Source of the DNA: an uncultured Phycisphaerales bacterium
GTDB lineage: Bacteria > Planctomycetota > Phycisphaerae > Phycisphaerales > UBA1924
Direction: 5' to 3'
NCBI GenBank assembly: GCA_937995595.1
Contig: CALKJW010000020.1
Span: 47,096 to 111,095, forward strand
DNA: 64,000 nt
Each line of letters opens with the position of its first letter. The stretch's first letter is position 1. A program made the position numbers and the translations under genes. Below are positions 1-64,000 of this stretch, piece after piece. The notes under the pieces were generated by a model, which was not told the DNA's origin, made no database searches, and saw only the letters and a list, made by a program, of their open reading frames with translations.

Positions 1-177
1 CGTTGTACCGATTGAATTCTCGGTGGGCAGTGCGAGTCGGTCATCGGCCCACGAACGACCACCGAATAATCGCAACAGGCCGGCCCGAAATGTCGAATAT
101 CGGGTGTCAGGGTGGCGTCTGGTGGTACACTGATCGAGATCCTGCGCTGCGACGGCGCGGGTCCGGAGAGCAGGCAC

Positions 178-2445
178 ATGGCCAACGCAGCGACGGTGCG
201 CCGTGTTGACACTTGGTTCGCCGCCGCGGGCGTGCTGCTGGCCGTCTGCACGGCGGACGCGGACGTGCGATACGTCAACCACGCCGCGACCGGCGCTGGA
301 ACGGGCACGTCGTGGGCCGACGCGTTCACGGACCTGCACGCCGCGCTCGCCGCCGCGCAGCCCGGCGACGAACTCTGGGTCGCCGGCGGGACCTACCGCC
401 CCGCGCCGCCCGGCGGAGACCGCTCGGTGTCGTTCGTGCTCAAGGGTGGTGTGCCGCTCTACGGCGGGTTCGCCGGGCACGAAACGGCGCGCTCGCAGCG
501 CAACGCCGCGGCGAACCCGACCGTGCTGTCGGGCGACCTGAACGGCGACGACGGGCCGAACTTCGCGAACACGTCGGAGAACTCGTACCGCGTGGTGACC
601 GCAGTCGGCGTGGGCGGGGCGCTGGTGCTCGACGGGTTTGTCGTCCGCGCGGGGCGTGCCGACGGGGCGGCGTCGGGCGAGCCGGGGCAGGCCAAGGACC
701 GCGGCGCGGCGGTGATGATCCACGGCGGCACGCTTTTCGCCGTGGACTGCCTCTTCGAACGGCACTGGACGGCGGACTTCGGAGCGGTGGCCGACTGCGG
801 CGCGGGCTCGACGTTCACGCGGTGCGTGTTTGCGGACAACTACAGCGAGTCGGGCGCGGCGGGCCTGCTGGTCGACGCGGGCGCGGCGACGGTCGCCGAG
901 CACTGCCGCTTTGAGCGCAACTCGACGCCCGGCCAGGGCGCTGGCGCGCTGGTGCGGTCGTCGGCGGGGGCGCGGTTCGACTCGTGCTTCTTCGGGCACA
1001 ACGGCGCGCACCGGGGCGGCGGGCTGGCGTTTGTCGCCGGGTCGGACGGGCTGGTGACGCTGTGCGAGTTCGAGCACAACACCGCGTTCGAGGGCGGCGG
1101 CGCGTCGGTCGTCGAGTGCGGGCCGCGGTTCGAGTACTGCAACTTCCACTTCAACTCGGCCGAACTCTCCGGCGGCGGGCTGTTCGGCGAGCGGGCGTGG
1201 CCCGAGGTCGAGACGTGCACGTTCGGCCGATGCGCCGCGGCCGAGGGGATGGTGGAGGGCGCGGGCGGGCAGGGGGGCTCGGGCGGCGGGGGCATGTGGC
1301 TCCGCGCAGGGGCGGGGCGGCTGGTCGATATCTGTTACAACAACAATCGCGCATCCTTCGGCGGCGGGCTCTACATCATCGAGGGCAACACGGCCGAGAT
1401 CATCGGGTGCATGTTCATCGACAACGCGGCCAACGAGGGCGCGGGGTTCTACAACCTGTCGAGCACGCCGTACCTGACCGGCGGCCTGTTCACCGGCAAC
1501 CACGCCTTCGGCGGGAGTTTCGCCGTCGGCGGCGGCGCATCGAACTACTTCTCGCCCGGCACGGTCATCGAGAACTCTCTGTTCGCCGACAACCGCGCCG
1601 AACTCGGCGGCGGCGCGGTCTACAACGAGGGCGAGGACCCGCTGATCGTCAACTGCGTGTTCTACCGCAACAGCGCCTACGGCGACTACGCCGGGTGGGG
1701 CGGCGGCGTGCTCAACGGGTTCTTCACGCGGGCGCGGACGGTGAACAGCGTGTTTGTCGCCAACAGCGCACGGTTCGGCGGCGCGGTGGCCGAACTGCAC
1801 GGCTCCGAGTCCGCGACGATCAACTGCTCGATGGCCGCGAACCGGGCGTCGGAGTCCGGCCCCGCGGTGTGGGCGACGCTTGTTCACGCGGGGCAGGTCG
1901 TCAACTGCCTGGTCGCGGGGCACGAGGCTCCCGCGGTCACCGGTCTGGCACTGCCCGACGTCTCGTGGTCGCTGGTCGAGGGCGGTCACGCCGGCGTCGG
2001 CGTGTTCGATGCCGCGCCCGGGGTCGTGCGGATGCCCTCACCCGGTCCGGACGGCGTCTGGGGCACGGCGGACGACGACTTCGGCGACCTTCGCCCCGTG
2101 CCCAACTCGCTGCTCATCGACGCGGGCAACCCCGGCGCGGTGCCCGAAGGGATCGAGACCGACCTTGCCGGCGCGGCGCGTGACCGCGACGACCCCGGCT
2201 CTCCCGACGCCGGCCCTGCCCACTGGGCGAGCCTTGGCTGGGTGGACATCGGGGCCTACGAGTTCGAGGGCGTGAGTTGCACGGCGGACTTTGACGGCTC
2301 GGGCGGCGTGCAGGTCGCGGACATCTTCGCGTTCCTGTCGGCGTGGTTCGGCGAGGACCTGCGGGCCGACTCCGATCGTTCGCGCTCGCTGGGCGTGAAC
2401 GACATCTTCACGTTCCTCGCGGCGTGGTTCGCCGGCTGCCCATAA
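178..2445 (+). CDS. Secreted right-handed beta-helix / polymorphic repeat protein with C-terminal GC-type dockerin-like tail
   Basis: ORF 112-2445; likely start at Met 178 followed by a signal-peptide-like segment; repeated GG(G)xxxNxxxxF segments; C-terminus CTADFDGSGGVQVADIFAFLSAWFGEDLRADSDRSRSLGVNDIFTFLAAWFAGCP. Confidence 0.8.
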   Translation: MANAATVRRVDTWFAAAGVLLAVCTADADVRYVNHAATGAGTGTSWADAFTDLHAALAAAQPGDELWVAGGTYRPAPPGGDRSVSFVLKGGVPLYGGFAGHETARSQRNAAANPTVLSGDLNGDDGPNFANTSENSYRVVTAVGVGGALVLDGFVVRAGRADGAASGEPGQAKDRGAAVMIHGGTLFAVDCLFERHWTADFGAVADCGAGSTFTRCVFADNYSESGAAGLLVDAGAATVAEHCRFERNSTPGQGAGALVRSSAGARFDSCFFGHNGAHRGGGLAFVAGSDGLVTLCEFEHNTAFEGGGASVVECGPRFEYCNFHFNSAELSGGGLFGERAWPEVETCTFGRCAAAEGMVEGAGGQGGSGGGGMWLRAGAGRLVDICYNNNRASFGGGLYIIEGNTAEIIGCMFIDNAANEGAGFYNLSSTPYLTGGLFTGNHAFGGSFAVGGGASNYFSPGTVIENSLFADNRAELGGGAVYNEGEDPLIVNCVFYRNSAYGDYAGWGGGVLNGFFTRARTVNSVFVANSARFGGAVAELHGSESATINCSMAANRASESGPAVWATLVHAGQVVNCLVAGHEAPAVTGLALPDVSWSLVEGGHAGVGVFDAAPGVVRMPSPGPDGVWGTADDDFGDLRPVPNSLLIDAGNPGAVPEGIETDLAGAARDRDDPGSPDAGPAHWASLGWVDIGAYEFEGVSCTADFDGSGGVQVADIFAFLSAWFGEDLRADSDRSRSLGVNDIFTFLAAWFAGCP

Positions 2446-2613
2446 CCGCCGCTTCCCGGAGCGGGCGCGGGCACAACCGTCAACCCGGGCAATCTGTCGT
2501 CGGTCTTCGCGCAACCTGAGCGCGTGGGGCTGTCGCTGCGCGGCCATGATGATCGATCACACTGCGAGCCGCGTGCGCGGCCGCCCGCACCCCGCATGCG
2601 CCGGAGGCGCCCC

Positions 2614-3435
2614 ATGGCCACGCGACTTCCCTACCGCGCCGTGTTCATCAGCGACCTGCACCTGGGCAGTTCCGCCTGCCGCGCGGCGGACATCGCCGCG
2701 TTTCTCAAGCACGTCGAGTGCAGGACGCTTTACCTCGTCGGCGACGTGATCGACATGTGGCGTCTGCGCTCGCGGTGGTACTGGCCGGAAGAGCACAACC
2801 GCGTCGTTCACCGCATCCTGAAGATCGCCAAGCGCGGGACACGCGTGGTGCTCATCCCCGGCAACCACGACGAGCACGCGCGCCAGTACGCCGGCCTGAA
2901 CTTCGGCGGGGTCGAACTGGTCCGGGACGCGGTGCACGTCACCGCCGACGGCAGGCGCCTGCTGGTCACGCACGGCGACGAGGTGGACGTGGTCATCCGC
3001 CACGCGCGGCTGCTGAGCGTGCTCGGCGGCGTCGCCTACGAGCGGCTGGTGACGGTGAGCCGCTGGCACAACCGCGTGCAGAGGCTGCTGGGCAGGCCCG
3101 AGTGGTCGCTGTCGCAGTACGTCAAACTCCGGGTCAAGTCCGCGTGCAAGCACATCGCCCGCTTCGAGGAAGCGCTGGAGGGCGAAGCCCATCGGCGCGG
3201 GCTCAACGGCGTGGTGTGCGGGCACATCCACAAGGCCGAGATCCGGCGCGGCGACGCTGTCGACTACTTCAACTGCGGCGACTGGGTCGAGAGTTGCACC
3301 GCGCTGGTCGAGCACGACGACGGCACCATGCGCATCGTGCACGGGCCGTCGGTGGTGGAGCAACTCGAACCCGATCTGGCGGCCGACGAGCCGATCGCGG
3401 ACATCGACCGGACGCTGCCCCTCTTCGGCGCCTGA
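2614..3435 (+). CDS. UDP-2,3-diacylglucosamine diphosphatase-like metallophosphoesterase (LpxH-like)
   Basis: Motifs FISDLHLGS, GDVIDMW, GNHDEH, THGDEVD, GHIHKAEI; start Met at 2614 within ORF 2524-3435. Confidence 0.8.
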   Translation: MATRLPYRAVFISDLHLGSSACRAADIAAFLKHVECRTLYLVGDVIDMWRLRSRWYWPEEHNRVVHRILKIAKRGTRVVLIPGNHDEHARQYAGLNFGGVELVRDAVHVTADGRRLLVTHGDEVDVVIRHARLLSVLGGVAYERLVTVSRWHNRVQRLLGRPEWSLSQYVKLRVKSACKHIARFEEALEGEAHRRGLNGVVCGHIHKAEIRRGDAVDYFNCGDWVESCTALVEHDDGTMRIVHGPSVVEQLEPDLAADEPIADIDRTLPLFGA

Positions 3436-3703
3436 CGCGGGTTTTCCACCGCCGGGTTTCGCTTGCGTTTCGCCCGGCGCGTGGTATGGTGAACACAGAC
3501 AAGACGAGCGCACCGCGAAGGTCGCGCACGATGCGGAACGGGAGCCGACGGGCGGGGGGATTCGGACTCCCGGGGCCTGCGAAACGCCCTGCTCCGCCTC
3601 TCGCGCGTGACGGCTTTGCGGTGCGTTTGTCATTTGTGCCCGCCCCGCCGCACTGCCCGCACTGACGCCCGCTCGACCTCGTGCGAGACGTGTCGAAACC
3701 GGA

Positions 3704-3846
3704 GTTGCCGCGGAGCCGCAGAGAACGCCGAGGACACGGGAGGGTCGGACGTTCGAATCCGACTCACGAAGCGTTCATGGTTTCCCGGGTCTCTGCGTGC
3801 GCTGCGCCTCGGCGGTGAAACTCGTTCGAACCCGTTTCGCGGCAAC
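3704..3846. repeat. Intergenic REP-like repeat, copy A
   Basis: 9-bp terminal inverted repeat GTTGCCGCG/CGCGGCAAC; internal ccgcagagaacgccgagg ... ctctgcg...gcgcctcggcggtgaaa; similar copy at 60721-60862. Confidence 0.5.
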
Positions 3847-3867
3847 GAGGTCCACCGAGCGGGCGCG

Positions 3868-4800
3868 TCACTTCTTCCGAGTCGCGACGACGACGCGCGG
3901 CAGACCCTCCAGGTCGTTCAGCACGCGCACCCGCTCCAGTTGCGGCTGCGCCGAGGCCAGCGCGGCGGCCTGCTCGGCCGTGCACGCCGCGACCTCGACC
4001 ATCAGCACGCCGCCGGGCCGCAGGAACTCCGGCGCGCCCTCGATCAGCGGGCGCACGAACATCAGGCCGTCCGCCCCGCCGCGGAGCGCGGCGTGCGGCT
4101 CGTAGTCCTTCACGTTCGGCGGGACCGCGTCCCACTCGTGATCGGGGATGTAGGGCGGGTTGGCCAGCAGGTAGTGCAGGTCGGTTGTCGCGGCGGTGGT
4201 GACGCCGGCGGCGTCACGCAGCGGCGCGAGGAGGTCGCCCTGCAGAAACTCGACGCGCGACCGCACGCCGTGCCGGTCGGCGTTGCGCTGCGCGACGGCC
4301 AGCGCGTCGGGGCTGATGTCGGTCGCGACGGCGGCCGCGCCGGGCAGGTGCTTGAGCAGCGCGACGGCGATGCACCCCGAGCCGGTGCAGACGTCGGCGA
4401 TTCGCACGCCCTCGCCGGACCTGCCGCCAAAGCCCGGCTCGGCCCGCGCGTGCAGCAGAACGTTCTCGACGATCGTTTCGGTGGACGGACGCGGCACAAG
4501 CACCGCCGGCGAGACGTGGAACGCCATGCCGAAGAACCACTTCTCGCCGACGAGGTAGTCGATCGGCTCGTGCTTGAGCGCGCGGCCGACCAGTTCGCGC
4601 AGCGTGTCGCGCTCCAGCGGCGCGGCGGGCCGGTCGGCGTCCATGTACAGGCGCAGGCGGTCGCACCCCAGCACGTGCGTGAGCAGCAGCTCGGCCGAGA
4701 GCCGCGGCGAGTCGAGGCCCTTCCTCGTGAACGCCTCGGTCATCCAGTTCAGGAGTCGGCGCGTCGTCCAGTTCTCGACATGTGCGGCCGGCGTGGACAC
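3868..4800 (-). CDS. prmC: Peptide chain release factor N5-glutamine methyltransferase (HemK/PrmC)
   Basis: NPPY motif (LLANPPYIPDHEW), ADVCTGSGCIAVAL SAM motif, LVPRPSTETIVE; GTG start inferred at 4800 in ORF 3868-5277. Confidence 0.85.
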   Translation of the reverse strand: MSTPAAHVENWTTRRLLNWMTEAFTRKGLDSPRLSAELLLTHVLGCDRLRLYMDADRPAAPLERDTLRELVGRALKHEPIDYLVGEKWFFGMAFHVSPAVLVPRPSTETIVENVLLHARAEPGFGGRSGEGVRIADVCTGSGCIAVALLKHLPGAAAVATDISPDALAVAQRNADRHGVRSRVEFLQGDLLAPLRDAAGVTTAATTDLHYLLANPPYIPDHEWDAVPPNVKDYEPHAALRGGADGLMFVRPLIEGAPEFLRPGGVLMVEVAACTAEQAAALASAQPQLERVRVLNDLEGLPRVVVATRKK

Positions 4801-4978
4801 GCCGAGAGTGTACCACGGCGGCCGATCGGCGCGCCGGAATCGCCCGCGATTGACTCCGCCGGGCCCGCCGGGGCGAACAGGTGCCGATAGACTCCGCGGT
4901 CCAAGGTCGGGCCGGGTCGGCATGGATGCGACGCGCGCGCTCGCATCGTCCGATTCGGTCCGGATCGGATCCCGCACG

Positions 4979-7846
4979 ATGCAGAACGTCAGTCTCGTGT
5001 CATCACTTCTCTTCTGCGTGATCGGCGCCGCGTGGGCCGGCCTGTACGCGTGGGGCCCCGTGCGGCGGTTCGCGAGCGTGCAGGCGTGGGGGTGGACGCT
5101 GGCGGTGTGGTCGGCGTGCGCCGCGGGCGTGCTGGCGTATCTCGGGTGGGGGCCGGCGGGCCTGATGCAGGGCGACGGGTCGGTGCTGCGCGCGTCGTGG
5201 CCGTGGGCGCCGGGTCTGGGCATGGCCTTCACGATCCACCTCGACGGGCTGAGCCTGCTGATGGGCCTGCTGGTCACGGGGATCGGCGCGCTGGTGTTCG
5301 GCTACGCGGGCCACTACATGGCCGGCAAGGACGGCGCGTGGCGGTTCATGCTGTACCTCGCGCTGTTCCAGGTGTCGATGCTGGGGCTGGTGCTGGCGGG
5401 CGACCTGCTCATGCTCTTTGTGTTCTGGGAACTGACGACGGTCACGTCGTATCTGTTGATCGCCTACGACACGCGCGACGCCGCGGCGCGGCGGGGCGCG
5501 TTCAAGGCGATGGTCGTGACCGCGGGCGGCGGCGTGGCGCTGCTGCTGGGGTTCATCGTGCTCTCGACGATCGCTGGCTCGAGCGACCTTGCGACCGTCC
5601 TTGGCGCGGGCGACGCGGTGCGCGGGCACGGCCTGTACGGCGCTGCGCTCGCGCTGGTCGCGGTGGGCGCGTTCACCAAGAGCGCGCAGGTTCCGTTCTA
5701 CAGTTGGCTCCCCGACGGCATGACCGCGCCGACGCCGGCCTCGGCCTATCTGCACTCGGCCACGATGGTGAAGGCGGGCGTGTACCTGCTGGCGCGTCTG
5801 AACCCGGCGATGGGCTCGACCGAGCCGTGGTTCTACCTGCTCACCGGCGTCGGCATGGCGACGATGCTGCTGGGGGCGGTGATCGGCCTTCGCGCGACGG
5901 ACCTCAAGGCTCTGCTCGCCGCGTCGACCATCAGCCAACTCGGCGTGTTCACCATGCTCGCCGGGCAGGACACGCCGGGGGCGTACAAGGCGCTGGCGGT
6001 CGGCCTGCTGGCGCACGGGCTGTACAAGAGCGCGCTGTTCATGGTCGCGGGGATTGTCGATCACGAGACGGGCACGCGCGACCTGCGCCGGCTCGGCGGG
6101 CTGGCCCGGGCCATGCCGTCGACGCTGGCGGTCGGCACGGTCGCGGGCCTGTCGATGGCGGGCCTGCCGCCGCTGTTCGGGTACCTCGCCAAGGACGCGC
6201 TGATCGCATCGACCACGCACCCGTCGCTGCCGACGCCGGTGGCGTGGGTGCTCGCGGCGGCGGTGGTCGTGAGCGGCGCGTGCATCGCCGCGCAGGCGGG
6301 CATCCTCGTGTGGGACACGTTCATCGCGCGTCCGCGCGGGCCTGCGCCGCACGGGCACGACCCGTCGTGGGGGATGCTGCTCGGGCCGGGAATCCCCGCC
6401 GTGCTGAGCGTCGCCGTCGCGGTGCTGGCCCTGCCGGCGGCGTCGCAGTTCGCCTCGGCCGCGGCGTCGGCGGCGTACGGTGCGCCGGTCGGCGTCTCGC
6501 TCACGTTCTGGAAGGGCCTGGACGTGAACAAGGCGCTGGGCCTGCTGGCGATGATCGCCGGGCTGGGGGTGTTTGTCGGTCGGCGCGTGGTCTCCCGCGT
6601 GATCCCGAGCGGGCCCGAGGTGCTGCTCCCCGGCGTGCTGGGCGCGATGGACGGAGCGGCACGCCGAATGGTGCGCGTGCAGAGCGGGTTCCTGCACACG
6701 TACCTTGTCGTGATCCTGCTCTCCGGCGCGGCGGTCGTCGCGTGGCAGGGGTTGCCGTCGCCGCCGGCGCTCGCCTCGCTGCGATGGGACGAGCCGTGGC
6801 CCGCGCTGCGGATCTCCGGCTGCGTGCTCGCCGCGGCGGCCGCGCTGGCGATGGTCTTCATGAAAAAGGACATCCACGCCATCCTCGCGCTGGGCGCGAC
6901 GGGGCTGGGAGTCTCGCTGCTGTTCCTCGTGCAGCCGGCGCCCGACGTGGCGCTGGTCATGATCGTGGCCGACGTCCTGACGATCGTGATTCTCATCCTC
7001 GCGCTGCAGCGCATCCCCGCGGTCTGCCGGCGCGAGGCCGACCGGCTGGACTACGTCGAGTCGCGGAGCGCGTACCGGCGCGACGGGATGATCGCCGTGG
7101 CCGCGGGCCTGCTGTTCGGCCTGGTCGCGCTGGTCGTGCTGGCCGGCCGCCCGCGCGAGAGCGTCACGGCGGAGTGGTTCGCCAGGTACGCCAAGGTCGG
7201 CGCGGGCGCGACGGACGTCGTCGGGGCGATCCTCATCGACTTCCGCGCGCTGGACACGCTCATCGAGATCGCCGTGTTCGCGCTGGCGGGCGTGGGGGTC
7301 TACACGCTGATGCGCTACGCCTCGCCCGCGGCGGGCGACGCCGACACGCCCTCGCCCGGCGAGGCGACGGCCGACCTGCTGCACACCGAACTGGTGCGGC
7401 TGCTGGCCAAGGGCATCCTGCCGCTGTCGATCACGGTCGCGGCGACGCACGTGATCTACGGGCACGCCCAGCCCGGCGACGGGTTCACCGCGGGCGTGAT
7501 CCTCACGCTCGCGGTGGCGTTCCGGCACGTGGCGCTCGGGTACGAGCGGTCGCGCCGCAGCAAGGCGTGGATGCGCCCGATGCCGCTGGTCGCCATCGGC
7601 CTTTCGCTAGCGATCGGCTCGGCCGCGGCGTCGTACATCCGCACCGGCTCGTTCTTCGGGCACGTGAACTACGGCGACCTGATCGGCCTGCCGCTGCCGA
7701 TGGACGCCGCGCTGAGTTCGAGTTTCATCTTCGAACTCTCCATCGCGCTGGCCGTCCTGGGCGGCGGCACGCTGGTCATCGACACGCTCAGCAGGCCGCG
7801 CGATTCGATCGCGGCCGAAGGGAGGCCGACCACGTGGAACTCCTGA
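4979..7846 (+). CDS. mrpA: Na+/H+ antiporter subunit A with fused MnhB-type C-terminal domain (MrpA/MrpB)
   Basis: Proton-conducting transporter motifs (HSATMVKAGVYLLARLNP); C-terminal MnhB-like GHAQPGDGFTAGVILTLAVAFRH; start Met at 4979. Confidence 0.85.
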   Translation: MQNVSLVSSLLFCVIGAAWAGLYAWGPVRRFASVQAWGWTLAVWSACAAGVLAYLGWGPAGLMQGDGSVLRASWPWAPGLGMAFTIHLDGLSLLMGLLVTGIGALVFGYAGHYMAGKDGAWRFMLYLALFQVSMLGLVLAGDLLMLFVFWELTTVTSYLLIAYDTRDAAARRGAFKAMVVTAGGGVALLLGFIVLSTIAGSSDLATVLGAGDAVRGHGLYGAALALVAVGAFTKSAQVPFYSWLPDGMTAPTPASAYLHSATMVKAGVYLLARLNPAMGSTEPWFYLLTGVGMATMLLGAVIGLRATDLKALLAASTISQLGVFTMLAGQDTPGAYKALAVGLLAHGLYKSALFMVAGIVDHETGTRDLRRLGGLARAMPSTLAVGTVAGLSMAGLPPLFGYLAKDALIASTTHPSLPTPVAWVLAAAVVVSGACIAAQAGILVWDTFIARPRGPAPHGHDPSWGMLLGPGIPAVLSVAVAVLALPAASQFASAAASAAYGAPVGVSLTFWKGLDVNKALGLLAMIAGLGVFVGRRVVSRVIPSGPEVLLPGVLGAMDGAARRMVRVQSGFLHTYLVVILLSGAAVVAWQGLPSPPALASLRWDEPWPALRISGCVLAAAAALAMVFMKKDIHAILALGATGLGVSLLFLVQPAPDVALVMIVADVLTIVILILALQRIPAVCRREADRLDYVESRSAYRRDGMIAVAAGLLFGLVALVVLAGRPRESVTAEWFARYAKVGAGATDVVGAILIDFRALDTLIEIAVFALAGVGVYTLMRYASPAAGDADTPSPGEATADLLHTELVRLLAKGILPLSITVAATHVIYGHAQPGDGFTAGVILTLAVAFRHVALGYERSRRSKAWMRPMPLVAIGLSLAIGSAAASYIRTGSFFGHVNYGDLIGLPLPMDAALSSSFIFELSIALAVLGGGTLVIDTLSRPRDSIAAEGRPTTWNS

Positions 7847-8166
7847 TCGCGCTCACGCTCGGGCTGCTGTTCGGCGTCGGCGTGCACCAGATGCTGCGCC
7901 GGAACGTGATCCGCTCGGCCATCGGCCTGGTGCTGGTCGGCAACGCCGTCAACCTGTTCCTCATCCACTGCGGCGCGTACCGCGGGATCGTCCCGCCCTA
8001 CACGACGATCGAGGGCCAGTCCAGCGACCCGCTCCCGCAGGCGCTGGTGCTGACGGCCATCGTCATCGGCATGGGCGGGTTCTCGTTCGTGCTGGCCGTG
8101 CTCTACGTCTTCGCCCTGCGCGACCGCACCGGCGACATGGCCAACGTCTCGCAACTCAAGCACTGA
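7834..8166 (+). CDS. mrpC: Na+/H+ antiporter subunit C (MrpC/NuoK-like)
   Basis: GTG start VELLIALTLGLLFGVGVHQMLRRNVIRSAIGLVLVGNAVNLFL; overlaps 3' end of mrpA; operon position. Confidence 0.85.
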   Translation: MELLIALTLGLLFGVGVHQMLRRNVIRSAIGLVLVGNAVNLFLIHCGAYRGIVPPYTTIEGQSSDPLPQALVLTAIVIGMGGFSFVLAVLYVFALRDRTGDMANVSQLKH

Positions 8167-8169
8167 CCC

Positions 8170-9678
8170 ATGCCCGAAACGTCCGTCAACCCGCACCTGG
8201 CGCTCCTGCCGATCGTCCTGCCGCTGGCCGCGGCGGCGGTCGGGCTGCTGCTGCTGCGTCACCGGCCGCGCGCCATGGCGCTGCTGGCGCTGGCGGCGAT
8301 GGCCGGGGGCGTGTGGGCGAGTTGGTCGCTGGTGTCGGCGGTGAACGCCGAGGGCGCGCCGGTGGTTCTGCACGTGGGCGGCTGGCGCGCGCCGTTCGGC
8401 ATCAACCTCGTGGCCGATCACCTGGGCGCGATGATGGCGCTGATGTGCCAGTCGGTGCTGCTGGCGGGCGTGCTGTACGCGCGCGGCTGCCGCGACACGT
8501 GCGTCCGGTTCCCGGTGTTCTACCCGCTGCTGCTCACGCTCGCCGCGGGCCTGACGGGCGCGATGCTGACCGGCGACCTGTTCAACTTCTTCGTGTTCGC
8601 GGAGTTGGTCGTCATCTCTGGCACGGTGCTCACGGCGTGCTCGGACCATCGCGGCGGCGTCGAGGCCGCGTACAAGTACTTCTACATCGCGCTGGTGGCG
8701 GCGATGGCGCTGCTCCTGGCCAACGGCTGCCTGTACGCCGAGTACGGCACGCTGAACATGGCCGACCTGGCCGCGCGCATCGCCGATCGCCCCGACGCCC
8801 CGCTCGCCGGCGTCGCGCTGGGCCTGCTGCTGGTGAGCCTGGGCATCAAGTGCGCCGCGGTGCCGTTCCACTTCTGGCAGCCCGACTTCCACACCACCTC
8901 GCCGACCGCCGTGAGCGCGATGCTCTCGTCGGTCGTCGTCAAGCTCGGCGTGTACGGGCTGATCCGCGTGTCGATGCTGCTGTTCCCGCACGCCGACTCG
9001 GTGTCGCCGCTGCTGGTCGGCGCGGGCGTCGCGGGCGTGGCCGTCGGCGGGCTGGGCGCGGTGGGGACGCACGACCTCAAGCGCATGCTCGCCTATTCCA
9101 CGCTGGCGCAGATCGGCTTCATGCTCGTGGCCGTGGGCTGGAAGTCCGGCCCGGCGATCGCCGCGGCGCTGGTCTTCGCGATCAACCACGCGCTGGTCAA
9201 GGCGGCGATGCTGATGCTGGCCGGCGCGGTGGCGAGCCGCGCGCCCGTCAAGTCGGCCTCGTTCGAGGTCGTCGCCGGCGTCGGCCGCGCGCTGCCCGGC
9301 GCGGGCGTGCTGTTCCTGCTCGGCGGGATGGCGCTGGCGGGCCTGCCGCCGATGAACGGGTTTGTCTCCAAACTCGGCGTGTTCCGCGCGGGCGTCGATC
9401 AGGCCGCGTGGCTCGCGCTGGGCGCGCTGGCCGTCGGCAGCCTGTGCACGTTCGTCTACGTCGCGAGGTCGTTCCAGCGCGTGTGGTGGGAGTCGCCCGA
9501 AGCGGCCGTGCACGCCAAGCCGTACGGCGACTCGCTGGCCGCGCCGCTGCTGCTGATCACGGCGAGCCTCGCGCTGGGCGTCGCGCCCCAGCCGCTGCTG
9601 TCGTTCGCGTCCGACACCGCCGCGTGGCTCGCCGACCCCGCCGTGTACATCGACGCCTCGCTGAAGGGGACGCCATGA
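8170..9678 (+). CDS. mrpD: Na+/H+ antiporter subunit D
   Basis: 502-aa polytopic NuoN/MrpD-like protein; operon position. Confidence 0.85.
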   Translation: MPETSVNPHLALLPIVLPLAAAAVGLLLLRHRPRAMALLALAAMAGGVWASWSLVSAVNAEGAPVVLHVGGWRAPFGINLVADHLGAMMALMCQSVLLAGVLYARGCRDTCVRFPVFYPLLLTLAAGLTGAMLTGDLFNFFVFAELVVISGTVLTACSDHRGGVEAAYKYFYIALVAAMALLLANGCLYAEYGTLNMADLAARIADRPDAPLAGVALGLLLVSLGIKCAAVPFHFWQPDFHTTSPTAVSAMLSSVVVKLGVYGLIRVSMLLFPHADSVSPLLVGAGVAGVAVGGLGAVGTHDLKRMLAYSTLAQIGFMLVAVGWKSGPAIAAALVFAINHALVKAAMLMLAGAVASRAPVKSASFEVVAGVGRALPGAGVLFLLGGMALAGLPPMNGFVSKLGVFRAGVDQAAWLALGALAVGSLCTFVYVARSFQRVWWESPEAAVHAKPYGDSLAAPLLLITASLALGVAPQPLLSFASDTAAWLADPAVYIDASLKGTP

Positions 9679-10208
9679 TCCAGGCCGTGAAGAACGCCGT
9701 GTTCGCGCGTGTCCCGCTCGCCGCGGGCCTGACCGCGCTCTACCTGCTCATCACCGGCAACGCCGAGCCGAGCAACTTCGCCGTCGCGGCGGTGCTGGGC
9801 GTCGGGCTTTCGCTGCTGCTCCCTCCGCCCGAGACGCGCCGCAGCGCGCGCGACTGGCCCCGCATCGTCACCGCGTTCGTCGTGCACAGCCTGACCGTCG
9901 CGTGGGACGTGCTGGTCAACGGCCTGCTGGTCGCCTCGCTGGTGCTGTGGCGGCGGTCGCGAGTGCGGCCCGGACTGGTGCGCATCCGCAACGGCCACAG
10001 CACCGACATGGCCGCCGCGCTCGACGCGCACGCCGTTTCGCTCTCGCCCGGCCAACTGGTCCTGAAGATCGAGCCCGACCACTACACCACGCACTGCCTG
10101 CTCGCGCCCGAGGTTCGCGCCGAGGGCCCCGACGCCGGCGCGACACGCCGCGCCCGAATCGAACGCTTCGCCGGGAGCCGCGACGCGGCCGGAAAGGAGG
10201 CCGACTGA
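9675..10208 (+). CDS. mrpE: Na+/H+ antiporter subunit E
   Basis: MrpE-like (VRIRNGHSTDMAAALDAHAVSLSPGQLVLKIEPDH); overlaps mrpD by 4 nt. Confidence 0.8.
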   Translation: MIQAVKNAVFARVPLAAGLTALYLLITGNAEPSNFAVAAVLGVGLSLLLPPPETRRSARDWPRIVTAFVVHSLTVAWDVLVNGLLVASLVLWRRSRVRPGLVRIRNGHSTDMAAALDAHAVSLSPGQLVLKIEPDHYTTHCLLAPEVRAEGPDAGATRRARIERFAGSRDAAGKEAD

Positions 10209-10210
10209 TC

Positions 10211-10555
10211 ATGCCCGCGTTCCTCCACTACACGCTCGACGCCGCGATTCTCGCGCACCTCGCGCTGCTCGCGGCGTGCATCGTGCGCCTGTGCCGCGGC
10301 GAGAACGCCTTCGACCGCCTGCTGGCCGTCGATCTCATCGGCACGCTGCTGCTCGCCATCGCGGTGCTCTTCGCCATCCGCGAGGGTCAGAGCCTCGTCC
10401 TGGACGTGGCCCTCGGCCTGGCCGCCGTCGGCTTCACGGGCAGCATCCTGCTGGCCAAATACGTGGCCGACGACGCGGTGATCACAGGCTCGGGCGACGC
10501 CGCGGCCGACCCGGACCGGCCGCGTTCGCGCGCCCACACGGAGAGCAGCCCATGA
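10211..10555 (+). CDS. mrpF: Na+/H+ antiporter subunit F
   Basis: CIVRLCRGENAFDRLLAVDLIGTLLLAIAVLFAI; operon position. Confidence 0.8.
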   Translation: MPAFLHYTLDAAILAHLALLAACIVRLCRGENAFDRLLAVDLIGTLLLAIAVLFAIREGQSLVLDVALGLAAVGFTGSILLAKYVADDAVITGSGDAAADPDRPRSRAHTESSP

Positions 10556-10860
10556 CCCACGCCACCGCCACACTCGCCGCCGCGGCGGTCATCCTCGGCA
10601 CGCTGTTCTCCATCATCGGCGTGCTGGGGCTGGTGCGGTTCCCCGATGTCTACAGCCGCCTGCACGCCACGGGCAAGGTCAGCGTCTTCGGCGTGACGAT
10701 CCTGCTGCTCGCGGCGATCGCGCTCGACATCGCGGGCATCGGCAAGGCGATGGTGCTGATCGGCTACCTCATCCTCGCTGGCCCGGTGCTCTCGCACGCG
10801 CTGGCCGCCGCGGCACGGACGGCGGGCGTGAGGATGGAGGGAGAGGACGCCGCGCCCTGA
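10552..10860 (+). CDS. mrpG: Na+/H+ antiporter subunit G
   Basis: IGVLGLVRFPDVYSRLHATGKVSVFGV; operon position, 4-nt overlap with mrpF. Confidence 0.85.
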   Translation: MTHATATLAAAAVILGTLFSIIGVLGLVRFPDVYSRLHATGKVSVFGVTILLLAAIALDIAGIGKAMVLIGYLILAGPVLSHALAAAARTAGVRMEGEDAAP

Positions 10861-10892
10861 GGGCGCCGCTCGCCGGACAACTGGCAACGAAG

Positions 10893-10920
10893 AAGGCCCC
10901 GGGCGTGCGCCCGGGGCCTT
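10893..10920. terminator. Bidirectional terminator hairpin between convergent mrpG and groL
   Basis: Perfect 12-bp stem AAGGCCCCGGGC-gtgc-GCCCGGGGCCTT between convergent genes. Confidence 0.8.
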
Positions 10921-10953
10921 GGAGTGTGTTCGACCGCCGCGTAACGGACTCGA

Positions 10954-12654
<1,701 letters not shown>

Positions 12655-12858
12655 TCAACCGATCTTGATCCACGCCACGTCGGCGGAATCGATGATGTAC
12701 ACGTGCTTGCCGTCGGTGAGTTTGATCAGGTGATCGGGCTCCTCGGGCAGCAGCATCGCGTTGGTCACGATGCACTTCTCGGCGTGCGCGAAGAACACGA
12801 CGGCGTCGCGCTTGCCGTTGAGTTCCTTGCAGGCCTGTCGGAGTTGCTCGGTCGTCAT
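12655..12858 (-). CDS. Conserved-looking small hypothetical protein between groS and groL
   Basis: 67-aa [70 protein letters not shown], same strand, fits the groS-groL gap. Confidence 0.6.
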
Positions 12859-12868
12859 GGCGCGTGGG

Positions 12869-13201
12869 TCACTCGACGATCGCGAGCACTTCCTCCTCGC
12901 TCATGACCAGCAGTTTCTGCTCGTCGCCCGCCGCCCCGAGTTTGATCTCGGTCCCGGCGTAGGACGAGAAGATCACGCGGTCGCCCTTCTTGACGGTCAG
13001 CGGGATCAGTTCGCCCGTCTCGCTGTTGATCGTGCCCGTGCCGACCGCGACGACCACGCCGGTCTTGGGCGTGTCCTTGGCCTTCTCGGGCAGGTACAGG
13101 CCGCTCTCGGTGCGGTCCTCGGCCTCGTCGCGGCGGACGAGGATCTTGTCGTGCAGCGGACGGATCTTCGCGGCGGCGGGGGCGGTTGCGGTCTTCGACA
13201 T
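12869..13201 (-). CDS. groS: Co-chaperonin GroES
   Basis: IRPLHDKILVRRDEAEDRTESGLYLPEKAKDTPKTGVVVAVGTG; start MSKTATAP at 13201. Confidence 0.95.
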   Translation of the reverse strand: MSKTATAPAAAKIRPLHDKILVRRDEAEDRTESGLYLPEKAKDTPKTGVVVAVGTGTINSETGELIPLTVKKGDRVIFSSYAGTEIKLGAAGDEQKLLVMSEEEVLAIVE

Positions 13202-13303
13202 GGTCAGCGTCTCCTCGAATGCGGTAAACGGTTCCGGATGAGCGGTTGTCGGCATGCCAAACGCCGGACGCGGCGTTCGGGCCGTGGGTTGAACGATCGA
13301 CGG

Positions 13304-14059
13304 TCACGGGCTCCCCGGCCAGCGGCCGTGGTAGAAGCGCTGCATGCAGCGCTGCAGGACCTTGAGCATGAGTTCGACGTCCGCCGCGGCCCGGTCGACC
13401 ACCGCGAACGCGTCGCACCGCAGCGCGGCGGACATGTGGCGGGTGGCGTCGCGCGCGCTGCGGGCCTGCTGCACGACGACCGTCGGCGGGGGGGAGTCGA
13501 GCCGGCGGAGCAGTTCGAGCACGCGCGGGCCGGCCTCTTCGACGGGCGCGGGCGTGGTCGAACCGGCATCGAGCGGCAGACCCAGGTCAACAACCGCGAT
13601 GTGCACGGGGTTGGTGCGGATCGCACGCTCCGCCTCGCGTGCCGTGCGAACGCGCAGCGAGTGCACGCCCATCGGCTCCAGCAGCGCGGGCAGGCGATCG
13701 ACCCACGACTCGTTCTGCCAACCGCCCCACGACAGAAGCAGGTTCAGCCGCCGGCCGCGGTCGGTCGGGGGCAGATGGCCGCCCGTGTCACGCGGCGGGA
13801 AGCGGTCGAGGCGGAGTTCGGCCCACCGATCGCTCGTCTGGCCTGCGGGCGGGAGCGCATCGGGTGCCTCGCCGTCCGGATGGCCGTCCGACTCCGCGCC
13901 GTGGGCAAGGGGTGAAATCCGGCGAATGTTGAAGCGGAACAACGGTTGAACGCCGCGGCCCGCACTCAGCCGCTGAGCCAGCCGACCGCCGAACGGCAGC
14001 AACACGCCCGCCGCGACGGGCTGGTTCGGAGTCGGGGATTGCGTGCGCAGCATCACCAT
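13304..14059 (-). CDS. Hypothetical protein with response-regulator receiver-like domain
   Basis: LNLLLSWGGWQNESWVDRLPALLEPMGVHSLRVRTAREAERAIRTNPVHIAVVDLGLPLDAG; start uncertain. Confidence 0.5.
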   Translation of the reverse strand: MVMLRTQSPTPNQPVAAGVLLPFGGRLAQRLSAGRGVQPLFRFNIRRISPLAHGAESDGHPDGEAPDALPPAGQTSDRWAELRLDRFPPRDTGGHLPPTDRGRRLNLLLSWGGWQNESWVDRLPALLEPMGVHSLRVRTAREAERAIRTNPVHIAVVDLGLPLDAGSTTPAPVEEAGPRVLELLRRLDSPPPTVVVQQARSARDATRHMSAALRCDAFAVVDRAAADVELMLKVLQRCMQRFYHGRWPGSP

Positions 14060-14327
14060 TGCGGCCAGACGATGGCAAGTCCTGTGCCGAAGGTCGCAGG
14101 CGGTTTGGGTGCCCTGGTCACTCGGATGGCCGCCAAAACCGGGCCTTTGGACGGCGGGGGCGGGTGCATGTGGCTGCGATGGCCTGCCAGCCCGCCGCGG
14201 CGGTCGTGTGTCGGTGCCATTTCGGCAGGTGGCAAGTAGTGGCCATCGGTCTCCGCGCGTGGTGCACGGGACCGATCGCTGGCGAACAGAAACCTGCCGC
14301 GGCGGGGCGAGCGGGTACACTGACCGC

Positions 14328-15695
14328 ATGGAGATCGCACTGGTCATTGTGGGTGTGCTCGCGGTGGGGCTTGCCGTCGTGACCGTCTGGCTGGCGATGG
14401 AGCGCGGGCGGCTTGTCGCGGCGGCCGATGCGGCCGCGCGCGACGCCAACAACGCACGCGAAGAGCGCGAGCGGCTGGGAGCGCAGTTGCGCGAGGCGTC
14501 GAGCGCGGCGGCGGCGGCGGGGGAGCGTGCGACCGGCTTGGAGCGGCAACTGGCCGAGGCCGCGCAGCGCGGCGAGACGGAACTGGCCGATGCGATTGCG
14601 AAGCGCGACGCGCTGTGGGAGGAGAAGGCGCGCCGGATCGAGCAGGTCGCGAGCGAGAAACTCGCCAGCGCGCAGCGCGAACGCGACGCCGTGAAGACCC
14701 AACTCGACCAGATGGAGGCGAAGATGCGGGAAGCCTTCGCCGCGATCTCGCGCGAGGCGATGGAGAAGAACTCGACGCAGTTTCTGGCGCTGGCGGAGCA
14801 GAAACTCGAGTCCAAGCGGTCGGCCGTCGACGAACTGGTCAAGCCGATCGCCGAGACGCTGAAGAGGACCGACGAGAAACTCGCGGTGATCGAGTCGGCC
14901 GGATCGTCGCTCAAGGAGGAAACGACGCGGCTGGTGCGGGCGCTGCGCGACCCGCACGTGCGCGGGCGGTACGGCGAGATCCAGTTGCGCCGCGTGGCGG
15001 AACTGGCGGGCATGAGCGACAACTGCGACTTCTACGAGCAGGACCAGACGCGCGACGCGGACGGCAACCCGCTGCGGCCGGACATGGTGATCCGGATGCC
15101 CAGCGACCGCGTGGTGGTCGTCGACGCCAAGACCAACATCCGCGCCTATCTGGAGGCGATGGAGGCGGCGACGCCGGACGAGGCGGAGGCGTGCCTCGAA
15201 CGCTTCGCGCGCCACGTGTCGGAGCAGGCCACGGCGCTGGCGCGGAAGAAGTACTGGACGCAGTACCGGGGATCGCCGGAGTTCGTGGTGATGTTCATCC
15301 CCGGCGATCAGTTCATCGACGCCGCGCTGCGGCGCGAGGCGACGCTGCTGGAGCGCGCGGCCGAGCAGGGGGTGCTGCTGGCGGGGCCCTCGACGCTGAT
15401 CGGGCTTCTGCGCGCGGTGGCCGTGGGGTACAGGGAGCAGCGGCTCGCGCAGGCGGCGGAGGAACTGCGCGAGCTGGGCAGGGAGCTCCACGAGCGTGCC
15501 GCCACCGCGTTCGCGCACGTGCTGCAACTGGGCCGGGCGATCAACTCGACCGTCGACAGTTATAATAAGTTCGTTGGTTCTTATGAATCCCGCCTGGAGC
15601 CGACGCTCAAGAAGTTCGAGGACGCGGGCGTGAAGAGCGCCAAGGAACTGCCCGAGGTCCGGACGGTGGACACGCGGGCGAGGGTGACGGAGTAG
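14328..15695 (+). CDS. rmuC: DNA recombination protein RmuC
   Basis: N-terminal TM plus coiled coil, then RGRYGEIQLRRVAELAGM...PDMVIRMPSDRVVVVDAKTN. Confidence 0.9.
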   Translation: MEIALVIVGVLAVGLAVVTVWLAMERGRLVAAADAAARDANNAREERERLGAQLREASSAAAAAGERATGLERQLAEAAQRGETELADAIAKRDALWEEKARRIEQVASEKLASAQRERDAVKTQLDQMEAKMREAFAAISREAMEKNSTQFLALAEQKLESKRSAVDELVKPIAETLKRTDEKLAVIESAGSSLKEETTRLVRALRDPHVRGRYGEIQLRRVAELAGMSDNCDFYEQDQTRDADGNPLRPDMVIRMPSDRVVVVDAKTNIRAYLEAMEAATPDEAEACLERFARHVSEQATALARKKYWTQYRGSPEFVVMFIPGDQFIDAALRREATLLERAAEQGVLLAGPSTLIGLLRAVAVGYREQRLAQAAEELRELGRELHERAATAFAHVLQLGRAINSTVDSYNKFVGSYESRLEPTLKKFEDAGVKSAKELPEVRTVDTRARVTE

Positions 15696-15713
15696 CCCGC
15701 CGGGGGTTTGAGC

Positions 15714-16370
15714 ATGCGCACGCCAGCACCGTACGCCGACCGCGCCGACGCCGGGGCCCGGCTGGCCGCGAGGCTCGCCGGGCTGGGCCTGAGGCGCCCG
15801 CTGGTGCTGGCGGTCCCGCGCGGCGGGGTCGAGGTCGGCGCGCCGATCGCCGACACGCTGGGCGGCGAACTCGACGTGGTGCTGGCTCGGAAACTCCGCG
15901 CGCCCTCGCAGCCTGAACTGGCGCTTGGCGCTGTGGGCGAGGACGGCCGGGCGCACCTGAACGAGTACGGCCGCGAGGTGTACGCGGGAGCGCCGGAGAT
16001 CATCGAACGCGCCAAGGCTCGCGAACTGGCCGAGATCGCGAGGCGGCGAGAGATGTTCCGGGCGGTCCGGCCCGCGGCGGAGATCGCCGGGCGCGACGTG
16101 GTGGTCGTTGACGACGGCATGGCGACCGGTTCGACATTGATCGCCGCGCTGCACGCGGTCCGCGCGGCGGGCCCGGCCCGAGTCGTTGTTGCCCTGCCGG
16201 CCATGCCGTACTCGCGGCAGGGGGAGATCCGTGCGCTGTGCGACGACCTTGTGTGCCCTGTCGCGACCGACGACTTCTTCGCGGTCGGACAGTTCTACCA
16301 CGACTTCAGCGAGGTGAGCGACAACCGCGTCGCGGAGTTGCTGCGGCGGCACGCCGGGCCGCAGCACTGA
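15714..16370 (+). CDS. Phosphoribosyltransferase family protein
   Basis: VLAVPRGGVEVGAPIA; PRPP motif DVVVVDDGMATGSTLIAAL. Confidence 0.85.
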   Translation: MRTPAPYADRADAGARLAARLAGLGLRRPLVLAVPRGGVEVGAPIADTLGGELDVVLARKLRAPSQPELALGAVGEDGRAHLNEYGREVYAGAPEIIERAKARELAEIARRREMFRAVRPAAEIAGRDVVVVDDGMATGSTLIAALHAVRAAGPARVVVALPAMPYSRQGEIRALCDDLVCPVATDDFFAVGQFYHDFSEVSDNRVAELLRRHAGPQH

Positions 16371-16393
16371 CTGAGCGCGGGGCGCCGGCGCCA

Positions 16394-18034
16394 TCAGCGT
16401 TGCGAGTCCGTGCTCGCGCGGCGGGCGCGGACGCCGAGGAACATCGGGATCTCGCGGCGGGCGCGGTTCTCCTCGGCCGCGCGCGGGCCGGAGGTGCTCT
16501 CGCGCAGACTCGGCCACTCCTCCAGAGCGTCGACGAGCAGGCCCGCCCTGGCGAGCGCGCCGACGTACGCCTGAAGCGGCCGGTGGAAGGTGAGCGTGCG
16601 GACGCTGCCCTTGCCGTGCGCGGCCTTGCCCGGCTGCATCTCGATCTCGCGCACGTCGGACGACAGGTAACCGTCGATGCGCCGGTACTGGCGCGACTGT
16701 CGGTCGTCCCACCCCCACGCGCTCTGGCCGACGGCGCGGAACGCGGGGTGCGAGACGACAAACACGAACGCGCCACCGGGCCGCAACGCCGCGGCGACGC
16801 CGCGCATCACCGGCTCGAGCGTGTCGATGTTGCCCAGCGCCATGACGCACGCGGCACGGTCAAAGGCGCCGCGGAGATCGGCGGGCAGCGCGGCCCAGAG
16901 GTCGCGCGCATCGCCCACGAGGTAGCGCTGGTTCGGGTCGTCGCCGGCGCGGCGCGCGGCCGCTTCGATCAGCCCAGGCGCGGCGTCGACGCCGGTGACG
17001 CTGCAGCCCATCGCGGCGAGCCGGCGCGCCAGCACGCCCTGCCCGCAGGCGACGTCGAGCACGCGCGAGCCCGGCTGCGCGTTGAGAAGGCGGAGCGCGC
17101 CGGGGAGGATGACGCGCTCGTAGTGGTCGTTGCCGCGGTCGTCGAGCAGGTCGTCGTACCAGTCCGCGACGTTCTGCCACGAGGTGGCGTGTCCCGGCTG
17201 GGGCGCGGGCGGGCGCGGCGGCGCGGGCGCGGCCGTGCCGGCGGCCCTGTAGAACGAGTCCGGCGGCGGCGAAGTGAAGACGATCTCCTGACCGGTCGCG
17301 GGGTGGGCAAAGCCGAGTTCGGCCGCGTGCAGGCCGAGGCGGCCGATCGGGTTCGTGTGTGCGCCGAATCGCCGGTCGCCCACGAGGGGGTGGCCCATGT
17401 CGGCAAAGTGGATGCGGATCTGGTTCTTGCGGCCGGTTTCGAGCCGCGCTTCGACAAGTGTCCGGCCGTTGCCCGCGGCGAGCACGCGGAAGTGCGTCAC
17501 GGCGAGTTTGCCGGGGCCGGGCCGTCCGGGGCGCAGGTCCGCCGCGCGGCCGCGGCGCGGCGATTCGTCCGCCTCCTCGTCGCGCATCATGGACTGGCGC
17601 GAGCCCTCGAAGCCGGGCGGCCCGATCACGCCCTCGGCCAGCGCGAGGTACTTTCGGCGCACGCGCTTGGCGCGGAAGTCCTCCTTGAGCCAGTTGAAGG
17701 CGCGCTGGCTTCTGGCAAAGACCACAAGGCCCGAGGCCTCCTTGTCGAGCCGGTGAATGACCCACACCGGCGGCGGCGGCGCACCGCGCGCGTCGTCGTC
17801 GCGCGGCTTGCCCGGCCCGCGACGTCCGGGCCCGCGGACGTACTGCTTGAGCGCGTCGAACAGGGTTCGCGGTTTGCCCGGCACCCGGTAGCCGCGAACG
17901 GGGCGCGGGTCGGCCGTGACCAGCCCCGTGGGCTTGTCGATGACGATGAGGTCGTCGTCCTCGTGAACGATGCGCACGCCCTTGGGCAGGGGGCTGGCGC
18001 CGGGGAGGGGGCGCTTGGGCGCGTTGCGGGTCAT
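16394..18034 (-). CDS. RluA-family pseudouridine synthase fused to class I SAM-dependent methyltransferase
   Basis: N-half HRLDKEASGLVVFARSQRAF (pseudouridine synthase), C-half VLDVACGQGVLARRLAAMGCSVTGVDAAPGLIEAA (methyltransferase); one continuous ORF. Confidence 0.8.
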   Translation of the reverse strand: MTRNAPKRPLPGASPLPKGVRIVHEDDDLIVIDKPTGLVTADPRPVRGYRVPGKPRTLFDALKQYVRGPGRRGPGKPRDDDARGAPPPPVWVIHRLDKEASGLVVFARSQRAFNWLKEDFRAKRVRRKYLALAEGVIGPPGFEGSRQSMMRDEEADESPRRGRAADLRPGRPGPGKLAVTHFRVLAAGNGRTLVEARLETGRKNQIRIHFADMGHPLVGDRRFGAHTNPIGRLGLHAAELGFAHPATGQEIVFTSPPPDSFYRAAGTAAPAPPRPPAPQPGHATSWQNVADWYDDLLDDRGNDHYERVILPGALRLLNAQPGSRVLDVACGQGVLARRLAAMGCSVTGVDAAPGLIEAAARRAGDDPNQRYLVGDARDLWAALPADLRGAFDRAACVMALGNIDTLEPVMRGVAAALRPGGAFVFVVSHPAFRAVGQSAWGWDDRQSRQYRRIDGYLSSDVREIEMQPGKAAHGKGSVRTLTFHRPLQAYVGALARAGLLVDALEEWPSLRESTSGPRAAEENRARREIPMFLGVRARRASTDSQR

Positions 18035-18885
18035 GTCCGGCTCGCTCCGGCAGGTCCCCGGGGCGCACAGCACGCGGCGCGTGACTCGATCTCGCGGAGG
18101 AGAAACGGCGCGAAGTCGGCCTTGGTCATTGCGCCCGGCGTGCGGTGCTGCGAACCGTCGCGACCGAGGACCACGGCCTCGATGGTCTCGGCGTCGATCG
18201 TCGCCAGCGGGTTGGCGACGATCAGGTCAAGGCCCTTGCGGTGCAGTTTGGAGGCGGCCGATTCGAGCAGGCGGTCGGCGGGCTCGAGCGCAAAGCCGAC
18301 GACCAGTTGGTCGTCGCGCTTCGTCGCCGCGACGCCGGCGAGCAGATCGGGCGTCGGTTCCAGTTCGAGCGTGAAGGTCTGGTTCATGCGCTTGAACTTG
18401 CCGCCGAGGATCTCTGGGGTGGTTCTGGGCCGGTAGTCGGCAACCGCCGCGGCCATGACGAGCACGTCGCAGGCCGGCATGGCCGCGCGGAGCAGGGCGT
18501 CGAGTTCGGCGGTTGTGCGGAACCGCCGGACGATCACCCGCGAATCGGAGGGCATCTGCGAGGTGGGCCCGAGCAGCAGAGTGACCGCCCAGCCGTGTTT
18601 CGCGGCGTGGTCGGCCAGCGCGATGCCCAGTCGGCCGGAGGACCGGTTCCCGATGAACCGGACGGCGTCGATCGGCTCGTGCGTGGGCCCGGCGGTGATG
18701 AGCAGCCTGCGGGGCGTATCGCCGGCGCGGGTTGAAGGAGGTATCGGAACGGACAGGGAGTGCGGCGGGGACAAGGGGTTGCTCCGTGGCGGGCGGCCGG
18801 CGGCGCGTCCCGTAGGAATGAGATGCCCGATGATAGCGCGGGGGCGTCGCGGCCCGACCCATTGGAGCGCGCGGGGCCGTCGCAT
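18031..18885 (-). CDS. Phosphopantothenate-cysteine ligase (CoaB)-domain protein
   Basis: LITAGPTHEPIDAVRFIGNRSSGRLGIALA; MAAAVADYRP; no CoaC flavoprotein half; N-terminal start uncertain. Confidence 0.8.
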   Translation of the reverse strand: MRRPRALQWVGPRRPRAIIGHLIPTGRAAGRPPRSNPLSPPHSLSVPIPPSTRAGDTPRRLLITAGPTHEPIDAVRFIGNRSSGRLGIALADHAAKHGWAVTLLLGPTSQMPSDSRVIVRRFRTTAELDALLRAAMPACDVLVMAAAVADYRPRTTPEILGGKFKRMNQTFTLELEPTPDLLAGVAATKRDDQLVVGFALEPADRLLESAASKLHRKGLDLIVANPLATIDAETIEAVVLGRDGSQHRTPGAMTKADFAPFLLREIESRAACCAPRGPAGASRT

Positions 18886-18961
18886 CCGCTAGTATCCCCG
18901 CCCGGCGCGGCCCGCGTGGGCCGCGGCACGGGCGACAGGCACAGGAAGTTGTCGAGACTCC

Positions 18962-20713
18962 ATGGCACGATCACGCAAGAAGATCGGCGAGATCCTCATC
19001 GGCATGGGCGTTGTCACGCAGCGCCAGGTTGAGGACGTGCTCATCAAGACCAAGGCCAGCGGCAAGCGCATCGGCGAGGCGCTGGTCGAGGCCGGGCTGG
19101 TGAAGGAAGAACAGGTCGCCAAGGCGCTGGCCAACCAGTACGGCATGGAGTACGTGGACCTGTCGGCGCAGGGCGTGGCCTCGCAGATCGACGCCAAACT
19201 CATCCCCGAGGACCTCATCAAGAAGCACCTGATCCTCCCGATGTCCAAGGCGGGCGGGCGGCTGCAGTTGATCGTCCACGACCCGATGGACCTGGAACTG
19301 ATGGACATGCTCCGGTTCCGGCTCAACGTGGAGATCGAGCCGCGGATCGCGGCCAAGGGGCAGATCAAGTCGTTCATCGAGCGCATGGGGCAGCCGGGGG
19401 GCGGGCCGGGGCAGGCCCTGCCGCGGATGGTCGCGGCCAACGAGTCGCTGGTCACCGAATCGATCGACCGGACGATCGACCGCTCGGTGGACCGGTCGAT
19501 GGACAAGTCGATCGACGTGGCGGGCGAGGAAGCGCCGATCGTCAAACTGGTGACGCGCATTCTCGTCGAGGCGGTGAAGATGCGCGCGTCGGACATCCAC
19601 ATCGAGCCGATGGCCGACCGGGTCCGCCTGCGCTACCGCATCGACGGCGAGTGCATGGAGCGCGACAACCTGCCCCAGCGCATGCAGAACTCGGTGCTCA
19701 GCCGCGTGAAACTGATGGCGGGCATGAACATCGCCGAGAAGCGCGTGCCTCAGGACGGGCGCATCAAGATCCCGGTCGACGACGTGTTCATCGACTTCCG
19801 CGTGTCGGCGTGCCCGGCGTACCACGGCGAGAGCGTGGTGCTGCGTATTCTGCGTCCCGACTCGGTGAAGATCGGCCTTGTGAACCTCGGCTTCGAGGAG
19901 GACAACCTCGCGATCTTCAACCGGATCATCCGCCGGCCCAACGGCATCTTCCTGGTGACCGGCCCGACCGGCTCGGGCAAGACGACGACGCTGTACAGCG
20001 CGCTGGACGTGCTGAACCGTCCCGACCGCAAGATCATCACCGCCGAGGACCCCATCGAGTACAACTTCGAGGGGATCAACCAGTGCCAGGTGAACGAGAA
20101 GATCGGGCTGGGGTTCGACAAGATCCTCCGCACGATGCTCCGCCAGGCGCCCAACATCATCCTGGTGGGCGAGATCCGCGACCGCGAGGTGGCCGAGATC
20201 GCGATCCAGGCCGCGCTGACGGGCCACCTGGTGTTCTCGACGCTGCACACCAACGACGCGCCCAGCGCGATCACGCGTCTGATCGACATGGGCCTCAAGC
20301 CGTTCCTCGTCGCCAGTTCGATCCAGGCGATCATGGCCCAGCGGCTCATCCGCGTGCTGTGCAAGGAGTGCAAGAAGATCGACCCGAACCCGGACCCCAA
20401 GTACCTGAACCTGATCGGCCTTCGGCCCGACGAGGCCGTGGGGCGGGTGTACCAGCCGATCGGCTGCCCGGTGTGCAACGGCACGGGGTTCAAGGGGCGC
20501 CAGGCGATCTTCGAACTCATGCAGATGAACTCGGAGATCCGCGAACTGGCGTTCAACATGGCGTCGATCTCGCAGATCCGTCACGCCGCGCTGGCCAACG
20601 GCATGCGGCCGCTGGTCGCCGACGGCAAGATCAAGGTCCTCAAGGGCGTCACGACGCCCGCGGAAATCGCCAAGATGGCGCAGATGGAGGGCATGGCCGA
20701 CATCGAGGCCTGA
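18962..20713 (+). CDS. Type II secretion/type IV pilus assembly ATPase (GspE/PilB family)
   Basis: MshEN-type N-terminus; Walker A GPTGSGKTTTLYSAL; AEDPIEYNFEGINQCQVNEKIGLGF; CxxC zinc motifs. Confidence 0.93.
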   Translation: MARSRKKIGEILIGMGVVTQRQVEDVLIKTKASGKRIGEALVEAGLVKEEQVAKALANQYGMEYVDLSAQGVASQIDAKLIPEDLIKKHLILPMSKAGGRLQLIVHDPMDLELMDMLRFRLNVEIEPRIAAKGQIKSFIERMGQPGGGPGQALPRMVAANESLVTESIDRTIDRSVDRSMDKSIDVAGEEAPIVKLVTRILVEAVKMRASDIHIEPMADRVRLRYRIDGECMERDNLPQRMQNSVLSRVKLMAGMNIAEKRVPQDGRIKIPVDDVFIDFRVSACPAYHGESVVLRILRPDSVKIGLVNLGFEEDNLAIFNRIIRRPNGIFLVTGPTGSGKTTTLYSALDVLNRPDRKIITAEDPIEYNFEGINQCQVNEKIGLGFDKILRTMLRQAPNIILVGEIRDREVAEIAIQAALTGHLVFSTLHTNDAPSAITRLIDMGLKPFLVASSIQAIMAQRLIRVLCKECKKIDPNPDPKYLNLIGLRPDEAVGRVYQPIGCPVCNGTGFKGRQAIFELMQMNSEIRELAFNMASISQIRHAALANGMRPLVADGKIKVLKGVTTPAEIAKMAQMEGMADIEA

Positions 20714-20769
20714 CGCGCCGCCCGCTCGCTTTGTCTGTTCACCCCCAACGCACCACTGGAATCTGAACC

Positions 20770-21897
20770 ATGTCCGGCATCCAGATCGACCGCCTCCTCG
20801 ACACCGTCGTGAAGTTCGGCGCAAGCGACCTCCACCTGACCGTCGGCCGCCCGCCGACGCTGCGCCTGCACGGCCACCTCAAGAACCTTCAGACCAAGAT
20901 CCTCGACTCCGAGGACATGGTGTCGCTCATGAAGGCGATCACCAGCGAGCGGTCCCAGCAGGAACTGCAGGAAGAGGGCGGGTGCGACTTCGGCTTTGCC
21001 TACGGCGACGCGGCCCGCTTCCGCGTGTCGATCTTCCGCCAGCGCGGCGACCTGGCCATCGTGCTCCGCCAGATCCCCAACCGCCTCCTCACGTTCGAGC
21101 AGATCGGCCTGCCGGAAGTGATCCGCGACCTGGTGCGCCGTCCCCGCGGCCTGTTCCTCGTGACCGGGCCCACCGGCTCGGGCAAGACCACGTCGCTGGC
21201 GACGATGCTCGACTACGTGAACCAGAACTTCGACCGGCACATTGTGACGATGGAAGACCCGATCGAGTACTACCACTACCACAAGAAGTCGATCGTGAAC
21301 CAGCGCGAAGTCGGCAACGACGTGCCGAGTTTCGCCGAGGCGCTGCGGCGCGTGCTGCGTTCGGACCCGGACTGCATCCTCGTCGGCGAAATGCGCGACC
21401 TCGAGACGATCGAAGCCGCGATCCGTGCCGCGGAAACGGGCCACCTGGTGTTCGCCACGCTGCACACCACCGGCGCGGCCAAGACGATCGACCGCGTGGT
21501 GGACGCCTTCCCCGTCACCCAACAGAACCAGATCCGCGTGCAGTTGTCCACCTCGCTGATCGCCATCCTGAGCCAGGCGCTGCTGCCCCGGGTCGACACG
21601 CAGGGCCTGGTCGCCGCGTACGAGTTCCTGGTGGTCACCCCCGCGATCGCGAACCTGATCCGCGACAACAAGACCTTCCGCATCGACTCGATGATCCAGA
21701 CCGGCCGCAAGTTCGGCATGCAGTTGCTGGATGACCACCTGTGGTCGCTTTACACCCGCGGCATGATCGCGGCGGAAGAGATGATCGACAAGGCCAAGAA
21801 CCCGGCGGACCTGACCGACAAGGTCCACAAACTGGGGCGTACGGTCGGGCGCATCGAACTGGACGAAGCCGAGGAGGAGAAGGAAGCGAAGAAGTGA
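20770..21897 (+). CDS. pilT: Type IV pilus twitching motility ATPase PilT
   Basis: GASDLHLTVGRPPTLRLHG; GPTGSGKTTSLATMLDYVN; AIRAAETGHLVFATLHTTGA. Confidence 0.93.
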   Translation: MSGIQIDRLLDTVVKFGASDLHLTVGRPPTLRLHGHLKNLQTKILDSEDMVSLMKAITSERSQQELQEEGGCDFGFAYGDAARFRVSIFRQRGDLAIVLRQIPNRLLTFEQIGLPEVIRDLVRRPRGLFLVTGPTGSGKTTSLATMLDYVNQNFDRHIVTMEDPIEYYHYHKKSIVNQREVGNDVPSFAEALRRVLRSDPDCILVGEMRDLETIEAAIRAAETGHLVFATLHTTGAAKTIDRVVDAFPVTQQNQIRVQLSTSLIAILSQALLPRVDTQGLVAAYEFLVVTPAIANLIRDNKTFRIDSMIQTGRKFGMQLLDDHLWSLYTRGMIAAEEMIDKAKNPADLTDKVHKLGRTVGRIELDEAEEEKEAKK

Positions 21898-22115
21898 TGC
21901 CGACGGCCTGAACACCCATATTCAGGGATGACAAAGGGCGAGTTCATGCGATAACCGGATGAGGCGAATGTTTCGCTCGTCCAGTGTCGCATTCAAAAAA
22001 GCGTTGCAAAATTGGCCTAGTTTGGAACCGTTCGGTGTGTCCGGCCCGATAGGCTGGAGTGTGCAGCCCGAATGGGCGGCGGTGGCGCGCCGAGCGGTCG
22101 GAGGGTTGGAAGACG

Positions 22116-23855
22116 ATGCCCGCGATTGACCCCGCAGAACTGAAGGGCCGGAAACTCGGCCGCGTGCTGACCAAGCTCGGCAAGGTGTCTCGCGAGCAGG
22201 TCCACGAGGCGCTGGCCATCCAGAAGACGCGCAAGGCGCCGATAGGCCAGTTGCTGGTCGAGTTGGGATACTGCACGCAGCGCGACGTGCTCGAGGCCCT
22301 CGCCGGGCAGGCGGGCATGGCCTACGTTGACCTTTCAAAGACCGAACTCCCGGACGAGGTGCGTGACTCGCTCGCGGCCGAAACGGTGCAGACCTATCAG
22401 GTCGTGCCCATCGAGTACAACCCTCGGAGCAAGCGGCTGAAGATCGCGATGAAGAGCGCGGACAACTTCCGCGCGGTCGACGACCTGCGGCTGCTGATGG
22501 GCTTCAACGTCGAGGCGGTCGTGGCCGACCCGGCGAGCATCGACGCGGTCATCAAGAAGCACTACGCCAAGGGCGAGTCGGTGACGGACGTGGTTTCTGC
22601 GCTCGCGGCGGACGACAAACTCAAGGGCCTTGCGGGCAAGGGCGGGCAGTCGATCGACCTCGACGCGGTGGTGGAGGCGTCGGAGGACAACAAGGTCATC
22701 AAACTGCTGAACCTGGTGCTGCTGCAGGCGATCAAGGACCGGGCCAGCGACATCCACTTCGAGCCCTTCGAGCACGAGTTCAAGATGCGGTACCGCATCG
22801 ACGGCGTGCTGTACGAGATGGTGCCGCCGCCCAAGCACCTGGGGCCGGCGATCACCAGCCGCATCAAGGTCATGTCGAACCTCGACATCGCGGAGCGCCG
22901 CCTGCCGCAGGACGGGCGCATCGAACTGGTGGTGGGGGGCGCGCCGGTCGATCTTCGCGTGAGCGTGCTGCCGACGATGTGGGGTGAGAGCGTGGTGATG
23001 CGCGTGCTGGACCGCAGCAACGTGAAGCTGCAACTGGACCGCATCGGCCTGCGGCCCGACGACCTGGCCAACTTCCGCAAACTGATCAACAAGCCCAACG
23101 GGATCGTGATCGTGACCGGGCCGACCGGCTCGGGCAAGACCACGACGCTGTACGCCGCGCTGCAGGAACTCAACGACGTCTCGACGAAGATCCTCACGGC
23201 CGAGGACCCGGTGGAGTACGACATCGACGGGCTGTGCCAGTGCCAGGTGAACGTGGAGACGGAGACGACGTTCGCGCGTCTGCTCCGCTCGTTCCTGCGT
23301 CAGGACCCGGACGTGATCCTGGTGGGCGAGATCCGCGACCTGGAGACGGGCATCATCGCGGTGCAGGCGTCGCTCACGGGCCACCTGGTGCTGAGCACGC
23401 TGCACACCAACGACGCGCCCAGTTCGATCCTGCGTCTGGTGGACCTGGGCATCGAGACCTTCCTCCTGACGGCGACGATCGAGGGCATCGTGGCCCAGCG
23501 CCTGGTGCGCACCATCTGCCCCAACTGCAAGGAGCGGTACGAGCCCAAGGAGGAGGAACTGATGGAGCTGGGCCTGCTGCCCGAGGACATCGGCGGCCGG
23601 CAGTTGTTCCGCGGGCGCGGGTGCGAGGCGTGCCACAACTCGGGGTACAAGGGGCGCATGGCCATCTTCGAGATCATGGCCATGACCGACACGCTGCGCG
23701 AACTGATCATGAAGAAGTCCTCGACCAACGTGCTGCGCGACCACGCCCGCAAGTCGGGCATGCGGACGCTGCGCGAGTCGGGCCTCCTGGCGATCTACGA
23801 GGGCCAGACGACCATCGACGAGGTGGTCCGCGAGACGCTGGCCGACGAGGTGTGA
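22116..23855 (+). CDS. Type II secretion/type IV pilus assembly ATPase (GspE/PilB family), second copy
   Basis: ASDIHFEPFEHEFKMRYRIDGVLYEM; GPTGSGKTTTLYAAL; CxxC zinc motif ICPNCKE. Confidence 0.93.
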   Translation: MPAIDPAELKGRKLGRVLTKLGKVSREQVHEALAIQKTRKAPIGQLLVELGYCTQRDVLEALAGQAGMAYVDLSKTELPDEVRDSLAAETVQTYQVVPIEYNPRSKRLKIAMKSADNFRAVDDLRLLMGFNVEAVVADPASIDAVIKKHYAKGESVTDVVSALAADDKLKGLAGKGGQSIDLDAVVEASEDNKVIKLLNLVLLQAIKDRASDIHFEPFEHEFKMRYRIDGVLYEMVPPPKHLGPAITSRIKVMSNLDIAERRLPQDGRIELVVGGAPVDLRVSVLPTMWGESVVMRVLDRSNVKLQLDRIGLRPDDLANFRKLINKPNGIVIVTGPTGSGKTTTLYAALQELNDVSTKILTAEDPVEYDIDGLCQCQVNVETETTFARLLRSFLRQDPDVILVGEIRDLETGIIAVQASLTGHLVLSTLHTNDAPSSILRLVDLGIETFLLTATIEGIVAQRLVRTICPNCKERYEPKEEELMELGLLPEDIGGRQLFRGRGCEACHNSGYKGRMAIFEIMAMTDTLRELIMKKSSTNVLRDHARKSGMRTLRESGLLAIYEGQTTIDEVVRETLADEV

Positions 23856-23885
23856 CCGGAACGGAGAGGGGGTCGGAGACATCGC

Positions 23886-25181
23886 ATGCCGACGTTTCAA
23901 TACGAAGCGCTGAACGCCGCGGGCAAACCGCAGAAGGGCACCGTCGACGCCTCCTCGAGCGAGGAGGCGGTGCAGCGGATCAAGGCCCAGGGCTTCTTCC
24001 CCACGTCCGTGCGCGAGCAGAAGGCCAAGAAGGGCGCGGCGGGCGACGGGGCCGAGGCGCCGGCCAAGGCCAGGAAGAAGCAGAAGGAGTTGTCCTTCAG
24101 TTTCGGCAAGGTCAGCGCGAAGAAACTCACGCTCTTCACGCGCCAGTTGTCGACGCTTCAGGACGCGGGCCTGCCGCTGCTGCGCTCGCTGCAGATCCTC
24201 GAGGGCCAGCAGCGCCCCGGCAAACTCAAGAACATCCTGACCGACGTGTGCGAGGACGTCGAGGGCGGCTCGAGCCTGTCGGAGGCGATGGCCAAGCACC
24301 CCGCGGCGTTCGACAAGTTGTACACCAAGATGGTCGCCGCGGGCGAGGTCGGCGGCGTGCTGGACATCATCCTGCAGCGTCTGGCCGAGTTCATGGAGAA
24401 GGCCCAGCGCCTGAAGCGGAAGATCAAGGGCGCGATGGTGTACCCGTCGGTGGTGGTGTGCGTCGCGGTGGCGATCGTGACGTTCATCATGTGGTTCATC
24501 ATCCCGAAGTTCGAGGAGATCTTCCGCGACTTCGGCGTCGCTCTGCCCGCGCTGACGCGCTGGCTCATCGACACCTCGTCGTGGGTCGCGGGCAAGAAGA
24601 CCGGGCAGACGGTGCCCGGCGCGGTGTGGGTCTTCCTGACCCCGGTGTTCATCTTCGTGTTCGTGAAACTGGCGCGCAAGGCGACGCCCGGGCGGGCCGC
24701 GCTGGACACGCTGCTGCTGTGGACGCCGGTGTTCGGAAACCTGGTGAAGAAGAGCGTCACGGCCCGGTTCACCCGCACGCTGGGCACGCTGATCTCGGCG
24801 GGCGTGCCCATCCTCGAGGCGATGCTCATCACGCGCGACACCTCGGGCAACTACGTCTTCGAGAAGGCGCTGACGAAGGTGCACGACTCGATCCGCGAGG
24901 GCGAGTCGTTCGCCGACCCGCTGCGCGAGAGCAAGGTCTGCGACGCCATCGTGGTCAACATGATCGACGTCGGCGAGGAGACCGGCGACCTGGACGCGAT
25001 GCTCATGAAGATCGCGGACAACTACGACGAAGAGGTGGACGTCGCAGTCGCGGCGATGGTCGCGCTCATCGAGCCCATGCTCATGGTGGTGCTGGGCGTG
25101 ATCGTCGGCACCATCGTCGTCTCGATGTTCCTGCCGCTGGTCGCCATGATCGAGTCCCTCCAGCAAGGCGGTGCGGTGTGA
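23886..25181 (+). CDS. Type II secretion system inner membrane protein F / PilC
   Basis: MPTFQYEALNAAGKPQKGTVDA; FTRQLSTLQDAGLPLLRSLQIL; VNMIDVGEETGDLDAMLMKIADNY. Confidence 0.93.
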   Translation: MPTFQYEALNAAGKPQKGTVDASSSEEAVQRIKAQGFFPTSVREQKAKKGAAGDGAEAPAKARKKQKELSFSFGKVSAKKLTLFTRQLSTLQDAGLPLLRSLQILEGQQRPGKLKNILTDVCEDVEGGSSLSEAMAKHPAAFDKLYTKMVAAGEVGGVLDIILQRLAEFMEKAQRLKRKIKGAMVYPSVVVCVAVAIVTFIMWFIIPKFEEIFRDFGVALPALTRWLIDTSSWVAGKKTGQTVPGAVWVFLTPVFIFVFVKLARKATPGRAALDTLLLWTPVFGNLVKKSVTARFTRTLGTLISAGVPILEAMLITRDTSGNYVFEKALTKVHDSIREGESFADPLRESKVCDAIVVNMIDVGEETGDLDAMLMKIADNYDEEVDVAVAAMVALIEPMLMVVLGVIVGTIVVSMFLPLVAMIESLQQGGAV

Positions 25182-26020
25182 GCCGACCCTTCTACGCCAT
25201 CCGCCGGCGCCGGGCGTTCACGCTCATCGAGGCGTCGGTCACCGTCATCATCATCGCCATGCTCGCCGGCATCCTGCTGCTGGCGGTGCGCAAGGGCGTG
25301 GTGGGCGCGCGCATCGCGGCGGAGCGGCAGCTGCTGTCGGCGATGAGCACGGGCGTGCAGGCGTTCCGCAACGACCACGGCTTCCTGCCGCCGCTGATCG
25401 ACGACCGGCTCGACAGCGCGGGCAACCCGGTGGGCTCCGTGCTGGATTCGCAGAACCGCCCGCGCGTGCGCGACGCGGACTTCCTCATGTACGCCGGAAC
25501 GTCGGACCCCAACGACCCGCGCTACAGCGTCTACGCGCTGCAGTGGTACATCATGGGCATGCTGGACGTTCCCGTCGCCGGTCGGCCGCTCGACGGCGCG
25601 ACCGGCCCCGGCTACACCGAGCCGCAGCGCGACGGCACGTTCGCCGGTCGCGGCAAGGTGTACCAGGCCAAGTTCGACGTCGGCCGCCTGGGCTCGCGGA
25701 ACAAGGTCAACATCGTGCAGGCCGACGAGGCCCGCATCAGCATCTCGGACCGCTGGGGGAGCAACATCCGCTACTACCGCTGGAAGCCGCAGTACGGCGC
25801 GGACGGTCAGGTGTCGCAGTACCTCGTGCCGCGGGCCGTGGGCGACCACCGCACCAACGCCGAGGTGCGCTCGGCCGAGTACGCGATCGTGAGCCTCGGC
25901 CCGGACCAGCGGACCGACGAGCGCCGGCCGCTGCCGACGGCGGGGACGGTGACCGCCGCGACCGACCCCGCCGCGCTGGACGAGTCGGTGCGCGACGACC
26001 TGGTGGAGACCGGCCGATGA
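25178..26020 (+). CDS. Type II secretion pseudopilin (GspG-like), prepilin-type N-terminus
   Basis: GTG start; RRRRAFTLIEASVTVIIIAMLAGILL; overlaps gspF stop. Confidence 0.85.
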   Translation: MSRPFYAIRRRRAFTLIEASVTVIIIAMLAGILLLAVRKGVVGARIAAERQLLSAMSTGVQAFRNDHGFLPPLIDDRLDSAGNPVGSVLDSQNRPRVRDADFLMYAGTSDPNDPRYSVYALQWYIMGMLDVPVAGRPLDGATGPGYTEPQRDGTFAGRGKVYQAKFDVGRLGSRNKVNIVQADEARISISDRWGSNIRYYRWKPQYGADGQVSQYLVPRAVGDHRTNAEVRSAEYAIVSLGPDQRTDERRPLPTAGTVTAATDPAALDESVRDDLVETGR

Positions 26021-27132
26021 ACTCGACACGCCCATCCCGCGGCGGGCTGCGATCGGCGTTCACGCTGATCGAGATGCTCGTGGTGATGATCATCATCGTG
26101 ATCCTGCTGGGGGTCGCGGTGCCGAGTTTCCAGGCGATCCTGAACAGTTCCGAGTCGGCGCTGGCCGAGTCGATGCTGAAGGCGGGGATGCGCGCGGGTC
26201 GCGACGCCGCGCTGCGTTCGAGCGGCGACCGCGACAGCGCGGTGGTGTTCTTCTTCGAGCCCGGCGGCCAGTGCAGCATGGTGGTCTGCGTGAAGGCCGG
26301 CACGCTGCTGGACGAGGACGGCGCGGGCAACGTGGTGGCTCGCGACGTGTTCGCGCCCTCCCCGGTGAACCAGCCGATCCAGTTGCCGCGGGGCTGGTCG
26401 GTGCGCGGGTACGCGCCGGCGTACTCGATCGGCGTGTCCAACGACGTGACGCAGGACCCCAACCACCAGTGGTACGAGAGCAACGCGGGACGGCCGCTCA
26501 ACTCGCAGGAGGGCAACTGGGTCTTCCCGGAGACGGGGTTCTACAACACGAACAGTCCCGACGACGGGTTCAACCGCCAGTCGTTCATGGTGCGGTTCCA
26601 GGCGGGCTCGGGGATGGTGAAGATCGCCGACACCTCGACGGTGCTGGTGGTCGCGCCCGGTCCGTACGCGTCGTGGCGCGGGTCGGGCGTGTTCTCTCTG
26701 CACCGGGCCGACCAGGCCGAAGACCTGACGAAGTTCGTGCAGCGCGTGCTGACGGCCCCGACGTCGCTCACCGACGCGCAGCGCCGGCAGTTGATCGGCC
26801 TGCGCGCCAGCGACAGCGTGCTGTGCCGCGCCGTGTCGCAACTGGTGCTGTACCAGGAGCGGGCGCTGGCGGGCGGGCTGGGCGTGCGTCCGGACCGAGA
26901 GACGGGCAGCCTGTACCGGCCGTTTGTCATCGGCACGTCGTCGGCGCCCGAACTCGTGGCGGGCGCGAGCGTGACGGCGCGGAACATCAACCGCTGGGTC
27001 ACGGGCGACACGAACCTGGACGGCCGGCACCGCTCGTACAACGGCGCCAACCGCGAGGACGAGCCCGACACCCGCGTGTTCGCGCTCGACCGCGCGACCG
27101 GCGCGCTGCAGCAGGTGGAGGTGGAGCCATGA
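26017..27132 (+). CDS. Pseudopilin, prepilin-type N-terminal cleavage/methylation domain
   Basis: RSAFTLIEMLVVMIIIVILLGVAVPSFQAI; ATG overlaps preceding stop. Confidence 0.88.
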   Translation: MNSTRPSRGGLRSAFTLIEMLVVMIIIVILLGVAVPSFQAILNSSESALAESMLKAGMRAGRDAALRSSGDRDSAVVFFFEPGGQCSMVVCVKAGTLLDEDGAGNVVARDVFAPSPVNQPIQLPRGWSVRGYAPAYSIGVSNDVTQDPNHQWYESNAGRPLNSQEGNWVFPETGFYNTNSPDDGFNRQSFMVRFQAGSGMVKIADTSTVLVVAPGPYASWRGSGVFSLHRADQAEDLTKFVQRVLTAPTSLTDAQRRQLIGLRASDSVLCRAVSQLVLYQERALAGGLGVRPDRETGSLYRPFVIGTSSAPELVAGASVTARNINRWVTGDTNLDGRHRSYNGANREDEPDTRVFALDRATGALQQVEVEP

Positions 27133-28202
27133 GCCGACCACGCGGAGCAACCCGGCGCGTCGCCGCGGCGTTCACGCTCATCGAGATCCTGATCTCGGTG
27201 CTGATCCTGGGCCTGGGTCTGCTGGGCCTCGGCGCGCTGTTCCCGGTGGTGCTGCGCGAGCAGCGCATCGGCACGGACAACATCCTGGGCGTGGTGGTGA
27301 CGAACAACGTCAAGGCCGCGCTGCCGCACATGGAACTCAACGCGCTGCTGCAGGGCTGGAACCCGACCGACCCGCGCGACGTCTGGCGCGACTGGCGCTG
27401 GCACACCTCGGACGGCTCGGCGGAACTGGACGGCGACGACTACGAACTCGGCCAGTGGTGGGTCCCCGAGGTGGACGACAACGGCGACTCGCTCTGGGGC
27501 GACCCCAACACCGCCAACCTGCAGGTGCTCGTGCCGCTGCGCAGCCGCCTGTACCCCTCCGCCGGGCCGGAGGCGCGCCGCCCGCAGTACGTGTGGGACA
27601 TCGCCGTGCACCGCGCGCCGGACTTCATCGCCGGCAACTCGTCGCGGAACGACCCGCTGCGCGTGGCGATCTTCGTCCGCCGGGTGGACCCGCGCATCCG
27701 ATTCACGCCGGGCCCGGACCGCTCGCTGCTGCGGACGTTCGTCGACCGCGGCCTGCCCGCCTCGGAGTGGCGCCTGCCCGTCGGCCGTCAGGCCGGCAAC
27801 AGCGACCTGCCGACACTCGACGGGACCAATGGCAGCGGGGGGGTGGCGTACTCCGAGCCGATCGTCGCCGACCGCGGCGTGGACTGGCAGTTCGACATGA
27901 CGATCCCAGCGGCGCAGGGGCCGGGGCGGTACATCAGCAATATCGACATCAACAACCCGAGCGGGCGCGGCCGCCTGATGGCCCAGCCCAACCAGCGCCT
28001 GGTGGACAACCTCGGCAACATCTACACCGTCGAGGCGGTGGAGCGCGACGTGGGCGCGGCGAGCAACCGCTGGCGCGTGCGCATCAACCCGCCGATCCCC
28101 GAATCGCTCCGGACCAACGCGGCCGACCGGCCGCGCGTCGTGCAGTTCGTGTTCACGCCGCAGGTCCCCGCGGGCGTGGCCGTCGTGGAGGTGCTGCGAT
28201 GA
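27129..28202 (+). CDS. Pseudopilin (PilV/GspI-like), prepilin-type N-terminus
   Basis: AAAFTLIEILISVLILGLGLLGLGALFPVVLREQ; 4-nt overlap. Confidence 0.88.
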   Translation: MSRPRGATRRVAAAFTLIEILISVLILGLGLLGLGALFPVVLREQRIGTDNILGVVVTNNVKAALPHMELNALLQGWNPTDPRDVWRDWRWHTSDGSAELDGDDYELGQWWVPEVDDNGDSLWGDPNTANLQVLVPLRSRLYPSAGPEARRPQYVWDIAVHRAPDFIAGNSSRNDPLRVAIFVRRVDPRIRFTPGPDRSLLRTFVDRGLPASEWRLPVGRQAGNSDLPTLDGTNGSGGVAYSEPIVADRGVDWQFDMTIPAAQGPGRYISNIDINNPSGRGRLMAQPNQRLVDNLGNIYTVEAVERDVGAASNRWRVRINPPIPESLRTNAADRPRVVQFVFTPQVPAGVAVVEVLR

Positions 28203-29863
28203 GCGTCGATCGTCGGACAGGCCATCGTGGCTTCACACTGCTGGAGATGCTCATCGCCGTGGGCGCGGTGACGCTGATCGCGCTGGGCCTGTCGCGCGTG
28301 TTCACGGCGACGGGCGAGACGGTCCGCGTAGGGCGGCGCGTCAGCAATCTCAACGAGTACGCGTCGATGCTGGAGCGGCAGTTGCGCAGCGACGTGGCGT
28401 CGATGTCGCGCGAGGGGTTCCTGGTCATCAAGCACCGCGTCGCGGTCGACAGCGCGGGCTTCCCGCTGCTGGTGCAACTCGCGCCCGACCAGCCGGTGGC
28501 CAGCGCCCGCAACCGGCGTGTCGACGAGTTGACGTTCTTCGCCACGGGCCGCTTCAACACGCAGCGCGAGGCGGTGCACCCCTCTCGCATCGCCTCCGGC
28601 ACCGCCGCGCGGATCTACTTCGGCCACGGCGTGCGCTACCCGCAGAGCCTCACCTCGACGCCCTCGGCGTTCGACGTTCCGCAACTGGACGACGGGCAGG
28701 CGGCCGGGTCGCTCCCCTCGCCGCTGGGCGTGGGCGTGAACCAGTACGCCTCGGACTGGTGCCTGCTGCGCCACGTGACCGTGCTGAACAACCAGCTCGC
28801 CACCGCGCTGGACCCCTTCCCGCCGACCATCGCGGGCCTGACGATCCAGGAGATGCCGGACAACGACCTCCAGGTCGCGCTGCAGCCGGCGATGTCGAGC
28901 ATCTTCGCCAACCAGGCGCGGCTCAACCCGCCGACGCACCCCGGCGACGGCCGGCTGGCGCGCGACGGCGAGCCCAACGTCTACCCCGCGGCTTCCAGCG
29001 GGCTGGTCGACATCGCCACGACCGACCTGCAGGAGATCCGCCAGACCATCCTCGACGCGCAGCCCTACGGCACGTCGATCTTCAACCCCGACGCCGACTC
29101 GGGCATCGACGGGGGCGACCGGTTCGCCTTCCAGGCCGACACCAACCCGTCGGACCTCAACGGCGTGACGTCGAACATGAAGCGGTGGATGATCGGCGGC
29201 GCGCTCCCGGGGCTGGTGTGGAACAACACCAACCCGCTGGCGTCCAACGCCGACTCGCGCATGCGGTTCGAGTTCCGCCCGCCCGACCTGCTGGGCGTGG
29301 TCAGCGGCAACGGCGACCCGTGGCCCGAGAACGAGCCGTGGCGGCGCGTCGACCAGATGATGCTCTCGGCGTCGAACTTCGTGCCCCACTGCACCGAGTT
29401 CATCGTCGAGTGGTCCTTCGGCAAGGTCTACACCGACAACGACCCGCGGCGCGGGCAGTTGATCTGGCACGGCCTGCTCCGCCGCGGCGACATCAACGGC
29501 AACGGCCAGACCAACACCGTGATCGCCGCGCCGTACCGGCAGATCGACCCCAACGTCGAGCGGTACTTCCAGCGCATCGAGCGTCGCGACGGCACGGAGC
29601 TGCTGCGCGAGGTGGACCCGCGGCTGATCCATTTCCCGCCCGAGCCGGCGGGGCTCAACCCCGGCCAGGCGCTGTACTCGTGCTTCGGATACCTCGATCC
29701 GACGTACACGCTGACGGGCTATCCGAACCCGGCCACGATCCCGTGGGCGTGGCCGAAACTGCTGCGGATCACCATCAGCCTCGTCGACCCGACCGACCCG
29801 CTCAACGAGCAGACGTTCCAGTTTGTCATCGAAGTGCCCGACGCGCAGGGCGAACGGTTCTGA
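28199..29863 (+). CDS. Pseudopilin (PilW/GspJ-like), prepilin-type N-terminus
   Basis: HRGFTLLEMLIAVGAVTLIALGLSRVFTATGETVRVGRRV; 4-nt overlap. Confidence 0.88.
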   Translation: MSVDRRTGHRGFTLLEMLIAVGAVTLIALGLSRVFTATGETVRVGRRVSNLNEYASMLERQLRSDVASMSREGFLVIKHRVAVDSAGFPLLVQLAPDQPVASARNRRVDELTFFATGRFNTQREAVHPSRIASGTAARIYFGHGVRYPQSLTSTPSAFDVPQLDDGQAAGSLPSPLGVGVNQYASDWCLLRHVTVLNNQLATALDPFPPTIAGLTIQEMPDNDLQVALQPAMSSIFANQARLNPPTHPGDGRLARDGEPNVYPAASSGLVDIATTDLQEIRQTILDAQPYGTSIFNPDADSGIDGGDRFAFQADTNPSDLNGVTSNMKRWMIGGALPGLVWNNTNPLASNADSRMRFEFRPPDLLGVVSGNGDPWPENEPWRRVDQMMLSASNFVPHCTEFIVEWSFGKVYTDNDPRRGQLIWHGLLRRGDINGNGQTNTVIAAPYRQIDPNVERYFQRIERRDGTELLREVDPRLIHFPPEPAGLNPGQALYSCFGYLDPTYTLTGYPNPATIPWAWPKLLRITISLVDPTDPLNEQTFQFVIEVPDAQGERF

Positions 29864-29908
29864 TGTGCCCGCGCCAGCCCGCGCACCGCCCACCACCGGG
29901 AGCGACCC

Positions 29909-32900
29909 ATGCGACCCAAGTCTGAAGCCAACCCTGCCCGCCGCCGCCCGCGCGACCGCCGCGGCTCGGTGCTGCTGATGGTGGTGGCGACGCTGGCGCT
30001 GCTGGCGATCATCGCGGTGTCGTACGCGACGCTCGGTCGCGCCGACCGCGCGGCCAGCGCGACGCTGGTGCGGGAGAGTCGGCTGGACGATCAGGCCGCG
30101 CAGTTTGCCGACTATCTCGCGGGCGTCATCGGCGACAACACGCTGGCGACCTACTCGCAGCGCACCTTCGGGACGGGCGCCAACGAATGGGCCACCCGGC
30201 GCGCCCACCGGACCTACCCCGGCACCGACGTGTTCATGGTCTCCAGCGCGGCCTCGGCCAACGGCGGGGCGTACCGCTTCGATCCGACCGGCTCGTACGC
30301 GGGCCCGTGGACCGGCAACGGCACCGACCCGCGCTGGCCGGGCACGCCGTTCCTCGCGTCTCCCGAGCCGGAACTCATCCCCGACAACAACAACCTGCCG
30401 CCGTTCAGCGACAACGTGCTGCGCGATTCGCGCACGTGGCGGCACATCAGCAACTTCGCGCCCGACGGCCGGTTCGTGAACCTGGCGAACCTGCGGCGGA
30501 ACTTCGCCGCCCAGTCCGGCGTCGGCGGCTCGGCGCCCGACTGGCGGATGAGCGACCGCCTGACGATCCTGAACAACGCGGGCAACCCGACGACGGCGGG
30601 AACCGACCCCGACGTGCCGGCCGACTGGAGCACGAACCAGAAGTTCGCGTTCCGCCCCGCGTTCGACAACCTGCTCCCGAGCGACCCGAACCACGTGCTG
30701 AACCAGTGGTTCGACACCGACGGCGACGGGTTCGTCGATGCGCGCTGGTGCGAACTGGTCGACGCGTTCCTCGACCAGAACAACCCGCGCTGGGCGCTGC
30801 CGCAGCAGGGGCGGATGCGCATGTTCCTCGCGGCCCGGTGCATCGACCTGTCGGGCCTGGTGAACGTCAACACCGCGAGCGACTTCACGCTCGACCCCGG
30901 CACGTTCGTGGTGAACCCCTCGGGCGCGATCCGGCAGTTCTACCCGGCGGGCCTGTCGCCGTCGGATGTCGACCTGCGGCGTGTGCTGTCGCTGGTCGAT
31001 CACCACTGGCTGTACAACACCGGCGTGGTGCGCGGGTACAACGACCTGCCGCGCCCCGCGCAGAGCGGCCTGCCGTCGGACTATCTCAACTACAACGCCG
31101 CGGTCTCGGGCGACATCGGCAAGACGGCCTACGCCGCCCTGCTGCACGCGATCGATTCCGGGCAGACGCTGCCGTCGGACGCCCGCCGCGGCCCGCCGAC
31201 CAGCACGCCGGAACTGCAGTTCCCGCAGGCCACCGGGTCAGTGAACCCCAACCCGCTCTCGCCGGGGGCGCGGGCAGCGCGGTACGACTCGTTCGGCAGC
31301 GACCCGTTCGCGGCGCGCCTGATGGCGGGCACGACCCGCGCGGCCCGCGCGCCGTTCGGCATGGCGGACGAACTCGAACTCCGCGCGTTCCACGGGATCA
31401 ACGACTCGGAGAACCGCTCGCGTCTGGAGCGCGCCGTCGGCGGGCGCGAGTTCGCCAACTTCTCGCCGCTGCGCGAAAACCGCCCCCGCACGCTGGAGAT
31501 GACCGGGCGGATCGAGTCGAGCAACAGCCCGACGGACGAGGCGCTGCTGCAGTCGTTCCTCGACGTGCGCCGGCTGCTGACGACCTACTCGGGCGCGCGG
31601 CCGCTGATCGACAACCCCTTCGCCGCGGTGAACCCCGACGCGCTGGGCACGGGCGAACTGCGCTTCGACGCGATGGAGATCATCTCGAAACTCAACAGCA
31701 CGGTGAACGGCTCGTCGACCAAACTGACACAGGCCGAGGTGCTGTCGGTCTTCCGCGCCTACGCGGCCGCGCTGCTGCCCTACACGCACCGCGACCAGTT
31801 CCCCAACGCGTGGGACTCCACCCGCGGCGACGCCCGCGCGCTGTCGTACGGCGGCAGCGCCGAACTGGCCACGCGCATCGCGGCGCACCTGACGGTCAAC
31901 TGGCTCGACGCCATCGACACCGAGCGTCTGCAGGGCGCCAACTCGGTCGCGTACGACGACTCGGTCCCGACGCGGGCCCGGCTCGACGTGGCCGACGGCA
32001 CGCTGCCGGCGACGGTCCCCGCCGACGCGTGGGAGACCAACCGCGTGCTGAGCCTGCCGACCGAGCGGCAGTCGCAGAACCCCAACAGCGAACTGCTCGG
32101 CCCGCGCCACGTGAACATCTACGGCATCGAGGCCCAGCCGGTGATCGTCGAGGCCGCGTGGTACGGCATGTTCACCGACACGCCGCGCCGTGCCGCCGTG
32201 CAGGGCGACGACGACTACGCCGACAACCTGACCACCAACCCGACCCCCGGCGGGCCGGACATTCTGGGCAACATCACGATCAACACCAGCCTCGACTTCG
32301 GCAACCCGGACTTCCTGTTCGAGGTGGTGGCGTTCCAGTTGCACAACCCGTTCGACCGCGACCTGGTGCTGTGCAACGCCGGGCGCGTGCGGTACTACGT
32401 GGAGTTCGCCAACCGCTTCTTTGCGCTGGGCCAGCAGACCGCCGCGGGCGACGGCATCGAGACGGACACGCTGACGATCCCGGCCTACGGCACGCGCGTG
32501 TTCTACGCGACGAACATCCGCCGGCAGCGCGACATCGCGACGCGGATCAACAACGCACACACCGCGGCCCCGCCGCCGCCGCCTCCCGGCGGCGGGCCGG
32601 CGATCTCCGGTTCGATCCCGCTGGACTACATCCAGCAGTGGGCGGCGCAGCAGTTCGGCAACCGCCCCGGGATGGAGCCGGTCCGCATCCCGCTGGTGCA
32701 CCGCGAGACCATGGGCGTCGCGCCCGGCGAGGACCTGGCCTTCGGCTCCACCGTCATGCAACGCGTCGACCTGTTCGGCGAGCGCACCGTGGCCGCGGGC
32801 CCGGGCGGGGCGCAGCAGGAGCCCATCGGCGTCGCGCCGGGCTCGACCACCGAGCAGCGCAAGGTCGTGTACCTGTGGCGCGTGGCGCGCCCCGCCGCGA

Positions 32901-34669
32901 ACGCGCAGGACTTCACCAAGGACATCCTGCTCGACCGCATGCGCGACCCGGACACCGGCTCGGGCACGCTCGTCACGGCGCGTCAGGGCGGCGGCAACCA
33001 GAACGTGCCGGGCACGCAGGCCGGCAACGACACCAACAACACCAACGGCGACGAAGAGGACAACATCGGCTTCTCGTTCACCAAGTGGGCCGCCTTCCGC
33101 CGCCCGACCGATGCGAACCACCAGCGCGGCGCGATGCCCGCGTGGGCGATGGAGCGCAAGAACAACAGCATCTACACCGGCACGGAACTCCGCAACGACC
33201 GCGACCCGGTCTCGCCCTCGGGAGGCGTGGGCGACGCGGCGGACTACGACGGCTCGATCGCCGAGCGCCGACGCCGCCTGCTCGAACTGGTGACCGACCA
33301 GCGGACGAGCACGATCCTCAATCTCCAGATCTCGCGCGAGGCCAAGGACAAGACGGGCAACCAGGTGCTCAACAACGCGTCGGGCGTCGCCATGCGCGAC
33401 ACGGCCGTGCGCATCCACCTGTCGGGCAACGACACCAACCCGCAGTTGTTCTCGCGCGTGGGCGACTTCCTGCTGCCCCTGGGCATCGGGCCGTCGCAGA
33501 ACCCCGCCGCGACGGGCGCCAACAACGTCCAGCGGCTCGAGAACCAGTGGACCACGCTCGCCGAGGCGCTCGCGCTGGCGTGCGACTACTACAGCCCGCC
33601 GACGGGGGACCTGTTCTACCGGTTCGGTCACCGGGACAACGCGCCCAACCCGCCGATCCGGCCCAAACTCGACCGCGGCAACCTGGCCCTGCACGACTAC
33701 GTCCCGTTCTACGACGCCAACAACAACGGTCGCTTCGACCTGAACACCGACGAACCGCTGGGGCCGGGCGTGCCGCTGGCGCTCAATGTGCTCGACATCT
33801 TCGAGACCGCGGAGCGGCGCGACATCACGTCCGTCAACAACCCGCCCACGATCTACACGTGGGGCGGCGCGAGGAAGATGGTCCACGGCGTGATGAACCT
33901 GAACACCTCGCCGCGGGCCGCGATGCAGGCCCTTCCCATGCTCACGCCGTCGCTCGACACCGATCCGACGCCGCTGAACTGGCTGCTCGATCCTTCCGCG
34001 GCGGGGGCGGGCGGCACCGTGTTGTTCAACCCGTCGTCCGACAACTGGGACGTCGCCGCGACGCTGACTGCGTACCGCGACAAGTCGATCGTTCGTTCGC
34101 GCCGGTACCCGTTCCCCGCAGGCGGCAACTCCGACGTGATCAGTTTCCGCGACGACGTGGACGGCAACACCGACGAGAACGGCCGGCAGGTCGTCACGCG
34201 GATCGACGGCCTCCGCGAGACGCCGGGCTTCCGCTCGCGCGGCGAGATCCTGGCGGCCCGGCTGCACGACTCGGGCGGCAACCTCGTGCCCGAGCACAGC
34301 ATCACGCGGCTGGCGCACGCCGCGGGAAGCGGCGCGGCGGCCTCGCTGCGGCACCGCGGGCTGGCGTCCTCGTTCATCCCCGCCGCGGGGGGCACCGGGT
34401 TCACGACCGACGAAGTCGGCAACGACTACGTCGAGCAGCTCGCGATCGCCAACGCGGTGCTGAACAACGTCAGCGTGCGGAGCGACGTGTTCTGCGTGTG
34501 GTTCGTCATCCACGGCTACCTGCCCAGCGACGTCGAGAACCTCGGGCCCAACGACCCGATGATCCCGAGCGTGGCACGTCGGTACGTGATGGTGGTCGAT
34601 CGGTCGAACGTCGTCCGCCGCGGCGAGAAACCGCGGATCGTGATGCTGCAGGAAGTGCCGCTGAGGTAG
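29909..34669 (+). CDS. Very large GspK/PilX-like protein of the pseudopilin operon (1586 aa)
   Basis: Basic N-term then RRGSVLLMVVATLALLAIIAVSYATLGRADRAA; LVNVNTASDF-type GspK-like segment; last gene of the operon. Confidence 0.75.
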   Translation: MRPKSEANPARRRPRDRRGSVLLMVVATLALLAIIAVSYATLGRADRAASATLVRESRLDDQAAQFADYLAGVIGDNTLATYSQRTFGTGANEWATRRAHRTYPGTDVFMVSSAASANGGAYRFDPTGSYAGPWTGNGTDPRWPGTPFLASPEPELIPDNNNLPPFSDNVLRDSRTWRHISNFAPDGRFVNLANLRRNFAAQSGVGGSAPDWRMSDRLTILNNAGNPTTAGTDPDVPADWSTNQKFAFRPAFDNLLPSDPNHVLNQWFDTDGDGFVDARWCELVDAFLDQNNPRWALPQQGRMRMFLAARCIDLSGLVNVNTASDFTLDPGTFVVNPSGAIRQFYPAGLSPSDVDLRRVLSLVDHHWLYNTGVVRGYNDLPRPAQSGLPSDYLNYNAAVSGDIGKTAYAALLHAIDSGQTLPSDARRGPPTSTPELQFPQATGSVNPNPLSPGARAARYDSFGSDPFAARLMAGTTRAARAPFGMADELELRAFHGINDSENRSRLERAVGGREFANFSPLRENRPRTLEMTGRIESSNSPTDEALLQSFLDVRRLLTTYSGARPLIDNPFAAVNPDALGTGELRFDAMEIISKLNSTVNGSSTKLTQAEVLSVFRAYAAALLPYTHRDQFPNAWDSTRGDARALSYGGSAELATRIAAHLTVNWLDAIDTERLQGANSVAYDDSVPTRARLDVADGTLPATVPADAWETNRVLSLPTERQSQNPNSELLGPRHVNIYGIEAQPVIVEAAWYGMFTDTPRRAAVQGDDDYADNLTTNPTPGGPDILGNITINTSLDFGNPDFLFEVVAFQLHNPFDRDLVLCNAGRVRYYVEFANRFFALGQQTAAGDGIETDTLTIPAYGTRVFYATNIRRQRDIATRINNAHTAAPPPPPPGGGPAISGSIPLDYIQQWAAQQFGNRPGMEPVRIPLVHRETMGVAPGEDLAFGSTVMQRVDLFGERTVAAGPGGAQQEPIGVAPGSTTEQRKVVYLWRVARPAANAQDFTKDILLDRMRDPDTGSGTLVTARQGGGNQNVPGTQAGNDTNNTNGDEEDNIGFSFTKWAAFRRPTDANHQRGAMPAWAMERKNNSIYTGTELRNDRDPVSPSGGVGDAADYDGSIAERRRRLLELVTDQRTSTILNLQISREAKDKTGNQVLNNASGVAMRDTAVRIHLSGNDTNPQLFSRVGDFLLPLGIGPSQNPAATGANNVQRLENQWTTLAEALALACDYYSPPTGDLFYRFGHRDNAPNPPIRPKLDRGNLALHDYVPFYDANNNGRFDLNTDEPLGPGVPLALNVLDIFETAERRDITSVNNPPTIYTWGGARKMVHGVMNLNTSPRAAMQALPMLTPSLDTDPTPLNWLLDPSAAGAGGTVLFNPSSDNWDVAATLTAYRDKSIVRSRRYPFPAGGNSDVISFRDDVDGNTDENGRQVVTRIDGLRETPGFRSRGEILAARLHDSGGNLVPEHSITRLAHAAGSGAAASLRHRGLASSFIPAAGGTGFTTDEVGNDYVEQLAIANAVLNNVSVRSDVFCVWFVIHGYLPSDVENLGPNDPMIPSVARRYVMVVDRSNVVRRGEKPRIVMLQEVPLR

Positions 34670-34775
34670 AGCGAGCCCCGGCGGGGCGCACCGAGCAATC
34701 GACCACGACGCGCACGGATTCGCGTCGTTGAGGACGGCACGATGATCTCGCGGGCGGCCCTACCATCCGTGCGAG

Positions 34776-34849
34776 CAGGGTGTAGCTCAGTTTGGTAGAG
34801 CGCCTGGTTTGGGTCCAGGAGGCCGCAGGTTCAAATCCTGTCACCCTGA
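34776..34849 (+). tRNA. tRNA-Pro (anticodon TGG)
   Basis: Cloverleaf: CAGGGTG/CACCCTG acceptor, CCTGG-TTTGGGT-CCAGG anticodon arm, GGTTCAAATCC T-arm; CCA not encoded. Confidence 0.95.
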
Positions 34850-34896
34850 TTCGGCGCGCCCGCGTGAAGAGCGGTGCGCGGCGTCCTCGCGGTTCG

Positions 34897-35649
34897 CTAC
34901 GTCCCCAGACTCGCCCGCAGCAGCGCGAGTTCCTGCTCGACCTCGGACTGATCGGCGACGGTCTCGGCGACGACCTCGCGCAGCATGCGCTTGAATCGCC
35001 GCTTGACGGTCTGCAGCATGTTGCTGGCCTGCGTCGCGTCGGCGGCGCCGATCCGCGCGGCGAGTTCGTCCATGCTCAAAGGCCGGGTCTTGCGCAGAGT
35101 CGGGCCGATGACGTTGATGCGGAAGGCCGTCCAGTGCGGGCCGAGGTTGTCCTCGCCGCACGATTCCTCGAGCCGCTGCAACGTGAGTTCGATCACCGCC
35201 GCGGCCCACTCGCGGTCGAAGGGGTCCGGCCCGTCCGGCGGTGCGGCGGGGTGCGGGGCGCCTTCGTCCTCGCCGCCCGCGGCCAGGTGCGCGGGGTGGT
35301 CGCCCTCGGCGCGCTTCTTCCCGCGGCTGCGGTCGATCAGGAAGTTCCGCAGCGCCTGCTTGAGGTACGAGCGAAACCGGCCGCGGGCAGGGTCGGCCTT
35401 GGAGGCAAGGTCGCGCCCGATGACGACCTGGGTCATGAACTCCTGCGTCAGGTCGCTGGCGTCGTGGGTGCCGAAGCCCTGACGGCGGATGGAGGCGTAG
35501 ATCGGGCTCCAATACTGGCGCAGCAGGCGTTCGAGCCCCGCTCGGTCGGCGCGCGCGCCATCGACGAGCGTCCAACTCGTGGTCTGAAACCCGGCAGCGG
35601 TCTGGTGCGACTCCACGGACTTGGGATTCTGCCCACTGATCTCATTCAC
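34897..35649 (-). CDS. ECF-type RNA polymerase sigma factor
   Basis: LLRQYWSPIYASIRRQGFGTHDASDLTQEFM...RGRFRSYLKQALRNFLID; GTG start inferred at 35649. Confidence 0.75.
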   Translation of the reverse strand: MNEISGQNPKSVESHQTAAGFQTTSWTLVDGARADRAGLERLLRQYWSPIYASIRRQGFGTHDASDLTQEFMTQVVIGRDLASKADPARGRFRSYLKQALRNFLIDRSRGKKRAEGDHPAHLAAGGEDEGAPHPAAPPDGPDPFDREWAAAVIELTLQRLEESCGEDNLGPHWTAFRINVIGPTLRKTRPLSMDELAARIGAADATQASNMLQTVKRRFKRMLREVVAETVADQSEVEQELALLRASLGT

Positions 35650-35691
35650 AATACGAGTACAGTACGGCCCTCCTGCGCGAGACCCGGAACC

Positions 35692-36528
35692 ATGAACAAC
35701 CCTCCCGCGTTCCTCCGCGGCCGCAAAGCCCTGATCGGCATGGTCCACGTCGGCGCACTGCCCGGCACGCCGGCGGCCCGGCTGCCGATCGACCGACTGG
35801 CCGATCGGGCCGCTCGTGAAGCGGCGATCCTCGCCAAGGCCGGCTTCGACGCGGTCATGATCGAGAACATGCAAGACCGGCCGTACGTGCATCAGGAGCA
35901 CGGGCCCGAAGTCGTCGCGGCGATGACGCGGGTGGCGCTGGCCGTTCGCGCCGCAGTGGGGGAGCGATTGCCGCTGGGCGTCCAGGTGCTTTCCGGGGGC
36001 AATCGCGAGGCGCTGGCGGTCGCGCTCGCGGCGGGCCTGCAGTTCATCCGCTGCGAGAACTTCGTGTTCTCGCACGTGGCCGATGAGGGCCTGTTGGCCC
36101 GAGCCGAGGCGGGACCGCTGCTGCGGTACCGCCGACTGATCGGCGCCGAGCACGTCGCCGTCCTGTGCGATATCAAGAAGAAGCACGCCTCCCACGCGAT
36201 CACGGCGGACGTGCCGCTGGCCGACGCGGCCGCCGCGGCAGAGTTCTTTGGGGCAGATGGGGTCATCGTCACCGGGACGGCAACGGGCCGGCCGACCAGC
36301 CCCCAGGATGTGGATCAGGCCTCGCAAGCGACTCGCCTGCCCGTGCTGGTTGGATCCGGCGTGACACCTGATTCGGTGGGTGATTTACTTCCCTTCGCAG
36401 ACGCCTTGATCGTGGGATCGTGCATCAAGCAACGCGGGCGATGGGAACACCCCGTGGATCCAAGGCGCGCCGTCGCGCTGGTCCGGGCTGTTGATGCGTG
36501 GAGGCAGGCCCAGAAGCGCACGCGATGA
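35692..36528 (+). CDS. BtpA/SgcQ family protein
   Basis: LIGMVHVGALPGTPAARLP...AGFDAVMIENMQDRPY...VLVGSGVTPDSVGDLLPFADALIVGS. Confidence 0.8.
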   Translation: MNNPPAFLRGRKALIGMVHVGALPGTPAARLPIDRLADRAAREAAILAKAGFDAVMIENMQDRPYVHQEHGPEVVAAMTRVALAVRAAVGERLPLGVQVLSGGNREALAVALAAGLQFIRCENFVFSHVADEGLLARAEAGPLLRYRRLIGAEHVAVLCDIKKKHASHAITADVPLADAAAAAEFFGADGVIVTGTATGRPTSPQDVDQASQATRLPVLVGSGVTPDSVGDLLPFADALIVGSCIKQRGRWEHPVDPRRAVALVRAVDAWRQAQKRTR

Positions 36529-36739
36529 ACTCGCAGAGGGCCGTTCAAAAATCGCGGTACGTGCGTCGAGAGCGGCGTTATACTGCGGCCCTCGCGGCAC
36601 CTGTCGCGTGCAGTGAACCGACGTTGACACTTTGACCGATCCCAATACTGTTTGCGCGCCCTGACACCCGGCGGAGCCGGGGGGGCGGTGAACACAGCCC
36701 CGGACACACCCGGACTCGCTCAGAACGGAGACCTTTGCG

Positions 36740-37387
36740 ATGACCACCACCGTCAGCACCACCCACACCCCTCGTCGTTCGTGGATCGGCGCGAAGATCG
36801 CCGGCCTCGCGCTGCTGGGCCTCGGCCTGTTCGCGGGCGGCTGCAACAACGCGATGAAGGACGAGAACGCAGCGCTCATGCAGGAGAACGCCGCGCTCCG
36901 CGAGCGCCTGACGCAGATGGAGACCAATCAGGCGGCGATGCAGCAGCAACTCGCGGCCCGCCAGCCCGGCAACATCGACGACGGCGGGTGGACGCAGAGC
37001 CCGTCGCCCCGCGGCGGCGACCGGCCCCGCGCCGCGCCGCGCGAAACGGTGATCCCCATCTCGGGCGACATTTTGTTCGACAGCGGCCAGGCGACGCTGA
37101 AGGCGACCGCCAAGAAGGAACTCGACCGCGTGGTCGCGCAGATCCGCCAGCACCAGGGCGCGACGGTGCGCATCGAGGGCCACACCGACACGGACCCGAT
37201 CCGCAAGTCCAACTGGCCGAGCAACGAGGCGCTCTCCAAGGCGCGTGCCGACGCGGTGCGCGACTACCTCGTGAGCAAGGGCGTGTCGCGCGGCGCGATC
37301 ACGACGGTCGGCATGGGCGCCAGCCAGCCCAAGGGCACCAAGGCCGCGTCGCGCCGTGTCGAGGTCGTCATCGTCGATTCGTACTGA
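36740..37387 (+). CDS. OmpA-family lipoprotein (peptidoglycan-binding)
   Basis: Lipobox LFAGGCNN; OmpA core ILFDSGQATLKATAKKELDRV...RIEGHTDTDPIRKSNWPSNEALSKARADAV. Confidence 0.88.
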   Translation: MTTTVSTTHTPRRSWIGAKIAGLALLGLGLFAGGCNNAMKDENAALMQENAALRERLTQMETNQAAMQQQLAARQPGNIDDGGWTQSPSPRGGDRPRAAPRETVIPISGDILFDSGQATLKATAKKELDRVVAQIRQHQGATVRIEGHTDTDPIRKSNWPSNEALSKARADAVRDYLVSKGVSRGAITTVGMGASQPKGTKAASRRVEVVIVDSY

Positions 37388-37452
37388 TTGCCCCGGTGTC
37401 CGGCCCGCGGCTGACCGCGTGGTTGTCGCGGCTATACTCTGACTCACGCGAG

Positions 37453-37477
37453 GGGCCGGTCGAAAGACCGGCCCTTT
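37453..37477 (+). terminator. Rho-independent-like terminator
   Basis: 9-bp stem GGGCCGGTC-GAAA-GACCGGCCC followed by TTT. Confidence 0.7.
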
Positions 37478-37489
37478 GATTCACAACCC

Positions 37490-37563
37490 GGGCGATTGGC
37501 GCAGTTGGCTAGCGCGCATGCATGACACGCATGAGGTCACTGGTTCAAATCCAGTATCGCCCA
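37490..37563 (+). tRNA. tRNA-Val (anticodon GAC)
   Basis: GGGCGAT/ATCGCCC acceptor; CATGC-ATGACAC-GCATG anticodon arm; ACTGG-TTCAAAT-CCAGT T-arm. Confidence 0.95.
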
Positions 37564-37712
37564 CTTTCTCAAGTTTCGAAGTGCCGCAGAGGACGTCTCA
37601 AGACGTCCTCTTTGTCTTTCTGGACGACCGCACACCGACGATCGAAGCGCCTTGTCTGCTCGCCCCGGCTTGGTTGACTGGCTCCGGGCTTTCCCATTCA
37701 GGGGTTGCTCGA

Positions 37713-38324
37713 ATGCCTTCACCGAGTTCAACGTCAACCCGTGCGACGCTGCTTTCGCGTGTGCGCGACGGGGCCGATGCGCAGGCGTGCGCGCAGTTCG
37801 ACGCGCTGTACCGCCAGATGCTGGTGCGGTTCTGCCGCTCGCGCGGCCTGCAGCACGCCGACGCCGAGGACGCGGTGCAACTGGTCTTCTCCAAACTCAC
37901 CACCGGCATCCGCACCTTCGAGTACCGCCCCGCGCGGGGCCGCTTCCGCGATTACCTGTTCCGCTGCGTGCGGTCGGCGATCAGCGATCTGTTGGGGTGT
38001 CCAAGGAACGCCGCGGGAGCGGTAGTCCACAACGGCGAGTCCGCCGACCCCTCGGGAGCCGACGCGGACCTGGCCGCGGCGTTCGAGCGTGAGTGGGTGG
38101 ACCACCACGTACGTGCGGCGTTGTCGGTGGTGGCCAAGCGCGTGGACGCCCAGAGCATGGCGGCGCTGGAGGCCTCGATGTCGGGGCGGAGCGTGCCGCG
38201 GATCGCCGCGGACTTGGGCATGTCCGCCGACGCGGTGTACAAGGCCCTGCAGCGGATGCGGGCACGCCTCCGCGAGCAGGTCGCGGCCCAGATCCGTGAG
38301 GAAGAAGAATCGACCGATGCCTGA
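37713..38324 (+). CDS. ECF-type RNA polymerase sigma factor
   Basis: LYRQMLVRFCRSRGLQHADAEDAVQLVFSKL...RGRFRDYLFRCVRSAISD; HTH-like C-term IAADLGMSADAVYKALQRMRARL. Confidence 0.75.
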   Translation: MPSPSSTSTRATLLSRVRDGADAQACAQFDALYRQMLVRFCRSRGLQHADAEDAVQLVFSKLTTGIRTFEYRPARGRFRDYLFRCVRSAISDLLGCPRNAAGAVVHNGESADPSGADADLAAAFEREWVDHHVRAALSVVAKRVDAQSMAALEASMSGRSVPRIAADLGMSADAVYKALQRMRARLREQVAAQIREEEESTDA

Positions 38325-39444
38325 CCCACCCCTACGAGACTCTCCCCCACCAGAGCCCCCGGGAGAAGACCCTCCAACTCCACCCCCGCCGCCACCGGAC
38401 GACGAGGCCGAGCGTCTGCTCGACGAGGCCTTCAAACTCGGCGAGGGCGACGAGGCGTGGCTGGAGATCGCCCGGCGTGCCAGCAGGCCCGCCGAGCCCT
38501 TGGGCAACCTCGGGCCGTACACGCTGCTGGAGGAGATCGGCCGCGGCGGGCAGGGGGAGGTGTACAAGGCGGTGCAGCCGGGGACGGGGCGGACCGTCGC
38601 GCTCAAGCGTCCGGCCGCGGGCGGGCTGCGGATCGGCTCGCGGGCCGCGGAGCGGTTCTCGCGCGAGGTGGACGCGGCGACGCGTCTGTCGCACCCCAAC
38701 GTTGTGACGGTGTTCGCGTCGGAGGTGATCGACGGGCACGCGGTGCTGGTGATGGAGTACGTGGACGGCACGACCATCGACCGCTGGGCCGACGCGTGCT
38801 GGGCCGACCCTGCGTCCGGCGACCGGGAGAAGCGCTCGCGGGTGCTGCGGGCCTTTGCCGCGGCGTGCGACGGGGTGGCGCACGCGCACCTGCGCGGGGT
38901 GATCCACCGGGACCTGAAGCCGTCGAACATCATGATCGGGCCGGACGACGTGCCTCGGGTGCTGGACTTCGGGGTGGCCAAGGTGCTCGAGGAGTGGCGC
39001 GAGCGCGACCCCTCGGGCGCGCGGGCGACGGTGTGGACGGCGACGGGCATTGCGGGCACGCCGGCGTACGCCCCGCCGGAGCAGTTGCGCGAGGGCGGCC
39101 GCTCGGTGGACACGCGCGCCGACGTGTACGCGCTGGGAGTGATCCTGTACCGGCTGCTGAGCGGCGATGAGGCCTTCGGCAACCGTCAGGGGCTGGCGGA
39201 CCTCTTGGACGCGGTCCGGCGCGGGCCGCAGCGGCGGCCCTTGCAGGCGCGGCCGTCGGTGGGGCGCGATGCCGACTGGATCGTGCGCAGGGCGATGGAC
39301 CCGGACGCGGCGCGGCGGTACCAGACGGTGGACGCGCTGGCCGAGGACGTGCGGCGTCTGCTGGACGGGCGCGCGGTGCTGGCGCACCCGCCCAGCGCGG
39401 CGTACACGGCGTGGCGTGCGGTGCGGCGGAGACCGCGGACCTAA
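38317..39444 (+). CDS. Serine/threonine protein kinase
   Basis: IGRGGQGEVYKA, VALKRP, VIHRDLKPSNIMIG, DFGVAKVL, GTPAYAPPEQ; start overlaps the sigma factor stop. Confidence 0.9.
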   Translation: MPDPPLRDSPPPEPPGEDPPTPPPPPPDDEAERLLDEAFKLGEGDEAWLEIARRASRPAEPLGNLGPYTLLEEIGRGGQGEVYKAVQPGTGRTVALKRPAAGGLRIGSRAAERFSREVDAATRLSHPNVVTVFASEVIDGHAVLVMEYVDGTTIDRWADACWADPASGDREKRSRVLRAFAAACDGVAHAHLRGVIHRDLKPSNIMIGPDDVPRVLDFGVAKVLEEWRERDPSGARATVWTATGIAGTPAYAPPEQLREGGRSVDTRADVYALGVILYRLLSGDEAFGNRQGLADLLDAVRRGPQRRPLQARPSVGRDADWIVRRAMDPDAARRYQTVDALAEDVRRLLDGRAVLAHPPSAAYTAWRAVRRRPRT

Positions 39445-39819
39445 GGCGCGGCGAGTGTGCACGCCGGGCGCGTGGCTATGGCACGGGCGATCTCTCGCGG
39501 CGCGCCGGTAGATCCCAGAGACGCGGCGATTCCAAACGCAGTAACGCGGGCCGTGGTCGCTTTGCGGCAGACTGCATGGCAGGTCAATGATGCGCTTCGG
39601 CCCGCGCTGGGCGACCCGGCATGGCTGATCGACGCCGCGCCGATACGCACGGATCAACGTGACCTTTCCCCGGTTTGCGAACCAGCGTCTATGAGAATCC
39701 GGGCACGGCTGCTTCCCGCGGCAGGCCCGACCGGGGCGTTCTCCACGATTGCCGCGCCACCGCCGCCGGGGAGCAACCTCAAGAGCCCGGTGCTGGTCGA
39801 TGCCCTCGGCGTCCGCCAC

Positions 39820-39985
39820 GTCGTCACCCACGTGGCCGACTGGAACAACGACCCGGTGGTCAACGTGCCCGACATCTTCGCCTTCCTGACCGACTGGTTC
39901 AACGGCAACGGGGACTTCGACGGCCAGAACGGCAACCAGGTCGCCGACATCTTCGCCTTCCTCTCCGCTCGGTTCAGCGCGTATG
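39820..39985 (+). pseudogene. Degenerate GC-type dockerin-like remnant
   Basis: ADWNNDPVVNVPDIFAFLTDWFNGNGDFDGQNGNQVADIFAFLSARF resembles the dockerin tail of the 178-2445 protein but lacks the terminal GC motif and a convincing N-terminal protein. Confidence 0.4.
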
Positions 39986-40048
39986 CACGGAGCCCTGACC
40001 CGATCCGAACATTGCAGGAGCGCATCGCGGTCGGTCGATGCAAGAGCG

Positions 40049-40774
40049 ATGTCGGTCCGCGCCCAAACGGAAGCGTTGTTTGTCTCGGATGGCGGTCTCG
40101 GCTCGCTTGCTGCGCTGTGGCGCGAGCGTGCGACGTGGCCGCGTGAACGCGGCGTGCCGGACATACGGTCCGATCTTCGCGCAGTGATCCGCGGCGAACC
40201 GCCGCGCGGGAGCGCGGTGCTGTGCATCGCGCCCACGGGCACCCCGGGGGCCGCGGCGGCCGCGCGGCAGGCGGACCTGTCGGGCCTGCTGGTGGTTCAG
40301 TCGGACGAGTGCGGTCAGGTTGAGTCCCTCTCCAGCGTTGCACTGCTGAGGGCTGCGGACGTGGCTGTGGCGCGCGGGCTGTCTCGCATTGTCTGGCCTG
40401 TCCACCTTGGGGGTGGATCATCGAGCGAGCCTATGACGACGGCGGCAGACCGGGCCGCGCAGGTTGCCCAACTTGCCCTGCTTGACCTGCCGCGTGCGGG
40501 CGGGCCGCGGACGTTGGAGATTGAGACGCCGGTGCTGGAACTATCCGATGCGCAGGTGCTGGAACTCGCGCTGGACCTCGACGCGCCGCTGCCGCGGCCG
40601 CTTGGTGGCGCGCAGGGCTTTCACACCGCGGGGGGCGCGTGCTGGTGGTGCGACCGAACGCCGCGGCCGGGGACGGAGGGAACGATGTGCGGCTCGTGCA
40701 CGGCGTGCCGGCGGTGGGGGCGAGCGTGGGCGGCGACGGATCCGGCGGGATTGATGCGTGTCGGCGCGACGTGA
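40049..40774 (+). CDS. QueC-like (7-cyano-7-deazaguanine synthase-like) protein with altered PP-loop
   Basis: C-term IETPVLELSDAQVLELALDLDAPL...CWWCDRTPRPGTEGTMCGSCTACRRWGRAW resembles the QueC Cys cluster; N-term VSDGGLGSLAAL resembles a degraded SGGxDS. Confidence 0.5.
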   Translation: MSVRAQTEALFVSDGGLGSLAALWRERATWPRERGVPDIRSDLRAVIRGEPPRGSAVLCIAPTGTPGAAAAARQADLSGLLVVQSDECGQVESLSSVALLRAADVAVARGLSRIVWPVHLGGGSSSEPMTTAADRAAQVAQLALLDLPRAGGPRTLEIETPVLELSDAQVLELALDLDAPLPRPLGGAQGFHTAGGACWWCDRTPRPGTEGTMCGSCTACRRWGRAWAATDPAGLMRVGAT

Positions 40775-40820
40775 CGGCGCGTGCGGGAATAGGATCGGCC
40801 CGCAATCGGAGTGCAACAGC

Positions 40821-42101
40821 GTGACCACGGTTGTCCAGAAGTTCGGGGGTTCGAGCGTCGCCGACGCCGCGAAGATCAAGCACTGCGCGACGCGCGTGGC
40901 GGATGCGGTGCGCGCGGGCAAACGCGTGGCGGTGGTGGTCTCGGCGATGGGGGACACGACCGACGACCTGATCGAACTGGCCGCACAGTTGACGCAGACG
41001 CCCGACCGTCGCGAGATGGACCAGTTGCTCGCGACGGGCGAGCAGGTCAGCATCGCGCTGGTGGCGATGGCGCTGCAGTCGATGGGCGTTCCGGCGGTGA
41101 GCCTGACGGGCGCGCAGTGCGGCATCCGGACGGACGGTGTTCACTCGCGCGCTCGGATCGCCGGGATCGACAGCCGGCGCGTGGTGCACGAGTTCGAGCG
41201 GCTCCGCGTGCCGGTGGTCGCGGGCTTTCAGGGCGTGCATCTCTCGGCGGATACAGGATTTGCCGAGACCACGACGCTCGGTCGCGGCGGGTCGGACACG
41301 ACCGCCGTGGCGCTGGCGGCCGCGCTGGGGGCCGACGAGTGCGAGATCTACACGGACGTGGACGGGGTGTACACGGCGGACCCGCGCGTCGTCGAGGACG
41401 CGCGGCTGCTGGACCGCATCTCGTACGAAGAGATGATGGAAGCGGCGTCGCAGGGGGCCCGGGTGATGCACTTGCGCGCGGTCGAACTGGGGAGAAAGTC
41501 GGGCGTTCCGATCCGCGTGCTGCACGCGATGCGGCACGGGCCGGGCACGCTCATCTGTGAAGCGAGAAACGTCATGGAAACTCAGCAGGCCGTCACGACC
41601 GTCGCCCTCAAGACCGACATCGGGCGCGTCACCATCGCCGGGCTGCCCAACCGGCCCGGCGTGCAGCGCGACATCTTCGAGCGCATCGGCGCGGCGGGGA
41701 TCAGCGTCGACGACATCATCCAGAACGACGCGGAGGACGGCGCGGGGACGTGCACGATCGTCTTCACCGTCGACAAGACGGATCTCGCGGAGGTTCGTCA
41801 GATCGTCAACGCCGCGGTCGCGGCGATCGGGCAGGGGACGGTCCACGAGGACCTCGGGCTCTCGAAGGTCTCGGCCGTCGGCGTGGGGATGCAGAGCCAG
41901 CCGGGCGTCGCGGCCAGGATGTTCCAGGCGCTGGCGGACGCGGGCATCCGCATCGCCAACATCACGACCAGCGAGATCAAGATCTCGTGCCTGGTGGACG
42001 AGGCCGACGGCAAGGCGGGGCTTCGCGCGGTGCACGCGGCGTTCAACCTCGGGCAGACGGTCGTGCCGTCGCGCAACGGTGCCGTCACAGCGACGGCGTA
42101 G
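40821..42101 (+). CDS. lysC: Aspartate kinase with tandem ACT domains
   Basis: VVQKFGGSSVADAAKI; FQGVHLSADTGFAETTTLGRGGSDTTAVALAAALGADECEIYTDVDGVYTADPRVV; GTG start. Confidence 0.95.
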   Translation: MTTVVQKFGGSSVADAAKIKHCATRVADAVRAGKRVAVVVSAMGDTTDDLIELAAQLTQTPDRREMDQLLATGEQVSIALVAMALQSMGVPAVSLTGAQCGIRTDGVHSRARIAGIDSRRVVHEFERLRVPVVAGFQGVHLSADTGFAETTTLGRGGSDTTAVALAAALGADECEIYTDVDGVYTADPRVVEDARLLDRISYEEMMEAASQGARVMHLRAVELGRKSGVPIRVLHAMRHGPGTLICEARNVMETQQAVTTVALKTDIGRVTIAGLPNRPGVQRDIFERIGAAGISVDDIIQNDAEDGAGTCTIVFTVDKTDLAEVRQIVNAAVAAIGQGTVHEDLGLSKVSAVGVGMQSQPGVAARMFQALADAGIRIANITTSEIKISCLVDEADGKAGLRAVHAAFNLGQTVVPSRNGAVTATA

Positions 42102-42120
42102 GCAGCGGTCCTCCGCTGCC
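42101..42120. terminator. Hairpin between convergent lysC and phosphatase genes
   Basis: 8-bp stem GGCAGCGG-TCCT-CCGCTGCC; no strong U-tract. Confidence 0.45.
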
Positions 42121-42127
42121 GCCGTGT

Positions 42128-43132
42128 TCAGCCGTCACGCTCGGGTTTGGACGCTCTGGGGCCACCGAAGAATGTCCCCGCGATGACCTCGCGCCGAACC
42201 TGCGGCCACGATGCGACCGTGCCGCGGTCGACCAGCGAGCGAGCGAACTGCGACAGGATCCGCCAGAGCGCGAACAGGTCGAGCGCGAGGGATCGCCGCG
42301 GGGCGAGCGCGTTGGGACGGATCAGCACGGCCGTCACGTCGTCGTCAAACTCGGGGAGCGTATCGGGCGATCGCTGGTCGCCGCGCCAGGCCGCGACGGC
42401 GGAGAGAAGATCGCGGATGAGTCGCTCCGGTCGCGAGGGGTCGAGCGACTCGACGAGGCGCAGCAGCCCGTGCTCGCCGAGTTGTTCCCCGCCCGCGCGG
42501 CGTGCCTCGAGCAGTGAATCGGTATAGAAGAGCACAAGGTCTCCCGCACGGAGGCGGGCCACCGTCTGCGGGTGCGCCGCCTCGACGCCGATGCCCAGCG
42601 GGAGGTTGCTCGCGCCCGACGGCCTCGCCGCCTCTGCGGGCAGCAGGATCTCCCATCGCCCGCCCGCCGCGGCGAACTTCAGCGGTCGAGGGTGGCCCGC
42701 GTTGCAGACGGTCAACTCGGCGGTGGGGGACCAGTACGTCGCGATGACGGCGGTGGCGAAGCGGCCGGCGTGGCGCGCGTCGGCCTCGGCCAGTTCGCCG
42801 AATCGAAGGTCGATCTCGCGCACCACGCGCTCCTGGTCGAGGTAGTTCGAGAAACGGCCGAGGAGGCAACGCAGTTCGGCGGCGGTGTCGGCGACCTTCT
42901 CACCGTGGCCGGAAACGTCGGCCACGACGATGCGTGTAAGGCGTCCGGTCGCGCAACAGGTCACGTAGTGGATGTCGCCGCCGCGAGAGAGGTCATCCGC
43001 CGCGGCCCGATGCGCCGTGCCGACATACGGCCGGCTGTAGACCCACGCGTCGAGACCGGGCATGACGACACCGCTGTCGGCCGCGCGGTTCCCGCCCCAG
43101 ACCTCCATGCACTGCAGCGTGTGCTCGGGCAT
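42128..43132 (-). CDS. PP2C-type (SpoIIE/RsbU family) serine phosphatase
   Basis: DDLSRGGDIHYVTCCATGRLTRIVVADVSGHGEKVADTAAELR...CNAGHPRPLKF...LVLFYTDSLLEAR. Confidence 0.85.
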   Translation of the reverse strand: MPEHTLQCMEVWGGNRAADSGVVMPGLDAWVYSRPYVGTAHRAAADDLSRGGDIHYVTCCATGRLTRIVVADVSGHGEKVADTAAELRCLLGRFSNYLDQERVVREIDLRFGELAEADARHAGRFATAVIATYWSPTAELTVCNAGHPRPLKFAAAGGRWEILLPAEAARPSGASNLPLGIGVEAAHPQTVARLRAGDLVLFYTDSLLEARRAGGEQLGEHGLLRLVESLDPSRPERLIRDLLSAVAAWRGDQRSPDTLPEFDDDVTAVLIRPNALAPRRSLALDLFALWRILSQFARSLVDRGTVASWPQVRREVIAGTFFGGPRASKPERDG

Positions 43133-43640
43133 CCGGGGAACAGAGTAGGGGGCCAACGGTCTGCAAAACCATCACCCCGGCGCCACGTTGTGGGAGCCGG
43201 GGTCATGGCGGATGGATTCTGATTCGTGCTGCCCGCGAACTCAGTGCGACTGCACAAGCGGGCCGCGCGCAAGCAGGAGCGAGCCGAGGCTCAGCAGCGC
43301 CGCGGTGCCGGGAGCGGAACTCGGGACGCAGGCGCTGCACAGCGCCGCCACCATGGATACGCCGCAGAGTGCGGCGGAGAAGAACGGGCTGGGCAGGTGC
43401 CTCGTCATATCTTGGATTGCGAATCGAAGGGGCGCCGCTTGCAAACAGCGGGGTTGAACGCCGGGCTTGGACACACTACCCCACGCAGCGCAGAAGGCCA
43501 TTGCCTACCGCCTTGGCCCAACGGACACACGGCGGTCGGGCGGGCTCGGCAAGAGGGGCAATACGTGCCGGTCCGAAAACTGCGCGCGGCTTCCGGCCCG
43601 CCGCGTGCACGGCCGCATCGGAGCATGTCCGGTGGGGGGG

Positions 43641-44810
43641 TCAGAAGGAGAGAATCTGATCGAGCAACTGCGGCACACCCTGGCCGCGGGTTGCGACCGT
43701 TTCGAATACGGGTCGCTTGCCGGCGACGTCCCGCAGATCGCGGACCAGTTCGTTCTCTCCGGGGTGGTCGGCCTTGTTGCAGACGAAGACGTCGGCGATC
43801 TCGAGGATGCCGGCCTTGTCCATCTGCACGGCGTCGCCCATGCCGGGCGTGAGGACGACGACGGTGCGGTCGACGTGCTGGCGGATCTTGGTCTCGTTCT
43901 GGCCCGCGCCGACGGTCTCGATGAACAGCGTGTCGTAGACCCGCGCGGGGTCGGCCTCGGCCCCGCCGATGAGTTCGACGATCTCGTTCACGGCGCGGTA
44001 ATCCTCGCCGCTGATGGCCAGCGAGCGGTAGTACACCGACTCGTCGAGGTTGTTGAAGTCCACGCGGAGACGGTCGCCGAGCAGCGCGCCGCTGGTGATC
44101 GGGCTCATGGGGTCGAACGCCAGCACGGCGCAGCGGCCCATCGACGGTTTTTCCTTGGCGCGACGGGTGTACTCGCCGACGAGTTGGGCCACCAGCGTGC
44201 TCTTGCCCGCGCCGGGCGAGCCGGTGATGCCGACCACGCGCCTGGGCCGGCGACGTTTGGCGTCGGCCCGGGCGGCGGCGCGGCCGGAGTGAATCAACGA
44301 GATGTCGCGGGCGAGTTGCGCGGCCGGAGCCGAGTGCCCGCCCACCCGCGGCTGATACGGCCGCACCGCGCCGCGAACGGCCCCGACGATCTCGAGCAGG
44401 CCGGTGCCGGTCGTGAAGCACCGGGCCACGCCCTGCGCGGCCAGTTGCGGCAGGTCTTCCTGCGGCAGGATCCCGCCCATGTAGACGGGGATGTCCGGGC
44501 GGCCGAGTTCGCGGAGCGACTCGATCAACTTCGGCCCCAGGACCAGGTGCGAGTTGGACATCATCGACGCCGCGATGACGTCGACGTCCTCGTCGCGAGC
44601 CGAGATGGCCAGCGAGCGCGGCGTCTGCCACAGTCCGGAGTAGATGACGTGCACGCCCGAATCGCGGAGCGCGCGGGCGATGACCTTGACGCCGCGGTCG
44701 TGGCCGTCGAGGCCCATCTTGCCCAGCAGGACGCGCGGGCGGTGGTCGAGGTCGGCGCAGCGGTCGAGTTTCTCGAACTCGGTGGTGGCGGTGGTGATCG
44801 CTTTGGCCAT
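43641..44810 (-). CDS. Cobalamin (B12)-binding domain fused to MeaB/ArgK-family G-protein chaperone
   Basis: RVLLGKMGLDGHDRGVKVIARALRDSG (DxHxxG B12 motif) + GITGSPGAGKSTLVAQLV...LAFDPMSPITSGALLGDRLR. Confidence 0.88.
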   Translation of the reverse strand: MAKAITTATTEFEKLDRCADLDHRPRVLLGKMGLDGHDRGVKVIARALRDSGVHVIYSGLWQTPRSLAISARDEDVDVIAASMMSNSHLVLGPKLIESLRELGRPDIPVYMGGILPQEDLPQLAAQGVARCFTTGTGLLEIVGAVRGAVRPYQPRVGGHSAPAAQLARDISLIHSGRAAARADAKRRRPRRVVGITGSPGAGKSTLVAQLVGEYTRRAKEKPSMGRCAVLAFDPMSPITSGALLGDRLRVDFNNLDESVYYRSLAISGEDYRAVNEIVELIGGAEADPARVYDTLFIETVGAGQNETKIRQHVDRTVVVLTPGMGDAVQMDKAGILEIADVFVCNKADHPGENELVRDLRDVAGKRPVFETVATRGQGVPQLLDQILSF

Positions 44811-44850
44811 GCGGACAAAGCGTAGGGGCGGGCGTTGAGGCCGGCGCGGC

Positions 44851-46560
<1,710 letters not shown>

Positions 46561-46691
46561 GGCGGAAACCTCTCACGGTCGCACGCACACGAGCGTCGTG
46601 CGGTTGCGGCGGCGCGACCTGCGCAAGTGTCCGGACCCGTTTCTCCCGCGTCAAGTGCGGCGCGCGAACAAGCGACCGCCCGTCCGCCTCC

Positions 46692-48296
46692 CTAGAATTG
46701 CAACCGGAACTCGCCGCACGTGATCAGGCGTTCGACCCGCGCGATGTCGGGCGCCGGCGGGCGGTCGGCGGTGAGACGCGGCACGACGGCGCGCACCGCG
46801 TCGTGCACGCGCTCGACCGCGGGGCCGCTGCGGAGCGGCCGGTGATGGTCGAGCGCCTCGGCCCCGCAGATGAGTTCGATGGCGACGACCGAGCCGGCCA
46901 GTTGCAGAGCACGGCGCGCCTTGGCCGCGCCGCGCGGTCCGAACGAGTTGTAGTCCTCCATCCCCGCGCTGGTGCTCAGGTTGGCCACGCTGGCCGGGGC
47001 GGCAAGGCCGATCAACTCGTTGCAGCACGCCGCGGCGGTGTACTGGGCGATCATCAGACCCGAGTGCAGGCCGGGGCCGGGCGAGAGGTAGGGGGGCAGT
47101 TTCGCCTCCGGGTCGAAGGCCGAGAGCATGTGGTAGACGCGGCGTTCGGCGATGCCCGCGACGTGGCAGATGCTGATGGCCAGCAGGTCCAGCGCGATGG
47201 CCAGCGGCATGCCGTGAAAGTTGCCCGCCGAGACGATCTGCGGCGCGCGGTCGGCCGTTGCGCCGGCAAAGACCAGCGGGTTGTCGGTCACCGCGCCCAG
47301 TTCGCGCTCGACCGCGCCGCGGACGTGCTCGAAGGCGTCCCACGCCGCGCCGAGCACCTGCGGCACGCAGCGGAGCGAGTAGGGGTCCTGCACGCGCGGG
47401 TCGTTGAGCGCGTGCGAGGGAATGATCTGGCTGTCTTCGAGCATGGAACGGACCGCCGCGGCGACGCGCTTCTGCCCCGGCTGGCAGCGCGCCTCGTGGA
47501 CGCGCGGGTCGAGAAACGCGTCGGTCGCGCGGCAGGCGTCGATGGACATCGCCGCGGCGGCGAGCGCCGCGGCGAACAGCCGCTGGAAGTCCTGCACGAG
47601 CAACACACCCTGCGCGGCCATGAGGTGCGTGCCGTTGATGAGCGCCAGGCCCTCCTTGGCCTCCAGCGCCAGCGGCGCCACGCCCGCGGCCGCCAGCGCT
47701 TCGGCACCGGAGACGGTGCGGCCGTTGACGTGCGCTTCGCCTTCGCCGATCAGCACCAGCGCGACGTGCGCAAGCGGCGCAAGGTCGCCCGATGCGCCGC
47801 ACGAGCCGACTCCCGGCACAACCGGCGTCACGTCCGCGTTGAGCAGCGCGACGATCTGCTCGACCACCTGCACCCGGACGCCCGAAAGCCCGCGCGACAG
47901 CGACGCGGCCAGCAGCAGCATCGTGCCGCGCACCACGTCCGGGGGCAGTGGGTCACCGACGCCCGCGGCGTGGCTGCGGACCAGGTTCCGCTGCAGGTCG
48001 CGCAGGTCGGCGTCGCTGATGCGCTGGCGCGAGAACGAGCCGAAGCCGGTGTTCACGCCGTAGTGCGGATCGCCGTCGCTCATCGCCGCGAGCAGCGAGC
48101 GCCGGCCGGCCTCGACCCTGCGCCGCGCCTCGGGCCCGAACTCGACCCGCGCCCCGCGTCGGCAGACCGACTCGACCTGTTCGAGCGAGAGCGGGCCGGA
48201 GTCCAGCACAACCACGGGCGCGGCACTTCCCTCGCCCGATGCGTGCGAAGATTGGTGGGGGGGGCGCGGAGAGTGGAGGGGTTGGGCAGGGAGCAT
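46692..48296 (-). CDS. hutH: Histidine ammonia-lyase
   Basis: GVNTGFGSFSRQRI; MIO motif GSCGASGDLAPLAHVAL; adjacent to hutU. Confidence 0.93.
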   Translation of the reverse strand: MLPAQPLHSPRPPHQSSHASGEGSAAPVVVLDSGPLSLEQVESVCRRGARVEFGPEARRRVEAGRRSLLAAMSDGDPHYGVNTGFGSFSRQRISDADLRDLQRNLVRSHAAGVGDPLPPDVVRGTMLLLAASLSRGLSGVRVQVVEQIVALLNADVTPVVPGVGSCGASGDLAPLAHVALVLIGEGEAHVNGRTVSGAEALAAAGVAPLALEAKEGLALINGTHLMAAQGVLLVQDFQRLFAAALAAAAMSIDACRATDAFLDPRVHEARCQPGQKRVAAAVRSMLEDSQIIPSHALNDPRVQDPYSLRCVPQVLGAAWDAFEHVRGAVERELGAVTDNPLVFAGATADRAPQIVSAGNFHGMPLAIALDLLAISICHVAGIAERRVYHMLSAFDPEAKLPPYLSPGPGLHSGLMIAQYTAAACCNELIGLAAPASVANLSTSAGMEDYNSFGPRGAAKARRALQLAGSVVAIELICGAEALDHHRPLRSGPAVERVHDAVRAVVPRLTADRPPAPDIARVERLITCGEFRLQF

Positions 48297-48437
48297 CGCC
48301 TACATGGTCGCGTGCCGGGGCGCCGAGGGCAAATGCGGCCCGAACACCGCCGCGAGCACGCACGAACCTGCAACCAACGGCGGGCGGATCGGTTGTCGCG
48401 ATCATCCTGATCGCGAATCCTTCCGAAATTGATACGC

Positions 48438-49946
48438 ATGCGTCGCCATCCGCACATGACCGCCGTGCTGCTGCTGCTCGTCGCGTGGGCCGCGCTCCTG
48501 CCCGCGTGCGTGTCGTACCAAGCAGGCGACTTTGACCGCGGGTCGCTGGAACAGGTCGAGCCGATCCCGCCCGAGGCATGGCCGGCCCGCAAGACGGACG
48601 ACTTGGAGCGCATCGCCCGCGACACGCCGTCGCGCATCTACCGCTACGTGCTGGACGGCAGCAAGGCCGAGGACGAACTGGAGCCGCAGTTCCGCGAGGC
48701 GCTCCGCCGCGCCGACGCGCGCATCCCGTACTCCAAGGCGTTCGGGCAGGGCATCATCCGGGTCGTTCGCGGCGGGCCGGGACCGGCGCGGGCGCTCCGT
48801 GCCGAGGACGCGCCGACGGCCGCCGGCACGCACGACGCGAACCAGCCCGCCACGCCGCCGACGCACGCCGACGACCCGGCCCGACCGGGATCTACGGACT
48901 TTCTGCTGCGCGACTTCTTCAGTTCCGTCCGCTTCGTGTCCTACTCCCCGCGCGACGACACGCCGGGCGACCGACGCTACGAGCGGTTCCTGAAGATGAC
49001 CTCGGCCGTGCAGAACAAGTACTTCGCCGAGCGCAAGGCCGGGATCAAGGTCAACGACCCCGAAGTGCTGATGATGCTCGCCGAGGGCACGCGCATCCGG
49101 CTGATCGAGCCGGCCCGCGGCGTGGCCTGCCGGGGCGTTGTCGTGCACATCGCCGGGCTGGGGTCGATCCAGTATGAGGAGCCGGTGCTGAACGAGCTGC
49201 TCGCGCGGGGTTGGGCTGTGCTGCGGATCGCCACGCCGCGCGTGTGGTGGTACGAGGACAGCGAGTTCCGCATGGACGCCCCCGGCGACGTCGAAACGAC
49301 GGCCAAGCGCATCGCCGCGGCGTTTGACGACCTGCTGGCCGAATCGGCCTACGCGGCAGAGGCCGCGCTCGACTGGCTCGCGGCCGAACGCCCCGACCTT
49401 CCGCAGCGCCCGCTGGCCCTGCTCGGTTGCAGCGCCGGCGGTCTGGTCGCGCCGGCGGTGGTCGCCCGGATGCCCGACCGGTTCGACGCGGCGGTGCTGG
49501 TCGGGACCGGCTCAAACCTGCTCCGCATCAGCCAGACCAGCGACCTGACCGACGGCGGCGTGAAACTGCGATGGGGCGCGGACCTTCCCGTCGGGACGCT
49601 GCGGGCACGGCTCTTTGACCGCTACCTTGCGCACTCGGTGCTCGACCCGTACCACACGGCCCGCTTCCTGCGTGACAAGCCGGTGCTGTTCGTGCACGCC
49701 GAGTACGACTCGACCGTGCCCGCCGAATCGTGCCACGAGTTGTACCTGCGGCTGGGCCGGCCCGACCGGATGACGTGGTACGTCGGGCACCGGCTGCTGT
49801 TCTTCACCCTCGGCAACCAGGCGGGGCGCATCGCCGACTGGCTGGACCGGCACGCGACGCCCGCCGCGAACCACGCCTCGGAGCCGGTTCCGACCTCAGC
49901 CTCCCAACCCGACCAAGGGATGGCCGTTGGCGCGAAGGACTCCTGA
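48438..49946 (+). CDS. Alpha/beta hydrolase-like lipoprotein
   Basis: Lipobox-like ALLPACVS; nucleophile elbow ALLGCSAGGLVAPAVVARMP. Confidence 0.7.
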   Translation: MRRHPHMTAVLLLLVAWAALLPACVSYQAGDFDRGSLEQVEPIPPEAWPARKTDDLERIARDTPSRIYRYVLDGSKAEDELEPQFREALRRADARIPYSKAFGQGIIRVVRGGPGPARALRAEDAPTAAGTHDANQPATPPTHADDPARPGSTDFLLRDFFSSVRFVSYSPRDDTPGDRRYERFLKMTSAVQNKYFAERKAGIKVNDPEVLMMLAEGTRIRLIEPARGVACRGVVVHIAGLGSIQYEEPVLNELLARGWAVLRIATPRVWWYEDSEFRMDAPGDVETTAKRIAAAFDDLLAESAYAAEAALDWLAAERPDLPQRPLALLGCSAGGLVAPAVVARMPDRFDAAVLVGTGSNLLRISQTSDLTDGGVKLRWGADLPVGTLRARLFDRYLAHSVLDPYHTARFLRDKPVLFVHAEYDSTVPAESCHELYLRLGRPDRMTWYVGHRLLFFTLGNQAGRIADWLDRHATPAANHASEPVPTSASQPDQGMAVGAKDS

Positions 49947-50060
49947 GACCCCCTTCAACCGGTTGACTCACGGAACTGTCGGGCTTTGCGGTATGCTGTC
50001 CGCTGCGCCGGGAGCGTGCGTGCCGCGACGGACAGGCCGAGGCAACCGAGTTGAGAGTGC

Positions 50061-51410
50061 ATGTTCGCACTGCCGGACAACCCGAGCAACTTCCAACTCT
50101 CGATCCACTTCTTTCTCCAGTTGGCGGTGATCCTGCTTTCGTGCCGGGTCGTCGGATGTCTGGCGCGACGCATCGGTCAGCCGCAGGTCGTGGGCGAGAT
50201 GATCTGCGGCGTGCTGCTCGGGCCGTCGCTGCTCGGGGCCGTGGCGCCGGACCTCAGCCGGGCGTTGTTCCCGCCGCACAGCACGTCGATGACCATCATC
50301 TACATCGGCGCCCAACTCGGCCTGGTGCTGTACATGTTCTGCGTCGGTCTTGAGTTCCGCGGGGACCTGCTGCGGCAGAAGGCACGCAGCGCGGTCTTCG
50401 TGTCGGTTTCCGGGATGGTCGTGCCGTTCGCGCTGGGCGCGGCGATCGCGGTCTGGCTTGCCGACGACACGAGGCTGTTCGCCGAACAAATGACGACGAC
50501 GCAGGGCGTGCTCTTCATGGGCGCGGCGATGTCCATCACGGCGTTCCCGATGCTGGCGCGGATCATCTACGAGGGGGGCCTGAGCAACACGCACCTCGGC
50601 ACCCTCGCGCTGGCCGCGGGATCGTGCGACGACGCGTGCGCGTGGTGCGCTCTGGCGATCGTGGTGGCGTGGTTCAGCGGAGATCCGAATCTGGCGCTGC
50701 TGGCCGTCGGCGGGGGCGTGGCGTACGCGCTGACCGTGCTGCTCGGGCTGCGCCCGTTGCTGGCCCGGCTCGGCGCCGCCGCGGAGAAGACGCGTTCGAT
50801 CTCCCCGACGTCGATGTCGATCGTGATGATCCTCCTGATGGCGTGCGCGTGGATCACCGACGGCGTCGGCATCTACGCGGTGTTCGGCGCGTTCGTCCTC
50901 GGCGCGGCGATGCCGCGCGGCTTCTTCAACAAGGAACTCCGGCGCCTCATCGAGCCGGTGACAACCACGCTGCTTCTGCCCATGTTCTTCGTGTACTCCG
51001 GCCTCAACACCAAGATGGGCCTGGTGGATTCGCCGTTCCTCTGGGGAGTGACCGCCGTCGTGCTGCTCGCGGCGTGCCTGGGCAAGGGCGTGGCGTGCTG
51101 GGCCGCGGCCCGAATCAGCGGCGAGCCGAACCGTGACGCGGTCGCCATCGGCTCTCTCATGAACGCGCGCGGCCTGATGGAGTTGATCCTGCTGAACATC
51201 GGCCTTGAGCGCGGGATCATCACGCCGGGGCTGTTCAGCATCATGGTGTTCATGGCGATCGTGACCACGCTGTCGGCCACCCCGATGTTCGAACTCGTGC
51301 TCGGCCGCAATGGCAGCCCGAAGCGGCTGGCCTACATTGCGGCGAACGAGGCTCGGACCGCGGCGGGACGCGCCGGGCTTGCGACGCCGCCGACGGCCGG
51401 CGCGACCTGA
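50061..51410 (+). CDS. Cation:proton antiporter (CPA2/KefB-like)
   Basis: GQPQVVGEMICGVLLGPSLLGAV; 449-aa polytopic membrane protein. Confidence 0.88.
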   Translation: MFALPDNPSNFQLSIHFFLQLAVILLSCRVVGCLARRIGQPQVVGEMICGVLLGPSLLGAVAPDLSRALFPPHSTSMTIIYIGAQLGLVLYMFCVGLEFRGDLLRQKARSAVFVSVSGMVVPFALGAAIAVWLADDTRLFAEQMTTTQGVLFMGAAMSITAFPMLARIIYEGGLSNTHLGTLALAAGSCDDACAWCALAIVVAWFSGDPNLALLAVGGGVAYALTVLLGLRPLLARLGAAAEKTRSISPTSMSIVMILLMACAWITDGVGIYAVFGAFVLGAAMPRGFFNKELRRLIEPVTTTLLLPMFFVYSGLNTKMGLVDSPFLWGVTAVVLLAACLGKGVACWAAARISGEPNRDAVAIGSLMNARGLMELILLNIGLERGIITPGLFSIMVFMAIVTTLSATPMFELVLGRNGSPKRLAYIAANEARTAAGRAGLATPPTAGAT

Positions 51411-51492
51411 CGAGCGTCTGCCCCCCGCCCCGGATCCGAGGTCCTATAAGGGCAGTTATGTTAAACTCGATGCTCTGCCGAGCCCGGCCCGC

Positions 51493-51700
51493 TCACAGGG
51501 TCAGTTCCATCCAGCGCGTGCCCGGCGTCGGGTCGCGGTTGTACACGGGGATGTCACGGAACCCGAGGCTCTGGTACAGACCCGCCGCCGCGGTCATCGT
51601 CGCGCCGGTGTCGAGCCGCACGGCGCGGTAGTTCAAGGCCCGCGCGGCATCGATGACCGCCATCGCGCGTCCTCGACGGAGCCGCGTGGACTCCCGGCCG
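51493..51700 (-). pseudogene. C-terminal fragment of a GNAT N-acetyltransferase
   Basis: MAVIDAARALNYRAVRLDTGATMTAAAGLYQSLGFRDIPVYNRDPTPGTRWMELTL; N-terminal half missing upstream of proS stop. Confidence 0.5.
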
Positions 51701-53539
<1,839 letters not shown>

Positions 53540-53688
53540 GGGGCGTGAGTGTAGGTGTGGGCGGCTTGCGGGGAACCTCTCGCGCCACGCTCGACGCGGC
53601 GGATCACGGTTCATGGCCGGGACGGCCGTGCCACGCCAACAATCGCCCCTGCCGCGGCGGCACAGTCGCAGGCAAGGATGCCCGCCCT

Positions 53689-55353
53689 GTGACGCCCCCG
53701 CTCGACACCGCCCGCGAACGACCGAACCCCGACGCGACCGACCCCTTGGCCGGCCCCGCGCTGTCGGGCTCGGGCCTTGCCGCGCCGGACGTCGGTTCCC
53801 CTCGCAGGCCGATCGTGCGCGCGGTCATCGGGCTCAACGCGGACGGCTCGCTGCGCAGCGGCAAACTCGCTGGGCTGACCATGAACCGCGCGATCTGGGT
53901 CCTGTCGTGGCCGATCCTCGCGGAGAGTTCGCTGCAGTCGTTCGTCGGCCTGACGGACACGTTCCTGAGCGCGCAGCTCTCGGAGGCCGCGACCGACGCG
54001 ATCGGCGGCGCGTCGTACATCCTGTGGTTCGTGGGGCTGGTGGCGATGGCGGTGAGCGTGGGCACGACCGCGCTTGTGAGCCGCGCCGTCGGCGGGTCGC
54101 GCCTGGCGGTGGCGCACGCCGCGACCGGGCAGACGATGCTGCTGGCGCTCTGGACGGGCATCGCGACCGCGGCGCTGATCGCGCTGGCGGCGGGCCCGAT
54201 GTCGCAGGTGATGAACCTGACCGGCGAAGCGGCGCAGGCGTTCCGCACCTACCTGCGGATCTGCGCGATCGGCGTCCCGCCGCTGTCGATCCTCGCCGCG
54301 GGCATCGCGTGCGCGCGGGGCGCGGGCGACTCGGTGCGGCCGCTGGTGGCGATGGCGGTCGTGAACGTGGTGAACGTGTTCGCCTCCTGGGCGCTGTCGG
54401 GGGTGGACCTGGTGCGGACGCGGATCGTCGGCGGACAGGCCGTGTCGGAACTGGTCTACGCCAACCCGTTCGGGGCGAACCTCGGCATCGCGGGGATCGC
54501 GTGGGGCACGGTGATCGGCGAGTTTGTCGGCGCGGCGATCGTGCTGGGCCTGCTCGTGCGCGGTTCGTCGGTGGTGAAACTCAAGCGCCACCGCCTGCGG
54601 CCGCACTGGCACACGATGCGCCGACTCGTCGCCGTCGGGTTTCCCAACTTCCTCGAGACGCTCGGCATGTGGGCGGGCAACTTCCTGATCATCCTGATGG
54701 TCGGATGGCTGACGGTCACCGCCGGCGCGGGCCTCGCGGCCGACGGCACCGCCGCGGCGGGCGGGCTGATGGGCGCGCACATCGTCGCCATCCGCATCGA
54801 GGCGTTCAGTTTCATGCCGGGCTTTGCGATGGGCGCGGCCGCGGCGACGCTCGCGGGGCAGTACATCGGCGCGGGAAGCCCCACCAGCGCGCGGCGAGCG
54901 GTCAAGCGCTGCGTGATCGTGACGGTGTGCGTGATGGGCGCGGCGGGGTTCCTGTTTCTGTTCGCGCCGCGCGAGGTGTCGGCGCTGATCACCGGCCAGC
55001 CGACGCACCTGGAAGTCGTGCCGCGGCTGATCTTCATCTCCGGTCTGGTGCAGGTGCCGTTCGGCATCAGCATCGTGCTGCGCTCCGCGCTGCGCGGCGC
55101 GGGCGACGCGAAGGTGGTGATGTGGATCACGTGGATCACGACCTACGCGATCCGTCTGCCGCTGGCGTACGCGTGCTCGGGCGTGGACATCCCGGTGCCG
55201 CGGTGGCTGGGGGGCGGGGTCATCGAGAACCCGTTCCACGACTCGCCGAGCCTGTGGATGCTGTGGGTGGGGCTGTGCTCGGAGATCGTCTTCCGGGCGG
55301 TGCTGTTCGGGTGGCGCTACCTGCAGGGCGGGTGGCTGCGCAAGCGGGTGTGA
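53689..55353 (+). CDS. MATE family efflux transporter
   Basis: AIWVLSWPILAESSLQSFVGLTDTFL; polytopic MATE-like architecture; start uncertain (ORF opens at 53545). Confidence 0.85.
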   Translation: MTPPLDTARERPNPDATDPLAGPALSGSGLAAPDVGSPRRPIVRAVIGLNADGSLRSGKLAGLTMNRAIWVLSWPILAESSLQSFVGLTDTFLSAQLSEAATDAIGGASYILWFVGLVAMAVSVGTTALVSRAVGGSRLAVAHAATGQTMLLALWTGIATAALIALAAGPMSQVMNLTGEAAQAFRTYLRICAIGVPPLSILAAGIACARGAGDSVRPLVAMAVVNVVNVFASWALSGVDLVRTRIVGGQAVSELVYANPFGANLGIAGIAWGTVIGEFVGAAIVLGLLVRGSSVVKLKRHRLRPHWHTMRRLVAVGFPNFLETLGMWAGNFLIILMVGWLTVTAGAGLAADGTAAAGGLMGAHIVAIRIEAFSFMPGFAMGAAAATLAGQYIGAGSPTSARRAVKRCVIVTVCVMGAAGFLFLFAPREVSALITGQPTHLEVVPRLIFISGLVQVPFGISIVLRSALRGAGDAKVVMWITWITTYAIRLPLAYACSGVDIPVPRWLGGGVIENPFHDSPSLWMLWVGLCSEIVFRAVLFGWRYLQGGWLRKRV

Positions 55354-55513
55354 GGTGTTCGGGTTATCGGGCGCTGGGACGTTCGATCAGGTCGTTCACC
55401 ACAACCGAACCTGCGGCCGGCGCTGATCCTCCGTCGCCGATCGGCCGAGAACACAGATTGGTCTGCACAGCGTTCCGGCTCGTACTCACGGCAAACCTCG
55501 GGGCACGACGACC

Positions 55514-56422
55514 ATGCCCGTCGCCGGCACCAACCAGACTTCGTGCCTGCCCCGCGCCGTGCGCGCGGCCTGTATCGCTCCGGCGGTCGCCGCGTTGAGC
55601 CCGCCGTGTGCTGGGCAGGAACCCGGCGACGACGGACCGAGCATCGCCGCGCACGAGCAGCAGGTTGCGCTGTCCTTCGGCGTCGACGCGGTGACGGCGT
55701 ACCAGTTCCGCGGATTCGTGTACGAAGATTCCGGGCCGATCGTGCAGCCGTGGCTCGATCTCGAACTGCTCGCGGCGCGGTTCGGCGACGCCGCGGTGCG
55801 GCTGCTCTTCGGCACGTGGCACTCGTTTCACGGTCGGGCTACGGACGCCCAGACCGATGACTCGTTCCGCGAGCACTGGTTCGAGGCCGACATCAACGCG
55901 GGCGTGGCCGTGGACATCGACCGGTGGACGCTGGCCACCAGGTACAACCGGTACACCAGTCCCTCCGACGCGTGGCCGACCATGCAGGAGATCACGCTCG
56001 AACTGTCGTACGCCGACGACTGGCTGCCGGAAGGCTGGTCGCTGAACCCGCACGTGCTGCTCGCGTTCGAGATCGGCCCGGCCGCGAACGACGGCCTGCG
56101 GAACGGGGCCTTCGTCGAGTTCGGCGTCGAGCCCGCCTTCGAGATCGACGACGGGCCGGCGCGAGGGGTCGAGATCCGCTTCCCGCTCGCGATCGGGCTG
56201 AGCCTGAGCAACTACTACGAAACCGAGGAGGGCGCGAACGACGCGTTCGGCTATCTGAGCCTGGGCGCGACGGCGTCGATCCCGCTGGGCAGCACCGGCG
56301 CTGCGAACTGGAGCCTCGATCTGGGCGTGCAGGCGCTGCTGCTCGGCGGCGCGGCCGCGTCGTTCAACGAGGGCGATCGGTCGGTCCTCATCGCCCGGGT
56401 CGGAGTCTCTGTCGAGTTCTGA
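55514..56422 (+). CDS. Secreted putative beta-barrel (porin-like) protein
   Basis: Signal-like N-term; VTAYQFRGFVYEDSGPIVQPWLDLEL; alternating beta pattern with aromatic C-terminus VSVEF. Confidence 0.5.
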   Translation: MPVAGTNQTSCLPRAVRAACIAPAVAALSPPCAGQEPGDDGPSIAAHEQQVALSFGVDAVTAYQFRGFVYEDSGPIVQPWLDLELLAARFGDAAVRLLFGTWHSFHGRATDAQTDDSFREHWFEADINAGVAVDIDRWTLATRYNRYTSPSDAWPTMQEITLELSYADDWLPEGWSLNPHVLLAFEIGPAANDGLRNGAFVEFGVEPAFEIDDGPARGVEIRFPLAIGLSLSNYYETEEGANDAFGYLSLGATASIPLGSTGAANWSLDLGVQALLLGGAAASFNEGDRSVLIARVGVSVEF

Positions 56423-56461
56423 ATCTGAGTCCCATTCCCGCCTCGACTCGTCCGTGCAGCG

Positions 56462-58729
56462 ATGAACCATCAACCACCCAACTCCGATTCGACTCCGGTG
56501 TGCGATCGGCCGCAGACCGACTCGCTCGGTACGACCTCCAGTCGAACCAGTTGGATCTGCTGGAAGTGCATGGTCGTGCTGGCCGCCGCCGCACTGACAG
56601 GCGCGTATGTGCTGTGGACGATCGCGACCGGCGAGACAGCCCGCGAGCGATGGGGCACGGTCGCGAGTGATCACGCCGACCTCGTCGCCGCGTGGCTGGC
56701 CGCGATCGGATGCATGACGGTGATCCTGTCCGCGGCCCACCGCGGGCGGTCGGGCCGGCGCACCGCCCTGGTGGTGGTCGGGCTGGTGTGCGTGGTGATG
56801 TCGTCGGGGTCGGCGTGGGTCGATCGTCGCGGCAAGAACGCCACGGAGTCGATGCGCAACGCGCTGGTGGGCATCGCGCCGACGTACGCGGTGAGTCTCG
56901 AGGCACGCCGGCACTGGCAACTCCCCAGCGACGCGCCCCCTGACGACCCCTTGTACCTCGACCTGATCGAAGCCCAGAAGCGCTGGCTCCGCGTCAACCC
57001 GGCCGTGGCGGACATCTACACCTTCCGCAAGGACGCGGACGGACGCTGGCGGCTGATCGTGGACTCGGAGACCGACTACGACCGGAACGGGGTCTACGAG
57101 GGCGAGCGCGAGCAGCGGACGGCCATCGGCGAGATCTACGAGCACACCACCGAGGAACTCGACCGCGCGCTGGCCGGCGAGCACGTGTTCTTGGACGTCC
57201 CGGAATCGGACCGGTGGGGCAGTTGGGTGTCGGCCTTTGTTCCGATGCGGAACCCGCAGGGGGAGATCGAAGCCGTCCTGGGCGTGGACTTCCCCGCCGA
57301 TTCGTGGAACAGCACAATCGCCGAGGCGCGACTGGGCACGATCACGTACCTCGCGGTGATCGTCGTCACGATCACCGCGGGCGGCCTGCTGCAGATCGCC
57401 TCGTTGCGCCGGATCGACGAGAGTGCACGCGTGGGGAAACTGCTCCGCGCCCAGACCGAAGCGCTCGACCGGCAGAACGCCCTGCTCGAACGGCGCGGCA
57501 GGGAACTGGCCGCCGCCACCGCCGCGGCCGAGTCCGCCAACCGCGCCAAGAGCGAGTTTCTCGCGAACATGAGCCACGAGATCCGTACGCCGATGACGTC
57601 GATCCTCGGCTACGCCGATCTGCTGCGGTCCCACGATCTGAGCGCGGCCGAGATCGCCGAGCACGTGGAGATCATCCGGATCAACGGCGAGCACCTGCTT
57701 TCCATCATCAACGACATCCTTGACCTGTCGAAGATCGAGGCCGGGATGATGTCCGTCGAGCGCCGCGAATGCCGGATCGTCGCCCTGCTCGGCGAGGCCG
57801 CAACGACCGTGCGGCTGCGCGCCGAGCAGAAGGGACTCGACCTTCGGGTCGTGCTCGCGGACCCGATCCCGGAGCGCATCTTCTCCGACGATCTCCGCGT
57901 GCGCCAGATCCTCATCAACCTGCTCGGCAACGCGCTGAAGTTCACCGATCGCGGGTCCATCGAGATGGTCGCGCGGTACAGCGGCCCCGCTTCACCCGAG
58001 CCGCGACTGACGATCGAAGTCCGCGACACCGGCATCGGCATCCGCCCCGAGCACATGGAGCGCCTCTTCCAGCCGTTCGCACAGGCCGACGGTTCGACCA
58101 CGCGGAAGTACGGCGGGACCGGTCTGGGACTTGTCATCTCGCGGCGGCTGGCGCGGGCGCTGGGCGGCGACATCACCGTCCGCAGCGAGTTCGGGCGCGG
58201 CAGCACGTTCACCGTCACGCTCGCGACCGGCGATCTCGACGGCGTGCCGCTGATCGAGACGATACCGGCATCGTCGATCATCAGCAGTGAGACCCCGGCG
58301 CCGGCACCCGCCGCGGTGCGACTCCGCGGCCGAATCCTGCTCGCCGACGACGGCCCGGACAACCGGCGCCTGCACGCCGCGATCCTCGAACGCCGCGGGG
58401 CGACGGTCGTCGCGGTCGGGGACGGACAGGCCGCCGTGGACGCCGCGCTCCACGCCGCCGCGTCGGGCGAGCCGTTCGACCTGATCCTCATGGACATGCA
58501 GATGCCCGTTCTCGACGGCTACCAGGCCACCCAGGCCCTGCGCGAGCGGGGCGTGCGCACGCCGATCATCGCGTTCACGGCGCACGCGCTGCAGGACGAC
58601 CGTCGGCGGTGTCTGGTGTCGGGCTGCGACGACTACGCGACCAAGCCCATCGACCGCCAAGCGCTCATCCGACTTTGCGCGCGCTGGTTGGAGCACGGTC
58701 AACAACACGCGACCGCCAAGGCGGCCTGA
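56462..58729 (+). CDS. Hybrid sensor histidine kinase / response regulator
   Basis: H-box [24 protein letters not shown]-box [11 protein letters not shown]-box [16 protein letters not shown] domain [18 protein letters not shown]...[22 protein letters not shown]. Confidence 0.95.
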
Positions 58730-58805
58730 ACAACGCCGCATCCGGTACACTCCGGTTGCGCGCTCCGCGGCTTGTTCGCGGCGGCGTCGCGACGCGAGCC
58801 CGCCC

Positions 58806-60524
58806 ATGTTGATCAGCGCCGCACTGTGTGCATCGGTCATGTCCACCACCACCCCACAGCCCGCCGACTCGACCAACCCTGCGCCGCCCGGCGCGTTGCC
58901 GCGCGCGACGCGCCCGGAGGTGTACGCCGCGAACGGCATGGCCGCGACCAGCCACCCGCTTGCGACGCAGGTCGCGCTCGACGTGCTCAAGGCGGGCGGG
59001 TCCGCCGTCGATGCCGCGATCGCGGCCAACGCCGCGCTGGGGCTGATGGAGCCGACCGGATGCGGCATCGGCGGCGACCTGTTCGCCATCGTGTGGGACC
59101 CGTCGACCAAACGGCTGCACGGGTACAACGGCTCGGGCCGCGCGCCGGCGGAACTGACCATCGAGTTGGTCACGTCGCGCGGGTTGACGGAGATCCCCCG
59201 CAGCGGCCCGCTGCCCGTCACCGTCCCCGGCTGCGTCGACGGCTGGTTCGCGCTGCACGAGCGGTTCGGCCGACGGCCGATGCGCGACAACCTCGCGCCG
59301 GCCATCGCCTACGCGCGGGACGGGTTCCCCGTCTCGCCGGTGATCGCCGACGGCTGGTCGTCGAATGTCCGCGCGTTTGCGCGCATGCCGAACTTCCGCG
59401 AGCAGTTCACGATCGACGGGCGAGCCCCGCGCGCGGGCGAGATCTGGAAGAACCCCAACCTCGCCGGCACATTGCAACGCATCGCCGACCACGGCCGCGA
59501 CGGGTTCTACACGGGTCACGTGCCCGAAACGGTCGAGCGGTTCATCTCCGAGCAGGGCGGCGTGCTCGCCGCGGCGGATTTCGCGGCCCACCGCGGCGAA
59601 TGGACCGATCCGGTCAGCGCCAACTACCGCGGCTACGACGTGTGGGAACTGCCGCCCAACGGCCAGGGCATCGCCGCGCTGCAGATCCTGAAGATTCTGG
59701 AAGGCTTCGACCTGCGGTCGATGGGCTTCGGCAGCGCGGACCACGTGCACGCATTCACCGAGGCAAAGAAACTCGCGTTCGAAGACCGCGCGCGGTTCTA
59801 CGCCGACCCGGCCTTCAACCCCGCGCCGGTCGCGCACCTCATCAGCGCCGAGTACGCCGCGCAGCGGCGCTCGCTCATCGACCTGTCGCTCGCGGCGAAG
59901 ACCGTCGAGCCGGGCGCGATCCCCGCGGGCGCCGACACGATCTATCTCACGACCGCTGACTCCTCGGGCATGATGGTCTCGCTCATCCAGAGCAACTTCC
60001 GCGGCATGGGCAGCGGGATGGTCCCGCCGGGTCTGGGCTTCATGCTCCAGAACCGCGGCGAGCAGTTCGCGCTCGACCCGGCGCACCCCAACGCGCTCAG
60101 ACCCGGCAAGCGGCCGTTCCACACCATCATCCCGGCGTTCATCACCCGGGACGGCGCGCCGTGGATCAGTTTCGGCGTCATGGGCGGGGCGATGCAGCCC
60201 CAGGGCCACGCGCAGATCGTCATCAACCTCATCGACTTCGGCATGACGCTGCAGCAGGCTGGCGATGCGCCGCGCATCCACCACGACGGCTCGACCGAGC
60301 CTGTCGGCGTCGCGCTCAAGGTCATGGCCGATGGCGGCGTGCTGAGCCTCGAGCCCGGATTCCCCGATGGCACGATCCGCGAACTCGAACGCCGCGGGCA
60401 CGTCATCAGGCCGCTGGCGACGCCGTACTTCGGCGGGTACCAGGCGATCATGCGCGACCCGAAGACCGGCGTGTACGTCGGGGCATCGGATTCCCGCAAG
60501 GACGGGCACGCGGCGGGGTATTAG
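58806..60524 (+). CDS. ggt: Gamma-glutamyltransferase
   Basis: AIAANAALGLMEPTGCGIGGDLFAIVWDP; TIYLTTADSSGMMVSLIQSNFRGMGSGMV. Confidence 0.93.
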   Translation: MLISAALCASVMSTTTPQPADSTNPAPPGALPRATRPEVYAANGMAATSHPLATQVALDVLKAGGSAVDAAIAANAALGLMEPTGCGIGGDLFAIVWDPSTKRLHGYNGSGRAPAELTIELVTSRGLTEIPRSGPLPVTVPGCVDGWFALHERFGRRPMRDNLAPAIAYARDGFPVSPVIADGWSSNVRAFARMPNFREQFTIDGRAPRAGEIWKNPNLAGTLQRIADHGRDGFYTGHVPETVERFISEQGGVLAAADFAAHRGEWTDPVSANYRGYDVWELPPNGQGIAALQILKILEGFDLRSMGFGSADHVHAFTEAKKLAFEDRARFYADPAFNPAPVAHLISAEYAAQRRSLIDLSLAAKTVEPGAIPAGADTIYLTTADSSGMMVSLIQSNFRGMGSGMVPPGLGFMLQNRGEQFALDPAHPNALRPGKRPFHTIIPAFITRDGAPWISFGVMGGAMQPQGHAQIVINLIDFGMTLQQAGDAPRIHHDGSTEPVGVALKVMADGGVLSLEPGFPDGTIRELERRGHVIRPLATPYFGGYQAIMRDPKTGVYVGASDSRKDGHAAGY

Positions 60525-60720
60525 GTTGGAACTGCCGCCTGCGGTCGCCGAATCTGGATGAGCGTCTTCGCCGGTACGCGCCATGCGCGGAGAGATGTTT
60601 CGCGTCTACGCGCCTGTCGCTGCGCCCCCTGCGCCTCTGCGTGAAACAAGAGGTGTCGGCGGGGGTCTCTCATACGCACTCTCGGCCGATCTCGGGCGTG
60701 ACGGACCGTAGGCGGGACAC

Positions 60721-60862
60721 ACCGCAGAGCCGCCGAGGACGCCGAGAAAGCGGGAGGAACAGAGGATCGACCGCGAATCCCGAAGCGTTCGCAATCCCTG
60801 ATGGCTCGGCGCTCTCTGCGCCTCCGCCGTGAAGTTCTTTCGAACCTTCCTCGCGGCACGGG
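60721..60862. repeat. Intergenic REP-like repeat, copy B (plus partial related segment about 60592-60655)
   Basis: accgcagagccgccgaggacgccgagaaa ... cgaatcccgaagcgttc ... tctctgcgcctccgccgtgaag ... cctcgcggca parallels copy A at 3704-3846. Confidence 0.5.
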
Positions 60863-60934
60863 TTTGACGGGAAGGCGTATCACGTAGGCGCAGCGTGCGC
60901 CATGGGCTCAGGTAGGCCGCGCGTGCGTCGCCGA

Positions 60935-60963
60935 TTGTGCAGGGGAGTTCCTGCGGTTATACT
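60935..60963 (+). promoter_or_regulatory. Sigma70-like promoter of the effector gene (-35 TTGTGC, 17 nt, -10 TATACT)
   Basis: TTGTGC 60935-60940, spacer 60941-60957, TATACT 60958-60963; effector ATG at 60971 only 7 nt downstream of -10. Confidence 0.55.
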
Positions 60964-60970
60964 TTGCAAC

Positions 60971-63487
60971 ATGAGCCGATCCAAGTACCGCGAATCACGG
61001 ACGCTGGTCCGCCGATTGTGCCGTTTGCCGGGTGAGAGCCGGGCCGAGTTCAAGGCGAAGGTCGCCCGACTGCGTGAGCACTTCGAGCGCTTCAACACCG
61101 ACGTGTCGGATCTGTGCCAGTGGTTGATGGGCCTGCGGCGAATCGCCGGCGACCGGAATCGCCCGGAATCGTTCGGGCTTCTTGGGGACTTCATTCTCGA
61201 TCCGGGGTGGGACCATGGTGTGTTGGACGAGGCGACGGCCGACCGCTGGAGGCTGGCGGTCTGGGATGCCGCGTTCGGCTTTCGCAACGAGCCAACCGTC
61301 CGCGGCCAGACGCTGCCCGAGCATCTCCTCAGTGCGTTGCGTCAGGCCGCGCGGCACGCCCCGCACACGGACGAGGGGAACTCGAACGCCCGGCGCCTCA
61401 CGGCGCGGCTCGGCCGGCTGCAGCCTGCCCACCGCCTCGTGCTCTACAAGGCGGCGGCCGAGTGGGTCGTCGCCCGCTACCTGCGCGGCCTGCAGAACTG
61501 GGTCCGGCAGCACGCCGAATGGGTCAAGGAGAAGCAGGAGTGGGAAGCCGCGCACCCGGCGCTCACACCCGAGGTGCGTGAGCGGTTCACGGCCGTGTTT
61601 CGATCGCTCCGCGACCCGGAGCGAGACGGCCGACCCGGGCTGCGACGCAAACGGCCGCGCATCTGCCCGGCGTACCGGCTCGCCGAGAACATCGACAACT
61701 GCGTCTACGCGGGCCAGAAGGGCCACGCCCCGCTGTGCTGGAAGTACTCCGAGTTCCTGAAGGAGAACGAGAAGCGCAACCGCTCGTTCAACAAGAAGCG
61801 GTTCTCCGAAGATATCAAACGACTCATCGCGTTGTGCGTCGCGAACAGGACGCGTCCGAGCAAGTTCTTTCTCAGCCCGCGCGCGCCCGACACGATCTTC
61901 AAGGACAACGAACCGGGCAAGCGACCAAGGCTCTTCCAGAGGTTGAAGGACAACTGGTCCGCCTACCTCGACCACATGAACCTCACCGAGGACACCATCC
62001 TGCTCCGCCAGCGGCTCCCGCACTGCACGACACTCGGCGACCTCTGGGAGAAGTCGCGGTGCGAGTGCAACCCGCACACCGAACTCTGCCTTGAGTACAA
62101 GAGAGCGCTCGCTTCACTGCCCGAGGAAGTGCGCGCGCTGGAGGGCGTGTACAGAGATTGGAGGGCGCTGTATCTCGCCGGGCCGCGCAAGCCCGAGTTC
62201 CGATATCCCTCGTCCCGCGACCTCCCCATGCCCAAGATCTTCGGGGACGAGTTCTTCGAGGTGGACATGTCGAACTCCGTGCTGCGTCTGCGGCTGGACG
62301 ACATGGCCAAAGGCGAGTGGGTCGAGTTCGGCTTTGTCCCCTGGCCGCGCGGCTACACCCCCTCGCGAGACGACGTGCACGTCACGAGCATCCACATGAA
62401 CTTCATCGGCACGCGCGCACGGGCCGGGTTCCGATTCGCGGTTCCCCACCGGCAGGGTCGCTTCACCTGCTCTCAGGACCAGATCGACGAACTCCGGAGT
62501 CAGCGCTTCCCGCGTCAGGCGCAGGACCAGGAGTTCCTCGATGCGGCGCGCACGCTGCTCCTCGATTCGTTCCGCGCCGGGGCCGCCGCCGCGAGGCAAT
62601 CACTCCGCGTGCTCAGCGTCGACGTCGGCATGACGGGTGCGGCCTGCGCCGTCTACGAGGGCTCGCGGCACGTCACCGATGAAGTTCTTCCCATCATCAA
62701 GGCCGACCGTCTCTACGTCGGAACGACCAGGCCCCCCGCACCCGGGCCCGGGGGCAAGGTGCCACCGACCCCGCCCGGCCTGCTGGTCGTCGGCGACGGC
62801 GACACGCGCGGCCTGCGAAGGGAGCACGTCGGCCGACACCTGGCCGCCGTGGCCCGCGGCGCCGCGGCCGTCGCCGAACGCCGACAAGCCCACAGTGAGG
62901 CCCAGAGCACCATCCGCGACAGCGACTTTCGAGGCCTCAAGCGCCATGTCGCGTGGATGATCCGCGACTGGGTGCGGCTCAACGCCGCCGCCATCGTGCG
63001 CGCCGCGGAAAAACACGAATGCGACGTCATCGTGTTCGAGAGCCTGCGCGGCAAGCGCCAGCCGACCTACGACAAACTCGGCGACGAGAGCGAGCGCAAG
63101 AAACAGGAAGGGGCGATCTTCGCCTACGGCCAACTCCGACGAAAGGTCACGGAGAAGGCTGTCGAGCGCGGGATGCGGACGGTGACCGTTCCGTACCACA
63201 AGTCGTCACGGTTCTGCTCGAAGTGCGGGCACGAGCAGCACAACGCCGGTCGCCTCAGAAAGAACAAGGAGCGCCGGAAGTTCATCTGCGAGTGCGGCGA
63301 GCAGAGTTCGGCGCCGGCCGCGCGCGGCCGCGGCCAGGCCAGAGGCGCAGCGCCGGCCGCGCTCGGCGGTTGCCCGTGCAGAAACGAAATCAACAGCGAC
63401 GCCAACGCGGCGCGTGTACTGGCGATGGTCTTCTGGGGCCGGATCCGCTTGCCCAAACCGCTGCCGGAAGACGCCACGAGGGCTTGA
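60971..63487 (+). CDS. cas12: Compact Cas12-family (type V) CRISPR effector nuclease, candidate Cas12l/Cas-pi-like or unassigned subtype
   Basis: RuvC-I RVLSVDVGMTG (Asp codon 62621), RuvC-II DVIVFESLRG (Glu codon 63038), RuvC-III NSDANAARVLA (Asp codon 63398); Zn-ribbon CSKC...CEC...CPC; unrelated helical N-terminal half; CRISPR array immediately downstream. ORF opens at 60902 but start MSRSKYRESR at 60971 preferred. Confidence 0.9.
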   Translation: MSRSKYRESRTLVRRLCRLPGESRAEFKAKVARLREHFERFNTDVSDLCQWLMGLRRIAGDRNRPESFGLLGDFILDPGWDHGVLDEATADRWRLAVWDAAFGFRNEPTVRGQTLPEHLLSALRQAARHAPHTDEGNSNARRLTARLGRLQPAHRLVLYKAAAEWVVARYLRGLQNWVRQHAEWVKEKQEWEAAHPALTPEVRERFTAVFRSLRDPERDGRPGLRRKRPRICPAYRLAENIDNCVYAGQKGHAPLCWKYSEFLKENEKRNRSFNKKRFSEDIKRLIALCVANRTRPSKFFLSPRAPDTIFKDNEPGKRPRLFQRLKDNWSAYLDHMNLTEDTILLRQRLPHCTTLGDLWEKSRCECNPHTELCLEYKRALASLPEEVRALEGVYRDWRALYLAGPRKPEFRYPSSRDLPMPKIFGDEFFEVDMSNSVLRLRLDDMAKGEWVEFGFVPWPRGYTPSRDDVHVTSIHMNFIGTRARAGFRFAVPHRQGRFTCSQDQIDELRSQRFPRQAQDQEFLDAARTLLLDSFRAGAAAARQSLRVLSVDVGMTGAACAVYEGSRHVTDEVLPIIKADRLYVGTTRPPAPGPGGKVPPTPPGLLVVGDGDTRGLRREHVGRHLAAVARGAAAVAERRQAHSEAQSTIRDSDFRGLKRHVAWMIRDWVRLNAAAIVRAAEKHECDVIVFESLRGKRQPTYDKLGDESERKKQEGAIFAYGQLRRKVTEKAVERGMRTVTVPYHKSSRFCSKCGHEQHNAGRLRKNKERRKFICECGEQSSAPAARGRGQARGAAPAALGGCPCRNEINSDANAARVLAMVFWGRIRLPKPLPEDATRA
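63311..63362. repeat. 13-bp direct repeat pair GCGCCGGCCGCGC within the effector Zn-ribbon insertion
   Basis: GCGCCGGCCGCGC at 63311-63323 and 63350-63362, in-frame spacing of 39 nt. Confidence 0.6.
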
Positions 63488-63512
63488 CAACCGGGGCTCG
63501 TTGGGGGATACT
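63484..63512 (+). promoter_or_regulatory. Sigma70-like promoter for the intergenic RNA (-35 TTGACA, 17 nt, -10 GATACT)
   Basis: TTGACA 63484-63489 (overlaps effector stop codon), 17-nt spacer, GATACT 63507-63512. Confidence 0.6.
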
Positions 63513-63518
63513 CAAGTG

Positions 63519-63705
63519 CCTTCCGAGTCGAAGGGGGCCTCATGGCCTTCTGCTTGGAACACGTCCCACGGTCGCTTTGGCCAAAGGACCGGACCCCAAG
63601 CCGTTGAAGGCAAAGCCGTGTTTTTGCGGGCTCTTTGCCATGTCTGCACTCGCTTTTTGCCGAACGAATCGGCCCCAAGTCGCTGCATTCAAACGACTTG
63701 CGAGA
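63519..63705 (+). ncRNA. Candidate tracrRNA (anti-repeat-bearing structured RNA)
   Basis: Anti-repeat AAGCCGTGTTTTTGCGGGC 63613-63631 pairs with repeat nt 10-28 (18/19 incl. 2 G:U); second block GCACTCGC 63646-63653 perfectly complementary to repeat nt 4-11; hairpin CGGTCgCTTT-GGCC-AAAGGACCG 63569-63591; 7-bp stem CAAGTCG/CGACTTG 63676-63700. Ends are estimates. Confidence 0.7.
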
Positions 63706-63710
63706 GGTCT

Positions 63711-64000
63711 GGTGCGAGTGCCCGCAGAAACGCGGCCTCTGACACCGAAACCGATGCGATGGCGGAGAGGGCCTTTGGTGCGAGTGCCCGCAGAAACGCG
63801 GCCTCTGACACCGGTGAAGGTTGAGACGTGGACGGCCATGCTGGTGCGAGTGCCCGCAGAAACGCGGTCTCTGACACCCACCAGCGCGCGCCTCCTGCAG
63901 TGCGCCCGGTGCGAGTGCCCGCAGAAACGCGGCCTCTGACACCGCCACGCATGGCGAGGCGGGCGGCGCTGGCGGTGCGAGTGCCCGCAGAAACGCGGCC
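63711..64000 (+). CRISPR. CRISPR array, 36-bp repeats, 29-30-bp spacers, truncated by window end
   Basis: Repeat GGTGCGAGTGCCCGCAGAAACGCGGCCTCTGACACC at 63711-63746, 63777-63812, 63843-63878 (1 mismatch), 63908-63943, 63974-64000 (partial); spacers 63747-63776, 63813-63842, 63879-63907, 63944-63973 all unrelated to each other. Confidence 0.98.

Follow-up and report, generated by a model that had tools for sequence, protein, structure and literature searches.

A window of 64,000 nucleotides, the whole stretch of DNA analysed here, ends in a CRISPR array preceded by one long reading frame. Which kind of effector does this frame encode, is the effector likely to be active, and what might it target? 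An initial annotation had described an intact frame of 838 aa (861 aa from an upstream Met), RuvC Asp/Glu/Asp residues with a Cys-rich ribbon, an adjoining CRISPR array and a tracrRNA-like element, and had taken the whole to point to a CRISPR-associated compact Cas12, for instance Cas12l (Cas-pi) or an undescribed relative. Each described element was recovered (Table 1), and the identification as a Cas12 effector stands. The subtype has to be revised: the locus is almost certainly a type V-G CRISPR-Cas system with a diverged Cas12g, not a new subtype.

Table 1. Features of the cas12g locus, in window coordinates.
Feature	Position	Strand	Description
cas12g	60971..63487	+	838 aa; RuvC triad, Helical-1 and Nuc zinc fingers; profile and PDB matches
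Second knuckle of the Nuc ribbon with ~25-residue insertion (about residues 776-800)	63296..63384	+	alignment with relatives
Sigma-70-like tracrRNA promoter, TTGACA-17-GATACT	63484..63512	+	motif scan; 0.0 expected from shuffles
Putative tracrRNA	63519..63659	+	between cas12g and array; predicted ends
Anti-repeat	63615..63653	+	17-bp core 63615-63631; second arm 63646-63653 pairs near the repeat's 5' end
CRISPR array, repeat GGTGCGAGTGCCCGCAGAAACGCGGCCTCTGACACC	63711..64000	+	36-nt repeat, 29-30-nt spacers; directly downstream of cas12g
Repeats	starts 63711, 63777, 63843 (one mismatch), 63908, 63974 (cut by contig end)	+	
Spacers	63747-63776, 63813-63842, 63879-63907, 63944-63973	+	

Assignment of the effector to Cas12g

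The frame is uninterrupted to its stop codon, whether read from 60971 or from the upstream Met at 60902. The search of Cas12 subtype profiles that the initial annotation had proposed places it inside a known subtype: the PADLOC Cas12g profile matches residues 1-829 with 975 bits (E 4.8e-294) and a further PADLOC score for Cas12g is 890 bits, against 56 bits for Cas12b, 48 for Cas12u3 and 43 for Cas12f. A phmmer search of the PDB returns the Cas12g entries 6xmf, 8i16 and 8i3q at E about 1e-170, with ~46% identity to solved Cas12g across 695 aligned residues, nearly the whole length; the remaining matches at E<=1 are weak Cas12f/transposase alignments to the ribbon. With E values of about 1e-170 (PDB) and about 5e-294 (PADLOC), a chance resemblance to Cas12g is ruled out. 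The N-terminal half, which the initial annotation could not assign to a subtype, aligns as well, residues 3-272 matching the Cas12g N-terminus with E 2e-52. Pfam and NCBIfam detect the C-terminal region only (a Cas12f1-like TNB match, and weak matches of PF07282 and guided_TnpB in the last 60 aa), so the family is hard to spot without PADLOC or the PDB. An AlphaFold prediction from a 3-row alignment had a mean pLDDT of 52 and was unusable.

Two other identities for the effector were weighed against these matches. Cas12l uses a tracrRNA and falls into a size class similar to that of the 838-aa product, and these traits, together with a 36-nt repeat, would also suit Cas12l or an undescribed compact DNA-cutting Cas12 subtype. 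The full-length Cas12g match, the identity to a solved Cas12g, the presence of the diagnostic zinc fingers (see below) and PDB matches at E<=1 to Cas12g and weakly to Cas12f/transposase entries alone make this very improbable; we rejected it on the strength of the Cas12g match, more than 900 bits ahead, rather than by direct comparison with a Cas12l profile. The weak matches of the C-terminal 60 aa to PF07282 and guided_TnpB could likewise point to a TnpB-like transposon nuclease that adjoins an array by chance. Guided_TnpB reaches 36.9 bits against a cut-off of 100, and the full-length Cas12g match, an anti-repeat complementary to the repeats of the neighbouring array and a locus layout conserved in four other genomes leave that reading with practically no credence.

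Catalytic residues and the Nuc zinc ribbon

The functional residues reported for Cas12g1 (PMC10511118) were transferred to the frame through the Cas12g PDB alignment. The RuvC triad is intact, comprising Asp551 in RuvC-I (SVDVG), Glu690 in RuvC-II (VFESL) and Asp810 in RuvC-III (NSDANAA), of which the first two correspond to Asp513 and Glu655 of Cas12g1. All eight ligands of the Helical-1 zinc fingers are kept (HCCC: His252, Cys256, Cys352 and Cys364; CCHC: Cys232, Cys244, His369 and Cys373), and with the first three Nuc ligands (see below) 11 of the 12 published Cas12g zinc ligands are retained. The FRYP stretch of Cas12g1 is likewise kept. Among the contacts to repeat:anti-repeat duplex 2, Lys539, His576, His624 and Asp631 are kept and Glu541 is conservatively replaced by Asp. 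The lid motif is slightly changed, with R661/P662/P663/Y665/E666/N667 reading R/Q/P/Y/D/K in the alignment from the PDB search.

The twelfth ligand belongs to the Nuc CCCC finger. The C-terminal ribbon holds six cysteines (C749, C752, C773, C775, C801 and C803), of which C749, C752 and C773 are in place; the other three are all candidates for the fourth ligand, because an insertion of ~25 residues opens the second knuckle. This knuckle reads CEC, the insertion, then CPC, whereas Cas12g1 and four relatives have C-X2-C or C-X4-C and lack the Ala/Gly/Pro/Arg-rich insertion. Since alanine substitutions in the Nuc zinc ribbon abolish cleavage by Cas12g1 (PMC10511118), the insertion is the chief ground for doubting activity, and together with the CXC spacing it could alter the activity of the enzyme. 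A degenerate, inactive V-G locus that has lost nuclease function through its altered ribbon would account for the low-complexity insertion between ribbon cysteines and for their spacing, and would have a parallel in a relative that is seemingly decaying (L005, with an in-frame TGA at a conserved Trp and a poor anti-repeat). The 838-aa frame, the triad, the promoter, the anti-repeat and the repeats are all intact, and C749, C752 and C773 with C775, C801 and C803 still offer enough cysteines for the finger, so that we regard an inactive locus as unlikely and a functional V-G system as the better reading.

Two ideas about the DNA of the ribbon were considered. An origin of the insertion as a dispersed genomic repeat was rejected, as its matches elsewhere in the genome are only weak, GC-rich and composition-like. 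The same DNA resembles the CRISPR repeat, a likeness that was noticed post hoc and is weak, shuffles doing as well in 2% of cases for the region and 6% for the whole gene.

Guide RNAs, array and distribution

In a scan of 63300-64000, a single promoter-like site was found, and the stop codon of cas12g (63485-63487) lies inside its -35 hexamer. From its position, the tracrRNA would start ~7 nt past the -10 hexamer and end near a T-run that follows the anti-repeat. The anti-repeat:repeat duplex has a predicted energy of about -41 kcal/mol, and none of 100 shuffled repeats pairs as well; an Rfam search gave no relevant match. Four related loci (L004-L007) share the layout, with a tracrRNA region between cas12g and array, and have promoter-like pairs at the same place (9-12 of 12 matches); those of L005 and L006 lie over the stop codon, those of L007 and L004 a little way downstream of it. 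The repeats differ between the loci, and in four of the five the best partner for the anti-repeat is the repeat of its own locus. The exception is L005, the locus that also has the in-frame TGA in cas12g.

Four full repeats and one cut copy are present at the window end. Contig C20 stops at the same point, and this assembly break leaves the array incomplete. The neighbourhood is effector-only: Cas1 has no match anywhere in the 96.3%-complete genome, and other adaptation genes are absent from the near flanks. RNase III is encoded in the genome. Translations read by eye suggest a hybrid histidine kinase (56462-58729) and a gamma-glutamyltransferase (58806-60524) as upstream neighbours, and no defence genes were recognised directly upstream of cas12g.

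By analogy with characterised Cas12g, which targets RNA, needs no PAM and is unable to process pre-crRNA by itself in vitro (PMC10511118), we infer RNA targeting, collateral activity and crRNA processing for this locus; the PAM-depletion and plasmid-interference assays proposed in the initial annotation presume DNA targeting instead. The tracrRNA, transcribed from a separate promoter that overlaps the end of cas12g, would pair with array transcripts, and a host factor, plausibly RNase III, would trim the crRNA. Cas12g with the crRNA:tracrRNA would then recognise complementary phage RNA PAM-free and cut it with its single RuvC site, followed by collateral cleavage of RNA and ssDNA.

Of 392 genomes sampled across the phylum, 3 gave a cas12g match, and these belong to different families; the nine other genomes listed under the family of the present one gave none. 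This patchy distribution suggests spread by horizontal transfer. Two further cas12g loci, which may overlap the three, are in Planctomycetota MAGs (JABFGK010000001.1, L004; QEVG01000016.1, L005). Judging from these relatives, the organism that carries the locus is probably a planctomycete. In L005 the TGA, at about 6150, replaces the conserved Trp of CQW, and the anti-repeat is weak; the locus seems either to be decaying or to contain a sequence error.

A candidate phage target and comparison with known systems

Elsewhere in the genome the repeat occurs at one place, G000:C5:276629-276719 on the minus strand. Read in array orientation, this contig carries a possible spacer S6, a full repeat, spacer S5, a 3'-truncated repeat and then chromosomal genes, and it would appear to be the far end of the array that begins on C20. 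On the S6 side of the full repeat, where S6 and a further repeat would be expected, the contig continues with 1.5 kb of other sequence. A reading frame is open across the S6 position, with the product VPIERFVDDRGRHLTLDELRRREGL..., followed by a PI3/PI4-kinase-like region. The first 23 residues of this fragment correspond to positions 334-356 of 679 in phrog_241 (head morphogenesis; E 0.012). Seven weak tblastn matches to phages (E 0.1-10) all fall within the first 25 residues, and every matched protein is annotated as head, minor-head or minor-capsid. In the two matched proteins that were examined the similarity lies at the C-terminal end, so that ~300 upstream residues are absent from the fragment. 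The array end and the truncated head-morphogenesis gene with its PI3/PI4-kinase-like C-terminal region occupy G000:C5:276625-277830 (L025 2126-3331).

Judging from this arrangement, the assembler probably left the array and entered a phage genome at a spacer whose sequence equals that of its protospacer. If the assembly join holds, S6 would be antisense to the mRNA of the phage head gene, the orientation that RNA targeting requires and one that a single spacer has by chance in one case out of two. Alternatively, G000:C5:276720 may be a genuine genomic junction and not an assembly join. We give slightly less than an even chance to the join being a real protospacer, that is, to a V-G spacer antisense to the head-morphogenesis mRNA of a tailed dsDNA phage in the same assembly. 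To our knowledge, no native V-G spacer with an identified target was known previously. Exact scans of IMG/VR with spacers S1, S5 and S6 gave no match, a blastn search of phages with all six spacers returned nothing convincing, with no match beyond noise at E~4, and no Cas12g was found in the viral contigs of IMG/VR. A related Cas12g array of 11 repeats (L026, reverse complement, 9740-10401) has a spacer with an apparent 24/25-nt match to a human-gut phage without annotation (MT835520.1, E=1), the sole match from the spacers of relatives.

Few Cas12g proteins have been characterised, from two sources, and the study of one of these loci did not establish where its spacers came from (PMC10707612). 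The present locus contributes a diverged ortholog whose zinc ribbon is unusual, and the promoter layout common to five loci helps to define V-G tracrRNAs. The candidate head-gene spacer is a lead to a native V-G target; a real protospacer would point to defence against DNA phages by an RNA-cutting Cas12 that acts on the phage transcripts. What may deserve follow-up is this lead, together with the ribbon insertion.

Cas12l is a different type V family, which targets DNA and has a C-rich (CCY) PAM (PMC9724661). Cas12g1 (6XMF/6XMG, 8I16, 8I3Q; PMC10511118) shares full-length homology, the RuvC triad, the Helical-1 zinc fingers, the guide-duplex contacts and the tracrRNA dependence of the locus; at 767 aa against 838 aa and about 46% identity, it lacks the ~25-aa Nuc ribbon insertion and the residues added here in Helical 1 and Helical 2. 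The loci L004 and L005 (52-53% identity over the best segment) have the same order, related repeats ending in GACACC and a tracrRNA promoter over or close to the stop codon, but are without the ribbon insertion, and L005 has its in-frame TGA. The Karmadon Cas12g, by its description, has cas12g, a tracrRNA region and an array of 36-nt repeats and 30-nt spacers in the same order; it differs in its length (768 aa), its origin in a thermal spring and its probable host among the Terriglobia (PMC10707612). The tracrRNA between gene and array, with a 36/30 array downstream, is common to the characterised V-G loci and to the one described here.
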